Assembly: GCF_963675165.1 (NCBI RefSeq)
Contig: NC_087377.1
Coordinates: 14,504,198 to 14,568,197 of the forward strand
From: Halichondria panicea
Lineage: Eukaryota > Porifera > Demospongiae > Suberitida > Halichondriidae
DNA: 64,000 nucleotides
Direction: 5' to 3'
Both the position numbers and the translations under genes were made by a program. Below the pieces are notes generated by a model that saw nothing but the letters and a program-made list of their open reading frames with translations, was not told where the DNA came from and searched no databases. How positions within the stretch are numbered: the first letter of the stretch is position 1; the number at the start of each line of letters is the position of its first letter. Below are positions 1-64,000 of the stretch, piece by piece.

Positions 1-13
1 TTGCTTGCTCACT

Positions 14-1150
14 TTTGTGATCGAGGGGGGTCAATTCTTGATTTGGTTGTGGCAGTAGTAGAATTCACAGGAATCTGAATTGGTGATAAGAAACATGTCT
101 TCATCATCATCGAGGGGACCGTATAGCGAGTATATAATTATTTCGAGAGTATAAATGTTCGCTGATTAGGCATGTATACCTCAAACATTTATACCCACGA
201 ATTTTATCGCATGCAAGCATGCTGCAGAATGGCTGCTATTCCGCGAAAACCTTTCTACCGGATATTCCGCGAACTTTTATACCCTTGAAATATACCCGCT
301 GGCCACTATATATACGGTATTAGTAATTATAGTTGTGACACATGCAAGAGTGCCACATGGGATAACAGATATTGGCTACTCGTGCAGACGTCAAAATGCA
401 ACAATGTGATCATGTGTAATACATGTGCCATTATTACCATAGCAAAAATGTATAGTCTGGTTCAAATGAATGAATAGCTTAATTTCTCAATTTCATGTCA
501 AAATGGTGAGATCACCTTACAGAAGAGTCTAACAGTTTCAGGACAGTATTCACCAACCAGACTCACTGACTCCTCGATCCCTCAACCGTCTGAGAGATAC
601 TTGTATACACTATAATTATAGCCTTAAGAATTTTGTCAGTTAAAAGGTTCATAGAATTAATTCTATGAAAGTATAAGTTTTCTATTCAAACTGTTGGGTT
701 ATCTCTTGCTATTGAAAATTGGTAACAATTCTCGCAATTAGTGGGAACAATAATAAATTATCTACTTGTATTTAGTTTCAGTGTATGATTGCGCTGTAAA
801 CAGGTAATTGGATCTATAGTGTGTGAATAATATGTTATGAACTGTTTGTAAACACTAAATACTTAGAAGCAAAGCATTTCATTTTATAGCGCGTACTTTT
901 CGAGGGCTTTATTGTCGTACATTAGCAATCTTTGACAAAAATTAGGTCCACGGAATGCTTAGCTATCGGAAGACACAACGTACCAATGGAGTGGAAACGA
1001 AATGTTTTAATTTAAAGGCTATACATTCCGCTATAATACGGTATAATACGGTAGTCTGCATGGACAAATGCTGTGGTGTATATAACCAGGGTATCACACT
1101 CCAGCTGGTTTGAAGCCAAGTGATCGGATTAAAATTGGTCAAAAGGTACA
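14..1150 (-). pseudogene. Scrambled fragments of a gene A paralogue
   Basis: Three short stretches match gene A exons on the minus strand. About 14-77 reads IPVNSTTATTK then PPRSQ, like gene A exon 10. About 533-590 matches the start of the Ig exon around the VGEHCPGTV region, with extra bases that break the frame. About 1105-1150 matches the last exon around the ILIRSL/PTRSVCSKPAE segment. Read 5' to 3' on the minus strand the order is exon 13, exon 1, exon 10, so this is not one intact gene. The exon 10 copy runs to the window edge, so another copy or gene may lie to the left. The matches were found by eye. Confidence 0.6.
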
Positions 1151-2000
1151 AATCACTAGGCCTGCATGCATGGGTGGATTATGCTAGCATAAAAGACAAT
1201 ACTGTATATATATATATATATACTTGTGCAACGACTGGGGCCTATGTTGTGTTTTGAAGGAATAATGTGGGAATAATAGGCGATTTGAAGAATAATAGGC
1301 AATTTGAAAAGAATAAAGGCTGTTTACTTGACATTAAAAATAGCATAATAGGTATTATCTCGAGCATAATCTACAAACCCCTACTCGAAAGTTGGTTTAT
1401 ACTACTGTCATTTGAACTAAAATCCACGAAACATTTACTTTGAACCATCCGCGAAAAGTAGTACCTCGAAAATAACCAGCTATACGGTATAGGTACTCTT
1501 GAGCATTGAGAATAATGCACCACTAGCTATATCAGTTGTATTCACTATCAACATTATTTTGGAAAGTAAACAAGTGTAATGATTTTGATGAAATGAAAGT
1601 CATGTAAATCAACAATCAGCCACACAAGTAAACAGTCCAAAAATGTACATATATGGCGAGATTCGATTCATAACCGTATTACTGTCAGGAATCAGGAGTG
1701 CTCAAAAGAGAGCTAGTACGTACTGCTCCACGTCACTGACCACTGTTATTATCATTTGCTGTATAATGTTGTATATTTCTAGGGTGTAAATGTTTGAAGT
1801 TTTCGCTAATTGCAAACATTAATTTATACACCTAAATTTAGTATATCGCATGATTGCATGCAATGGTTTTGGGTAAAGGTATATGCACTGTAAACAGGTT
1901 ATTGGGAAAGTATATGTGAATAGTAAATTATAAACATTATGTGTGACAAACACTAAATTCTTGGAATTCAAAATCAAGCACTTTCAGTTGTCTGAGTATG
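781..2000. repeat. Duplicated 3' flank of gene A
   Basis: The stretch about 781-880 (GCTGTAAACAGGT then AATTGG, later AACACTAAAT) is repeated about 1.07 kb away at about 1850-1985, each followed at a similar distance by a copy of the last gene A exon. It marks a tandem duplication of the gene's 3' end. The rest of 1151-2190 holds a short TA microsatellite at about 1204-1222, a decayed element with ends of the TATACGGTATAG type near 1410-1500, and no gene that I can support. Confidence 0.55.
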
Positions 2001-2193
2001 ATTTTCTAGCTACATATATATACACTTATAGCTAAAGGCATTCTCTCTTTTTAGCTTTAAGAGGGATCGAGCAGCACAGGAGTATTTTCACATTCAAGTG
2101 GGAGACCAGCCAATTGATCTGGATAACTGCAGTTGTAACTGTAGTATAATAGGTTTGTATTTCAAGGATACCAAGAAAATTAAATTAATAAAC

Positions 2194-5100
2194 TCACACT
2201 TCTGCTGGTTTGGAGCAAACTGATCGGGTTGGAATAGGTGGGGGAACAGAAGCCCCATGCTTGTACATACAATCTGGTATGTCATCAAAATTAAGCTCAA
2301 TTGGAAGACAACCTATAAGTAATACAGTAAACGATTATAACTATAATTATAATTATGCATAATTAAATGGATGGATGCACAGAAATTGTTTGTGGACATA
2401 ATAAGGTTAATTAGCTCACACCTGTTTCATAGACCTCCATAAGCAAGTTAGCAAGCTGTTCTTGTCCCACACTCTTTAAGGCATTACCTAGCTCCCTCCA
2501 TGTTGGCTTTCCATCACAATTCCTTATCCAGAAGTCAATCACTTCAGTAATTCCCTGAACGTCATTGCCAGCACAATAAGGCTCCACTTGCTCAATGTGA
2601 GTCTCTGGCACATTTAGAGCCTTTCCAATCTCTCTCCATTTGCCTTGAACTGATTTCAACTGTACCAAGACTCGGTCAAGATCGACTAACTTGTCAGCTT
2701 CAATCCCTGTGCAATAATGCCATATGCATTCAGTCATTAATACATGGTATGCACATAGTTATGCATACCCTTTGCAGCAGTTTTCTGAACTGGCTTTGGT
2801 TTAGGCATGGCTCTCGCTCTTGACTTAGTGGCTTCAAAGTCTACTGTTGTATAGTCCACTATCTTGGGGTCAAGCAAGTATCCAGTTGACTGACTGGGAA
2901 GTGTACTAACTTCAGAGTAAACTGGACCTTGTGTCTGGTAGCACGCACGTATGAAATTGTGAAATAATTATAAACTGAAAAGTTACTCACCTGTGATCGA
3001 GGGATAAAAATTCTATCATATTCTGATTCGAATTTGGTCGTGGCAGTGGTGGAATTCACAGGAATCTGAATGATAAATATAATACACCATGGATGCATTA
3101 TTATATTCATAGCAATTTATGCCTTACTTGTGGGAAGTGTCTCAGTTGATCAAAAGTCGGCTCATTGACGACTGGAAGTCGACCTGTGATTGTCCATTTA
3201 ATGTTATTCATCCACAACTGTTACAATCAAAACTATTACAATGTAATCTCTAATTATTTACCTGTTTCATAGACCTCAAGGAACTGTCTGGCTAGTTCTT
3301 CTTCACCCACTAATTTCAAAGCATTTGCCAGCACTATCCATGTTGGTCGTCCACTGCAGTTCCGCATCCAAAAGTCAATCATCTCTTTCAATCCAGCACT
3401 TGAATTATCTTTACAGCGTTCTTCCACTTGTTCAATGTGAGCTGTCGGAATGGAAAGGGCAAATCCAATTTCTTTCCATTTTATCTGTACTGTCTTCAGT
3501 TGTAATAAGCTCTGATCCAAATTTAACAACTTGTCAGCTTCTGTAACTGGATGTAAGAAAGGATATTATTAATTGTACATATTCATAAGAACATTTCATT
3601 TTGTGAAGATTATCTTTCACCTCTTTCCTCTAGAACCAACACCGCTCTACTTTCGGAAGCTTCAATATCCACCATAGCGTAGCTCACAGAATGATTGTCA
3701 TATGGGTTTCCATCGACTTCCTGTGGACAACATAGAAATATCGTATCATGCATGTGAGACACTTGAGTTTGACACTTTTACCGGTTCATCTGATGGCTGT
3801 GTCTTTGTTCTCTCTGCATGTATAGAAAAAGGATTCAGTGTAATGCAGTTGGTAAGACATTCTTACTCTTTTTTATTCTGAAATTTTTAGAGCGCATTTT
3901 CAGCAGTACGATCAAAAGAATGACCACTATGATCGCAACAACAATTCCTCCCGCAGAACCGAGTATCGATTGTATCAATACTCTTGAATTTGCTGTATTT
4001 AAACAATAATTTTGTTATAATTTTATTTGTGTTATAAATGATCATGAATTGACTGATTTGGAATTTTACCTTGTCCTAAACAATTTAGGTCTTCAAGGTC
4101 TGAACTCCACTGGTACATACTATTACAGGCAATGAAATGTGGTCCAATGAGCTTGTATCCTTCTTCACACCAAAATGTGATAGTTAAATTTTCACCAGTG
4201 CTCGTGTAGGAATATTTGAGTAATAAGTTGTTGGTTAGCCTTTTTGGAAGTGCACTGCATTTCTCTGCATATACAAGTATATATAGCATACACGTTATTT
4301 TAAAAAACACTATACTATGTATTTATAATTGAGGGGAGAGTGATCCAACCCACAAAACCATGCAGTATTATAATTATACAGGAGGATAATTTCAAAGACT
4401 ATTTTCCTATTATTTTTTGGAGGATTATGTGCAGCATTTTACTTTGTATTGGCCACTCAGCATGTCTTCAATTTTATTACTGTTATGTAGTTAATACTAC
4501 CTTCTTCACAAAGTAGGTCAGCAGGATTTGGCACCCACTCTCCTCTTCCTGAAACTTTAATACACATTGCTGTTCTTGGGTGACTGGGAAGTAGACCATT
4601 ATCACACTGTAGCACAATTTCTGACCCTTCCGTGAAATCAGACTCAGTCGATAAAATTGTAAAGCTCCCGTTGATAAGAGTGGAAGGTGTATCACACACA
4701 ATAGCACCAGCTTGGGGATAAATGAGTAAATATATATGAGTTATAACTATAAAGTAGATCTAATACCTGGTATGCTGCTACTGTATGTAGTGATATTACT
4801 AGTCCCTATGTTGTTTTTAGCTTGAAGGGCGACAACATAGATTCCAGTTTCCAAAACTTCAAAGGATACAGAGCAAGTTGGTGTGCATACTCTACTACTG
4901 TTCACAATTTTATTGTCATTTGTACCATCAAAGAGAATTAGGGAAACATTGTAAAGGATCTCCTCTTGGTATTGTGAACATTTAGCCTGCAAAGTATTAA
5001 AATGCAGTTAACTTGCGGCATATTTTTATGAACTTACGTATTGATTCCAAGTGACTGTCAGTATAAAAGTATTGATGCTCACACTGAAATTATAGACATT

Positions 5101-5571
5101 GGGTACTGTCTCTTCTACTATTGAGATGTTCACTAAGGTTTCATTGAAGTTTTGTGCATCACCACATCTGATCTTAAAAACCTTCTGTACCCCAATGGCT
5201 ATTTGAGAAATATCTAAAGAAAGAACTGATGAGAAATTTGCAAAGATTCTCAAAATTTTGTCCTGGGACAACTCAACAAGTTCGACAGATGCAGAGACCA
5301 ATGTTGAGTCATTAAAGACTTTTGTGGTCTCATTCACACTATCAGTATCAAAGCGTTTGAGCAAATACATGTTGTCATCATGGTAGAACTTCCACTCTAG
5401 CAGTGTGAGGTCCACTCCTTCACAGAACAGTCTGACAGTTCCAGGACAGTGTTCACCAACCAGACTCACTCCTCCCTCAACAGTCAGAGACACTGATGAT
5501 GAGTACACCTCTCCATTGATTATTGAAAATAATATGACTAGCAGATCTATTACACTTGCAATTAGAGTCAT
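2194..5571 (-). CDS. Gene A: Ig-FN3-Sushi2-TM receptor with two ITIM-Death domain modules
   Basis: Single-pass receptor, predicted 800 aa. Exons (minus): 5571-5038, 4986-4767, 4710-4501, 4264-4070, 3992-3867, 3813-3782, 3720-3621, 3546-3262, 3183-3128, 3065-2991, 2934-2769, 2706-2422, 2312-2194. All have GT..AG borders, matching phases and a total divisible by three. Order: signal peptide (LLVILFSIINGEVYS), Ig-like domain (GEHCPGTVRLFCEG then LEWKF), FN3 split by an intron, two Sushi domains, and a TM segment (GGIVVAIIVVILLIVLLK). The cytoplasmic part has motif VSYAMV, Death domain 1 (KWKEIGFALSIP, MIDFWMRN), motif VDYTTV and Death domain 2 (KWREIGKALNVP). Both tyrosines fit the ITIM consensus [SILV]xYxx[VIL]. 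The two Death exons are both 285 nt. The end at 2194 is a TGA overlapping a possible GTGAGT donor, so a further exon is possible. Death domains couple to adaptors and ITIM motifs recruit SH2 phosphatases in known families; the role here is inferred. Confidence 0.85.
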
Positions 5572-5589
5572 ATCATATGCTCTTAGTGT

Positions 5590-6404
5590 TTAGGCCTAGC
5601 TCTCAGTCTGTGAGTAGATTCTACAGTAGTTGTTTATTAGGAAACAGCTCTAGCTTGGCACTAGCCTCGACTCCAGCCCCTTCAATCATAGATACTATAA
5701 ATTACAGTATCTATGCTTTAATCATAGATACTATAAATTTATAGTTTCAATAGTGGCCTGGTAAACTGTTGGAGCGTGGGTGGAAATATTTACCGTATTT
5801 TATCTCATTGAACGTTAAAATAGTATTTTATCTTATTGAACGATGTGATAAAGAACAGAAAAAAGAAAAAGGAGAGGCTACCTCTCTGTATATACTGTAG
5901 ACAGAGACAGCTAAGTAAAACCTCAGCTCTGTACATTTAGCCATTAACTTGAGGCTCGGATCAGATATACACTCAGGCGACAAGTCAATCTCATAAGAAA
6001 TTAGTTAAACCTGTGGGTAAAAAATAAATGTGGATAAGTACGTACAGTGGCTGCGACGTAACATAATGTGAGGACTACTTATTGATTTACACAATAGATT
6101 TACCATTGAAAGCACTATCCATTAATACACACTCAAGCAACAAGTCCCTCGGATCGGATACACACTCAGGCGACAAGTCCCTCGGATTGTAAACACATTC
6201 AGGCAACACATTTCTCGGATCAGATACCACGTACTTACTCTGTGACCAATTTTCGGCAAATGTCACAACAATGCTTCCTTCCAAAGAGAATGGCACTGAA
6301 CGTCAAACAGACACACCAACACTTTGAAGATGGCTTCACTCAGAGAAACAAGAGGAGAAATCACCACCACAGCACTTCTTTCAGAGAGAGGTTCACTGGT
6401 CCTG
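5590..6404. repeat. Gene-free spacer with an imperfect ~33-bp minisatellite
   Basis: Around 5951-6235 a unit of about 33 bp (GGATCAGATACACACTCAGG, CGACAAGTCCCTC type) recurs about four times with variation. It translates on the minus strand as repeated SDPRDLLPECV-like peptides, which I treat as a repeat effect rather than a gene. At 5680-5740 the phrase ATCATAGATACTATAAAT is duplicated. No exon was recognised elsewhere here. Confidence 0.5.
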
Positions 6405-7379
6405 TCAAGCTTCACATACTAAAGCTGATGGGAAGCTCTAATTAAAGCGGCAAGTACCTCGGTTCGGGGATACATAGCCTCGATCCCAGGCCGCTCTTCC
6501 TCAAAGAGAGGGCCTGGTATCGACTGTTTGCGCATGCGCCACATAATCCCCAGAAACTGGGGACTCCGGATATCATCGTATAATGCTCAGTAAAACCATG
6601 ACGTCACAACGAACGGAAGTGGGTTGAAGAAAGTGGAGAAGAAGGTTTCTAGCCCGTGTGATAGCATTCTAATAGCTACCCTTAGCCTGTTATGTTAACA
6701 AAGAACTCACAGCCTGCAACAGTGTGGATGGCAATGTCTGAACGAAGGGAAGGCTGACAATAGCCTATATGGACAGGCCACGCCCATCTGACACTAACCT
6801 TGGTGAAATTCTACATGTAGACTCTATCAGAAGAAATAGCATGCTGTAACCAAACGTACAGCTCTGTCTCTAGCTAGCTAGCTATATAGCTCTGTGTATG
6901 TAGTGTTCTTTGTGTGTATATGTTATTCAGGATATTTTTCGGGTAAAATGTCAGTTTAATGGAAACATTACGGGGAAATTATCCAATAATTTTGCGCATG
7001 CGCAAACAGTCAGTAGCAGGCCTCCTTTTGAGGCCTTGTGAAGGAGGCTAGGCAAGAGTTTATGATAGAGAGAGAGTATCGAACGTAGGCATACTGTGTA
7101 TCAGATGTATGCGGAGAGTAACGTGACTTCCTGTATCTGTCACAAGCTTGGAATTTGCACACTGACCAATCCAAGCGTGGGTGATGTAATCTATCAACCC
7201 ATCCAAGTGTGGGTGATGTAATCTACTTTCTTGATAGATGACATCACCCACACTTGGATTGGTCAGTGTGCAAATTGTGACAGATACAGGAAGTATGGCG
7301 CGCCGTGTGTTTCAATAACAATGTCTGCATATACATAGGCGTGTCCTGGTGTGAATATACCGACATAGCATGCACGTGC

Positions 7380-7875
7380 AATGATCGCCTTATGCAGTGA
7401 TCATGTCTGCACATGCAACCATTAGTCTCTGCACATGCAGTGATCATGTCTGCACATGCAACCATTAGTCTCTGCGCATGCAGTGATCATGTCTGCACAT
7501 GCAACCATTAGTCTCTGCGTGTGCAGTGATCATGTCTGCACATGCAACCATTAGTCTCTGCACATGCAACCATTAGTCTCTGCACATGCAACCATTAGTC
7601 TCTGCACATGCAGTGATCATGTCTGCACATGCAACCATTAGTCTCTGCACATGCAGTGATCATGTCTGCACATGCAACCATTAGTCTCTGCATGCGTGTG
7701 CAGTGATCATGTCTGCACATGCAGTGATCATGTCTGCACATGCAACCATTAATCTCTGCACATGCAGTGATCATGTCTGCACATGCAACCATTAGTCTCT
7801 GCACATGCAGTGATCATGTCTGCACATGCAACCATTAGTCTGTGCACATGCAGTGATCATGTCTGCACATGCAAA
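7380..7875 (-). repeat. Left array of 43-bp tandem repeats
   Basis: About eleven copies, some shortened, of a 43-bp unit containing AACCATTAGTCTCTGCACAT and GCAGTGATCATGTCTGCACA. Copies vary by a few bases and some lack half a unit. The array is inverted relative to the one at 8047-8700. Confidence 0.85.
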
Positions 7876-8046
7876 TGTGTTCCAGCCGAGTACTTCAATG
7901 GCAGATTCGTCTTCATCCATGTCCATATCATCTATTATATCTATCATTAATTTTTAATACATCTTTGATACACGTGCTTTAAATAGAGCTGCTGCATCAG
8001 GTCAAAGTATATGTTTCTCAATGGGACTCAGGTACACCTGTACTGT

Positions 8047-8700
8047 ACTGCATGTGCAGAGATTAATGGTTGCATGTGCAGACATGATCACTGCATGTGC
8101 AGAGACTAATGGTTGCATGTGCAGACATGATCACTGCATGTGCAGAGACTAATGGTTGCATGTGCAGACATGATCACTGCATGTGCAGAGACTAATGGTT
8201 GCATGTGCAGACATGATCACTGCATGTGCAGAGACTAATGGTTGCATGTGCAGACATGATCACTGCATGTGCAGAGACTAATGGTTGCATGTGCAGACAT
8301 GATCACTGCATGTGCAGAGACTAATGGTTGCATGTGCAGACATGATCACTGCATGTGCAGAGACTAATGGTTGCATGTGCAGACATGATCACTGCATGTG
8401 CAGAGACTAATGGTTGCATGTGCAGACATGATCACTGCATGTGCAGAGACTAATGGTTGCATGTGCAGACATGATCACTGCATGTGCAGAGACTAATGGT
8501 TGCATGTGCAGACATGATCACTGCATGTGCAGAGACTAATGGTTGCATGTGCAGACATGATCACTGCATGTGCAGAGACTAATGGTTGCATGTGCAGACA
8601 TGATCACTACACACGCAGAGACTAATGGTTGCATGTGCAGACATGATCACTGCATGTGCAGAGACTAATGGTTGCATGTGCAGACATGATCACTGCATAA
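8047..8700 (+). repeat. Right array of 43-bp tandem repeats
   Basis: About fifteen nearly identical 43-bp units (GCATGTGCAGAGACTAATGG followed by TTGCATGTGCAGACATGATC and ACT). They are more uniform than the left array; one diverged copy near 8606 has ACTACACACGCAGAG. Confidence 0.9.
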
Positions 8701-9314
8701 GGCGATCATTGCACGTGCATGCTATGTCGGTATATTCACACCAGGACACGCCTATGTATATGCAGACATTTTATTGAAACACACGGCGCGCCATAAGGAA
8801 GTCACGTTACTCTCCGCATACATCTGATGTACAGTATGCCTATGTTCGATACTCTCTCTCATAAACTCTTGGGCTAGGGGATACATAGCCTCGATCCCAG
8901 GCCAATCCGTCTCTAATTGAACGCTAGGTCGCCTCCTCGGCCTGGTATTGATTGTATCTGGGCGTGACCGGAAACTGGTAAGTATCAGCTATGTACTGTA
9001 AAATCTTCAGTTCATACAGTTGGCTAAAAATACAGCGATAATGATATAATGACACTAGAAATTAATACTGTGCACAGCAGTACTGCGTCCATAATAAATG
9101 CAGATGTTTAGAAGCGAAGATCTCAAACAAGAGCTTCCAGAAAGACTTAATAAATACTGCGTTGGATATGCCTGCTAAGCCTTCAGGTGGCATAACAAAG
9201 ATTGTGTGTTCACAGTGCATCAAGAGACAGTAGAATCCTGACGTCACTGGTCAGGATAGCAACCATAAGTGTTGAAAGAGCCATTCCACGTCAGTAGTTT
9301 TAGTGCAGGTAGTT

Positions 9315-9786
9315 CTATAAGATCGGACCCTTGGGAAGGACACGAGTGGCACTGGGGCATCCTCTTTCAATGAGTTCACACCCATCAGCTATAGGAGGAG
9401 TACAACGGGGGTTGGAGGGGAAGGTTCCATTTTGCTCCTGTATACAAATTAGTATGAACTTAAATTCACCATTCCACTATACATTTTGTAACTCACAGTG
9501 ATGGTCCACACAAAACTAGCCACGATCCCAGGCCGCACTTCCTTGAAGGCCGGTGAAGGAAGCTAACACAACACTAGTGCCAGTGCCGTAATGTCATATC
9601 TTAATCCAGATACCAAGGATTGGACTATAGGCTATAGTGTACAATTTCCAATGATGAAAGGGTATTATTGATTTATATCGCTCACCTTGACAATACATCC
9701 CAGGCCCAGCCACTTGTGGACACCCCTGAGCATAGTATACAAGAGATCGATGGCCAGAGTCTGAGGATAGACTCTACCAAGTGTAT
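9315..9786 (-). CDS. Two exon-like segments of unknown function inside element 2
   Basis: Exon-like segment 9786-9686 reads TLGRVYPQTLAIDLLYTMLR and continues GVHKWLGLGCIVK. It ends AAG before a GTGAGC donor. Segment 9437-9315 follows a TATACAG acceptor in the same phase, starts EQNGTFPSNPRCTPPIADGC, continues ELIERGCPSATRVLPKGPIL and stops. The 5' part is not resolved. I do not recognise the family. It could be the tail of a transposon protein or a captured host exon. Coding status rests only on splice signals and frame. Confidence 0.35.
9520..9572. mobile_element. Small TAGCC-type hairpin inside element 2
   Basis: TAGCCACGATCCCAGGCC at about 9521 is followed by a short internal palindrome (CTTCCTTGAAGGCCGGTGAAGGAAG) and GCTA. 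It lies in the presumed intron between the exon-like segments at 9686 and 9437. Confidence 0.45.
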
Positions 9787-10440
9787 CTGGCAATCAATGG
9801 TCTAATCAAGCGCTTGTATTAAATTGTGTAGTCAATCAAAGGTAGCCACTGATAGCAGAAACTTGAGAACCTAGGTCTGTTCTTTCATAAGAGTGATGCT
9901 CTTTCTTCCTTCGCACAAGACAGCTCCTCACACTCTAGCTAGCTAAGCCTATATCTATGACAAACTAAACTTGCAAAGAATAGACCTATGACACGGATTT
10001 CTTTGTGATTTATCGGTGATTTTACGGAGTAAGTATGCTTACATACACTATTAGTGTTTCTATTCGCTCCACCTTGCTCAGGTATTCGCTCTTTTTTAGC
10101 GAATACCTGAGCAACCACAGCAACCACAGCACATGCCCAGATACACGCCCAGATACAATCAATACCAGGCCGAGGAGGCGACCTAGCGTTCAATTAGAGA
10201 CGGATCGGCCTGGGATCGAGGCTGGGGATACATTACTTTTTTCAAAATTCCAACTATCGCACATTTTTGTTTTTTGGATTATTACGTCATCATTGCAAGA
10301 GCTACGATGTTGCCAGCTTGTTCCTAAGGCATGTAAGTCGGCTTGTTGTAGGGTCAGATTCTGCATAACGCTGTTTGTTTTTTGCTTACCGTGGTGCTAA
10401 ATCGTTCGAAAATCCGTGTTGTTCGAAGTTCCATTGTTTA

Positions 10441-10650
10441 CTCTAATTCTGGCGCATGCGTAAACAGTGTTTACCAGGCCGCCTTTCTCTGTGGTCTGGA
10501 ATCAAGGCTAGCTTGGCACATGCAGTCATGCTACTATTAAATCGTAATTTCCCTGCTACTAGATCTAGTACCGTATATTATCAGGAGTGCACTCCTGATA
10601 TTATACATGGGTTTTCTTAGCCTCGATCCCAGGCCGAGTTTTCCGAGGGG
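10441..10650. mobile_element. Partial TAGCCTCG-family ends
   Basis: 10452-10510 (GCGCATGCGTAAACAG ... GGAATCAAGGCTAG) resembles the right end of element 1. 10618-10640 (TTAGCCTCGATCCCAGGCCG) is a fresh left end without a matched partner nearby. In between lies AT-rich sequence and the short palindrome AGTGCACTCCTGATA. Confidence 0.5.
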
Positions 10651-10674
10651 TCCGCAACGGGCCAAAATTCTGTA

Positions 10675-10850
10675 CAAGATTCTGGAATCTTAAGATTCCA
10701 AGGAGATTCCGATGAGATTCTGAGATTCCATTCAGGATTCCAAGATTCCTGAGATTCCATTAAGATTTCAAGATTCCATTGAAGATTCCAAGATTTCTAG
10801 AAGATTTCAAGATTCCATTCAAGATTCCAAGATTCCTATAAGACTTTGGC
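10675..10850. repeat. GATTCC-type minisatellite
   Basis: An imperfect repeat built from AAGATTCC, TGAGATTCC and CATTCAAGATTCC runs for about 175 bp. A short outlier of the same type is at about 12060-12115. Confidence 0.8.
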
Positions 10851-10894
10851 TAGTCCTGGGCGTGGCCTTTCTGAAGATTGTGGGCCACGCCCTG

Positions 10895-10957
10895 ATCTAG
10901 TCGATCGCCGCCCCCCTTCTTCTGGGCAACGGTAGAGGGCGGCGGCGATCGACTATA
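10895..10957. repeat. GC-rich hairpin
   Basis: GTCGATCGCCGCC pairs with GGCGGCGATCGAC across a loop that includes CCCTTCTTCTGGGCAACGG. It is clearly more GC-rich than its surroundings. 10960-11470 holds no gene that I can see. Confidence 0.6.
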
Positions 10958-11482
10958 GCCATGATCCGCAAAGCTAGATCCATAGCCATAGGCAGGCTAG
11001 ACTATAGACATCTAGTATGAGCACTTATTATTATAATTATATCTGAATTGATGAACATAAAATAATTTTATAAAGACTAGACTATACGTCTTGTTGGCTA
11101 TAAAGTCATTGATTCTAACTACTTTATCGACACTTGGTTGCAATACCATAATCGCTTTTTTACTTTGGCGGCGTTGATGCATCTACCAATCTTCACATCC
11201 GTCACAGCCTACCTTGGCCATCATCTGCACATCAACAGTAGCAATAGACAGGGATTTTCAAAGTGCTCTCTTTGTCCATCCTGTGATACATAATATTTTT
11301 CATGTATACACTGGTACACTGGTATACTGCAGGTCAGACTCACCGGCACCATAGCCTCCCTACCATTAAGATGAATAGGGGAGCCTTGTCCCTCGCTTCG
11401 TCCATCCTGTGATGCATATACAAACTTTCATGACAACAATTATTACGCTGATACTGCATACCACCATAAGCTCACTCTCATT

Positions 11483-11582
11483 TAGCCTCGGTCCCAGGCC
11501 GATTTTTTTTTAATAGAACGAAGTTGAAAAATATGGCGACCTAGCGTTCAATTGGAGACGGATCGGCCTGGGGTCGAGGCTA
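11483..11582. mobile_element. 100-bp TAGCCTCG MITE with 9-bp target duplication
   Basis: The ends TAGCCTCGGTCCCAGGCCGA and its inverse ATCGGCCTGGGGTCGAGGCTA bracket a 100-bp element. ACTCTCATT is present on both sides (11474-11482, 11583-11591), a perfect 9-bp target duplication. Confidence 0.9.
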
Positions 11583-11599
11583 ACTCTCATTAAGAGTGG

Positions 11600-12128
11600 A
11601 CAGTTTGGACTTGGAGCCTTGTCCCTCGCTTCGTGTCCTGTGATGCATAGATCTATCTATCCTGTGATGCATAGATCTATCTACGCTGATACTGCATCAG
11701 ACTCACTCACCATAAGCTCACTCTCGGCGTTAAGAGTGGGCAGTTTGGAGCTGATTTTGGGAGAGCTTTGTCCATCAATTTGCTGTTCAGCATGCATGTA
11801 CGTATGCACATTTTCATGACTATAACAATTATTATTATTATGCTGGTTAAACTCACCTTAATCTCTTTAGGAAACGTCTATAATCTGCACACAGAGCTGC
11901 ATGCTATGAGAATAGAGAGAGAGATGTGTACTCTAGTTTTGCAACCGCAACTGAAACCGTAGCCTCGATAATCGGCCTGGTCTCGAGGCTACTGCAACCT
12001 CAATAATAATCTACGGCGAAGTATATGGTTTATTTATATACATTTACGGGTATCTCATTAACATTCCACAAGATTCCAGAGGTTGCACAAGATTTCAAGA
12101 TTCCAAGTGAGATTTTTCAGCTATATAG
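11600..12128. other. Gene-free stretch with a minimal TAGCCTCG hairpin
   Basis: 11620-11790 has short direct repeats (TCCTGTGATGCATAGATCTA; CTCACTCTC near AAGAGTG). About 11961-11993 is a 33-bp hairpin, TAGCCTCGATAATCGGCCTG ending GTCTCGAGGCTA, apparently only the two ends of the TAGCCTCG family. No exon recognised. Confidence 0.5.
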
Positions 12129-13287
12129 CAGGGGCGTAGGCAGGAATTTGAGGAAGGGGGGGCTGAGCTGTTACCGAAATTTTTCATCGACCGGAAGCCA
12201 CACCCCTAATTAATGACTCATTTCCGGGAAGTGAACTCTATATCCTGCCAACAATCAAGCTAGCTAGCTATAATATAGCTATAATAGTTTCCAGAATAGT
12301 TTCAGTTGAATAGTTTCGGTCTACGTGGATGACGCCTGACAAATTCATTAACAATGTCTTCAACTGATATGTCGATGTCTCTGTGTACATGAAGTAGAGG
12401 ACAAGCGATTGTTCCCCATGGTAGATCTGAGAGGGAACTCTTGCAAAGAGGACACAGGGAAGACAAAATCCTCTATCTGCTTGCTGACTGATACTTCCCT
12501 AACCACTTGTACGGGAATTTACGTCCATTGGCTGCCTTCGGAAACTTATAACAAGCATTTGGTACGAAATGGTCAACAATCAGGTGGTACTAGTTTCTAG
12601 TACTTTTTAGTACTTTTTGTTGTCAGTTTTTTCAGCTGAGGGCAATGCAATGTACAACACCACGTCTTGGTTTGACTGATCTACAGCATGGACTCGTTTT
12701 GCTATTGGTTGGCTGCTTGACAAACTGTAGAAACAGGCCGTGTATAGTTATAATTTTGTTGTACTTGTAATATAATTTTATGTTACAATTTTGTTGTTCT
12801 TGTAATAACAAATAACAAGTACAATGTATAATAATGATAATGTAGCTGATCAGTTACTTTGCTGGCTCTTCATCAGTACTCAAGCTGGCAGTACTAGAGC
12901 TTGGCAAGCTGGCACTAGAGCTTGCCCTTGAGAAAGAGCGGCCCAGTTTCTGTGACATGTTGCTGCTTTCAATCAACCTTCTCAATCAACCTCTGTGGTA
13001 GATTATTAATCAGTTGCACAGTGCATTGCGCATGTGCAAGAAATAGCCACACCTTGCTTCAATTAATAATACTGCTAAAGCTAGCTAGCTAGCTTAGTTG
13101 CACTAAAGAATCAAAGTTACTAGTATAGTATAGCTAGCTCTTGGACATTCTGTTTGTCTGCCACTAATCTATACCAGTAATTCCCAGGCTCTGAAGACTC
13201 ATCAGAGAAGGTGGGGCTCTTAGTGTAGTTTTTGCAGAGAAAGGGGGGGCTCCAGCCCCCAAAGCCCTCCCCCTCCCTACGCCCCTG
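12129..13287. mobile_element. hAT-like element, non-autonomous
   Basis: The left end CAGGGGCGTAGGCAGGAATT continues into a G-run. The right end reads CCCTCCCTACGCCCCTG. Ends of the form CAGGGGCG(T/G)... are typical of hAT elements in animals (established knowledge). The flanks share only TATAG, so the usual 8-bp duplication is not clear. No hAT transposase exon was recognised inside; the interior holds AT-rich repeats around 12740-12840. Confidence 0.6.
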
Positions 13288-13734
13288 TATAGGGTCTTTA
13301 TAATTATCTCTATCTATGATCTACATGTACTACAGCCACCAACAGAACTCAATATCTCAGGCTGACAGTGGAAATGAAGGTATAAATAAATGATGTAGAC
13401 ACAATCTTGAAATAATGTTTATATACCTATCGGATGGTGGCGGTATAGTGTGGCTTGTTATAGCAGCTCTTACTGTCTTACGATACATTATATATACTGT
13501 TTCACACTCCCTCCCATCAAGCCTGCCTTTGACATTGCATAGTCAGTCTTGCATCGTGTCACTGCATGTGTACTGTGGCCTGGTCTATAGGTAAAGTGGT
13601 TTCAATCAGTTACTCGCAATGGACAGATTGGTGAGCTGAGTCTCACAATACACAATAAAACAGAGGCGTAAAATTACAGGAAAGAGGCACTTGCACCCGA
13701 AAAAAGACACCACACTCATTAGTACGTGTAGAAC

Positions 13735-14218
13735 AGGGGCGGATCCAGGAATTTTGAAAAGGGGGGGCAGTTTGAAGAAAATTGTTACTAAAAGAAAGGT
13801 CAACAGTTTTTTTAAAGCCCAATCAGTGTAACTTTTCTGATCACGGATTGATTCAGTGATGACAGTATGACATATACATAGTAGCAAGAGATAGCAGAAA
13901 TGGATGAAATTTTGCTCTTCAACTTCAAAAGTCTACAACTAGAGATTGTCTGCTATTCTGCATGCTGCAATAATTTATTGCTGCTCTAAGCCACACCCAC
14001 TTCGTGAGCCAGAAAGAGGGGGCACATGCCCCTTGTGCCCTGCACTGGATTTGCCACTGTATAGAAGAGCTCTTTTCTGCTCTGGCATTTTTTATATATA
14101 CCTATATACAGCCAGCAGTATAGAGCTAGAGCTATTAACGCAATAGTGAGGCGAGTCACATGACACAATATAGTTCAGGAGGTAAGGGCCTCCTCTGCCT
14201 CATTGCTATAGTTACGCC
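13735..14218. mobile_element. Possible short hAT-like element
   Basis: CAGGGGCGGATCCAGGAATT at 13735 faces GTTACGCCCCTG near 14207-14218. The two ends match only partly and no clean target duplication is seen. Between them I see no gene. 14219-14709 is AT-rich with no recognisable feature. Confidence 0.4.
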
Positions 14219-15559
14219 CCTGCATGTTGTATATAGTAAAGTATATAATTAATTCTTTCGAACCGCTCTATTTATTATGCAGGTTAGCAAATAATATAAT
14301 ATCGGTGCACATAGTTATTATGCAACACATAATTATAACATAAATGGTGATTGTTGTTGATATAATGGATAATAGTATATATATGTATAGTTATTCATTA
14401 CGTTATTACACTTTAACATTGTGTGTGCAACTCTTTTAAATACTGAGTATGCAAGCAGCAAAAGGGGGCTTCCCTGGGAAAACCCCATGAATTGATGCGC
14501 ATGTTGAATTCCACATACCAGTTGATAAACAGTGTGGGCTAAACGGTTATCTGTAGCCACATCACACTATATTATTCACGAGTGCGAGGATAAAGTGGGT
14601 GTGTTCATAGGTGCACATAGCACGTATTTTCAATGTTGAAACTGTCAGTATAGCTGCAGGGGGCCGTGGCCACAAATTATGATAGTTCATTACCTGGGGC
14701 ACGCGGTGTCAGTGGCGGATCCAGAAGGGTTAGGTTCCATGAACCCCTTTTGCTTTTCTCTTATTGCTGACAAACTATAGGCTTTTTTTGCTGAGTGAGC
14801 AATTTTTAACAGCACCACACGTGGCTATTACTGTGTAGAACGAATTAATCAAGCCCCATTTACACCAAGTTTTTAATCCGGGTTGAATCCGCTAATCCGC
14901 GCTCATGTAAACGGCCTAATCCGAGTTCTAATCTAATTAGCGAAACCACATCAGGATGTGGTTTCGACCAGATTGTATCCGGGTTAGGCGCCGTGTAAAC
15001 AGCTGTGTAAACAGCTGCACCAGATCAAATGCGGGTTAGAAATTGTTGTGGTTGTAATTATGCCTCGAGGCGTAGCCGCACTAGGGATACGGTAAAGCCA
15101 GAGGAGGAATGCCAGTGTCAAAAGGTCACTAATTAAAACACCACGTGGCCCTATGTTTTACATGTAAAACTGAGTTTACCCTCGCGCCCCTGAGTTTATG
15201 CACCATCAATAGCTTGATCCTCTTTATAATCACAACAGAAATCGGTTGAGCTATCGCGCCCCAGAGGAATCAGCTCTAGAGATGAGATCCAGGATTTAAT
15301 TGCAACCTTTGACCTTTTATTGCATTCTTCAAAACCACAAGATATAGAAATTAGCTTTCCGTGGCTAGGGTATAAATTTTGATGTACTGGCTTGCTGCAC
15401 TGGATAGATCTAGGTATGTAAGCTTTCCAAACAGGCAAATAAAGAACAGAAGCGCTAAGCTGCTATATGCAGCAAAGGTCAAGAACCCAGAACAAGAATG
15501 TTTAATCCTTCATTAAACATGACCCTATTGACCCTGGCGTTCCTCCTCTGCGGTAAAGC

Positions 15560-15850
15560 TGACTGTGTGTGTGTGTCTGTGTGTCTGTGCATGTGTGTGT
15601 CTGTTCCAGCTGTAACTGCTCAACGGTTGAAATGCGACGAAAACTAACAGCCAATGGATTTTGATTCGTGGATTAGCAAACTAAAACTTTTTTCTCGAGT
15701 TATGACTAGTTTGACTCACATTGAAGGCTGTTACAGTCTCTTTAGAATCTTTCATAGCATCATCTGTTCGCACAAACTTTCTATTCAACTTATGAGTTAG
15801 CCTTGCACTAAAGCGCTACCTTTTTGTTAGCTAAAAGAGTCAAAAAGAGC
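15560..15850 (+). repeat. Partial copy of the TTATGCCTCGG interspersed repeat
   Basis: The GT-rich run near 15566, then GATTTTGATTCGTGGATTAG, TCTCGAGTTATGACTAGTTT and GCACTAAAGCGCTA, are diverged matches to the same landmarks in the fuller copies near 19.8, 32.9 and 35.8 kb. Confidence 0.5.
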
Positions 15851-15859
15851 TGCTAAAGA

Positions 15860-17880
15860 AGCTATTATTTTTAGTAGGTATTATTTTTAGTAGGTATTAG
15901 TGAACTTGCAGACACACCCCTTATTCCACGCAGGATGTAATGCGCATGCGCGCTCAATACCAAGTGTAAGAGGATCCATTTTGAACCCCAGATCCTGGCA
16001 GAATCAATTTTCTTTATGTTTGAGCATGAACTTATGTAGAGTACTCCTGCATGATCATCACTTGAGAATGAGGTGCGAGGTGCGCTGATGTTGTTTGTCG
16101 ACACTTGTGAGCAAGGAAATGTGGTGGCGGCCATTGGAGGAGGCAGAGATGGCAGATAAGACTCAGTGAATTGGCTTCTGGCTACAGGCACAATGTCCAT
16201 ACGAGGCTTTTTACCGTGTAGGATGTATGAAATGTTTTCTTGCTGCTCTAAGGAGGTTCGCTTGTAGCTTCTGATCTCTTCGATACTGCGATGGCCTGTG
16301 CACTCCATTACGAGTTGTTCATCAACACCACTTGAGTACAACTTGGCTGCAGTTGTGGCTCAGAGCGAATGGTTTGTTTTGAATCCTTGTATTCCTGCTT
16401 TTTTACACATGTTCTACACTATGTTCTTCAACTGAAGGTATTATGTCCCAAAGGTGCTCGGGAAAACCAAAAATCTTGTTTAGGTTTTGTCAGAGGAGAG
16501 AGCTCGAGGTAGAACGCATTGCTCGGGCGATTATGAGGACACAAGCTAATCTTAAACAGCTCAACAAAGCATCTCTGAGGATTTTCGGGATTTAAATAGT
16601 GAACCACTACTTTGGGCTTGAACTTGCGTCCTTTCAATCCTCCGGGACGATTCTTCAATATGTCGTTCATTTCAAGGCTCACAAAGTTCAATCTGGCAAG
16701 GATTATGGCGAAGTTGTCTGTGCTCACCTCCACTGCGCAATGCAAAATAGAGTCCATTCATGAACACCATTGTGTTCAAAAGAGCGTCCGGCTGTGGTCT
16801 CTTAAGAGTTTTTCTCCCACAGCAACTCTTCTTCTTCAAGGCAAAGTGGTTCAGCCTGCTTACGTACAGAGCCAACACCAGCAGATTGAAGTCACTTCAT
16901 TTCAGCATCTAGAGAAGCACGAAAATCAGCAAACTTATAGTCCTTGAAGACATCAATATCTGGTCTTCCACAGTTCTGACGTAAATGACGCATAATTCCA
17001 GAAACTATATATTATGATGGAGTGAGTTTGGAGCATACTCTGCACCTTTCTTTGTTCTGATTTCCATCAAAAAGCGACTCAGCCAGTACTGAAGATCTTG
17101 CTTGTCCAACTCTGCCCGTTCACGCTCAATGTACCTTACTTTAAATTAACATTTATTAGAACCTTATTAACACCTTACGTTATGTAATATTTACTACTAC
17201 CTTAACCATGATTTGATGTTGATGTTGATATCATACTCTTCTCTCATTGTTAGTGCTCCACTTCCTCCCTTTGTTGTTGTGCAAGCCTCTGGGGCCCTGC
17301 TCCATGTATTTAAGGTTTTGTTTGCCTTTTTTGCCTCACTTCACTTTAACTTTGTTTTACCCTGTGTTGTCAGTTGATGTTTTGCTTCTCAATCTAAGAA
17401 TTTGGTTAAGCTACACTGTGAAGTCAATTTGTCTATAATTAGTTGTTGTTGCCTATAGCTAGGAGCCTGTCTCTAGCTAATTTGTCTAGCCTGTCTAGAA
17501 TCCCTCAACACCAAGATAAGAGCTCAACACTGCCAGTTGTGGAATTTCAACATTAATTTTGACATTTGTTGCCTGTTGCTTGCCCAGTTCCTTGCCCAGT
17601 CTTGCCATACTTTCACACAGTAAGAGGAGTCTTCTCGTGTCTTTTTGGGTACAGACTCAACTCTGGCTTTAGCTACCTCCACATCAGTCACTGGAATGGT
17701 GAACTTGGCTGCGCAGGTGCAGTTTCAGGTTTCTGGTATTGTTTGTGGCCACTCGTACTCAGTAGGGCTTCAACTGCGTTTTCTAAATTCCATCTTGGGT
17801 CAAAAGGTTCAGTTTCACAATCAGTAGGAGAGCTAGTAGAAAGCGTAGCACTGGAATAGCATCCCCAGTCATACCAAGTG
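15860..17880 (-). pseudogene. Broken Crypton-like tyrosine recombinase (DUF3504/KIAA1958 type)
   Basis: Successive minus-strand segments match a Crypton-type recombinase as I know it. An N-terminal part near 17680-17560 reads VPKKTREDSSYCVKVWQDWA. Near 17137-17020 comes LDKQDLQYWLSRFLMEIRTK. Near 16990-16930 is IMRHLRQNCGRPDIDVFKDY. Near 16790-16700 is [20 protein letters not shown]. 16680-16430 reads NRPGGLKGRKFKPKVVVHYL and NPENPQRCFVELFK. 16340-16230 has LVMECTGHRSIEEIRSYKRT, the catalytic GHRS box. Stops, at least three frame changes and a repeat insertion (17140-17530) break it, so it is not functional. Crypton enzymes integrate DNA through a tyrosine nucleophile. Confidence 0.75.
17140..17530. 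repeat. Repeat inserted in the Crypton pseudogene (second copy 26030-26395)
   Basis: The segment with CACCTTATGTTATGTAATAT-type start, GTATTTAAGGTTTTGTTT, CAATCTAAGAATTTGGTTAA and CTGTGAAGTCAATTTGTCTA is found again at 26030-26395 in the same orientation. It separates the N-terminal and core parts of the recombinase reading frame. Confidence 0.75.
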
Positions 17881-18082
17881 TTTCCAAGACAATATACTAC
17901 TTTCTGTGATTGTTGGAATTCTGTCTTTAATACTTTAATATCTCACAGACTACTGACTATGCCTTTGACAAAGGTTTGCTCCCACTGTTTGGCTACAGGC
18001 CATTTAAGACGACCAGTATGCACTATTAGCTATGGACACCCCTTTCTTGTAACAATCAAAGCACATAAACTATTTACCTCTT

Positions 18083-18540
18083 CTATAACACTCTAATACT
18101 TTTGAGCGAAAGCAAAAACATGGCGAGAGGCATTAGCAAGCGCACTCTTGCAACACTCGTTGATATAGTAAGCAATGGCTTCTGTTGTGATACAAATGTC
18201 CCATGGCACTGCATGGAGTGATGTAGAGGTGACAGGTAGTCAAATGTGACCTTTGATGTACGAAAGTTTGTCAACCAATCTTGGGCAGTAACCCTATCCC
18301 ACCAGTCACAGCTTCGAGTTTTCTCCCACATCAGCCTATATCGAACCTCGCTGTAGCACCAAGACTTACACTGCACAAAAACAGCATGTTCAGATTTTCT
18401 TTCCTCCTCCTGAAATCCAACAACCGTTGCTTCCTTTCCATTCTCCTAAGCTTCTCTCTCCTTTCAACACTCCTTCTTCTACAAACTCTTAAAAACCGAC
18501 AATTGCACAAACTCTATCATCCTCGCCATACTTCTCAACA
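18083..18540 (-). pseudogene. Harbinger/PIF-like transposase remnant
   Basis: The minus-strand segment SCDWWDRVTAQDWLTNFRTS followed by KVTFDYL resembles the conserved N-terminal block of HARBI1/PIF transposases (WW-x-RV ... W-x-x-NFR-x-S-x-x-TF-x-YL). Upstream is an Arg-rich stretch (RRRSVERREKLRRMERKQRL). The DDE core is not visible in frame. It lies inside the composite element at 14710-19027. Confidence 0.5.
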
Positions 18541-19027
18541 ATGACTTCGTACAAGGACTATACTAGTTTCTAAGCAATACTTGTATCTTATGGCCTAAGG
18601 CATCTTTTATCTACTTACACACATGATCTTACCTTCCAGAAGCATCCAGGGCATGCACCTCCAAAGTCATCGCAAACGACGATCAAGCCGTCTCAGCTTC
18701 TTTCTTCTTTAATAGCACTAGGGGCGTTTCAACTCGCTTTTCTGGCACGCCTATCGTTTACACACATGCGTACTAACCCAAATACAATTTGCTCGTTTGG
18801 ACAAGAACTGACCCAGATTCAATCCGGATTCGATCTGGATTGAATTCTTGTGTAAACGGGGCATATGGTAGAACTAGCTCGAGGCCAGAAACAATTACAT
18901 ATGTAGTGAATAAGTTTGTGGAAATGCATCCTAAAGGAATGTAAAATTGTATTGGGACTGTGCGTGGGTGTTCTAAAAATTTTACGCTATTGGAACCCCC
19001 CTTTTCTTTTTCGTGGATCCGCCACTG

Positions 19028-19630
19028 GGCTGGTATAGTAGTCATTTGGTTTTGTACATTTACAGTTTATACTTATGGATAGCCTCCACACAACAATTTT
19101 TAATAGTGGCAGATTTCGAGTTAAAACTTTGTTATCGTTATAAAAAGCGATGAAAAGCTAAGAAGCTAAGAACTTGCTGCTTGCATGTCGGTTAGCTCTG
19201 CACGCAACTAATGTTTTTTCTGCTGTTGCTGTTAACTCCCTCTCCTTTTTGCATTTGTTGTATCATTTGCGGACAAAAAATACAGCACAGTCAACATTTT
19301 AAAAAGTATTGCTGTATCAAGAAAGAATTTGAGCCTGCAATGAGAGGTCATCTGCCTCGTGAAAGCGATAGCAAATCTGAGTTAATCCATGCAGGTTGCA
19401 TGTAATTGTTTAGAAAGTGTGTGCAGAAAGTCCTGAAGGTCTGCACAGAGAGACTGTATATATATAGTTGAGAGAGAAAGCTTACTTACTTACAGCTACG
19501 TGAAATACCGGGGTTTCAAGGATATTTTTTAAATGACACGCATATTTTTGGCTATAGCATAAATATTATTAGAGGATTGAAGTGCTAACCCTCCAGCTAT
19601 TGAGAAAACCAGAGGAGTGCTCAGTAGTAA
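19028..19630. other. Gene-free stretch
   Basis: AT-rich sequence with a 64-aa plus-strand open frame (19211-19405) that has no recognisable motif beyond a short CCIICGQKIQHSQ string. I do not support it as a gene. Confidence 0.4.
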
Positions 19631-19633
19631 AAA

Positions 19634-19723
19634 AGCCTCGGTCCCAGGCCGACTTTTTTTAATGAGTGAAGTTGAAAATATTGGCGGCCTAGCTATAGAG
19701 ACAACAAGGCTGGGAACGAGGCT
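19634..19723. mobile_element. TAGCCTCG-family MITE
   Basis: AGCCTCGGTCCCAGGCCGAC at the left and GGCTGGGAACGAGGCT at the right form an element of about 90 bp related to the one at 11483-11582, sharing the internal GAAGTTGAAAATAT-GGCG-CCTAG. A clean target duplication is not evident. Confidence 0.75.
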
Positions 19724-19777
19724 GAACAAGCATGCATGTATACTGGCAATTAAGGTAAATAGCACTCAGCGAATAAT

Positions 19778-20840
19778 TATGCCTCAATGCGCATGCGCAA
19801 GCAAGGTATAGTGTGTTTGCATGTGTGTGTGTCTGTGAGACTGCTATATACAGCTGCTCAAGGATTATAGCCTTGATTCCAGGCCACATTAAAATCGGCC
19901 TGGATCAATAAAGTTCAAGTAAAGTTTCTACTGATAGGTTTTTGTCATGTTTTCTTGGATTTTAATTCGTGGATTGGCAAATTTTAGTTCTCAAGTTATG
20001 CCTAGTTTTGCTTACTTGTAATGCCTTTTCACCCTTTTCAGAAGAGCAAAACTTGTCCATGAAGTGTTGTTATACTCTACTTAGTAGTTATAGCTCTTCA
20101 CTAGAACGCTAGCTATTGCATGGTAGCTGCAAGAGTGAGAAGAGAGCTGCAAGGCTCTGTCCAACTCAAAGCCATTAATTTTACACTTGGACTACTTTTG
20201 GTATTGATCATTTTTAATAACAATCACGGTCCATCATTATATACCCACTCTTCGAGTTTCCATAGGTGCCAACTGTCCCGGGACAGTCCCGGATTGGACG
20301 CTCTGTCCTGTGTCCCGTCCGGAAATTGCTATTTATCTGAAATTTCCCGGATTTTCAAGGTTGCTGCTCCTGAGCTGGGATAATACAGTCCAAAGAAGCT
20401 CAAAAATACTGAAGCTATGGCTTGAAAGCTTAAATCATGAACAGAATTCAGTTTCTTGCACTATGCTGTCCATCTATCACTATGATCAAAACATTGGTTA
20501 GAAAAGAGGGGTGGGGCTGCTGCACACTTTTGTGGGTGTGACTCTCCAGGATGATCATACTGAGCATGCGCAGAAAGCAACTGCTAATAATAAATCTCCT
20601 CAAGTGATGACTCCTAATTTTTTTGTCCCGGAAATTTTTCTTTGGAGATTGGCACCTATGAGTTTCCCTGTGATTCTGCCGCAATGCAGTAAAATTAATT
20701 AGTATTCATCATGATAATTATATAATGTGTCATATGAAAAAGCTATAATAATTATTGCTATTGTTATGTAGCTTTGACACCTCCACCGAGGCATCAGCAT
20801 GCGCATGCATGCACCTCTGGTGCTTTCATTATACTAATTA
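19778..20840 (+). repeat. TTATGCCTCGG interspersed repeat, copy 1, split by a MITE
   Basis: Starts with a GCGCATGCGC palindrome (TTATGCCTCAATGCGCATGC), then a GT run, GGATTTTAATTCGTGGATTG, GCAAGAGTGAGAAGAGAGCT, and ends in CATCTCCACCGAGGCATCAG-like sequence. It is interrupted at 20261-20660 by an inserted MITE. The putative start codon of gene B lies at the end of this copy. Confidence 0.75.
20261..20660. mobile_element. 400-bp MITE with CATAGGTGCCAA ends
   Basis: The left end CATAGGTGCCAACTGTCCCG and right end TTGGCACCTATG are inverted. AGTTTC flanks both sides (20255-20260, 20661-20666). The interior has palindromic CCCGGGACAGTCCCGG. It is inserted into a copy of the interspersed repeat, so it is younger than that copy. 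Confidence 0.75.
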
Positions 20841-20847
20841 TGCACAT

Positions 20848-22693
20848 ATGCATGCATGCATAAATGAAATATGTCATTTACAGACTACTGTGCACTTCCA
20901 GTGTGTACTACACCTGCTGATCTTATGTATTCTTACAGTTGAAGGTCAGTTAATCATTTCCTTATATACATTATATAGGGATTGTAATTTTAGACTTGCA
21001 ATTCATTACTTCACCTCCCTCAATTAACTGCTATGTTCCTATGAAATTATGTGTATAGGTATAACACCTTTCGTGTCTCTGACTGTCGAGGGGAGTCTAG
21101 TTGGTGAACACTGTCCAAGAACAGTCAGACTGTTCTGTAAGGGGGTGGATTTGTCTATTTTAAGATGGAGATATAATGGCGGAACTGGAATCTACTCGTT
21201 TTCGACCACTGACTTGCCAATGATCTCAATTCTGTCTAGTCCTGCTTTTATGTCCGTAGAGTTAACTAATGTTACGCAAACTCCGAATGATCCAAGATTC
21301 GCACAATTTACTTCAGTTCTGATTGTGGATATTGCTCAACTTCAAGCTCAAAATGTAGCAAGTATTAATTGTGGGGACCCTGGAACAATTGCTACCGAAC
21401 CAGTTAATGTAATTATTCTCAAACCGTCTGTCCCCAATAATCCTGTGATAACTGCTGTGACTGCTACCTATAAGTTTGGCCTTTTGATGACCCTTGAAGT
21501 ATCATGGATGGAGTTGGTTAGTACATCATCATGCATGCTAATGTAGATATGCAATGACAGTTAATTGAGTCTTTACAGGAAGAAGTTTGCCTGGAATTCA
21601 AGACCTCGCTTGTATACATGCTGAATCTAACTAGTCCACTATCACCACCGACTGTTGTTGAGGATGACCGAATTAGTTGCAGAGGCGGGATGTGCGTTGG
21701 ACTGTTTTCAAATATTTCAGAGAATGTTACAGTAGTGGAGGAGTACACTCTGTCACTGAGTGCTAGAAATGACATGGGATTAAGCAAAGACTCTGCATAT
21801 CAAAACACAATACGTAAGTCACTTTTATAGATGTGATTATTTTCATGTTTACGTAACTGCATAGAGCAACAAAGTGATCAATACTTTACTCCTGAAATCT
21901 TGAATTCTACCAGCTGCGAAATATTTGTTCGATGTGTGTCAACATATACAAGTCTAAACAATGCTACATGTTCTGTGTCATATGGTATGAATGCCAGCAC
22001 TGTCACTTTTCTACTTAACAACACAAAATTACGTGTTTTAAATGAACTTCAGTCAGCTGCAGAGTCACACTTATTCGTTTTCTCGTTGATGGTTGATCAC
22101 ATTTTAAGAATAAATGTCATCAAAGAGACGAGTATTTCAGGTAAGATGCATGCATAATAACTTTGTGCATGCATGATGATTGACATTCGTAACATGTACA
22201 TATAGGTACCTGTGAGAGAAAAACGAATAACGCTGATATCGATACAATACAATTTGTCGTCCTTTTCACATTAATAATTATTGTTGTGGTGTTGATGACG
22301 GTGCCAATTATTATAATGTGCCGTTTTGTTGTTGGAATTAAGGTAAAAACGCATAATTATATTTTTGAGTGTGTCTGTTAAGAGAGCCGGCCATAATAAC
22401 AAGAGTCTTGTTATTATGACTCTTGTTATTATGGCCGGCTCTCTGTCACCCATGCATGCACTTAATTGCACTTCATTGACAAGCCATTTTGTTTTGCACG
22501 AATTGGTATAATGATTAAAACTCACTCTGAATTACAGCCACCCCGTTACTCTGTATAAAATTAATAACAATTAATGCATGGTCAGTTCTATTACTTAGCC
22601 CTTAACACGATTGCTTACCCTTTTCTATAGCACTGTAACAAAAGTCAGAAGCCTAAAGAAGAGTATCCAGTGTCAAAAAATAATGACAATTAA
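20848..22693 (+). CDS. Gene B: Ig-FN3 type receptor with short tail
   Basis: Predicted 421 aa. Exons: 20848-20944, 21059-21516, 21579-21813, 21865-22140, 22206-22342, 22631-22693; borders GT..AG, phases consistent, sum divisible by three. The first exon supplies a hydrophobic signal (VLHLLILCILTVEG). Then comes an Ig-like domain (LVGEHCPRTVRLFCKGVDLS, WRYNG, INCGDPG) and an FN3-like domain split by an intron at VSWMEL. Next is a domain with paired cysteines (CEIFVRCVS, NATCSVSYG), a TM segment (FVVLFTLIIIVVVLMTVPII) and an 18-20 aa tail KSQKPKEEYPVSKNNDN. There is no Death domain or ITIM. Many NxT/S sites suggest glycosylation. The start is uncertain because the first exon overlaps a repeat. 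It is closest to gene C. Confidence 0.8.
22380..22442. mobile_element. Palindromic MITE in the last intron of gene B
   Basis: AGAGAGCCGGCCATAATAAC and its inverse GTTATTATGGCCGGCTCTCT form an almost perfect ~63-bp palindrome with centre AAGAGTCTTGTTATTATGACTC. It would fold into a strong hairpin in the pre-mRNA. Confidence 0.75.
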
Positions 22694-22755
22694 GGTATCA
22701 TGATAACCAATAAATAACTATGTGATTCATGCTCAAATGAGTTTTATGTTATAGT

Positions 22756-23400
22756 TATACTATGGTTGCTAGGCAGTAAACCCACCAAGCACAAGTGCGG
22801 AGCCCGAGGGCGAGATGTGGTTTACGTTGCCATAAATCCCTAGCAACCATAGTATAAGTGTTATATATCCTATGTGATTGGCTAGCTAGAATTGCGCATT
22901 TACTCCTCTACCATGGTAACTCACGTTCAAACTATCAGAAAGCAAAAAGAAAGCATTGAGGAGAAGCTTGCTCTGTCAATAGCTAGCTAGCTACAGGTAC
23001 TATTGCTTACTGTTCGACGCCAGAGTTCTTTTAATATTGCCACGCTGTCAAAGAAATGCTAACACTCTGAGCCCCGCTCTGAGTCCTCCTCCATGACTAT
23101 AAAAGCCTGCACAAACTGCTAAAGCCAGCCATACCCACAGAGCTAGAGCCAGACAGTGCACAGTGCAGTGCATACAGTGCCAAGGCGCAGGCAGAGTGGT
23201 GCCAAGGCTCTCAGGCTCCACTAGCACTTGGACTGCACTAGCTCTCTAGTTTGAGAATCTCTTATCAAGTGCCTCACTATCATCCAAACATGTCTGGGGA
23301 AATATCAGAGGGAATTATCCTAGTTATCCCCTGGCATGGCCATATCCTAGCAACCGCATGAAAACAGGATATAATAATATTATAACAAAACCCCACAAGC
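22756..23400. repeat. Hairpin repeat downstream of gene B, then gene-free DNA
   Basis: 22756-22853 has inverted ends ATACTATGGTTGCTAGG and CCTAGCAACCATAGTAT. A looser match, CCTAGCAACC near 23350, may be another end. 22860-23400 otherwise shows no exon that I recognise. Confidence 0.6.
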
Positions 23401-23713
23401 ACCTGAGTGCTTACTGCTATATAGCTTTCTCCCCTGCATGATGATAATTGTTCATCAGTAAAATGCCGAGAGGTAAAAATTAAAGTGCATGTGAAGGCTG
23501 TTGCTCTGGCAGTACATTTTCTTTGCGTTTGTAGCTCCCAAATAGCTAGTACTTTTATGCAAGGGCTAACTCATACAAAACTTTATGTCGGTGAACTGAT
23601 TCTACAACAATTCTGAACGCAACAGCCTTCACTGTATCCATAACTCGAGGTATAGTTCGTACCTTTTTGTTGTGCAGATATAAGTATAAATAATTCCTTG
23701 TAAAGTCTAACAT

Positions 23714-23772
23714 GCGTTCTCTCTCTCTCTCCCTCACTCTCTCTCACTCTCCCTCTCTCCCCCCCCCCCCCT

Positions 23773-23811
<39 letters not shown>

Positions 23812-23813
23812 GT
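23714..23813. repeat. CT microsatellite
   Basis: About 100 bp of CT/CCCT repeats with a short C-run. Open frames here (RERERE-type) are repeat products. 23820-24225 is AT-rich without recognisable genes; a short GT run is at 24174-24192. Confidence 0.9.
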
Positions 23814-24225
23814 GTTTGAGTGAACTACGATTTGGTCCATGGACAAAAAAACCTCATGCACGTAACAATTTGTATGGCTGCACCTATAATTATAAGCATG
23901 TTTTTTCTATCTATTTTTCTACTTTGACCATAGAGACTTGTGTTTCAGTGTTTTCTATTTCATATCATGTCTAACTCATTGTCACTGAGCTATTGTTAGC
24001 ATCATTTACTATTAGTATAAAAGATGATAATTTGCAACCTTTTGGCTTAGCTACATTGTATAGGACAGCTCTGCAGGCTTCCGTATATCTTTTCTCTAGC
24101 TGTCTCCATGCACAACATTCTGATATGTGACCAACCTCCTCTGTATATAAAAGCAATGCAAGACAATAGGGTGGTGTGTGTGTGTGTGTGTGAGAGAGAG
24201 ATGTACGAATATTTGGGTGATTCAT

Positions 24226-25368
24226 ACAAACATTTGCACCGACGAAAATTACTCGCTATTTTTTTGTTAATTCAAATGTTTGTATGAACTGCCAAGTTAA
24301 ATTTTTCGTATAATTGGGGCGAGTGAGAGAGGACAAGGATGAACCGCTACGTACAACAATTAATTTTTTAGCCTCATTCCAACCACTGTTTCGCGTTAAA
24401 ATGGGGGGAAACCAGTCTAAAAAGAGGCTTTGCAACTCGATCTTTGCACCACAACCAAAGCTTTCCTTGAAATAGGTTTTTGAGCTACTACTTGTCATAC
24501 AGACCGAATGTCTGGAGCTAATAGCTAGAGATTCTTCTATCATAATGACTATAGGCCTTGGCAAATTATGCTTTGTTTTGATTACTCTCAAAAAGTCAGC
24601 CTATTATTCCAGTTTGGTGTACCGATTATTCCTTAAAGACATCAAATTTAATCTCATAATTGTTAAGTATTATAAATGTATACCTATATATATATAATTA
24701 TACTTAATCTAGTTACCATGCGCATGCAACCCCTACCAGACCGAGGTTATATATGGCCTTAGCTGAATGGTTTCCTAGTACATTGCCCAAAAACCAGTGG
24801 CCCTAAACTAGCGTTGTTCCCAGGCTTTACTTTTTCTTGTTCTTGTCTGTTCTCGAGCTAGAGATGATGGGAGGCACTAAAGAAGGACATGATGGACGTC
24901 ATCGTGAAAGAAAAAATAAAGCCTGCATAGTATACGAAGTCGCGTGATCCATATACATTTTTATGAACGTGGGCGATATGTAGCCTACAATCGTGACGTA
25001 GAGTATTCTCCCACGCATTAATTAAAAAAACACTAGCTAGAAAACATAATTTTTGATCATAATTATTCTCTTTTTTGGCTGCCTCGTTACTCTTATTATC
25101 ACACTATGCAGACGCACCGCAATAAATGCGGGGGTGTAAAATCGCACGCTATGCGCATGGCGCCATTTTTTCTGTGCTCTTGAGCACCGCCTGCTTCAAT
25201 TTCTAGAAACTCCCCTATAGCTTTAGCACATACAGACACATGGACAAAAACACACTACCATGCGGCATAACAGTTATTAATTTTGTCCATCTCCTGCAAT
25301 TAAGCAACAACATCAAACCACACCCACACCCACATCTCCCTCGAACAGATAATAATGCATTTGGTTGC
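24226..25368. other. Gene-free stretch with a small inverted repeat
   Basis: CATACAAACATTTG near 24229 and CAAATGTTTGTATGAA near 24277 form an inverted pair of the kind seen in sponge MITEs with AAAATTACTCGCTA motifs. A 111-aa open frame on the minus strand (24591-24256) has no recognisable domain. Nothing else supported. Confidence 0.4.
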
Positions 25369-25421
25369 TAGCTGGGCGTAGCCCGGCACCCGTTCCCAAC
25401 GGGTGGCCGGGTGACACGCTT

Positions 25422-26006
25422 ATCCCTTTACTGGTCAAATTGTTGTAAATTTTAAACAACAATCTGGGAGGGAGCGTGCTATCAACTTGTGAATGTTGCA
25501 TGATATTGGATTCTGTGGCAGATTGGATAGTATCATGAATGCGATTATCCTTTGAAGTTCTGCTGAGCTGTTCAATTAGGACACTTAAAAAAAAAAGAAG
25601 GTTTAAAACAAGCTATACAGCATGTAGGACTGAGTAGTATCCATTGGTAGACTCTCTGGACTATCTTGGTAGCCATAGAATATTTTCGAAGAGGAAACAG
25701 CAAGCCATTTGTGTACACAGGCACTTCACAAGTGGACACAAGCTCTACAATCGTCTACATGCTTGCTAAGCAGCTTAGTTGACCAGAGTGCAGCTTTTAA
25801 AGGCCACACATACTTCCATCGAGGCAGCAGCAAGGCATAAAATCGATGGTTAGTTTGTGCACAGCCATTGACCCACGCCCATCTCTACAAGCCATAGCCA
25901 CTTCATTGGGGGCGGAGATAACATCAAGCTAATTTGGTGGGTTGGGCTCAGATGCAAACTAAAGTGATGGAACTGTTCCAGATTGTGTGCGATTGACCTG
26001 GAAAGG
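25422..26006. repeat. Left arm of a long inverted repeat (partner 28214-28782)
   Basis: About 575 bp are repeated in inverse orientation at 28214-28782, with landmarks CCAGATTGTTGTAAA-type end, GGATACTACTCAGTCCTACA, CTGCTGCCTCGATGGAAGCA and TGGAACAGTTCCATCACTTT on the right-arm strand. The similarity is high by eye, but indels are present. The arms are about 2.2 kb apart. Confidence 0.8.
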
Positions 26007-26556
26007 ATTTGTGTTCACACTCAATGTACATATACCTTACTAACATTAATTTCTTATTAACACCTTATGTTATGTAATATTAATTTTACTACTACCTTAA
26101 CCATGATTTGATGTTAATTCTCTGCGAGCCTCTGCATGGCCATGGGGCCCCACTCCACGTATTTAAGGTTTTGTTTACCCTTTTTGCCTCACTTCACCTT
26201 AACTTCACTTTAACTTCATTTTACCCTGTATTGTCAGTTGATGTTTTGCTTCTCAATCTAAGAATTTGGTTAAGCTACACTGTGAAGTCAATTTGTCTAT
26301 AACTAGTTGTTGTTGCCTGTAGCTAGGAGCCTGTCTCTAGCTAATTTGTCTAGCCTGTCTAGAATCCCTCTACACCAAGATAAGAGCTCAACAATTTGTA
26401 TATATACTGCATGTGTTATGCAATCTGCTCTGTAAGCATCATGAATAAAATTAGAATGCTGCTCCGTTTGCTTATGAATAAAATTATAAATTGCACTTTC
26501 GGTTATGAATAACGTTGTCTTAGAAATACTTAATTTGTATACTGCATGTGTTATGC

Positions 26557-27035
26557 TAGTCTCATGGATCAGCCCCCTCCTGAGAAGGGGTCTGAGCACT
26601 CTTGTCTTGAGGTCATTTCACAGTGGAATGTGCCAGACCAATGGAATGTAATCAATTCCTGACCTTACGCCCCCGCGTATTTGTTAATTGTACAAGCGTC
26701 AAGCGCAGGCATCTCTCTATTTCTGAAGAAGGTGCTTTAATCTATTACATGTATGTCTTTTGCCTGTGGTGCTAACTCTCTGGCCCAAGGACCCCTGCTT
26801 GGCTTGCTTATGCTTCGTAGCAGCGTCTATGTATGAAGCGTTTACCATGCGTAATGCATGCGTTAATGATTATCCAAATACGTTAAGCAACGTGCAGTTC
26901 TTTAGTTGCCTCCTATAATATCACCTGACTAGAATAAGTCAATCTGATTGAGCCGCTGGAATTCCAGCGTGTGCAACAAAACTACATCAAGAGTGCTCAG
27001 ACCCCTTCTCAGGAGGGGGCTGATCCATGAGACTA
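26557..27035. mobile_element. 479-bp element, 48-bp perfect TIRs, 9-bp target duplication
   Basis: The ends start TAGTCTCATGGATCAGCCCC and continue identical for about 48 bp in inverse. GTGTTATGC lies on both sides (26548-26556, 27036-27044). TIR plus 9-bp duplication suggests Mutator-like chemistry, as in the TAGCCTCG family; no coding sequence. The flanking sequence (AATCTGCT(C/T)TGTAAGCATC) is itself tandemly repeated on both sides. Confidence 0.85.
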
Positions 27036-27420
27036 GTGTTATGCAATCTGCTTTGTAAGCATCATGAATAAAATTAGAATGCTGCTCCGTTTGCTTATGA
27101 ATAAAATTATAAATCGCACTTTATTCATGCAGTAATTGTATATACAAGTATACGATAACGTTGTCTTAGAAATACTGCAATCTGATTGGGCGCACTCCTC
27201 AGTGCATATATAAGCATGTCCCCGGCCACCTGTTGGAAACGGGTGCCGGGCTACGCCCAGCTATAGGTATTTGGTTATTTGCTTCATCCTGGAGTGTGTG
27301 AACTGGGCTATTTGACATCAGCCTCCAGCTATACATGTACAGTAGTAGACTCTCGCTATTCCAGCTCTCTGAAGTACGGTCACCTCGCCATTTGGTTTGG
27401 CATGGATTGCTATATATATA

Positions 27421-27628
27421 CCGTATATAGCGGGTAATTTTCTGGGGGGACAAAATATTCATGGTTCAGCAATATTGAGACATTTCGTGGGTAATATTTA
27501 TATTTTCGTGGTTGGAGCTTGCACTGCAGGTAAAGGTAGGCAAGGTCGCTTCATTATTTGTGGTCAGACTCTCAACCACGAAAACCACGAATATTTTGCC
27601 CCCCACGAAAATTACCCTCTATATATAC
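27421..27628. mobile_element. Sponge-type MITE with TATAGCGGGTAATTTTC ends
   Basis: The left end TATAGCGGGTAATTTTCTGG with GGGGACAAAATATTCATGG is mirrored by CGAATATTTTGCCCCCCACG and AAAATTACCCTCTATA on the right. Similar ends occur singly near 240-310, 1410-1500, 24.25 and 38.7-38.88 kb. Confidence 0.6.
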
Positions 27629-27984
27629 GACAAAACTCACCCTGAAGTATGGCCACTCGCTATTCTGAATACTGGTCAGTGCTGGAGTGTCCCAAACCAG
27701 GTTTTCAATGTAATTTCAATGTTACGGCCGGATATATATGACGTTTTGGGTGTGGTTTGCCAAAGACTTGCCACAATGCTCGCAGTCCTACAGCAGTACT
27801 ATAGGCTGGCTCAGATGCACCATCTCCTTCAGCTTCTAAGATCAGCAGTACAGTGCATATGTGGTGCACGCTCGTCCAATGGGAAGGCAGCAAGATCAGA
27901 CCTCAGGCCATGCTGAACTCTATAACTTAACTTTCTTATTTTGCCACAATTATTATATTTATTCATGTACTTGTTCCCAAAAAA

Positions 27985-28190
27985 ATACCAGGCCCCACCT
28001 TTCTCTTCGCGGCCTGGAATCGAGGCTAGAGTCAACATGTTCAATTGGAGAGGGATTGGCCTGTTCGCGTCCAGGGTGGGGCCACGCCCAACTAGGACTG
28101 TATATCTAGCCTCGGTCCCAGGCCGATTTTTTTTAATAGAAAGAAGTTGTCGGCCTAGCTAGAAACAACTCGGCCTGGAATCGAGGCTAG
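27985..28190. mobile_element. TAGCCTCG-family MITE and a partial copy
   Basis: 28109-28187 has TAGCCTCGGTCCCAGGCCGA and CTCGGCCTGGAATCGAGGCTA as ends. Just before it, CCAGGCCCCACCTTTCTCTT...GGCCTGGAATCGAGGCTA at about 27990-28027 is the right half of another copy. Confidence 0.75.
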
Positions 28191-28213
28191 GGACAGCCCC
28201 TCCCAGTGTATAT

Positions 28214-28782
28214 CCCTTTCCAGGTCAATCGCAGGAACCTGGAACAGTTCCATCACTTTAGTTTGCATCTGAGCCCAACAACCCACCATGTTATCGCCGC
28301 CCCCAATGAAGTGGCTATGGCTTGTAGAGATGGGCGTGGGTCAATGGCTGTGCACAAACTAACCATCGATTTTATGCCTTGCTGCTGCCTCGATGGAAGC
28401 ATGTGTGGCCTTTAAAAGCTGCACTCTGGTCAACTAAGCTGCTTAGCAAGCATGTAGACTATTGTAGAGCTTGTGTCCACTTGTGAAGTGCCTGTGTAAC
28501 ACAAATGGCTTGCTGCTTCCTCTTCGAAAACATTCTATGGCTACCAAGATAGTCCAGAGGGTCTACCAATGGATACTACTCAGTCCTACATGCTGTATAG
28601 CTTGTTTTAAACCTTTTTTTTTTAAGTGTCCTAATTGAACAGCTCAGCAGAACTTCAAAGGATATCATGATACTATCCAATCTGCCACAGAATCCAATAT
28701 CATGCAACATTCACAAGTTGATAACACGCTCCCTCCCAGATTGTTGTAAAATTTACAACAATTTGACCAGCAAAGGGATATA
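28214..28782. repeat. Right arm of the long inverted repeat
   Basis: Inverse partner of 25422-26006. Open frames within it are short and have no recognised domain. Confidence 0.8.
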
Positions 28783-28956
28783 TATGTTGTTAGACTCTAT
28801 GGTTAAACAAGATCAAGACTAGACGTGACTAGACTTGAGAATAGAAGTATAAAAAAGTCAATGAAATGAAATATTTGCTGGTAAGTTATTAAAATTGATG
28901 ATAATAACCTAAGACAACCAGAGTTTACATAAGGCCTAGCAACTCTCATACTCCTG

Positions 28957-29035
28957 CATGTTTTGCACTGCAGAAGGAGTTCACTGCATGTAAACACAAG
29001 CAGTGAACTCCTTCTGCAATGCAAAACATGCAAGC
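28957..29035. repeat. Hairpin repeat
   Basis: GCATGTTTTGCACTGCAGAA then GGAGTTCACTGC is mirrored by GCAGTGAACTCCTTCTGC and AATGCAAAACATGC. A minus-strand stretch at about 29210-29070 reads FYLARAQNWFANDDRFRNNK then LLAQLDGEL, possibly an exon remnant, but I cannot place it. Confidence 0.6.
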
Positions 29036-29322
29036 ATCATGCTAGAACTATAAGTGATCAAGACCATTAATCTATAATGCTATCATTGCTATGGCTGTCA
29101 ATGTTGAGAGAGAATCCCTTCCAAGTTTTCCAGACCAAGCTCACCATCCAGCTGAGCTAATAATTTGTTGTTCCTGAAGCGATCATCATTTGCAAACCAG
29201 TTCTGTGCTCTTGCCAAATAAAACTTTGCTGTTTCTCCGAATCAAGATGTTGTGTTCTGTAACATTATTTTGTGTTAAGGCTAAGCTTTAAAGCTAAACA
29301 GAATCTAGTCCAGCAGTATAGT

Positions 29323-29440
29323 CAGGGGGCGTAACCAACGATACAGGAAGTGGGCATGGCCCAAAAAATTCGGCATGCTAGCGCGCCGATTTGTTCCATT
29401 TCATAACCTGACCACTCTAAAGTTGGTGGCTACGGCCCTG
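29323..29440. mobile_element. 118-bp hAT-like MITE
   Basis: The left end CAGGGGGCGTAACCAACG and right end TTGGTGGCTACGGCCCTG are inverted. No clear target duplication. The stretch 29441-30190 is AT-rich. It contains half of a TACACTGTAAAAA palindromic MITE near 29724-29760 and a TAGCCTCGTTCCCAGGCC end at about 30199. Confidence 0.6.
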
Positions 29441-30630
29441 TACATGCACTGCATTATAATTATACCATTCCTCTGGTTTCTTTAGTATCATGTCACCAGC
29501 CGAGGGTTTGCCTTTAGTATCATGTCACCAACCTTGAATAGAAAGCACATGATAACTAAAAGCACAGCATTGTTTGACCTCATATGAACTGCAATGCCAT
29601 GTAATATGTAGCTAGCTTTTAGAGTGCTATAGGTCTAGCTAGTTCAGCACAAAACAAAGGTCTACAAATTCATTGCGTCTGTATTGCTATTTTGCTGTTT
29701 ACAGTCAAATCTTGAATACATACACTGTAAAAATGAAGTGCGGTGAGCACACTTCAGTGTATTATGGTGCCATGCATGTATAGGAAGTTTACCCATATTT
29801 CCTAGAAGTGAAATATGGCTCGTATTCACTGAAAATCATCTAGGATACAGAGTAAATTAGGAAGTCATAGCATGATACGTCCACTAACGTAGCACTGTTA
29901 AATAATTATACAATTATGTTACAGTATACAAACATGTATATAGTAGGCCTGTGCCAAATATTCCGGAATCATTTTTTAGAATATATGCACTGTGAAAATA
30001 GTTTAATGATATTCATTGAGTTACACATACGCAGTAGCTCAAAACACGCCCACATTTTACATGGCTAATTTTTGTGATTGTTAGTCCAATCAATATTGAA
30101 ACCATATTTTTTATGCTAAAGTTTGTTATTTCGCTGCTGAAACCCATTTTTTGGTGCTATATAACTTATAGGTGTTTTATGTCGCTGCTGTGTATGTAGC
30201 CTCGTTCCCAGGCCGATCCGTCTCCAATTGAACGCTAGGTCGACTCCTAGCCTACTGTGTGTGTTGATTAATTAAGTGTCATCAATTTGAATAATAGGCT
30301 GATAAGTGTGAATATAAATAATAGGTGGAAAAATTGGCACAGGCCTAGGTATACAGAGACTGGGATGCACTCTATGAAGAAACAAAAATGTTTGTACTTT
30401 ATAACTGATTCAGGAACAGGTTGACCAGCAGCTTCAAAATTAATTTTACACTATCATGATGTCTACTCGGTATTAACGACAGGTGCATATAATTTTGTGA
30501 TATTCAAAGTTGGGGAATTTTTGTTTAGGAGAGTCATTGAATGAATGAATGAATATTATTAGCACAAACATTTTACTTACACATGACTTGTTTTTATGAA
30601 TAATAATTGTGATCACAAATTAATATCCAG

Positions 30631-32908
30631 AAGATAAAACACCGCTTTCTTGACATTGTATTGGGGGGACTTTGCATCTTACCATTTCTATCAACTGGGA
30701 TTCAAGGTATATATAGTACAATTATTCAGCTTGGGAATTTTCTAATCTAAAACTGTGCATGTATAGGGATTTCACCAACAGTCAACCTGACTGTTGAGGG
30801 AGGAGTGAGTCTGGTTGGTGAACACTGTCCTGGAACTATCAGACTGTTCTGTGAGGGAGTGGATCTGACTACTTTACGTTGGCGATACAATGGGGACAAC
30901 GTTATTTACTCATTTTCGACCACTGATTTGCCAATAAACTCTGTAACAACTAATCCAGCCTTCATAAATGTTGAATTAAAGTTTGTTGCTTCCACCCCGA
31001 ATGACGAAAGATTTGGAAATTTTGTTTCGGTTCTGACAGCGGATATTGCCCAACTTCAATCTCAAAACGTAGGAAGCATTAATTGTGGGGACCCAGGAAC
31101 AATTGACACGGAACCAGTTAATATTAGGATATTGCAACCATCTATTCCTATTACGCCAAGAGTATCTTTGGTTGTTGCTACCTACCATTCTGGCACATTA
31201 AGGAAAATTGATGTCTCATGGATAAAGCTGGTATGATCGCAACTATGTAATACAGACTTACGTCTACCGTATTTATTTTTCAGGAGGAGGATTGCCCAGA
31301 ATTTGCAGCTACAGTCGTGTACGAGCTGCGTCTAACTGGAGTGCAGTCTCGGTCACTAACTGCCAACCAAACTAGCTGCAGATCTGAATTGTGTGATGAA
31401 TCTTTTTCACTGAATTTTTCTGGCAAAAGAGCAAATGTCACTGGGTACAACCTCTCATTAAGAGCAAGGAATAACATCGGCTCTAGTGAGGCTGTTATGT
31501 ACCAACTAAGTAAGTTGTGTGTGCTATTGAGCAATTTGGATACTGTACTAATTTTTAGCGGGAAGTTTTGCGCATGAACATTTTCATTATTTCCGGCTCA
31601 CGAGGCTGAGCCCTCGATATCATCAGAAAAAATGTTTGTGGGTTGTATTCAATGCCAAGAAACTACACCTATACTAAGAGCTTTGCATGTGAAATATACC
31701 GGTGCATGTGTGGAAGTTTCTCCCAGTTTTATAAATTTGAATTAACTGCTCTGCCCTTGAAAAAAGCAAAATTGTTCACCTCACAAAAATGTCCCGCTAT
31801 ATAATTATACGGTAACATGCATGCGCTGCCTTCATTATTCAACAGAGCAGCAGAGCAATCAGTACTTCTCAACTGAAATCAATGCCACAAATTGCCCATC
31901 ACTACGTACTCAGTGTGTATCAGAAGATTCAAATCTACGCAATACCACCTGTTCTGTGTCCTATGGAACTGATCCTACATTTATGGATCTCCCCAACAAT
32001 ATCAACTCTTCCTTTGATACTCCTTTCACGATAGCAGCTGGGCTTTCTTCTAACACGACATTTTTTCTGGCGTATTCTACACCCGTTCGAGGGTTGAATG
32101 CTATTATTCTGATAGTAATAAGAGAGACATTAACTACAGGTATATAACTGGTGTTTCACCTTTATGTAATAACGATATATATTCACGTGTATTGTAAATT
32201 ACAGATATAATTATACACAAGTGTGGTTTTTGTTGGTGAAAACCACACATTCTTTACCGATATAAAGTGATATATATACATGCAGTAAAATCGATATAAT
32301 GCATGCATTCATAAAATCAACTCAAATTGAATGCATGCATGCAATCCGTGCAGATGTATGTGAGCACGGGCCCAATGTTGCATCAATTGTAGCACCAACT
32401 GTGATCATTCTGATACTGCTGTTCATCATTGGAGTTGTTGTATTTTGTTGTGCACGAAAGAAAATTAAGGTGAGATGATAACTATAATAATTTATCTTGA
32501 AAGAGTACTCAGCAGTAGTCTACTGAGTAACTGAGTATAGACAGGTCTGCAGTTGCAGTGTGGACTTGAAACAGGATGGCATTAATTGTTGGTCTGCCAT
32601 GCATGCTCCTATAAATTATATACTAGAATACTCACATTTCTTAGCAAGAGAAAACTGCTTGTGACTATTAGCTAAGTATATTTTTGTCATGTGTATGCAC
32701 AGTTCAGATTCAGTCTGCTGTAGTTCACCATTCAATCTCACTCGCTGACATGCAACTTTGCAACATTTTCAATAATGTCAATTTGTGATAGTTAATCTGT
32801 TCTCAAAGACCACATCTACATGTATACTGATTCAGTTTATCATATTTTGTATTTAAAGTCATTATTATGCCTCGGTGCGCATGCGCAAGCGAGGTATATG
32901 GTAGTGTG

Positions 32909-32971
<63 letters not shown>

Positions 32972-32975
32972 TGTG

Positions 32976-33007
<32 letters not shown>

Positions 33008-36000
33008 TGTAGTCAGGCTGCTACAGCTGCTCAAGGATCAATGAAGTGGCAAGTAAGAGTTTCTATAGACTTCTAGTCATAGATTTTAATTCGTGGATTT
33101 ACAAAATAAAGCTTCGTTCTCGAGTTATGCCTAGTTTTGCTTACTTGGAATGCCATTGCAGCCTTTTCAGAGGAGCACGCAGCCAAACTTGTTCACCGAG
33201 TGTTGCTACTCTATATACTTAGTACTTAGCTCTGCAATAGAACGCTATAGCTATTGGTAGCTGCAAGAGTGAGAAGAGAGCTGCAAGGCTCTGCTGATGC
33301 ATCCATTATAATTTTAGACTTGAAGTTTTTGCATCGATAGTTTTTAACAACAATCGTGGTCGATCATTATCCACTCTTTGAGTTTGCATGCAGCAAAACA
33401 AAAATGTTCATCATGATATAATGTGTGTATATAGAAGCTTTATGTTATGTAGCTTTGGCATCTCCACCGAGGCATCAGCATCTGCGGTGCTTTCATTGTC
33501 TCATTAAACACATTTAGGGTAATGTAACCTTATAATTATGGTATATGACCTCCCAATAAAAGAAACCTCTGAATAGCGGGCATAACCTCTTGCACCAACT
33601 TGTCCGTTATTCGGAGGTTCCATGGATGCACTGTAATTATTATTACTGATTCACTGTATTTAAGTTTGCGGTTTTACTTGGATGCAGCATGCAGAAATGT
33701 ATACATGTAACTGTGAGAAGGATGACCACAAAACGGAAATCTCCAAAGCTGATAAAGAGTCTGCTGAACAAACAGATAATATGGTCGATACTAATAAGGT
33801 ACTATATTTTGGAAAGCTGCCCATATAACAGTTCCGTTTACATATACAAGCCAAGAACATAATAGCTGTGGTCAGCGCTATATGAGGTGCGTTTGTGTCA
33901 AAACTGTGTAAAAGTGAGACATAATTATATATATGTCCATGGGTATTTATTATTAATTATGTTCAATACATGCATGGGTATATATGAATGTCCATGGGTA
34001 TAATTATTTATATTATGTCTGTGGGTATTTAAAAATGTTAGTGGGTATTTCAAAGTGAGGGTATTAATTTATCAGAAAGTGCATGATGATACTTTTCAAG
34101 GTGTGGTTTTGTTATACATTATACAAGTGATAGTCATGTGACTGTTACATAACCTGCCACATGGTCACAATGCAAACCACGCCTCTTCACTCGAAGAAGG
34201 GCTGGCAACTGCAGTGCATGCATGTCAGTGGCGGATCCAGACAGGTTCCATGGGTTCCATGGAACCTCCCTTTCACACAAGAAACACTGGAGATCAACTT
34301 ACCAAGCTAGCAACGAAGCTTGAATGATCGTGATCTGTAGTTACTAGTTTTATAATATTGATATGTGGGCAGGGCTCTCTAATGCGCATGCTCATTGCTT
34401 AGGAAAAGTGATGACTTTTTTTTTTTTTATTTTTTTTTTTAGTAAAATTGGAACCTCCCTCTCAACATTCTTGGATCTACCACTGCATATGTGGAGTTGC
34501 CAAGCTCATTCTATAGTGGGCGTGGCAGATTAGCTGCTCAGCATGCTCATGTGGGTGTGATTTTATGATATAAGTGGGTTGATGATGACGTTTTATTCGT
34601 ATCTACAATCGGATTGGCGGTGCCAAGATTCTGGCGCACTCCATCACTGACATGCACACTGTTGCCAACCCTTCTTCGAGTGAAGGGGCGTGGCTTGCGT
34701 TATGACTATGTGGCAGGTTCTGTAACAGTCACGTGACTATCAGTTGTTATGTAACAAAACCACACCTTGAAAAGTATCATCACCTTCTGATAAATACCCT
34801 CACTTTGATTAATACCCAATGACATTTTTATTTACCCATCATCATGTAAATACCCATGGCATGGATATAATTATGTACTATAGTTAATGCACAGTTGCGA
34901 GTGCTCTATGGATATTATTGGCCAAGTGGAAGTTCGATGCTTCGAGAACTTCCGCGAGGCCAATAATGATAGAGCACGAGCGTAAAACAGTGTATTACCT
35001 GGTTTGTAGTTTTTAGCTTCTAGATACCAATAGCTATCGGCTCTAGTAGAGTAAACAATGGAACTTCGAACAACACGGATTTTCGAACGATTTAGCACCA
35101 CGATAAGCAAAAACAAACAGCGATATGCAGAATCTGACCCTACACAAGCCGACTTACATGCCTTAGGAACAAGCTGGGTTGAATAGCAACGTCGTACCTC
35201 TTGCAATGATGACGTAATAATCCAGAAAACAAAAGTGTGTGATAGTTGGAATTTCGGAAAGAGTAATGTATCCCTGAACCGAGGTACTTGCCGCTTTAAT
35301 TAGCTAATATCGAGCTTCCCATCAGCTTTAGTATGTCCTATTTAGTACACAGTAAAAACAGATTCGTTATAATAACATAAAACATCTCAAATAAAATGCA
35401 TCATTTGAAATTTAATGTAGAAATGACAGAAATTTATGTCATTTCTACATTAAATTTCAAATGATGCATTTTATTTGAGATGTTTTATGTTATTATAACG
35501 AATCTGTTTTTACTGTGTATGTAGTGAACATAAGCAACACTAAAATTACTTCACTGCTACTCAAAACAAACAATAAACTTTCGAACAGTAAGTGCTGAAT
35601 CAGCACTTTTAACACCCACGTGGATGGTTGTATAGCAGATTTTTTACAATCATCCACGTGGATGCATGGAGCAGTTGTATCATTCTATGGCTTAAAAATC
35701 AATTATTTTGACCACCAACCGTGCTCTACTACCAAACTGTTCCAAAAATTCCAACCACAGAATAATAGAGCACGGTCTGTGGTTACTACAGTTGTAGATC
35801 CTATAGTCTATGGCATTTGTTATGCCTCGGTGCACATGCGCAAGCGAGGTATACGGTAGTGTGTCTGTCTGTCTGTCTGTCTGTGTGTGTAGACTGCTAC
35901 AGCTGCACAAGGATCAATGAAGTGTAAGTAAGAGTTTCTATATGCTTCTACTCATACAATTTTCTTGGATTTTAATTCGTGGATTTGCAAAATAATGCTT

Positions 36001-37586
36001 CGTTCTCGAGTTATGCCTAGTTTTTGCTTACTTGGAATGCCATTGCAGCCTTTTCAGAAGAGCACGTAGCCAAACTTGTTTACCGAGTGTTGCTACTCTA
36101 CTTAGTAGTTAGCTCTGCACTAGAACGCTAGCTATTGGTAGCTGCAAGAGTGAGAAGAGAGCTGCAAGGCTCTGCTGATGGCAGCCACTTGAACTTTGGC
36201 ATCGATCGTTTTTAACAACAATCATGGTCGATCCTTATCCACTCTTTGAGTTGCATGCCATGCATATGCAAATTAAAAAATGTTCATCATATGTAATCTG
36301 CTTTATGTTATGTAGCTTTTGCATCTCCACCGACGCATCAGCACCTGCGGTGCTTTCATTAGCATAGTTTTTCCTTTGATCTTTGTACAAAAAAACTACA
36401 AATATACGTATATATGTCTCACTAATTTGTATACTACAGTTTTGAGACAAACGGCACCTCATATATTAGTCAGCTGATGCCCCAATAACAATTTATTTAC
36501 CAGATTGCACGTGCACAATCATGCATGCATGCTGATTGTTTCCTGTAAGTATATAATACAGCACTCACTATAATAATATCCTGCTGCATGCATGAACATT
36601 CTCCCCTTCTTTCGTACTATATCCTCTACTTTCCCTTTCTTTGATTCCCCACTATATATACCTCTCTTCCTTTTTCTTCGCCATAATTACTATTTTGCTA
36701 TAAATATTATGTACATGGCAATTCGTGCCACAAGCAGTTTATTGGCCCGGTATAGTAGATTGTGGTCAAGGGCCTTTACATAGCCATGTAATAACTAATT
36801 TATTGCCTTGAAAACCATTTTATGCATATAGAAACCAGCATAGAAACCAGCATAGAAACCTAGATGTTAAGGTAATTTGCAGGTAGTTTAATTTTTGTTC
36901 CGTTTTTGGTGGCTGGATTTACAATATTGTATAGTAAGTGCATCGCATATAATTATGCTGTCTAGTAAATTTACAACAGGAACCACAACCGTGCATGTGT
37001 CTCATTCATGTGTCACTATATAAAAGCAATGATTTGAAGTATTGGGTGGTGGGTGGGCGTGGTCTCAAAAAGGTCAATTTACCCCAGTGCATGCAACATA
37101 CCATAATTATATTGGCCCTATACAATATATACCATATATACTGGCACTGCTATTCGTTTGATCCCAGAGGTCAAAAGGCAACAAACTTTCATACATAATT
37201 ATACAGCATATATACATGTGTATTATAATTATAGTGTTTCATTATTATAGTTGTTGAACTTCAGTATATCAGTGCATGCATGCAAGCATGTATACTAACA
37301 TGCTATGCAGGATCTACATGAAGAGCATGCAGGTAGTGCAAATGTGTCCAATCTTATTGAAGATTTCGAAAGCAGAGGAGGAGGTATATGACAGATTGCT
37401 AAAAAAGAACATGCACTAATCGCGAAAAACATGTGACTGATTAGTAGACTATTATAGTATCGATTCATTTATTAGGAATCCGTGCAAATAATTATTATTG
37501 TATGATATTGCCATGCATGTTGATGTTATTAGGCCACTGTTAGTTGCATACTTGTTTCAGATGAGAACACTAGCTCAACCCGATGA
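30631..37586 (+). CDS. Gene C: Ig-FN3 type receptor related to gene B
   Basis: About 461 aa plus a missing start. Exons: 30631-30706 (signal part, LDIVLGGLCILPFLSTGIQ; start codon probably in an upstream exon), 30767-31230, 31284-31509, 31846-32139, 32354-32469, 33688-33798, 37311-37383, 37561-37586. GT..AG borders and phases agree throughout. The Ig-like domain reads LVGEHCPGTIRLFCEGVDLT, WRYNG, INCGDPG. The FN3-like domain is split at VSWIKL. A third domain has NCPSLRTQCVS and NTTCSVSYG. TM: APTVIILILLFIIGVVVFCC. The tail (HAEMYTCNCEKDDHKTEISK ... DENTSSTR) is acidic and lacks ITIM or Death domains. Intron 6 (33799-37310) is 3.5 kb and filled with repeats. Confidence 0.8.
32868..33515 (+). 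repeat. TTATGCCTCGG interspersed repeat, copy 2, with GT microsatellite
   Basis: Begins TTATGCCTCGGTGCGCATGC, GCAAGCGAGGTATA, then about 100 bp of GT repeats (32908-33009), and ends CATCTCCACCGAGGCATCAG then CTGCGGTGCTTTCATT. Intron 5 of gene C. The VCVC/THTH open frames are repeat products. 33525-33630 is a decayed relative of the CAGTGGAACCTCT MITE type. Confidence 0.8.
34012..34855. mobile_element. Inverted-repeat element interrupted by a hAT-like MITE
   Basis: Arms of about 200 bp (34012-34210 and 34661-34855) are inverted copies (AAAGTGAGGGTATTAAT / ATTAATACCC; GCCACATGGTCA / TGACTATGTGGC; CTCGAAGAAGGG / CCCTTCTTCGAG). The centre contains 34226-34485, with ends CAGTGGCGGATCCAG and CTTGGATCTACCACTG and a long T-run, i.e. 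a hAT-like MITE inside the loop. Confidence 0.7.
34985..35345 (-). repeat. Uninterrupted copy of the repeat split at 6475-10232
   Basis: Reverse complement of 10233-10440 and 6405-6474 read continuously: AAGCGGCAAGTACCTCGGTT, CAGGGATACATTACTC, GTTCGAAGTTCCATTGTTTA. It serves as the empty-site version of the nested insertion. Upstream, 34905-34985 has an inverted pair (GAGTGCTCTA-type / TAGAGCACGAG). Confidence 0.75.
35346..35519. mobile_element. 174-bp near-perfect palindromic MITE, mariner-like
   Basis: TACACAGTAAAAACAGATTC and the following ~65 bp reappear inverted, ending GAATCTGTTTTTACTGTGTA. TA at both tips fits Tc1/mariner-type target use (established knowledge). The arms look identical apart from the central few bases. 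Confidence 0.9.
35821..36370 (+). repeat. TTATGCCTCGG interspersed repeat, copy 3
   Basis: TTATGCCTCGGTGCACATGC, a short GTCT run, TTTTAATTCGTGGATTTGC, GCAAGAGTGAGAAGAGAGCT, ending GCATCTCCACCGACGCATCA and GCGGTGCTTTCATTA. It lies in intron 6 of gene C. 36371-37310 shows no feature beyond AT-rich sequence and GAAACCAGCATA direct repeats near 36829. Confidence 0.8.
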
Positions 37587-37589
37587 GGG

Positions 37590-38155
37590 AGGGAGGTCTT
37601 CATTATCCATTATCCCATTTTTTGATGACGTCATATCTTGTTTTTTTAAGTGACGAAAATACACAAAAGGACGGAGTCTGAACATAAAAATAGACAAAAA
37701 TTTTTTTACGCACTGGCTTTTTGGTGCACAACGCAACTTGCACATGGCACATGGTAAAATAATGCAATGTCGGCAAACAAAAGGACTTTGACCTCAAATA
37801 ATGGCTAACATCAGCAATAATGACTTAATTGAGGAGGTGAGCAAAACCGAGGAGGGAGGTTGATCTGAAACAAGTATGCAACTAACAGTGGCCTTATTGA
37901 ATCTAAAGGCGTGCAGATAACGATCCATTAATTATAAGCCTTTAAATTATTATTATGGTCAAATACAAGACGTGCATGACTGAGACAAATTCTGTGCACG
38001 TGGGTGACCATAGTACAAAAGGATAATAATTATTACTAATAATAAATTTACTATTGAATCCACCCACACGCAAATGGTGGTTACCAGCTAGGCCCTCTGT
38101 GAGCGGGGCTGGGATCGAGGCTAGTAATTCTATTAATATTAATAGGTATAATTAT
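37590..38155. other. Gene-free stretch downstream of gene C
   Basis: 37540-37600 and 37840-37890 contain inverted sequences (AGGCCACTGTTAGTTGCATA at about 37531 and TATGCAACTAACAGTGGCCT at about 37875), so 37531-37894 is probably a MITE that includes the last exon of gene C in its left arm region. 38095-38125 (GCTGGGATCGAGGCTAG) is a TAGCCTCG right end. Confidence 0.55.
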
Positions 38156-38157
38156 TA

Positions 38158-38700
38158 GGGAACTTATACCATTCCAGACAAGATGACATATCACACTCTC
38201 TCTCCGTCCAACCACTTAATTTGATCTTTGACCTTATCCGATATCATAGCATAGATCCTATACATTAATACGTGCAACAGGTGATCGAGAGAGTCTTCAG
38301 CGTTAGCTGCAGTATCATTAGAAAACGACTCGAAGGTGATCTCTCGTTCGATTTCGAGTAGTTCCACGAGAAGGATGGTGTGGTGTGTGATGGGGGCGTG
38401 TGAGGGTGTGATGGAGTACAGTGGAACCTCTGTTAACAACCACCTCCGAATAAGGCCAGTTGCTATATAACGGCCAGGCACCCAGATCCCAAATGAACAG
38501 TTTGTGTTCAAAACAACCTCTCAACAATTAAAGGCCACCTCTGTATAAAGGCCAAAACATTGTTCCCCAAAGGTGTCTGTTATATAGAGGGGTTTTACTG
38601 TAGATGCATGGTTTTTGCATGTACTGCATGGGTGAGAGAGAACAGTATCAGTGGACGACCATCACCTGTAGCTGCAAGGAAGAAGGGAGTGATACCGAGT
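38158..38700 (-). pseudogene. Fragment of a gene F-like FN3 exon, split by a MITE
   Basis: The minus strand reads TPSHAPITHHTILLVELLEI then EREITFESFSNDT, nearly the same as gene F exon 3 (TPSHAPITHYTILLVELLEI). The downstream part has lost the VYGVNDIGEG region and is out of frame. The upstream part (GTGTCAGTGGACGACCATCA-like, about 38645) is separated by the MITE at 38417-38592. No other exons follow, so this is a dead fragment. Confidence 0.75.
38417..38592. mobile_element. MITE with TACAGTGGAACCTCT ends
   Basis: The left end TACAGTGGAACCTCTGTTAA and right end AGAGGGGTTTTACTGTA are flanked by TA and lie inside the FN3 pseudo-exon. Partial relatives are at 33553-33625 and 43486-43577. This end type is common in Tc1/mariner-derived MITEs. 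Confidence 0.7.
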
Positions 38701-38889
38701 GCCTGGAGGTATAGCTATACTGTGCGACTATTTTTGTTGGTGCAAATTTTGAATGAACCACCAAGTTATATATTTCGTATAATAATTTTCTGTTATCTTT
38801 TCAAATTAATACTCTAAAATGAAACATACGAATATTTTTACCGCACGAAAACAACCCGCTATACACGGTATCTAGCCATCAGTTATGGT

Positions 38890-39125
38890 GGTCCTACTGA
38901 TCCATACGCTTGGTTAATGTTCAGTTCCATCTCCTCTTTGGGTGACACCTCCTCATAAACAGGACCAGCTGATGCAGTGGTTCCTACATTGGCTTGTCCT
39001 TCAGCTGCCGGGGAGTACACTGCCTACTTACATATGATCCAGTATGTCAATAGAGCACCACAAGCACAACCAGAAACCATTGCCACAAAAAATTTTACAA
39101 TTGTGCATATCACAGCTGTTCGCAG
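38890..39125 (-). pseudogene. Copy of the gene E TM and tail exon
   Basis: The minus strand reads GCACGALLTYWII, then a TAG in the position after CK, then AAEGQANVGTTASAGPVYEE and VSPKEEMELNINQAYG. It matches the last exon of gene E (GCVCGALLMYWVM ... PVYEEVSPKEEIELNANQAY) but has an in-frame stop and no neighbouring ectodomain exons. Confidence 0.7.
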
Positions 39126-39129
39126 ATAT

Positions 39130-39870
39130 CGCAGTTGACACTAGTCACACTTTGTTCAATAACAGTAGTAGACAACAGAAACAGCATAACACTCATAACC
39201 TAATCATAACCTAGCTTGCACAGAACTCAAGAACTTATATACAGAACACATATAACTCTAGAATGTTCTACCTAGTTCTCTAATGTCAAAGTTCAGCAGC
39301 AGCTACAGTTCTAGAACTAACATTAACTAGAATAATCTAGATGTACAGTCTAAGTGAAGAGTTCACCTAATCACTACACTTGTGGTTTACCACTTGATCA
39401 ATTACTTCCTCTAACAACAGCAACTTCATTGATGCTCAGAGAAACCTTTTTGGAATCTGTGAAATCATGATCAAAACAAACTGGTCGATGGAGATTGCTT
39501 CATTCCAGTCAATATACCTAATGATTATTATTATGCTTACAAGTTGCTCCCTGAAAACGAAAACATACGGTAACAGTAAACAATACATAAATATCGCATC
39601 CTATATGTAAACCACCGGACTGGTATTTAGCTAAATCAAACTGTTGAGTAAACATTGTATGGCTCAATGAATGGTTCATACCCGGAATCTTTACAGCCAG
39701 ATAATTAATCGGTGATTTAAATCCAGCACATAATTATATAGCAGGCTTTTAGGGAATCCTAGAGCCTCACGCATGCATGTTAGGCCATGTAACAGCAATT
39801 AAACTGTTGCCATTCTATATAGTACTAAATAAAGCATCGTTTTTTAATAATTCCGTTTTCGAGGCTATAA
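39130..39870. other. Gene-free stretch
   Basis: A clustering of TCTAGAA/CTAGAAC motifs lies around 39240-39360; otherwise AT-rich sequence without recognised exons. Confidence 0.35.
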
Positions 39871-39872
39871 GG

Positions 39873-41680
39873 GCTAGCCTCGTCGATCCCCAGGCCGAGT
39901 TATCTCTAAAATAACGCTAGGTCGCCAACTAGACCTGGTAAAGATATCATATGGGTATGGTTCAATTCGTTCAGATTCAATGATTTTCCGTAAAAGCTGC
40001 AGCCGTAATCATAAAAATAGCTCCGTGTTACAAATTATTTCTTGAAGAAAGCTAAGCTAGTTTAATAGCTATATATAGGTATTAGATCTAGGTGCATGGT
40101 AGCTATCGAGTTGTGTCAAACAAGAAGGCCTCCCTCATTAATGAGCATCAGGTCCAAGGTGTGTGTGAAGGAAGGAACATTTTGTGTGATTCCCTATTAG
40201 TAGATGCATGTGCTAACAATGAACTTGGAAGCCTTAGTTCGATCTACTGGATATAGATAGCATTGTCATTCTCTAGCTGTATTTTCAAATACACACTAAT
40301 TTACTATCGCTATAATTATAGACACTCCCATAATTATGCAATCTTTACCATGCAGGCCTATATCAGGAGTACATGAATAGGAGTAAGCAACTACTACACT
40401 GTAAAAAATGATTGAAAAAAAGTGCGGTGGACACACTAAAACCGTCGCATATAGCACGCTTTTTTGAAAAAGTGTGCTATATGCGACGGTTTTAGTGTGC
40501 TCACCGCACTTTTTTTTTTACAGTGTATGTACACCATATAAATTCGTTATTATCTCACTACGTCACAAACACTTGTAGTAGTGTAAACTGTGGTTACTTT
40601 GTGTACACATGACCATGTATGGCTGCATGCTAGGCTCACTTAGAAATTGTCAACAAGAGTGCAAGTGCATGTGCAGGCTAGGCTGAAACTATATACAAGA
40701 CTTAGAGAATAACATAGATAAGATCTACTCAGCTAATATCATCTAGAGAATGCTTAACCTTAGAAAAAGACGGAATTGGCTGTTCACCATGAAATTGGTA
40801 ACTAATCTTTGCTGAATAACATGTTTGATGCAATGCGAAGCAGTTAGCATTGTGTGTGGTGCCGGATTACCGTGTATAGAGAGAACTAAACTAGAGGTGT
40901 GACAAGCTGCTAAAGTTGCTCCATCTCTTACTTGCAATGTCATGGAATATTGCAAGTTGTGTATCTGAGGAAAACAACGTCAACCTTGAGAGACACAGCA
41001 GTAACAAGGGATGCCCATGCACTAAAAGTAGGAGTTTCTTCATAGTCTGAGTCGATTACTTGTGAGTCTTTTGAGAGCTTTATTTCTACCCCAGATGCAA
41101 TGTAACGTAGGAAATCGTACCACTGAATGAAAATTTAAGTATGCATCTTTTCCTTTACACTTGATGTAAAATTGTTTGTATTGATTGCACAGGCAGTCTG
41201 CAAGCTTCACCAAGCCATCATCCTGTTCCTTAGAGATTATATTAAAAACCTGTTTTCTCCAGGGTACATCTCTAGTTGTGGTAGCTTCTCTACTTCTTCA
41301 GTTAATTTTCTCACCAATGCTAGATTATTTTATTCAGTAGCAAGCTTTTGGCAACTTCTATCACAGTTGCTTTGCTGTGTTCATGTTTCTTTGCTTTTCT
41401 TCATTTTGCAAGAGCTAGCCACCTGGACCTATTCTACCAAGTGTGCTTGCACAATGCATGTAATTAACCACACTGTTTTGATTGTGGTTGTAGGCCACTT
41501 GAGATGTGGGCGTTTTACACATGTAGTATGACGTGGCATGACACAGTGAGATAACAACACGTTTGTATGGGCTGTATAGTAGTTGCTTACTCCTATTCAT
41601 GTACTCCTGCCTATATATAGTTGCATAGTGGGCGACCTAGCGTTATTTAAGAGAGAACTCGGCCTAGGATCCGAGTTTAT
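39873..41680. mobile_element. 1.8-kb TAGCCTCG-family element with a nested inverted-repeat element
   Basis: Left TAGCCTCGTCGATCCCCAGG, GCCGAGTTATCTC and AACGCTAGGTCGCC face the inverse GGCGACCTAGCGTTATTTAA and GAGAACTCGGCCTAGGATCC on the right. Inside, GGAGTACATGAATAGGAGTA at about 40369 and TACTCCTATTCATGTACTCC at about 41589 are the arms of another element (about 40358-41615). An open frame at 41172-41531 has hydrophobic stretches but no known domain. Confidence 0.6.
40395..40527. mobile_element. 133-bp palindromic MITE, mariner-like
   Basis: TACACTGTAAAAAATG ... AAAGTGCGGTG-GACACACTA, then AAACCGTCGCATATAGCAC, mirrored to TTTTTACAGTGTA. TA at both tips. A half copy lies near 29724-29760. 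Confidence 0.85.
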
Positions 41681-41755
41681 TTGCACAAGAGTTCGTATAC
41701 AAATTGTAGCTTAATCTTACCAATATCTGATTCTTTTCTGCATATCAGCTCAAAT

Positions 41756-42005
41756 GGAATGTTGCTCCATGTTCCATCCTCTCAAATCCATAATTATGCT
41801 CTGCTAGCAGCGATACTTATTGTCAATGATCAAATGCCTCCAAACACATACATCTTTAGAATGTCCACCCCTTGAGGCGCCTCCTATTGGCCGTTTTATT
41901 GATTACGAGTACACAAACAGGACCTCTCTCACTGGCACAGTGGTGACCTATCATTGTGATAGGGGGCTGTTCCCAAATGATATCAAAAGTACCACTTGTA
42001 GTATA
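41756..42005 (+). pseudogene. Rearranged copy of gene E Sushi-2 exon
   Basis: 41850-42002 reads ECPPLEAPPIGRFIDYEYTN then RTSLTGTVVTYHCDRG and FPNDIKSTTC, after the same TTTAG acceptor as gene E exon 4. The exon's 3' end (GAATGTTGCTCCATGTTCCA) is not downstream but at about 41757-41783, in inverted orientation. The domain lacks its last Cys in frame. Confidence 0.75.
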
Positions 42006-42540
42006 AAAAAAAATCAATTTGGATATTACAGTGGCGTGTCATCAGTTCACTAACCTTTATATAGCCATTTTGATATGTACTCAGGCATTGTGGTTTATGT
42101 GAAATTCAGGCAATAAATAGATTGCCTGAAAGATCAAAGGATTTACTTAAGATGCATCATTTTCATAACACCGAATCGCAATTTTGTAACATAGCTACAC
42201 GAGGCAATATATAGTGACCTGCATGCTCTGTCTTTATTGCCTCTGGTATGCAATATTCTCAATTATTCATTTTATTTGGGTGCCTTTATAATTATTTTGA
42301 CTTTAATTGTATAATGCTGTCCTGTGGATTAATAATGCATTGTGTGAATATGTACTTATATGTATGTACTTAACATGTACTTAACATGTATGCTTGTATA
42401 CAATACACTTGTCCTGTGAGAAGCGAGTATATAACTCTTGATGTATAATTAATGGCCGTGGAAAAGCTAAACTTTGATATTAGTTTCAGAGGTCAGTGAA
42501 GAGGTAATATCGAATATCTCATAATCATTACACACTAGCC

Positions 42541-42770
42541 ATGATCAGGTACAGTCCATGCATACGCCTGGTTAGTATTCAGTTCAACTCTTCTTTGGGT
42601 GATACCTCCTCATAAACAGGAACAGCTGATGCAGTGGGACGGGACGTTAGCTTGTCTTCAGCTTCCGGCGATAAAAACGCCTTCTTCGCATGAGCCAGTA
42701 CATCGATCAAGAGAGCACCATAAACACAACCGGAAACCGCATTAATTGCCATTTCGTTTGCCTGCATGGT
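42541..42770 (-). pseudogene. Second decayed copy of the gene E TM and tail exon
   Basis: The minus strand reads VSGCVYGALLIDVLAHAKKA, EDKLTSRPTASA, VPVYEEVSPKEELN and then stops. The matching gene E tail reads PKEEIELNANQAY; the missing bases shift the frame so that the NQAY part is lost. 42006-42540 shows no gene. Confidence 0.7.
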
Positions 42771-42859
42771 TTGTGTTCAATAGTTAAATCCATTTCCTGG
42801 ATGGTCATGCTGTATTGAGGATTGATATATAGACATGCCGTGTGATCAGTGTATATGCA

Positions 42860-44120
42860 CAGTGCAGGGGTGACGTATAGTTCCACCTGTTTAATATATC
42901 CTGGACGGTTCCATCCATACCAACTACATGCAATAAATCGAAACGTTTCATTATTTTTGCAATGTTCTGAAAACGTTTTCAAGTATCAAAACAACTTTAT
43001 TCAAGGCTGCATGGAGCATTACTATGACTGTCCATGCAGAATAGATGTGGTCAACACATTACTATTGATTCCTTATAGCTTCTTGAACTAGAAATAGGGT
43101 CCATACAGACAATACATGTATACTATCTATAATTCCTTGATATGACTATGATTAGACACTAGTAGATAAGATCTACATGGGAAGTACATGGGAAAAGTGC
43201 CTCAGAGCAGGTATACTATGGGACTTAGTATACCTGCAACTTACTTAGTGTACCTAGTATTCTGTTGCCAAGTAATTGTATTGTATAGTCAAGCATCGAG
43301 GGCAAGGTTTGGGCATGCGCACTAGTATCTAAATGAGTTAGACACTGTTTTGTCGATGTCCATGTGATTTAGAAGCCCTCAGCCACTTGTAGTACCCTCG
43401 CTACGCTCGGGATACTAAATTAGTGCCTTTGGACTTCTAAATCCCATAGAAACCTCCAAAACAGTGTCTAACTATTATATAGTAATTTGAAGGAACCTCC
43501 CACCAGAGGACAACCTCCGAAAAGAGGACAAAAGCTCTGCTCCCAAAGTGTCCTTTATTCGGAGGTTCCACTGTACGTCATGCATGTGAAACTCACAGGC
43601 CATTCCTATAGTATCAACTTGCTGAATTAAATCAAAGATAAATAGTAAAGCATTCAACTTTCTGTGTACTTAGACAGTGACTTCGATCCGTGCCATAGCT
43701 AGTGTTCTTTATGTTTTATAGAGAGGTTGAATGTTCTCTAGTGGGAGGGTCCATTATGGTTCAACTGTATATGCATGGGTGGACATTTTAACCGAAAATA
43801 CATTGACCATGGACAACAGCAACAACTGTAGTCTCGTGAATCTCATTTAGCAAACAAAGGGATATTTCTAAGTTTGCGTAATAAAAATAATTCTCAATCT
43901 CTCCAGCTGCACATAATTATAATACATCTCATGCAAAATGACTGGTATACTGCTATACTCAGGTGTCTATATAGTATACATACCCTTTACTACTGGTATA
44001 TAATTGCATACAATTATATATTTCTTGCAAGGTGTGCTGGTGACAGTGGTTCTATAGTATTAGTCAGACATGGAGAAACTAACTGTAGACAAATTGGGAT
44101 TGAGAACTATTTATATATAA
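42860..44120 (+). pseudogene. Decayed copy of gene D exons
   Basis: 42890-43060 reads YQLHAINRNVSLF and CRIDVVNT-like pieces matching gene D exon 4 (YELHAIGRNASFENRVFHVL). 43895-44110 (TTCTCAATCTCTCCAGCT, GTGTGCTGGTGACAGTGG, AGTCAGACATGGAGAA) matches the gene D terminal exon and its 3' flank. Frames are broken. 43315-43480 contains a repeat (CAGCCACTTGTAGTACCCTC, TTCTAAATCCCAT) shared with 57.1-57.36 kb. Confidence 0.65.
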
Positions 44121-44276
44121 TTATGTGTTGTTAGTTAGAAACCAGAACAGTTGCATTAATCATTAATTATAGCTTTTGAAGATTACGTGGTTGGCACAAG
44201 TAGAGTAATATCAGTAGAAAATCAAAAAAGATGCTAGATCTTACACGGATCGATGTCCGATCATAGATATAATAGC

Positions 44277-44342
44277 CTCATTCCCAGGCCAATTTTTCTC
44301 TAGTGTTATTTTGAGACAACTTGGCCTGGGGGCGAGGCTATA
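44277..44342. mobile_element. 66-bp TAGCCTCG-type MITE
   Basis: TAGCCTCATTCCCAGGCCAA faces TTGGCCTGGGGGCGAGGCTA. It lies just upstream of the proposed first exon of gene D. Confidence 0.7.
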
Positions 44343-44413
44343 GGGTATACATATTATAATTATAATGTAGCCACGCCTGAGACGCCAAATTAAAAACCGC
44401 CAATTACTTTAAA

Positions 44414-47400
44414 ATGGCTCATCCGCCAAATACAATACCCGCCAAATGTTCCAGTTATCGTACAGTATATCCGTATGTTGGCGAGCTTGGTGGCGAGGTG
44501 AGTATCATGTCAGTGTGTCTGAATACTGTATGTACACATTTAGTTGGGTCCACAAAATGCATAATATAATTATAGTAGTATAGTGTCCCAATTGAGGATG
44601 ATTTAAAGTTGTTACCATGCATTTCCCCGTCCTATCACACTTACACCACTATAATGCTAATTATTACTTCCTTCTCTTCACTTTGTTTTCATGCAACTAA
44701 CCTTCTTGTAGTCTCCTTATCAAAATCTTTTACCGTGCTGCTCAGATCCCCAAAAATGTTTGTCATTCATATCCCATTAAGCAGTTTGTGTAACATGAAT
44801 AATAATAGAAACATGATCTGGATTCCTGGAAGTCATTATACACATCAGCACAAGTGTGTGTGATACGCTACGTTTCATGGGGGGGAGGAATTTCTAGGAA
44901 TTTCTATGTTTAGATATCAATAAAAGTCAAGATCATGTGCACAGATTAATGAATATATTATTAACTATACTATAGGACGTATATATAGTTATACTGACTG
45001 TTTAAATAAAGCTGCTAGCTTTTACTCAGTCTCCCAATCACATCTAATTCAAGCAAGACAGTCTATAAAAAAATTCTGTGTTTGCGTATACATGCATATA
45101 GATTCTTAATGCGTGCGTGTTCAATTACCATGAATGTGAGTTAATATAATATTGTATAGGTCTATATGCTTTATATATATATAATACTCATTGCAGTATC
45201 ACGTTCTACTATGTGCTCTGGTTTTCGTCGTAATTGGCAGGATAAGGATTGCGTTGGCTATTGGTAAGTATAATAGCAATAATTATAATTAGACATGTCT
45301 AAATCTGACATAGTTATACATGCAGAGTTAGTGATGGCATGTATAATTGCATGACATTAATTTTGTCTATACATTATAATTATAGTTATAATCTTCGATA
45401 GCCTCGACTCAAGTCCGCTTTACAGCGGCCTGGTATACCTTGTATGCGCATGCGCGAAATAATTCGTATATTTATCAGTATTACGCAAGTGATAAAATCG
45501 GACAAAGTACACAAAGGAAAAATACGTAAGACTGCGTGGTTGGTGGTAGAATGTTCAAGCCCACAATGGCAGCCACCAGAATATGCAGATTGTGCTGCAA
45601 CATTGTTACTTCTACTCGCTGCTCAGCTCTGTTCAGCAAAGAGTCTGTTCAAAGATGCCTTCCAGACAGACTTGGCAAACTGCTAGAGCTGCCAATTAGT
45701 GAGTGTGATGGGCTATCTTCATACATTTGTAGAGCTTGCACAAACAAATTCCAGTCTCTGGAGTCTAAACTTAAAGCCTTTAGAAGTATGGCTAAGTGTG
45801 GTTTTGAGCAGGGTCGAAATAAGGCTTCCATCTGTAGTCCTATGGTATCAGGTAGGAAGAGAACTAAAGACACCAGTGGGCTTGAAGCATCACCTCACAC
45901 AGTCCATGCTAGACCTCTAGCAAAACGTCTGACAGTAGGAGCACCTGGAAGAAGGCTTGCTTTCTCAACCAAGGAGGAACGTAGGTTGATTGCAACAAAT
46001 CATATATGTAGATGACAGGAATCATCTCTTTTTCATAGCGCACACAGACTGTCCTCGTCAGCCACCGCTGTTAGAGTTGACCAATCTCGAGCAGTTTTCT
46101 TCTGTTGACGGTATGTTAAACCACCTACAAATGAAATGAACGTAAATTAATATATAGTCATTAACTTAAAGGTTCAGAAGGTGTTGCAAGAGATATTTCC
46201 AAGCCTGGTTCGACTGAAACAGTTATGGTGAGGATAACAGATCTGATACTGTAAACACACCAAAATCACACTAATTAATTAAACAATATACAGATCACAG
46301 TGAGCTCACCCAGTACAGTGACTGCGGAAGTAGATGAAAGTCTCTAGAAATTACGCCAGGCACTGAATAGTGGCAACATTCAGTCTATTGCCAAGGCAGC
46401 ATTTTCTTGCCCTTCACTGAAGGACCAATTGGTAGAGGGTGTGGTGAAAATTCTTGACAACGAATGTTCCACTCTATGTCGTAACTCTGGGGAGTTTGTC
46501 TCTCTATTTCACCGGGTTCCAATTGACAATGTGGAAGCGTTATCATGGAAACAGGCTGTGTCTGAACTACAGCGAAAGTCTCCGATTCTATTTAGGCTTA
46601 TCCAGACGATCGTAGGACGTTCAGATCATAGGAACTTGCATAAACGCGGAGAGAGTCACTACCCTGGGATGTGTATGGCCACAGCAATTCTCTTGAAAGA
46701 GCGTAACACAAGAATGTGTGGTATTCAGTCGTTTCTGTCTCTCGTACTCTTCAACTGTAGAGTAAACAAAAAGGTTTGTACATGTACATGTACATGTATG
46801 ATGTGTGTCCACTACGTATTTTCAGATACAGGTATAATTATTATATCACAGAGAGGGATTGGAAACGGAAGTTACCTTGCCGCGTTAGGCCAGGGTTTAA
46901 TCGAGGCTACAAAATGTATGTATGATTGTAACGTTAGTAAAATCTAGACTAGATAGTGCCTGCAGTATACTCCCAACTGTCACCTGAGGAACGTATGGAT
47001 TGACACATGCAGTACACTGATAATTAAGTATTACCATTAGCTAGAAGCATACTCATAAAGATCTCAGAGCATGACACTCTTTGTAGCTATTTTGAAAAAC
47101 GTATTTTTTCCAAAGGATGCTCACCATTATAGAGGGCATGAGAATGCATGTTGTTTTAGGGGGGCTTTGAATGCATTAATTGCAGTGATCTTAATTCCAG
47201 AAACATCGTTTCCCCAAGTGCTGCACAACCGTACACAGATTTAAAAATTAATCAGTGTAACGCGATGCTACCTCCGTTTCCAATCCATCTCCTCTTATAT
47301 AATTATGATTACATTGAATTACTCACAGGTATACTCCAGGCTGAATCATCTTAGTGTCACTATCAGTTACTGTGCCGTGTTGAAGTTGGTCACGAAAATC

Positions 47401-50205
47401 AGCAAGCTGTACCAACGTCCTATCGATGCCTGGATTGATGAGGGTGCATGTTTCAAGTTCGTGGGGGACAACGTTGCTAAAACAAAGGGCGTTAGAGACA
47501 TACGTAGTGACCATCATGGTGAGCTAGTGCAAATGTACAGTTTGTTGGCAGTGAAGGGTCGTGTGAAAGGACCATCTCCAGTCTCAACCTTTTCCCCCCT
47601 AACCTGGGTTCCCTAAAAATAACTCACTTCCTTCCTACAAAGGCCGACATTGAGGGCATCCAAGAAAATTTGGTCATTCTAGTCGGTCGAATACTGTGCG
47701 AGTACATCAAGCCCCTCCAGCGGTACAAACGGTGTGTTGTCAGTCACATTAAGCACCCCCACAGCACAGAGATGGCCAAAAAATCTGAGGTTGTAGTCCT
47801 TGATGTTCTACACAAGAATGAGGCAAAGGCCGCAGACATGATAGACATAATGATCGAGAAACATTCATACTTGAAAGATTCTATTGAACTTACTGTTATG
47901 TCAGGTGGCGATCAGATGACTTGTGAAAGACAGCGATGTAGCAAAAAACATATGCGAGATGCGGACACTCGCAGTGGACGATTGGAGCAGTTAGAGCCTT
48001 GTATAGAGGACTGGCACTGCCTTATGAGTATTCTGGGGGTAGGTGAAGCACTCACTTGGACTTCTTATCGACCCCTTTGTTTCCACTGAGTATACCAGCA
48101 GGAACACCACGATTATGTAGACTAGTCACTTGATCTACCATTAGAGACACTAGGGGACAATACTACGCTCACTAGGAGGAGAACTAATTCTATCCAGCTT
48201 CTTGTCGAATAAAAAAGGCAAAGTTTGGTAGCAGATAGACTTTCCATATCCAGTAGGAACCCACAGGAAAACATCATGCCCTTCGTACAGCATCCGTAGA
48301 GTGTCAAGCTGTTTATCCCTCAGAACTAAATGACTTCTCTTCACACAAGAAAGGGCATAAGCCAGAGCGGAAGAGAACTCAGTGTCAGTCGAGCTAGTCA
48401 TCTTTGCTATTATGTAAAGTGTGTAACACGGACCACTAAAATTAGAATACAAAATAGTATACGTGTTTATTTTACTGACAGTATCCACAAATACACGGAT
48501 TACCCCCTTTTTGGGGTAATGTAAGCGCATGCGCTACAAGGTATACAAGGCCGCTTCTAAAGCGGCCTTGAATCGAGGCTAAATCTTCGATTGCACATAA
48601 TTATAATTAGTGTGATAAGTGTTTCGTAGAATGCATGCATGGACTATTATAACTGTTACACCTGGATTGCATACATGCATACACTACATGCATGTACATA
48701 TAGATGCCACAATTGCTCATGATCAGCTATCTTCTACTCATACCAATCGTGAGCAAGTTTGCCCAGGTGAAACAGTGTTGTACAGATGTAGTACAACAAA
48801 TGGCTCCTTTATTGCTTGGACACTACCACCCCTAGTAGACACTTCCAATCCTATTGTGTTCGAAAGTACTGATATGACTGAAAGTGTTAGAACTCGAATT
48901 CAAGGAGAGGTGTTGGCCTTGTTAGTCACCAAGACTCCTGTTTTTGAATCATTTCTGGTGATAAAATCAAGCGTTAATGTGCCTTTTATCAATGTAACAT
49001 GTACTTTGGGTGGCAGCAACACCCAGTTGTCAACAGTCTACAGTATCGCAAGTAAGTCTTAAACTATATATTCATTTGCTTTTTGTGGTATAATAATATA
49101 TACCTTATAATGACTTTGGTGCATGGGATATAATTATATTAGCAATCATACATTTTTATTGTGATTCCATTATAATTATTGTACCCACACCATCATAATT
49201 ATAATTATACTTATATATAGCCAAACCATCAAACGTTACTGGAATTAAAGTTGTACTTAATACCATATTCTGGACGGCTCCATCAATGCCAGTTGGTTTG
49301 GAATTCTATGAACTCCATGCAATTGGTAGAAATGCTTCCTTTGAGAATCGAGTGTTCCACGTTCTGGAAACATTTTTAAGTATCAACATAACTTCTTTCT
49401 CGGCTGTGAATATTACTGTCCAGAATAGGTGTGGTCAGCGAAGTGAAGCAGTTCCGATTACACTAAAAATGGCCCGTGAGTTCACATACATGCATGGGTG
49501 GGCATTAATGACCATTTGAAATGCAATTACACACTCGTAAATCTCATCTAGATAATTATATACTGCATGTTGACCTGCTGCATGTGTATAACTGACGTCA
49601 ACCTACTTTCTGAGTTATGTTCTATATATATATATAACACCATCATTATGTTTTTTTTACAGGTCTTGACATTGAGTTTACATATTATTTATAGCTGTAA
49701 GTTGGTGCATGTCGTAGTCTAGCTACCACCTTTAATATACATGCAAAATTGTGTTTTATTGCTTCATCGGATAGAGCAGAGCTTATAGGCTTCAAAGTGA
49801 CACCAAAATTGCACTACTTTAGCCTTCGAGTGAATGGTTGGTAGTATACCTCAGTGACATTTTGAGAAATCAACGTTCAATTAAAGGTTAGTTAATTTTT
49901 ACATTCCTGCGAAAAAGATGGTCGTTCAGTTTGTTTCTTCAACATGCACGATTAAAATATGCAAGTTTAAAGCATCACTGCATGAGGGCCAAAACTTTGC
50001 AGGCAGGTGAAACTTGCGTTGAAAAAGCAGTTTCCCCCAGACTTCACTCTATTTTCAAAAATTATTGCCTCGATAAGGACTCACATATTTCTCAATCTCT
50101 CCAGCTAGCTCATGCGACATGACTGATAGTGCTACTCAAGTGGCTAGTACCGTCGCTGCTGTATTCTTTGGTGTGCTGTTGACATCATTGAGTGGTTCTA
50201 TATAG
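44414..50205 (+). CDS. Gene D: Ig-FN3 surface protein with GPI-like C-terminus
   Basis: Predicted 284 aa. Proposed exons: 44414-44497 (MAHPPNTIPAKCSSYRTVYP...; perfect GTGAGT donor), 45197-45263 (hydrophobic, YHVLLCALVFVVIG), 48704-49051, 49221-49475, 50105-50205. Phases agree and the sum is divisible by three. The Ig-like domain reads QVCPGETVLYRCSTTNG, AWTLPP, INVTCTLGG. The FN3 domain reads IFWTAPSMPVGLEFYELHAI with VQNRCGQ. The last exon encodes SSCDMTDSATQ then VASTVAAVFFGVLLTSLSG and stops, as expected for a GPI signal or a tail anchor. The first two exons are the least certain. The 3.4-kb intron 45264-48703 contains the complete transposon 45399-48581. Confidence 0.65.
45551..48088 (+). 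pseudogene. Transposon gene: ZAD-like zinc domain plus DUF6589-like putative transposase
   Basis: Exons: 45551 to about 46008, 46048-46110, 46172-46227, 46294-46773, 47329 to about 47607, 47643 to about 48040. The N-terminus has the ZAD pattern ICRLCC ... SYICRACTNKFQSLESKL (four Cys). The core reads YPGMCMATAILLKERNTRMC, VYSRLNHLSVTISYCAVLKL, FKFVGDNVAKTKGVRDIRSD, HHGELVQMYSLLAVKG, TVMSGGDQMTCERQRC and EDWHCLMSILG. From memory this matches DUF6589 proteins of cnidarians and sponges. The Asp residues in GDN and GGDQ plus the acidic EDWH could be an RNase H-type catalytic set (inference). A TAG at 46345-46347 interrupts the frame and the C-terminus is missing, so this copy is broken. Confidence 0.65.
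48150..48401 (-). pseudogene. RecQ-like helicase N-terminal fragment
   Basis: The minus strand from a Met at 48401 reads LRDKQLDTLRMLYEGHDVFL then WVPTGYGKSICYQTLPFLFD. This contains the helicase Q-region and Walker A motif (P-T-G-Y-G-K-S) with the CYQ-PF signature of RecQ proteins. It stops after about 83 aa with none of the later motifs (DEAH, SAT, QxxGRxGR). It faces the ZAD/DUF6589 gene tail to tail inside the same transposon. Confidence 0.75.
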
Positions 50206-51360
50206 TTGGACATGGAGAAGCACTCTGCCAGAACATGAACGTTAACAATAATTAGACAAAGGATTGAGAACTATAGTGTTGTTATCAGTTAGAAACCAGA
50301 ACATTTGTATGAACCATGCATCTGTATATTAAAGCCTCTTCTCTAAAAGGTTACGTGATTGCGCAAGTATCAGTCGCAAACCTGTCAAAAAATGCTAGTG
50401 CATGCAGATATAGTCTAAGACTTAGACTACATGCATAATGTAATAGGATATGAGTATAATTATATTATTCATAGCATGTAGCTATAGGCGTGTAGGCGGC
50501 GCCATGAGTTATGGCAGTCTGTCTGATGTGTGTTTGTGTAACTGATTGGATATAATATAGCCTCAATATAGTAATGTAATATACAACAGTGGCAGTTTGT
50601 GACGTGGCTGTGCATGTGTGAGACAGTCCATATAAAGATGGTGGAATTAGCTTAAGTAAAAGCGGTCTTATTAATTATAATTATAGCCTAACAACCAGTG
50701 CATGGTCAGGTAAAGCTGAGGCCTATTTGCTTCTTCCCGGGCGCGAAGCGCCTAAATTTTTTTGGACAGAAAATTACACACCCTAAGTATATGACTTGTA
50801 TGCGCATCGAAATTAGAAAATAATCACACTCAGCTAGTGTCAAGTTACAAGTAGTATAGTTTATGTGTCATGTGGGCAATATTAAGGCCCTTTGTTTCAC
50901 TAATTGATTTAAATATTGACGACCATTACCATACAGGAAACTATTATGCAATTTTCAATAATGACAACCAATACCAGTTTAACAGGACTATCCTTTAGAA
51001 GTTAGAACACACCTAGCCAAGTTCATGCATGTGTTATAATGTACATGAACTCGAATTAAAAAGAGTAGTGAATCTCGGTTGGGTGCATGTGTTGAACTGC
51101 ATATTAGTACAACCAGTAGGTTGTACATAGGATTGACAGTGCAGTTGTGTGTGTTTTCAATTATTGCACAAATTTTGACTCGTGTTTAGACTGCTCTATT
51201 TCTGCAGGGAAGGGCCACAGCAAGAAACTGAGTTGACAGATAGATTAGTTAGCCTTATATCTGTATAAATGTGTGAAATTATAGTCAATAAATATTCTCA
51301 TGCATTACTATTGATATTTGAAAAATTGCACTATTTTCATATTTCACCGCGTTTTGTCTG
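50206..51360. other. Gene-free stretch downstream of gene D
   Basis: No exon, TIR element or array recognised. AT-rich with a short hairpin (ATATAGTCTAAGACTTAGAC) near 50410. It may contain the gene D 3' UTR. Confidence 0.4.
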
Positions 51361-51365
51361 ACTGA

Positions 51366-52225
51366 CCATAGATACACGAAAGAAAGGGATAGGCAACGCC
51401 CCACGTGATGCTAGGTAAATGCAGTGTGTGACGTCACACCCTCTGGTTGGAGGCGAGTTGCGCTCAAGAAAGTACACAATGATCCCTATATCTGCTTATT
51501 TTTCTTGTAGGGGGCCTAAAAGAGAAATTCAAAGCAATCAGGCATCATGCACACATACACCCAGCACTACTGATAGCTACAGTTGCTATGTTGGTGCCGA
51601 GCTTTCTTTTATTCAGCTTGATTTGTGTGAAAAAACACCGATTTGTCAGTTTATGTACCTATATCTCCAATATAAAATAATTTTATAACATGTACGTTTC
51701 ACAGAATTAAAGTGTGTTTATAACTGCATGGAACAAAGCATATTTTTCAGCTCTCAATGAAGTGAAGTAGTAGCAGCACCATGAAACGTTTGTCCGAAGT
51801 CCAGAAAGTTTGCGTACCTCTCCTGCTCTTACTGTACATGGTAATCTAGTTTGAAGTGCTCTAAGACACAGTTTAGGTATTAGAAAGTGGAACACAAGTA
51901 TCTTTATCTGTATTGTGTGATCGAAGAGATGGCATTTGAAGGACTTGGGAACAGACCTGTTATGGTTTGTAGAGTGTACTGACACCCCCTTTGGAGCTCA
52001 CTTTCTCATCACTTTGCATATAGTAGCTCTAAAAGATTAATAGCCTATGTCTAAGTGTATCTGGTGTCTCCTCAAGAGCACAGTTTGCTATAATACTACA
52101 AACTCTTTACTGACATTTTGAGTGCACACACCCCTTTTTGCTCATTACACGCCCCTTTTTAGCAACTCGCCTCATCCAACGGAAGTGCTGGGTGTTGCCT
52201 ATCCCTTTCTTTCGTGTATCTATGG
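51366..52225. mobile_element. 860-bp element, CCATAGATAC ends, 5-bp target duplication
   Basis: Inverted ends CCATAGATACACGAAAGAAA then GGGATAGGCAAC; target duplication ACTGA at 51361-51365 and 52226-52230. No transposase recognised; an 89-aa open frame at 51419-51688 has no known domain. Confidence 0.8.
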
Positions 52226-52261
52226 ACTGACTAAGTAAGTTAGTAAGTAAGTAAGTAAGTT

Positions 52262-53653
52262 ACAGTCTGCCCTAAGACCCCAAATGTTGTAAGACAGGAA
52301 GTGCTACAAGTTGCCTCATGAATATATTAATGAGAACAGTTTTTCTTTATTTTTGTTATAAATAAAGGTTTTTAGAGCTAGCTAAGTTGAAATATGTAAC
52401 AAGAATACAGTTTAACATATGGATAACACTTTAAATTGAGAAAATGGGTCCAAATAGCATAAAGTTGTGTAAAATGATTACGGGAAGTTCGAGAGTTTGA
52501 GCAAGCTGTTCACCATCAACGTAGCAAGCTAAAAATTGGTTGAACGATTAACAAGGATCTAAATAACAACATATTCAAGGTAATTGCCATACAAATGAAC
52601 GGTGTTGGCAGACCAGCTACACAAAGTTCGACATTAATACACAACTTGACAAGAGCATAGAACACATCATGAATGACTTCAAGCCTTCTAGTTTGCTGCC
52701 AAAGCATGCACATTAATCAGATGTACTATTTGATACTTTGAGCAATCACTGATTCCTTTCACATCTGGAGATATGGAGCCATGAGTACCACCAACCACAG
52801 AGACTATTCAGAATGGGCCAACTTCGACAGTTTGCGCAAGCTGTTCACACTATCTCAATCTATTCCAAACTTGCAGAGTCAACACATTCCATATTGAACT
52901 GATACATATCCAAGTAACAAGTTCTAGCTCAGTAAATGGTCTGTGTTATGAGCTTTGGAAATCCAGAAAAAATCACCGTGAACTGTGCTTCACTACAGTG
53001 TTAATTGAGGTACATGACCACAAAAATGTTATTATCAGCCTGGCTTCACCGTGTGGTCAGAGAAAGTTTACACAACAGAAACCTTTCACTAGGTAAGTAC
53101 AGTGCAGCATGCAACAAGAAAACAAGAGTGAGCATAATACACATATAATTCTAGCCCGGTGTATTATATGAGCTAGCACTAATAAAATATAAGGGAATAA
53201 TTATCCAGGCCATCCACCTCCACTAGCTCAGTTCATCTTTCAATTTTGCCCTGCATGTAAAGAAGAAAGAAAATTATGATGCCAGGACTGTAAAAATACA
53301 GCGACCTCTAATGAAGATCCACACTCAGAATCTGAAACTGACAGTGACAGACGATAATATTATGTCAACAAATCACAGTGGATGATGGTAGTGCTACAAA
53401 CATAGATTACACAGATCTGGACAGCTTGATCTAGCTTATACAGTACATCATTATTCTCATACATACCTTGTGTTGTTGTTGTTTTCATTCATGCTGCAGT
53501 TGGCTACACATGACTGAGTCTTGTTGTAGTTTTATGACAATTTATTACATCATCATTATGAATATCATTAAAATATTTGAGGTTTACATTACGTAATGCT
53601 TCCTGTCTTGTCTTAGAAATACTGGAATGTTGGGGGTCTTAGGGCAGACTGTT
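52262..53653. mobile_element. 1.4-kb element with CAGTCTGCCCTAAGACCCC ends
   Basis: The left end CAGTCTGCCCTAAGACCCCA is mirrored by GGGGTCTTAGGGCAGACTG at 53653; GACAGGAAGTG/CTTCCTGTC follows further in. Flanks share TTA next to GTAA repeats. On the plus strand near 53206-53340 a frame reads GHPPPLAQFIFQFCPACKEE, RKL, stop, CQDCKNTATSNEDPHSES: a CxxC...CxxC zinc-ribbon-like remnant with one stop. The rest of the coding part is not recognisable. Confidence 0.6.
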
Positions 53654-54037
53654 AGTAAGTAACTTTCTTGGAAAGAATTTCCTCCTGGTACAGACATGTT
53701 CAGAAGATTCTGGATACAGCCTCTAGTCGACTAGAATCCGGACCACGGGCGTTTTTCTCAGAATTGCGTTTGCTTCCAAGAGGCAGATGACCTCTCAGGC
53801 TCCACTTTTCTTACCTACGCAATTCCGCCATCTTTAAATGACTGCCACAGCAACGCACATGGCAACTTATGAGGTGGGCGTGGCTGTGACATCGATAAAC
53901 ACAAAACCTCCTTTCTTCAGCTCAGCTCTCCATTCTCTCACTTCAGGTACGTATGCTATTTATGCTAGACGTATGCACTGACTGGATGTACCATAGGCCT
54001 CCATGCTTTTGCACTTGGAAGTACATCTACAGTATAA
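53654..54037. other. Gene-free stretch
   Basis: Contains a short palindrome near 53730 (GCCTCTAGTCGACTAGAATC) and a CACGCCCACCT-like segment (53871-53885 inverse). No gene recognised. Confidence 0.3.
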
Positions 54038-55280
54038 CCATAGATAGTAGAGGGGAGGGATTGGAAACATCTCAGGTGACCAATGTATTGCCCTAGAGAA
54101 TTCTGACACCATGCGTGTTGCATTCCGCAAGTATTGATTGCGATTGATTGCGAGCCAGATGCAAAGACAAAAGAGAAGAAAGTGAAGAAAACTGCAGTAA
54201 GCACTGGCAAGAGCTAGCCTGTATGTACATTATCCATAGTAAATGTATGGTTTACATTATTTACCTCATTTATTTGATCATCAGAGCTGCATGTTACACT
54301 GTTTTACATGTATTTAGCTAAGAATTGGTAAGTAAGAAACTTTGTGGGGGGATATCTTGAGCTAGGAAGTAGTCATGGTTGCTTGAGAGTGATCAGAGTG
54401 TAGAGGGAGCATTGAAATATGCAGTAGGCATAGCCAAGTTGAGCATTATGCTGTTTAATGTTGAATATTTACTTTTAAGTGTGAAAACAAGGATTCAAAA
54501 GTAACTTGTTTTGCGGGGTAGCTACTGGTTAACAATAAATTGTACATCACTATTGTTTAGTTCTACACGTTGCTTAATGATCCCGATGTGCAGTAAGAAA
54601 AGATTTTCCTTGCTAACGTTTATCGTTTTGGAAATAATATACTAATTCAAACTTACCCATACATTTTTTCCCAGGGGTACTCAGAAAATCAGAAAATCTG
54701 CCAAGACCCTTTTATGCCAACGGCAGAGGCGAGGGACACATGATAACCCCACTGTTATGTATTATGATTAGTAAATTCTTTTGCAAGAGCTAAACAGTGA
54801 CCGATGACGAGATTACACCATTGCCTAAAAGGGCGTCAGGCTCATAAAAATTATGTTTTGTGTTTGTAAACATTTTTATGTAAACATCAAAATTGTTTGA
54901 TTGTGTGAAAGTCATAATGTTATGAGGCAGTCTATTATAATGAACAGTGCCTAGTACTAGTACCATAAAGTATAAATATTTATCGAGTTCCTAGATTTAA
55001 TTTCTTTGTAAATGCATGCCTTGTTATTTTCAAGGTTTGTTGAGAATGTGTAATCTCTACTCAAGTATTTGCAAAGAGAAAAGTGTCAGTCATTCAGATG
55101 TACAGCAGCAACCAGAGCAACTACATGTAGCTAAGTAGTTGATCAGCATCTACATGTATAATAAGCAGCTTTTCCCCCAATCTCCTCCCATTAAATTAAC
55201 TTCCTGTCAATTTCCGGTGCGACACACATGGGCCGCGTGAAATCCCTGTGTTTCCAATCCCCTTCCTTTACTATCTATGG
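54038..55280. mobile_element. 1.24-kb element, CCATAGATAG ends, 5-bp target duplication
   Basis: Inverted ends CCATAGATAGTAGAGGGGAG then GGATTGGAAAC, matched on the right with small differences. Target duplication TATAA at 54033-54037 and 55281-55285. The ends are related to those of the element at 51366-52225. No open frame of note inside. Confidence 0.8.
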
Positions 55281-55379
55281 TATAACATGGCTGCCATCAT
55301 AAATAAATGCCGGACTGAATAAAATACTGAATAATGTTTATTCCAGTCCTGTCTTCTCTTCTTGAACTTCTCTTGCTTC

Positions 55380-56160
55380 TTGATGTTCCTCATAGGTATT
55401 TCACTTTCATTATTGAGAAAAGGAGGCTAACTCCTCAATTCCCTGAGTGAAGTGCGGCCTGGGATCGAGACTATTGAGGAGTACATAATATAATTCTGTC
55501 CAACGACCACTTATATATTATCTTCAACAAGATTACAGGACGATGACAAATTAATCAACATCACATTAATTTTATCTTATCATTAATGTACTACTGTATG
55601 AAAAAAGAAAGGGAATCAAAACTAAAAAACATTTGCAATGTGAACGTTGCTAGGATTTCCAGGAAAAGAAAAGCGCGAAAAAGCGAAGAAACAAGAAATT
55701 CGGCGAGTGCATAACTCCAATCCGTTACAACGTCATGAACATGTACAGTCGAGTGGCCTACTGTTGATAAAATCAAAATACAGGTTGGGTAAATACACAG
55801 TCATTGGTCTTTATCTGCTGGTCATGAATAACTTGGAATACTTCCACCCACACATCCAACACTTGCGTGTTTGCTCAACACTGTAAGGGAGTCATAAACA
55901 CATAACTATAGCCTGTAAAAAATGCACATAATTAACATCACTACTTGCAATGTGAAAGGATTGGCCAGGAAAAGTACCGGCAAAACAAAAATAATAATTA
56001 TAACTTATTGAAACAGTACATGTGAATGACGTTGTAATGGATTAGAGTTATGCACTCGCCGAATTTCTTGTTTCTTCGCTTTTTCGCGCTTTTCTTTTCC
56101 TGGAAATCCTAGCAACGTTCACATTGCAAATGTTTTTTAGTTTTGATAAGTGTATTTACT
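55380..56160. mobile_element. MITE with ~130-bp arms, next to a partial TAGCCTCG end
   Basis: 55608-55735 (ATCAAAACTAAAAAACATTT, GCAATGTGAACGTTGCTAGG, GCGCGAAAAAGCGAAGAAAC) is mirrored at about 56025-56155. At 55425-55480, CTCCTCAATTCCC ... GCGGCCTGGGATCGAGACTA is a degenerate TAGCCTCG-type hairpin. Confidence 0.75.
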
Positions 56161-57094
56161 TTAACACATGCACATGTTCAGTTGCCACCATCAATCAAGT
56201 AACAGCTAACTTTTGTGTCCACACACATGCACGCAAGCACCCAAACCGACACACACACACCAATCACTCTATACTCCTGCTGTGCGTTGGCCGTAGATAG
56301 CTTAGGTTTGCACAGGGGTGGCAAAATAACAGATGAACATTTTTACTAAAAAAAAAAGATCAACAGTTTTACTGTTTTTCATATCCCCTGAGTATGGCAA
56401 CTTGTAACTTGCTGTGGCACCAACTTAGCTATTCATGGAGCAACTAAAACAAGGTAGATTGTACTAAGAAGAATTTTCATCTGGCTTCCTGGTGGATGGT
56501 TACCAATGCGCATGCGCAATTCCACAGTAGATGCTCCTGCTTCCCAGAGGCGTAGTAGAGCTCTGAATTTTACCTAAAAAAAGGTCACCTAGAATGCCAG
56601 GGGGGGGGGGGTAACTGCCCCCGCTGCATGTATACGGCCCTGACGGGGTAATAATATATGTGACAGCACATCATATAATTAATGTATATATATAATACCA
56701 TGGTGAGTTTAATACCATAGCAAGAAGAAATAACTTGCTGAAATTGGTTCTGTTGTTTTGAACATGATTATTATAGCTATAATTATGCAGCAAGAAAATA
56801 ATCGCACTGGAACTTGTACCCAGTATCACATCCGGTCCAGTAATTATAGACGTCGTCATTGACATTGTGCAATTACTTGTCGAGTAATTGCATGCATGCA
56901 CGCTGTCAAAATAACAGTCGGCCGCGGCGAAAATTGCAGAGAACTAGCTGCATCATATAAGCGATTAGTATTGTTACCCGTGCGATAAGAGAATAAATTA
57001 TATTAAACAAGCACTGGAGGTTAAGAGCACTCCGCTATGCCTCGCTGCAATTTGCCCTATAGTATCATCCCCTTGTCAAGCAAAATAAACTTGT
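56160..57094. other. Gene-free stretch with a possible hAT-like fragment
   Basis: 56548-56640 contains CAGAGGCGTAGTAGAG, a 12-G run and ATACGGCCCTGACG, resembling hAT-like MITE ends. A GCGCATGCGC palindrome lies at about 56506-56517. No exon recognised. Confidence 0.4.
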
Positions 57095-57365
57095 TGTATA
57101 ATTGTAGTCAAGCCTCGAGGCAAGGTTTGCTCATGCGCACTATCAAAATGAGTTATATTAGACACTATTTTGTCAGTGTTTAGGTGATTTAGAAGCCCTC
57201 AGCCACTTGTAGCATTAGTTATTATTGTTGATTGTAATTGCTGACAGAATTGAATTCCACACATCCGAAAATTCGCTCGGGATACTAAATCAGTGCCTTT
57301 GCATGGGCTTCTAAATCCCATATATATAGACACCTTCAAAACAATACGTGTCTAACTATTATGCA
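57095..57365. repeat. Repeat shared with 43.28-43.48 kb
   Basis: Landmarks CTCATGCGCACTATCAAAAT, GAAGCCCTCAGCCACTTGTA, CGGGATACTAAATCAGTGCC and CTTCTAAATCCCATA occur in both places. Its ends are an inverted ATTAGACACTATTTTG / CAAAACAATACGTGTCTAA pair. It lies just past the stop codon of gene E. Confidence 0.7.
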
Positions 57366-57408
57366 TACAATTATCGTTCTATTGGTCTGTCTATATACCT
57401 GGTTACAA

Positions 57409-59577
57409 TTATTGTCCGACTGGTCCGTATGCCTGGTTAGCGTTCAGTTCAATCTCCTCTTTGGGTGACACCTCCTCATAAACAGGATCGACTGATGCAG
57501 TGAATCCCTGGCAGGCTACGTTAGCTTGTCCTTCAGCTGCCAGGGAGTGCACTGTCTTCTTACGCATGACCCAGTACATCAAGAGAGCACCACAAACACA
57601 ACCAAAAACTATTGCTAAAATAAATGTTACAATTGTGCATATCAGAGCAACTTCATTGGTGGTCAGAGAAACCCCCTGGGCAGAATCTGTAGAGAGTGTG
57701 GAATAATTTACTGATCCTGTCAACAGGTCCAATATACCGAATGAAAACCATGCAATAATAGTTACACAAAATGAGCAATACAACAGTTGCAGCTCTGGCT
57801 GTCAGTATACTGGGCGACTGCACATTTAGTCAATAACAATGAAGAGTAAACATGCATGAGAAATAGCATAATCTAAACCACAAGAGAATTCACTGTTTTT
57901 TACAAACATCGGATCCTCTGCGTTATAGTTTATACCTTCAGTACAGGTGGGAATAGCAGTTCGTGTTCAGAGTTAATGCAAATAGAAATCACTTCACCAA
58001 CCAAGAAGAACCCATAGTCACACTTGAAAGTGATTACTGCAGAGCCCTCTTGAAGCGAACTGTTGTAGCTCTCATAGTAGTCCGGTTTATTTGAAATCTT
58101 ACAGCGAACTAAAATCGCACAAGGTGTACATGCATGCATGCATAATTAATTTTTAGCTGAAGATATAACTATGAAAATTACATGTATAGTTTTATATTTA
58201 GAATTGGGAAAATTCATGTGCATGTATATCTTACTTGGTTCTTCCCTACACGTCAGTTCAGGAGGAATGTTGCTCCATGTTCCATCCTCTCTACAAGTGG
58301 TACTTTTAATGTCATTTGGGAACAGCCCCCTATCACAATGATAGGTCACCACTGTGCCAGTGAGAGAGGTCCTGTTTGTGTACTCGTAATCAATAAAACG
58401 GCCATTAGGAGGTGCCTCAAGGGGTGGGCATTCTAAAGATGTATTATAAATTAAACATTGAAAGCACAGTACAATTTACCTATTGAATGAGATACACAGT
58501 GGGAGACTTCAAGATTTGGTTGCCACAAAGCAAATTGTGTACAAGTTGCTGAAATTGGTCCTGTTGATGTGAACCCTTCATTGCATGTTAGAGTGAGTGT
58601 TTCGCCCTCTGCCTGACCAGTACTTTCAAACATCCCGTTTGTGGTAAAAGTGGGAACCTCACATCTGACTGAAAAGTCATTGTTATAAGCATAATCATTA
58701 TAGAAGACACTTTAGCCTCGATCCTCCCCAGGCCGATAAAACAGACACAACAACTTGGCCTGAGGATGAGCCTAAAGGCATCTTGATTACCTAGTTCGAA
58801 TGTGAACATGGAGGAGGAACTGGACACAGCGCAGTTTATCACCTCCACTATAACTGCATACTCTGTGTTGTACCTTAATTTGAGTTCAACTCTCATCTCC
58901 GCTGTTAGAGCACTGACTGTGTCATTCTCTGAGCTCCCGATCACAGTCACAGAATAGTTGACAGGAGATCCATCACTGAAGTAATCCCACTCAAGAGAAA
59001 CAATGGCAATATTCTCCTCAGTATTATTCAGGGAACTGGTGATACGAATATTAATTGCAGGTGCCGGTGGATCTGTAATATCGATTATATACATACCGTT
59101 AATCCATTGATAATAATTACAATACCTCGATAGGATTACCAAATTAAAGACGGCAGGATACAACTCACCATAAAGATCAATGAATACCATCACTCCAGAG
59201 CACACAATGTTCCGACCATCCATCGACCTGTACAGGGTTACTTCGAGTGTCGAACATAGATTAGGTGTCACTGTGTTTAGAGTTACTGCATATGCTCCAA
59301 GTGTGTCACCAGGAACAATTGAACGCTCTCCGACTATGTTTTCTGATAGTGATCTAATAAAGCTTCTATCAAGGTTCAGTCTCACTTCAGTAGGGTCTGG
59401 TACCAACCATGTCAATGACTCCGCATTAACTGAACAAACAAGACTTATCTTTTCTCCAGGACAGACATTCTCAATTGAGCTTGGTGAAACAATTGCAGTG
59501 ACTTCTTCAAACTTGCTAAAAATGAATACAACAATTACCAGGAGGTGTGAATTGAGTAAACTGCTCATGATATACAT
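57409..59577 (-). CDS. Gene E: Ig-FN3-Sushi3-TM receptor with YEEV tail; frame break in Sushi 3
   Basis: Exons: 59577-59169, 59072-58791, 58668-58480, 58432-58235, 58108-57936, 57686-57409. Signal peptide (SHLLVIVVFIFSK); Ig-like (NVCPGEKISLVCSVNAESLT then WLVPDP); FN3 (AINIRITSSLN, LEWDYFSDGSPVNYSVTVIG); Sushi 1 (CNEGFTSTGPISATC); Sushi 2 (VVTYHCDRGLFPNDIKSTTC, WSNIPPELTC); Sushi 3 (FKCDYGFFLVGEVISIC). The TM segment is VALICTIVTFILAIVFGCVC. The tail reads PVYEEVSPKEEIELNANQAY. Exon 5 ends in phase 0 although every other ectodomain boundary and the next exon are phase 1. The expected Trp is absent and the expected final Cys lies in another frame (IPTCTE). YEEV resembles a Src-family SH2 ligand; it is not a strict ITIM because position -2 is Pro. 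Confidence 0.75.
58712..58776. mobile_element. 65-bp TAGCCTCG-type MITE in a gene E intron
   Basis: TTAGCCTCGATCCTCCCCAG, GCCGATAAAACAG faces CAACTTGGCCTGAGGATGAG, CCTAAA. It lies between exons 2 and 3 of gene E. Confidence 0.65.
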
Positions 59578-59824
59578 GATGTACGTATCACTGTATATCT
59601 ATGTTACTGAACTGCAGGTACATAACCACCGTATTAATATCTAGCTAGCAATAGTGCTCATGCGCAGTAGTGAGTTTCGGTATTAGCCATCATGATGCCG
59701 TGGACACGTTCACATGCATTAATAATTTATTAAAGACAACGGAAACTGTGCACATCATATAAATTATGCAAAACAGAAATGGATAAGTACATAAAATGAA
59801 TTGATGATTAGCCTGTGCGCATGG

Positions 59825-62800
59825 TCATACACAATGTGAGCCACAATCGTTAGTGGGGGGTGGTGTTCTAGACCCAGCTCGTTTGGGCTCGCTATCTAAA
59901 GTCTGCAGTTCTGTGCTTGAGTAGGAAGAGTCTGACACTCTCCCAGTATGCTTTGAGGAGGGTGATCCATCCAGCTCGTCAATTGGTGGTGGTGGTATGT
60001 ACGTTTGTTCCTCTCTGGTTAGTATCTTCACTCGATAACGTACGATACAGATAGTGATGATAATGATGAGGATAACCACTAGGAAGACGGCACAGCCTCC
60101 AGCGATACCCACGATGGTGGTGAGATTGAAGGGAGTGGTGGTGGTGCCCGTACTTGTGCCTGTATCTGTGTGGGGGTGGGGTTAGAACAAAGGGCGTAGA
60201 AACATTGCTTCATTTATACATCAAAAACACTGCTTAAACACTGCTTGTGTACCGTACTAAATGGTAGTGGCACCAACTATCAGGGTGTCATACAGGGGGA
60301 AAGGGGGGATATCCCCCCTAGCTCTAATTTCCTCCACTTTCTGAGTGTCCATAGTTGGGTATTGAAATAACAGTTGACATTTTTTTAGCAACATTTTCTA
60401 GTTACTTTTCTCGTTTCCCCCTCTACTTCAAAATGCTGTATGACACCCTGACTATTATGAAGCAAAGGATAACCTGCATGAGTCCACTTGAACCTACCAG
60501 CTGTGCACCATGTAATGTATAGTGAAGTGCCTATTATGTATAGTACTGTAAACAAGCACCTATGATTGTGGAAGCTGTAGTAGTTTGTGAGTCAGATACT
60601 GTAGTCTCAGGGGGTGGAAAACCGGTACGGGGCTTTAAGACTGAGGAGGTAAAAAAGTCTGTCTTATTGTATGCCACAAACTTTAAAATAATGTATAGCT
60701 ATACGCTACATTAAAATGAAGTCCACATGCATGCAAAGCTTCATAATTATAAAGTCACTTACCGATCTCTGTGTAGGAGGCTTGCCCTATGCCGGCATTA
60801 TTTGCAGAGGCCACACCTACTAGCCATTCCCCCTTCTCTGTCCACCCACTCATGTTGTAGCGTGTGGGTTCAGTGTGGGTGGTGGTGTAGTTCATGAGAG
60901 CTGTCTCGTCTCTGCCGTAGTAGATGACAAAGTGTGTGATGGGGGACATCATATCTGGTTCTACCGGGGTCGGCTGTTGGGGGATAAATTGAGTGGAGTA
61001 AACAAAACAAACCACCTGAGGTAATGAAAAAACACATCACTCTACGGTAAATTCCTGTTGCAATTTGAACTACTAATCAAATACCACACAGCCTGTCGAC
61101 TGCCTTTGAGGATAGACCTACAACACCAACACTCATCAACTAAAGCCATACGATGCTATGGTTTGAGTGGGTGTGAGAGGTAAGCACTATGACAACAAAC
61201 ACATCCCTTTAGGTAAATGAACTGCATAAGTTAGCGCGGGTGTACACTATAGTAACAAGGTGTTTACTGGTTTCTGCTGTTGTAAGTAACAGCCACCTAA
61301 AAAGGTAGAGCAGTGAACACGCACACATACTTTGAGCTGGAATTAGGCAGTAAGAAATGCACTTTTTAACTAATAATCAATTAATTTTTACCACGTGGGT
61401 TCCACTGAATATATACACATCAGAGCTATACATGCATTTTACTGTAACCGTTAACAATTTTGACGATTCGCATGAATTATTATAAGATGTACTACTATTA
61501 TAAGATAGCTCACACACAACTTACCATCCAAGACAAGATGACATCAAACACTCTCCCTCGCTCTACTACCTCCGCATTCAGTCTAGTTGGGGGGAGGGGC
61601 ACCAGTGAACTAGCTGTCCGTCCAACCACGTAATTTGACCTTTGACCTTCTCCGATATCATTTACCCCGTACACATAGATCCTGTACATCACACCAGGTG
61701 AGAGCCCAGTTACTTCAGCGTCAGTATCGTTGGAAAACGACTCGAAGATGATCTCTCGTTCGATTTCGAGTAGTTCCACGAGAAGGATGGTGTAGTGTGT
61801 GATGGGGGCGTGTGAGGGTGTGAGGGATTCCCCCCACCCCAGTGTGATGGAGTGGATGGTTTCGGCAGTTTGTACCGGGTGAGAGAGCGGTGTCAGTGGA
61901 CGACCATCACCTGCAAGGAAGGGAGTGATGTACTGAGTGCTTATAATTATAGGAGAGCTACTGTGCAACTGTGTATATGATGGACCTAGTGAAAAATTGT
62001 TCAATTGAAAAGTGATGCACTTATTACAGGGACATGACTCATTGTGAAGCACCTAAACACCTGTTAGCGCAACAACACTGTGACACTGATGGAGACTCTA
62101 GGCTACTACTACAGCTCTAGTCTATGGTAGTGTTGACAATGAGGACAATGCTTCAACCACTACCCATCCTGTTTGTCTGCCCTCAATCATAACAGGGTAG
62201 GTCCAAAAAATCTACCCTAATTTTAACCAATTCACACGACTTTAACCTCAAACCCATAAAGAGTGGTCACATAATCAATACTAGGAGACAATGTGACAGT
62301 CAACAGTCTCAACACATAATTCCCTGTGACAGTCAACACATAATTAATTCCCTCTCATTAATTGTAAGTGCCTTATCATCAACTTGCATGATAACGAATA
62401 AGTATAGCAGTGCTGCCCTTTGAGACTAAACCACACTGTACACACAAATGCAATAAGCTCACCGATAAGGAAGGTTGTAGAAGCAGACAGTACGGTCGTG
62501 TTCCCATCCATCACCACGCACTCCAGCACTGTCTGTGAGTCACTAGCCATTGCGTTCACTAGTAGCAGTCCCACCACCACGTTGTTCGTCAGGTGAGCAA
62601 ATATACGAGTATCCGATTGGATAGCGTGGATATCCAATGGCACAGAGTTGAGTACCAGTGTGACGCTGATTGGACGACTTGTCCCGTCGTCGAGGGCAAC
62701 ATCTGCGGCACACGGGATTACTCCAGCCGTCCCCTCCACAATGTAGTAGTAGGGTTCTGGTTCCTCAATGAAAGTGTACTCATCTGTGTGTGTGTGTGTG

Positions 62801-63437
62801 AGGGGGCGGTTAGGATGAATGTAACAGTGAGGGTACGTGCATGGAGGCCAGTATAATTATGCATAATGAATATTCCGTGTGTATCAGGCACGTGTGCACA
62901 CTTGATAGCTTTTACTGACAGCACTAACACTATACAATCACAATAATTATTAGTGTCAGTTAATTGCTATGTAGCAGGAGTGCATGTAATATCATCATTA
63001 ATTTCAGCAACAACACCTGATTCCATTTAAGCTCAAGGCTATAAGCTATTGCTTAACCAGCTATTGCAAGAATCCACAACAAACAGAGCGAGGATTATAA
63101 CGGAAACAAATTATTCACCCACTGATTTGACTATAGCCAAAATGAATATCTTTTCGACAAGGAAAAGTTAATGAGACATAACATTCCTGACCGTGCAGAT
63201 AATGAATGCACACAGGCCATAACACACTAACTATAACTATGGGCTGAAAATTGCCTTGATGGCAAGAGCAAAGGCCCACTGGGACTCTTCATTGAGTGAG
63301 AGAAATCTCCAGCCTGCTGATACATGCACCATCACCTCACAGTCAACAAGCTGACCCAGCATAATTATAATGCACATGTGAAGCATAATACATGTACAGT
63401 ACCATGCACTATTCCCACTCTTCCCCACTCTTTTCAT
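59825..63437 (-). CDS. Gene F: Ig-FN3-FN3-TM receptor
   Basis: Predicted 478 aa. Exons: 63437-63336, 62778-62463, 61910-61525, 60973-60763, 60640-60560, 60165-59825; GT..AG borders, phases consistent, sum divisible by three. Signal region (CIMLHMCIIIMLGQLVDC). An Ig-like domain reads GTAGVIPCAADVALDDG and TVLECVVMDGN. FN3 domain 1 has SITLGWGESLTPSHAPITHY and VMYRIYVYGVNDIGEG. FN3 domain 2 is split at ILSWM and continues ITHFVIYYGRDETALM and WLVGVASANNAGIG. A Thr/Ser/Pro stalk follows (PPPETTVSDSQTTTAST). TM: CAVFLVVILIIIITICIV. The tail is Pro/Ser-rich (TYIPPPPIDELDGSPSSKHT) with no ITIM or Death domain. Its stop is about 250 bp upstream of the start of gene E on the same strand. The Ig domain lacks the CPG core of genes A-E. 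Confidence 0.8.
60281..60450. mobile_element. 170-bp MITE, CAGGGTGTCATACAG ends, in a gene F intron
   Basis: CAGGGTGTCATACAGGGGGA faces CTGTATGACACCCTG. ACTAT lies on both sides (60276-60280, 60451-60455). The ends look hAT-like, but an 8-bp duplication is not seen. Confidence 0.7.
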
Positions 63438-63439
63438 AG

Positions 63440-64000
63440 TGTACTTTCACACAGTTCCTCAATCAATAGGTCAATGAAGCAATCGCAAAATTAATGCATT
63501 ATTATACTCAAGTCAGGGTCATAAGAAAGGTAGTGATACAATCATGTATAAAGCTTCCCAGGACTTACAACAACTAAAGGTAAGCGATAAGTGTATGAAG
63601 CCTGTCTGTGTAGGTGACCTATAGGGCTACTAGTCTGAAAGCAGATAGGGTCTCTTCAGGGAAGTGGAAGCCAACACATGACGAGAACCATCTATACAGA
63701 CGCATGTACACACAAAGGAGCAGCACGTGTGAAGCTATTAATATTGACTGTATACAGGAAACGGCTGCAAGATTATGTAATTATCTAATACATCACTAAA
63801 GAAGCATAACAAAGAGTCAGTAAATATACAGTGAGAAATACGTGTGAAGCAGCAAGACACCACGTCACCGTTTTCAGAATATACATATCACTTTATATAT
63901 GGACAGAGAGTAACTTCAATGCATGCAAGCAGGCCGGGAAGACTTTCAAAATGGGCAAGGCACCACAGCCCATTACACTGTACATGCATACATACACTGT
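63440..64000. other. Upstream region of gene F
   Basis: No exon or repeat element recognised. It may hold the gene F promoter, but I see no motif that I would defend. A 61-aa plus-strand open frame (63614-63799) has no known domain. Confidence 0.35.

Follow-up and report, generated by a model that had tools for sequence, protein, structure and literature searches.

The window that we analysed, a stretch of 64,000 nucleotides from the sponge Halichondria panicea (NC_087377.1, positions 14,504,198 to 14,568,197), contains a transposon copy of 3183 bp at positions 45399-48581. It is bounded by long terminal inverted repeats (TIRs) and a perfect 9-bp target site duplication (TSD). The left TIR (45399-45455, plus strand, about 57 nt) begins with the tip TAGCCTCGA, and the right TIR occupies 48525-48581 on the minus strand. 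The outer arms (45399-45422 and 48558-48581, 24 nt) are 92% complementary and the inner arms (45424-45444 and 48535-48555, 21 nt) 95%. The TSD AATCTTCGA stands in identical form on the left (45390-45398) and on the right (48582-48590). The TIR arms and the TSD thus bear out the initial annotation, which had placed a transposon with a perfect 9-bp duplication here.

Coding parts lie on both strands between these ends. Exon 1 (45551-46012, plus strand, with its start taken as the first Met in frame) carries a four-Cys zinc domain resembling ZAD. Of the ZAD-like domain claimed earlier, a zf-AD match stands (E=3.5e-4, 21.2 bits), yet it falls below the Pfam cut-off of 28 bits, and the ZAD label is therefore tentative. 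Exon 2 (46348-46774, plus strand, predicted exon ends) matches no known domain. Between the coding parts, an inverted repeat of 22 nt (91%) encloses the stretch 46851-47291, which also occurs in the fuller relative L039 described below; a further TAGCCTCGA tip sits inside this stretch at 46901-46909. The DUF6589 exon (approximately 47320-48053, plus strand) contains the motifs GDN, GGDQ and EDWH and matches Pfam DUF6589 with 57.8 bits. The DUF6589-like core that had been proposed is thus present, but it covers just profile positions 9-152 of 410, the N-terminal third, with a frame shift near 47600, where the ORFs 47245-47613 and 47523-48089 overlap. On the opposite strand, in convergent orientation, the start of a RecQ-like helicase gene (48153-48401) carries the motif PTGYGKS; it matches DEAD profile positions 3-33 of 167, and the match is sub-threshold (21.1 of 26 bits). 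The convergent RecQ-like fragment recognised previously is thereby confirmed.

The RecQ gene is cut off by a deletion. The initial annotation had suggested looking for longer copies with the same ends and 9-bp duplications, and such a copy, L039, was found (element start C14:5650576, 5643 bp, perfect 9-bp TSD GTGTTTACC). From its left end the window copy follows L039 for 2.66 kb at 98.6% identity, and its final 0.52 kb match at 95.7%. In between it lacks about 2.5 kb, from about 2652 to about 5109 of the L039 element, and the borders of this gap are joined with a 2-bp overlap at 48059-48061. In L039, DUF6589 is spread over two exons (profile positions 9-152 and 183-406, over the cut-off). The second part (183-406, 109 bits) lies in what the window copy has lost, as does most of the RecQ gene on the other strand, which is apparently complete in L039, with DEAD, Helicase_C and RecQ_Zn_bind each over the cut-off. 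L039 itself is not intact: the start and the remainder of its last DUF6589 exon are in different frames. The same deletion is common to L041-L044. The two of these that were fetched with both ends, L042 and L044, have their own 9-bp TSDs, as one would expect had transposition followed the deletion in such copies. Using the first 132 bases as query, we scored 40 of 245 candidates, of which 17 (the window copy included) showed 92-100% identity and 23 showed 79-80%. The window copy is an internally deleted derivative, and calling it the probable parent type of the small elements nearby was wrong.

The tip is abundant in this genome. The window holds 15 occurrences of TAGCCTCGA, where 0.21 are expected, and the genome holds 10,275 (5086+5189), compared with 258 (124+134) for the reversed pattern. 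Ends with TAGCCTCGA are also found in F-A, a second family that carries genes, so descent of the small elements from the window family does not necessarily follow. Another element with TAGCCTCGA-like ends spans 5662-10510 of the window (4849 bp, 9-bp TSD GCTTGGCAC). It has other TAGCCTCGA ends nested inside it, and its ORFs of at least 100 aa are not transposase-like by eye.

Five diverged families share DUF6589, a convergent RecQ gene, 5'-TAG ends and 9-bp TSDs. F-A is represented by L045 and L046 (5349 bp, 99.94% identical, TSDs CTATGATAT and TCCACAAAC) and carries DUF6589, a RecQ gene convergent to it and a first exon in which four Cys are seen by eye. Elements of F-B, F-C and F-D start with TAGTTGGG, TAGTCT and TAGATGGG, respectively. 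The first exons of F-A and F-C gave no zf-AD match in Pfam; a CxxC...CxxC spacing is visible there by eye. The nine undeleted copies measure 5265-5643 bp. Together with three deletion derivatives they make 12 copies, and the TSD is 9 bp in 11 of them over the five families; the remaining one, an F-C copy at L047 1706-6970, has an 8-bp TSD. An overlapping pass over 54 sequences, sharing six copies with this count, looked at 35 facing pairs of ends for perfect TSDs of 5-13 bp and found them at 12; one measures 10 bp and the other 11 measure 9 bp. No further TSDs emerged in that pass when every left flank was compared with every right flank.

The pairing of the two genes extends beyond these families. 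We counted a DUF6589 locus as linked if any of the 50 RecQ matches chosen lay no more than 5 kb downstream of it; this holds for 30 of the 44 chosen DUF6589 loci that reach the C-terminal part. A passenger role of RecQ, without part in transposition, would be compatible with AcademH membership. In its favour, 20 of the 50 RecQ matches adjoin none of the 44 loci (for example G000:C7:3232170 and C17:3838359), and 14 of the 44 loci have no RecQ nearby. Some of the former form groups of similar copies and may belong to other elements with a RecQ gene. Six of the latter resemble a long intronless type treated below, and three belong to a divergent type (L021, L025, L034), which in L021 and L025 reads EHYN where the others have EHLN. 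On the other hand, the orientation is convergent in all 30 linked cases, and a RecQ frame of 396 aa is open in six F-A copies. The F-A RecQ protein matches WRN, BLM and RecQ, with E about 1e-36 against WRN/BLM in the PDB. RecQ identity between families is 28-66%, and across 10 families the RecQ distances track those of DUF6589 (r=0.93; none of 5000 permutations was as high). This correlation is explained by common descent of whole elements, which would give the same result, and taken alone it does not demonstrate that the two proteins act together. Taken together, we consider a mere passenger role quite unlikely.

DUF6589 is likely the transposase of the window family, a possibility that the initial annotation had raised: the motifs GDN, GD, DWH and EH are conserved, and two low-confidence models have an RNase H-like order of elements with weak fold matches. 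Foldseek returned nothing at E<=0.001 for either model, and the profile of alignment A3 had no match among PDB sequences. This alignment has 34 rows; two others, A1 (31 rows) and A2 (36 rows), were discarded on account of exon fragments that MAFFT had misplaced. Relative to A2, many rows of A3 are trimmed shorter, L033:1510-1731, L035:2102-2254 and L037:1495-1815 are dropped, and L012:2953-3072 is added. The comparison of DUF6589 with hAT (Hermes) gave a Z under the noise line of the tool; hAT TSDs are 8 bp. P element, RAG1/Transib and other transposases were absent from the VIA lists, an absence that excludes nothing.

The same genome also contains DUF6589 elements of another kind. L050 (1164-7382) and its copy on C14 (L053 and L054) have 4-bp TSDs (GAAC and TGAA), CAGTYK ends and no RecQ nearby, and they encode a long intronless DUF6589 protein of 1732 aa. 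By eye, proteins of this type have a Cys-rich C-terminus and a nuclease-like stretch, perhaps XPG-like. For this nuclease in L050 there was no Pfam support, and the PDB search gave no useful match, so the XPG-like reading is one made by eye. The true ends of L050 were taken from the second copy. Inverted repeats of 18-24 nt had been considered as ends of L049 and L050 and were rejected, as they are not their ends; the ends of L049 were looked for and not found.

These observations bear on the class of the window copy. AcademH is a transposon lineage named in 2020, placed in animals and fungi by the title of Kojima 2020 (Mob DNA 11:15). As summarised in PMC10045372, citing Kojima 2020, AcademH has a helicase and TSDs of 9 or 10 bp, and AcademX has a nuclease and TSDs of 3 or 4 bp. 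The window family, with its RecQ gene and 9-bp TSDs, is like AcademH as known from this description and differs from AcademX. The helicase is present in L039 and F-A, while the window copy retains a fragment only. In size, the undeleted copies resemble bivalve Academ elements, whose mean length is given as 5565 bp (PMC10294476). Academ is listed among the superfamilies with a DDD/E transposase (PMC9587614), and Helicase_C and DEAD domains are attributed to AcademH, KolobokH or Helitron (PMC10799480). The window copy is thus very probably a non-autonomous, internally deleted DNA transposon of AcademH type. By TSD length, L050 and its C14 copy are probably AcademX, with the nuclease as a by-eye candidate.

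The initial annotation knew of no named superfamily with this gene combination; that none exists is refuted by the description of AcademH in PMC10045372. A separate, undescribed superfamily would require another transposase for Academ than DUF6589, and an independent origin of the 9-bp TSDs together with a helicase. The name DUF6589 was not found in the literature searched, and Pfam found no transposase-named family in the 34 aligned members, as such a superfamily would allow. Nevertheless, TSD length, helicase and size fit the printed features of AcademH and Academ as far as described, and the 4-bp TSDs of the DUF6589 elements without RecQ nearby are of AcademX length. Because the AcademH description fits, we rejected a new superfamily as first choice and regard it as very unlikely. 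An element of MuDR or KolobokH type is hardly credible. TSDs of IS256/MuDR range over 4-10 bp, so that TSD length alone would fit MuDR; however, the 34 members matched 13 Pfam families at E<=1, none of them a MULE family, and MuDR was rejected on the absence of the MULE transposase domain. KolobokH shares with the window family a DNA transposon with a RecQ helicase, which in Kolobok-1_CCri lies on the complementary strand, but Kolobok makes TTAA TSDs. TTAA was found at none of the 12 TSDs here, and Kolobok was rejected accordingly.

We also folded the first 48 nt of each end as DNA. A subterminal hairpin occurs in all five families, and 7 of the 10 ends tested show it clearly (z below -2). At these ends it lies 8-17 nt inside the TAG tip, a position similar across families, and the stem sequences differ. 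F-A, F-B and F-D show a clear hairpin at either end (z -2.8 to -4.3). In the window family the right end is clear (L039 z -3.5, window copy z -5.5) and the left end weak (z -0.8 to -1.1, the window copy having -0.8). In F-C neither end has more than a weak hairpin (z -0.9 and -1.8). As a control we counted internal 48-nt windows that reach the stability of the weaker end: there were 0 of 209 in F-A, 0 of 211 in F-B and 0 of 219 in F-D, but 17 of 221 in L039 and, in F-C, 19 of 209. Elements of the 4-bp type have no such hairpin at their ends (z -1.0 to 0.7). Of 12 further TAGCCTCGA-like ends from the window, 3 have z below -2, one (11991) being a palindrome of a different layout. The hairpins inside many ends are possibly new; we record them as an uneven pattern and not as a finding.

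The AcademH reading builds on the observed anatomy of the copy, its fuller relative, the TSD length and the gene pairing across families. One strand of the fuller type, L039 with its 5.6 kb, carries the gene for a DUF6589 protein whose N-terminal domain resembles zinc-binding ones, and the other strand carries, in convergent orientation, that for a RecQ-type helicase. The zinc domain may bind the element ends. The DUF6589 core, probably an RNase H-like DDD/E nuclease, would cut at the TAG tips and join these to a target site opened with a stagger of 9 nt. The helicase may open or process the ends, or aid repair of the donor site. The window copy probably lost its 2.5 kb through incomplete gap repair and would then have moved with proteins supplied in trans. 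One could go further and picture transposase and RecQ as one co-evolved machine acting on structured ends, in which the helicase opens or senses the hairpins and an exchange of helicase for nuclease on the DUF6589 core shifts the stagger from 9 to 4 bp. This is speculative and, on balance, unlikely as a whole. A link between accessory enzyme and TSD length has been suggested in print. With both TSD classes on one core in one genome and six near-identical F-A copies, this link becomes testable.

The occurrence of one Pfam family in both the 9-bp and the 4-bp class is the best indirect evidence for DUF6589 as the Academ core. This assignment is possibly new, and the fold is weakly supported. If it is true, a Pfam family of unknown function gains a role as the Academ transposase core. 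The analysis also shows that many RecQ-like genes in such a genome belong to transposons and not to the host. The lineage of the window copy already has a name, and the main use of the copy would lie in tying DUF6589 to Academ.
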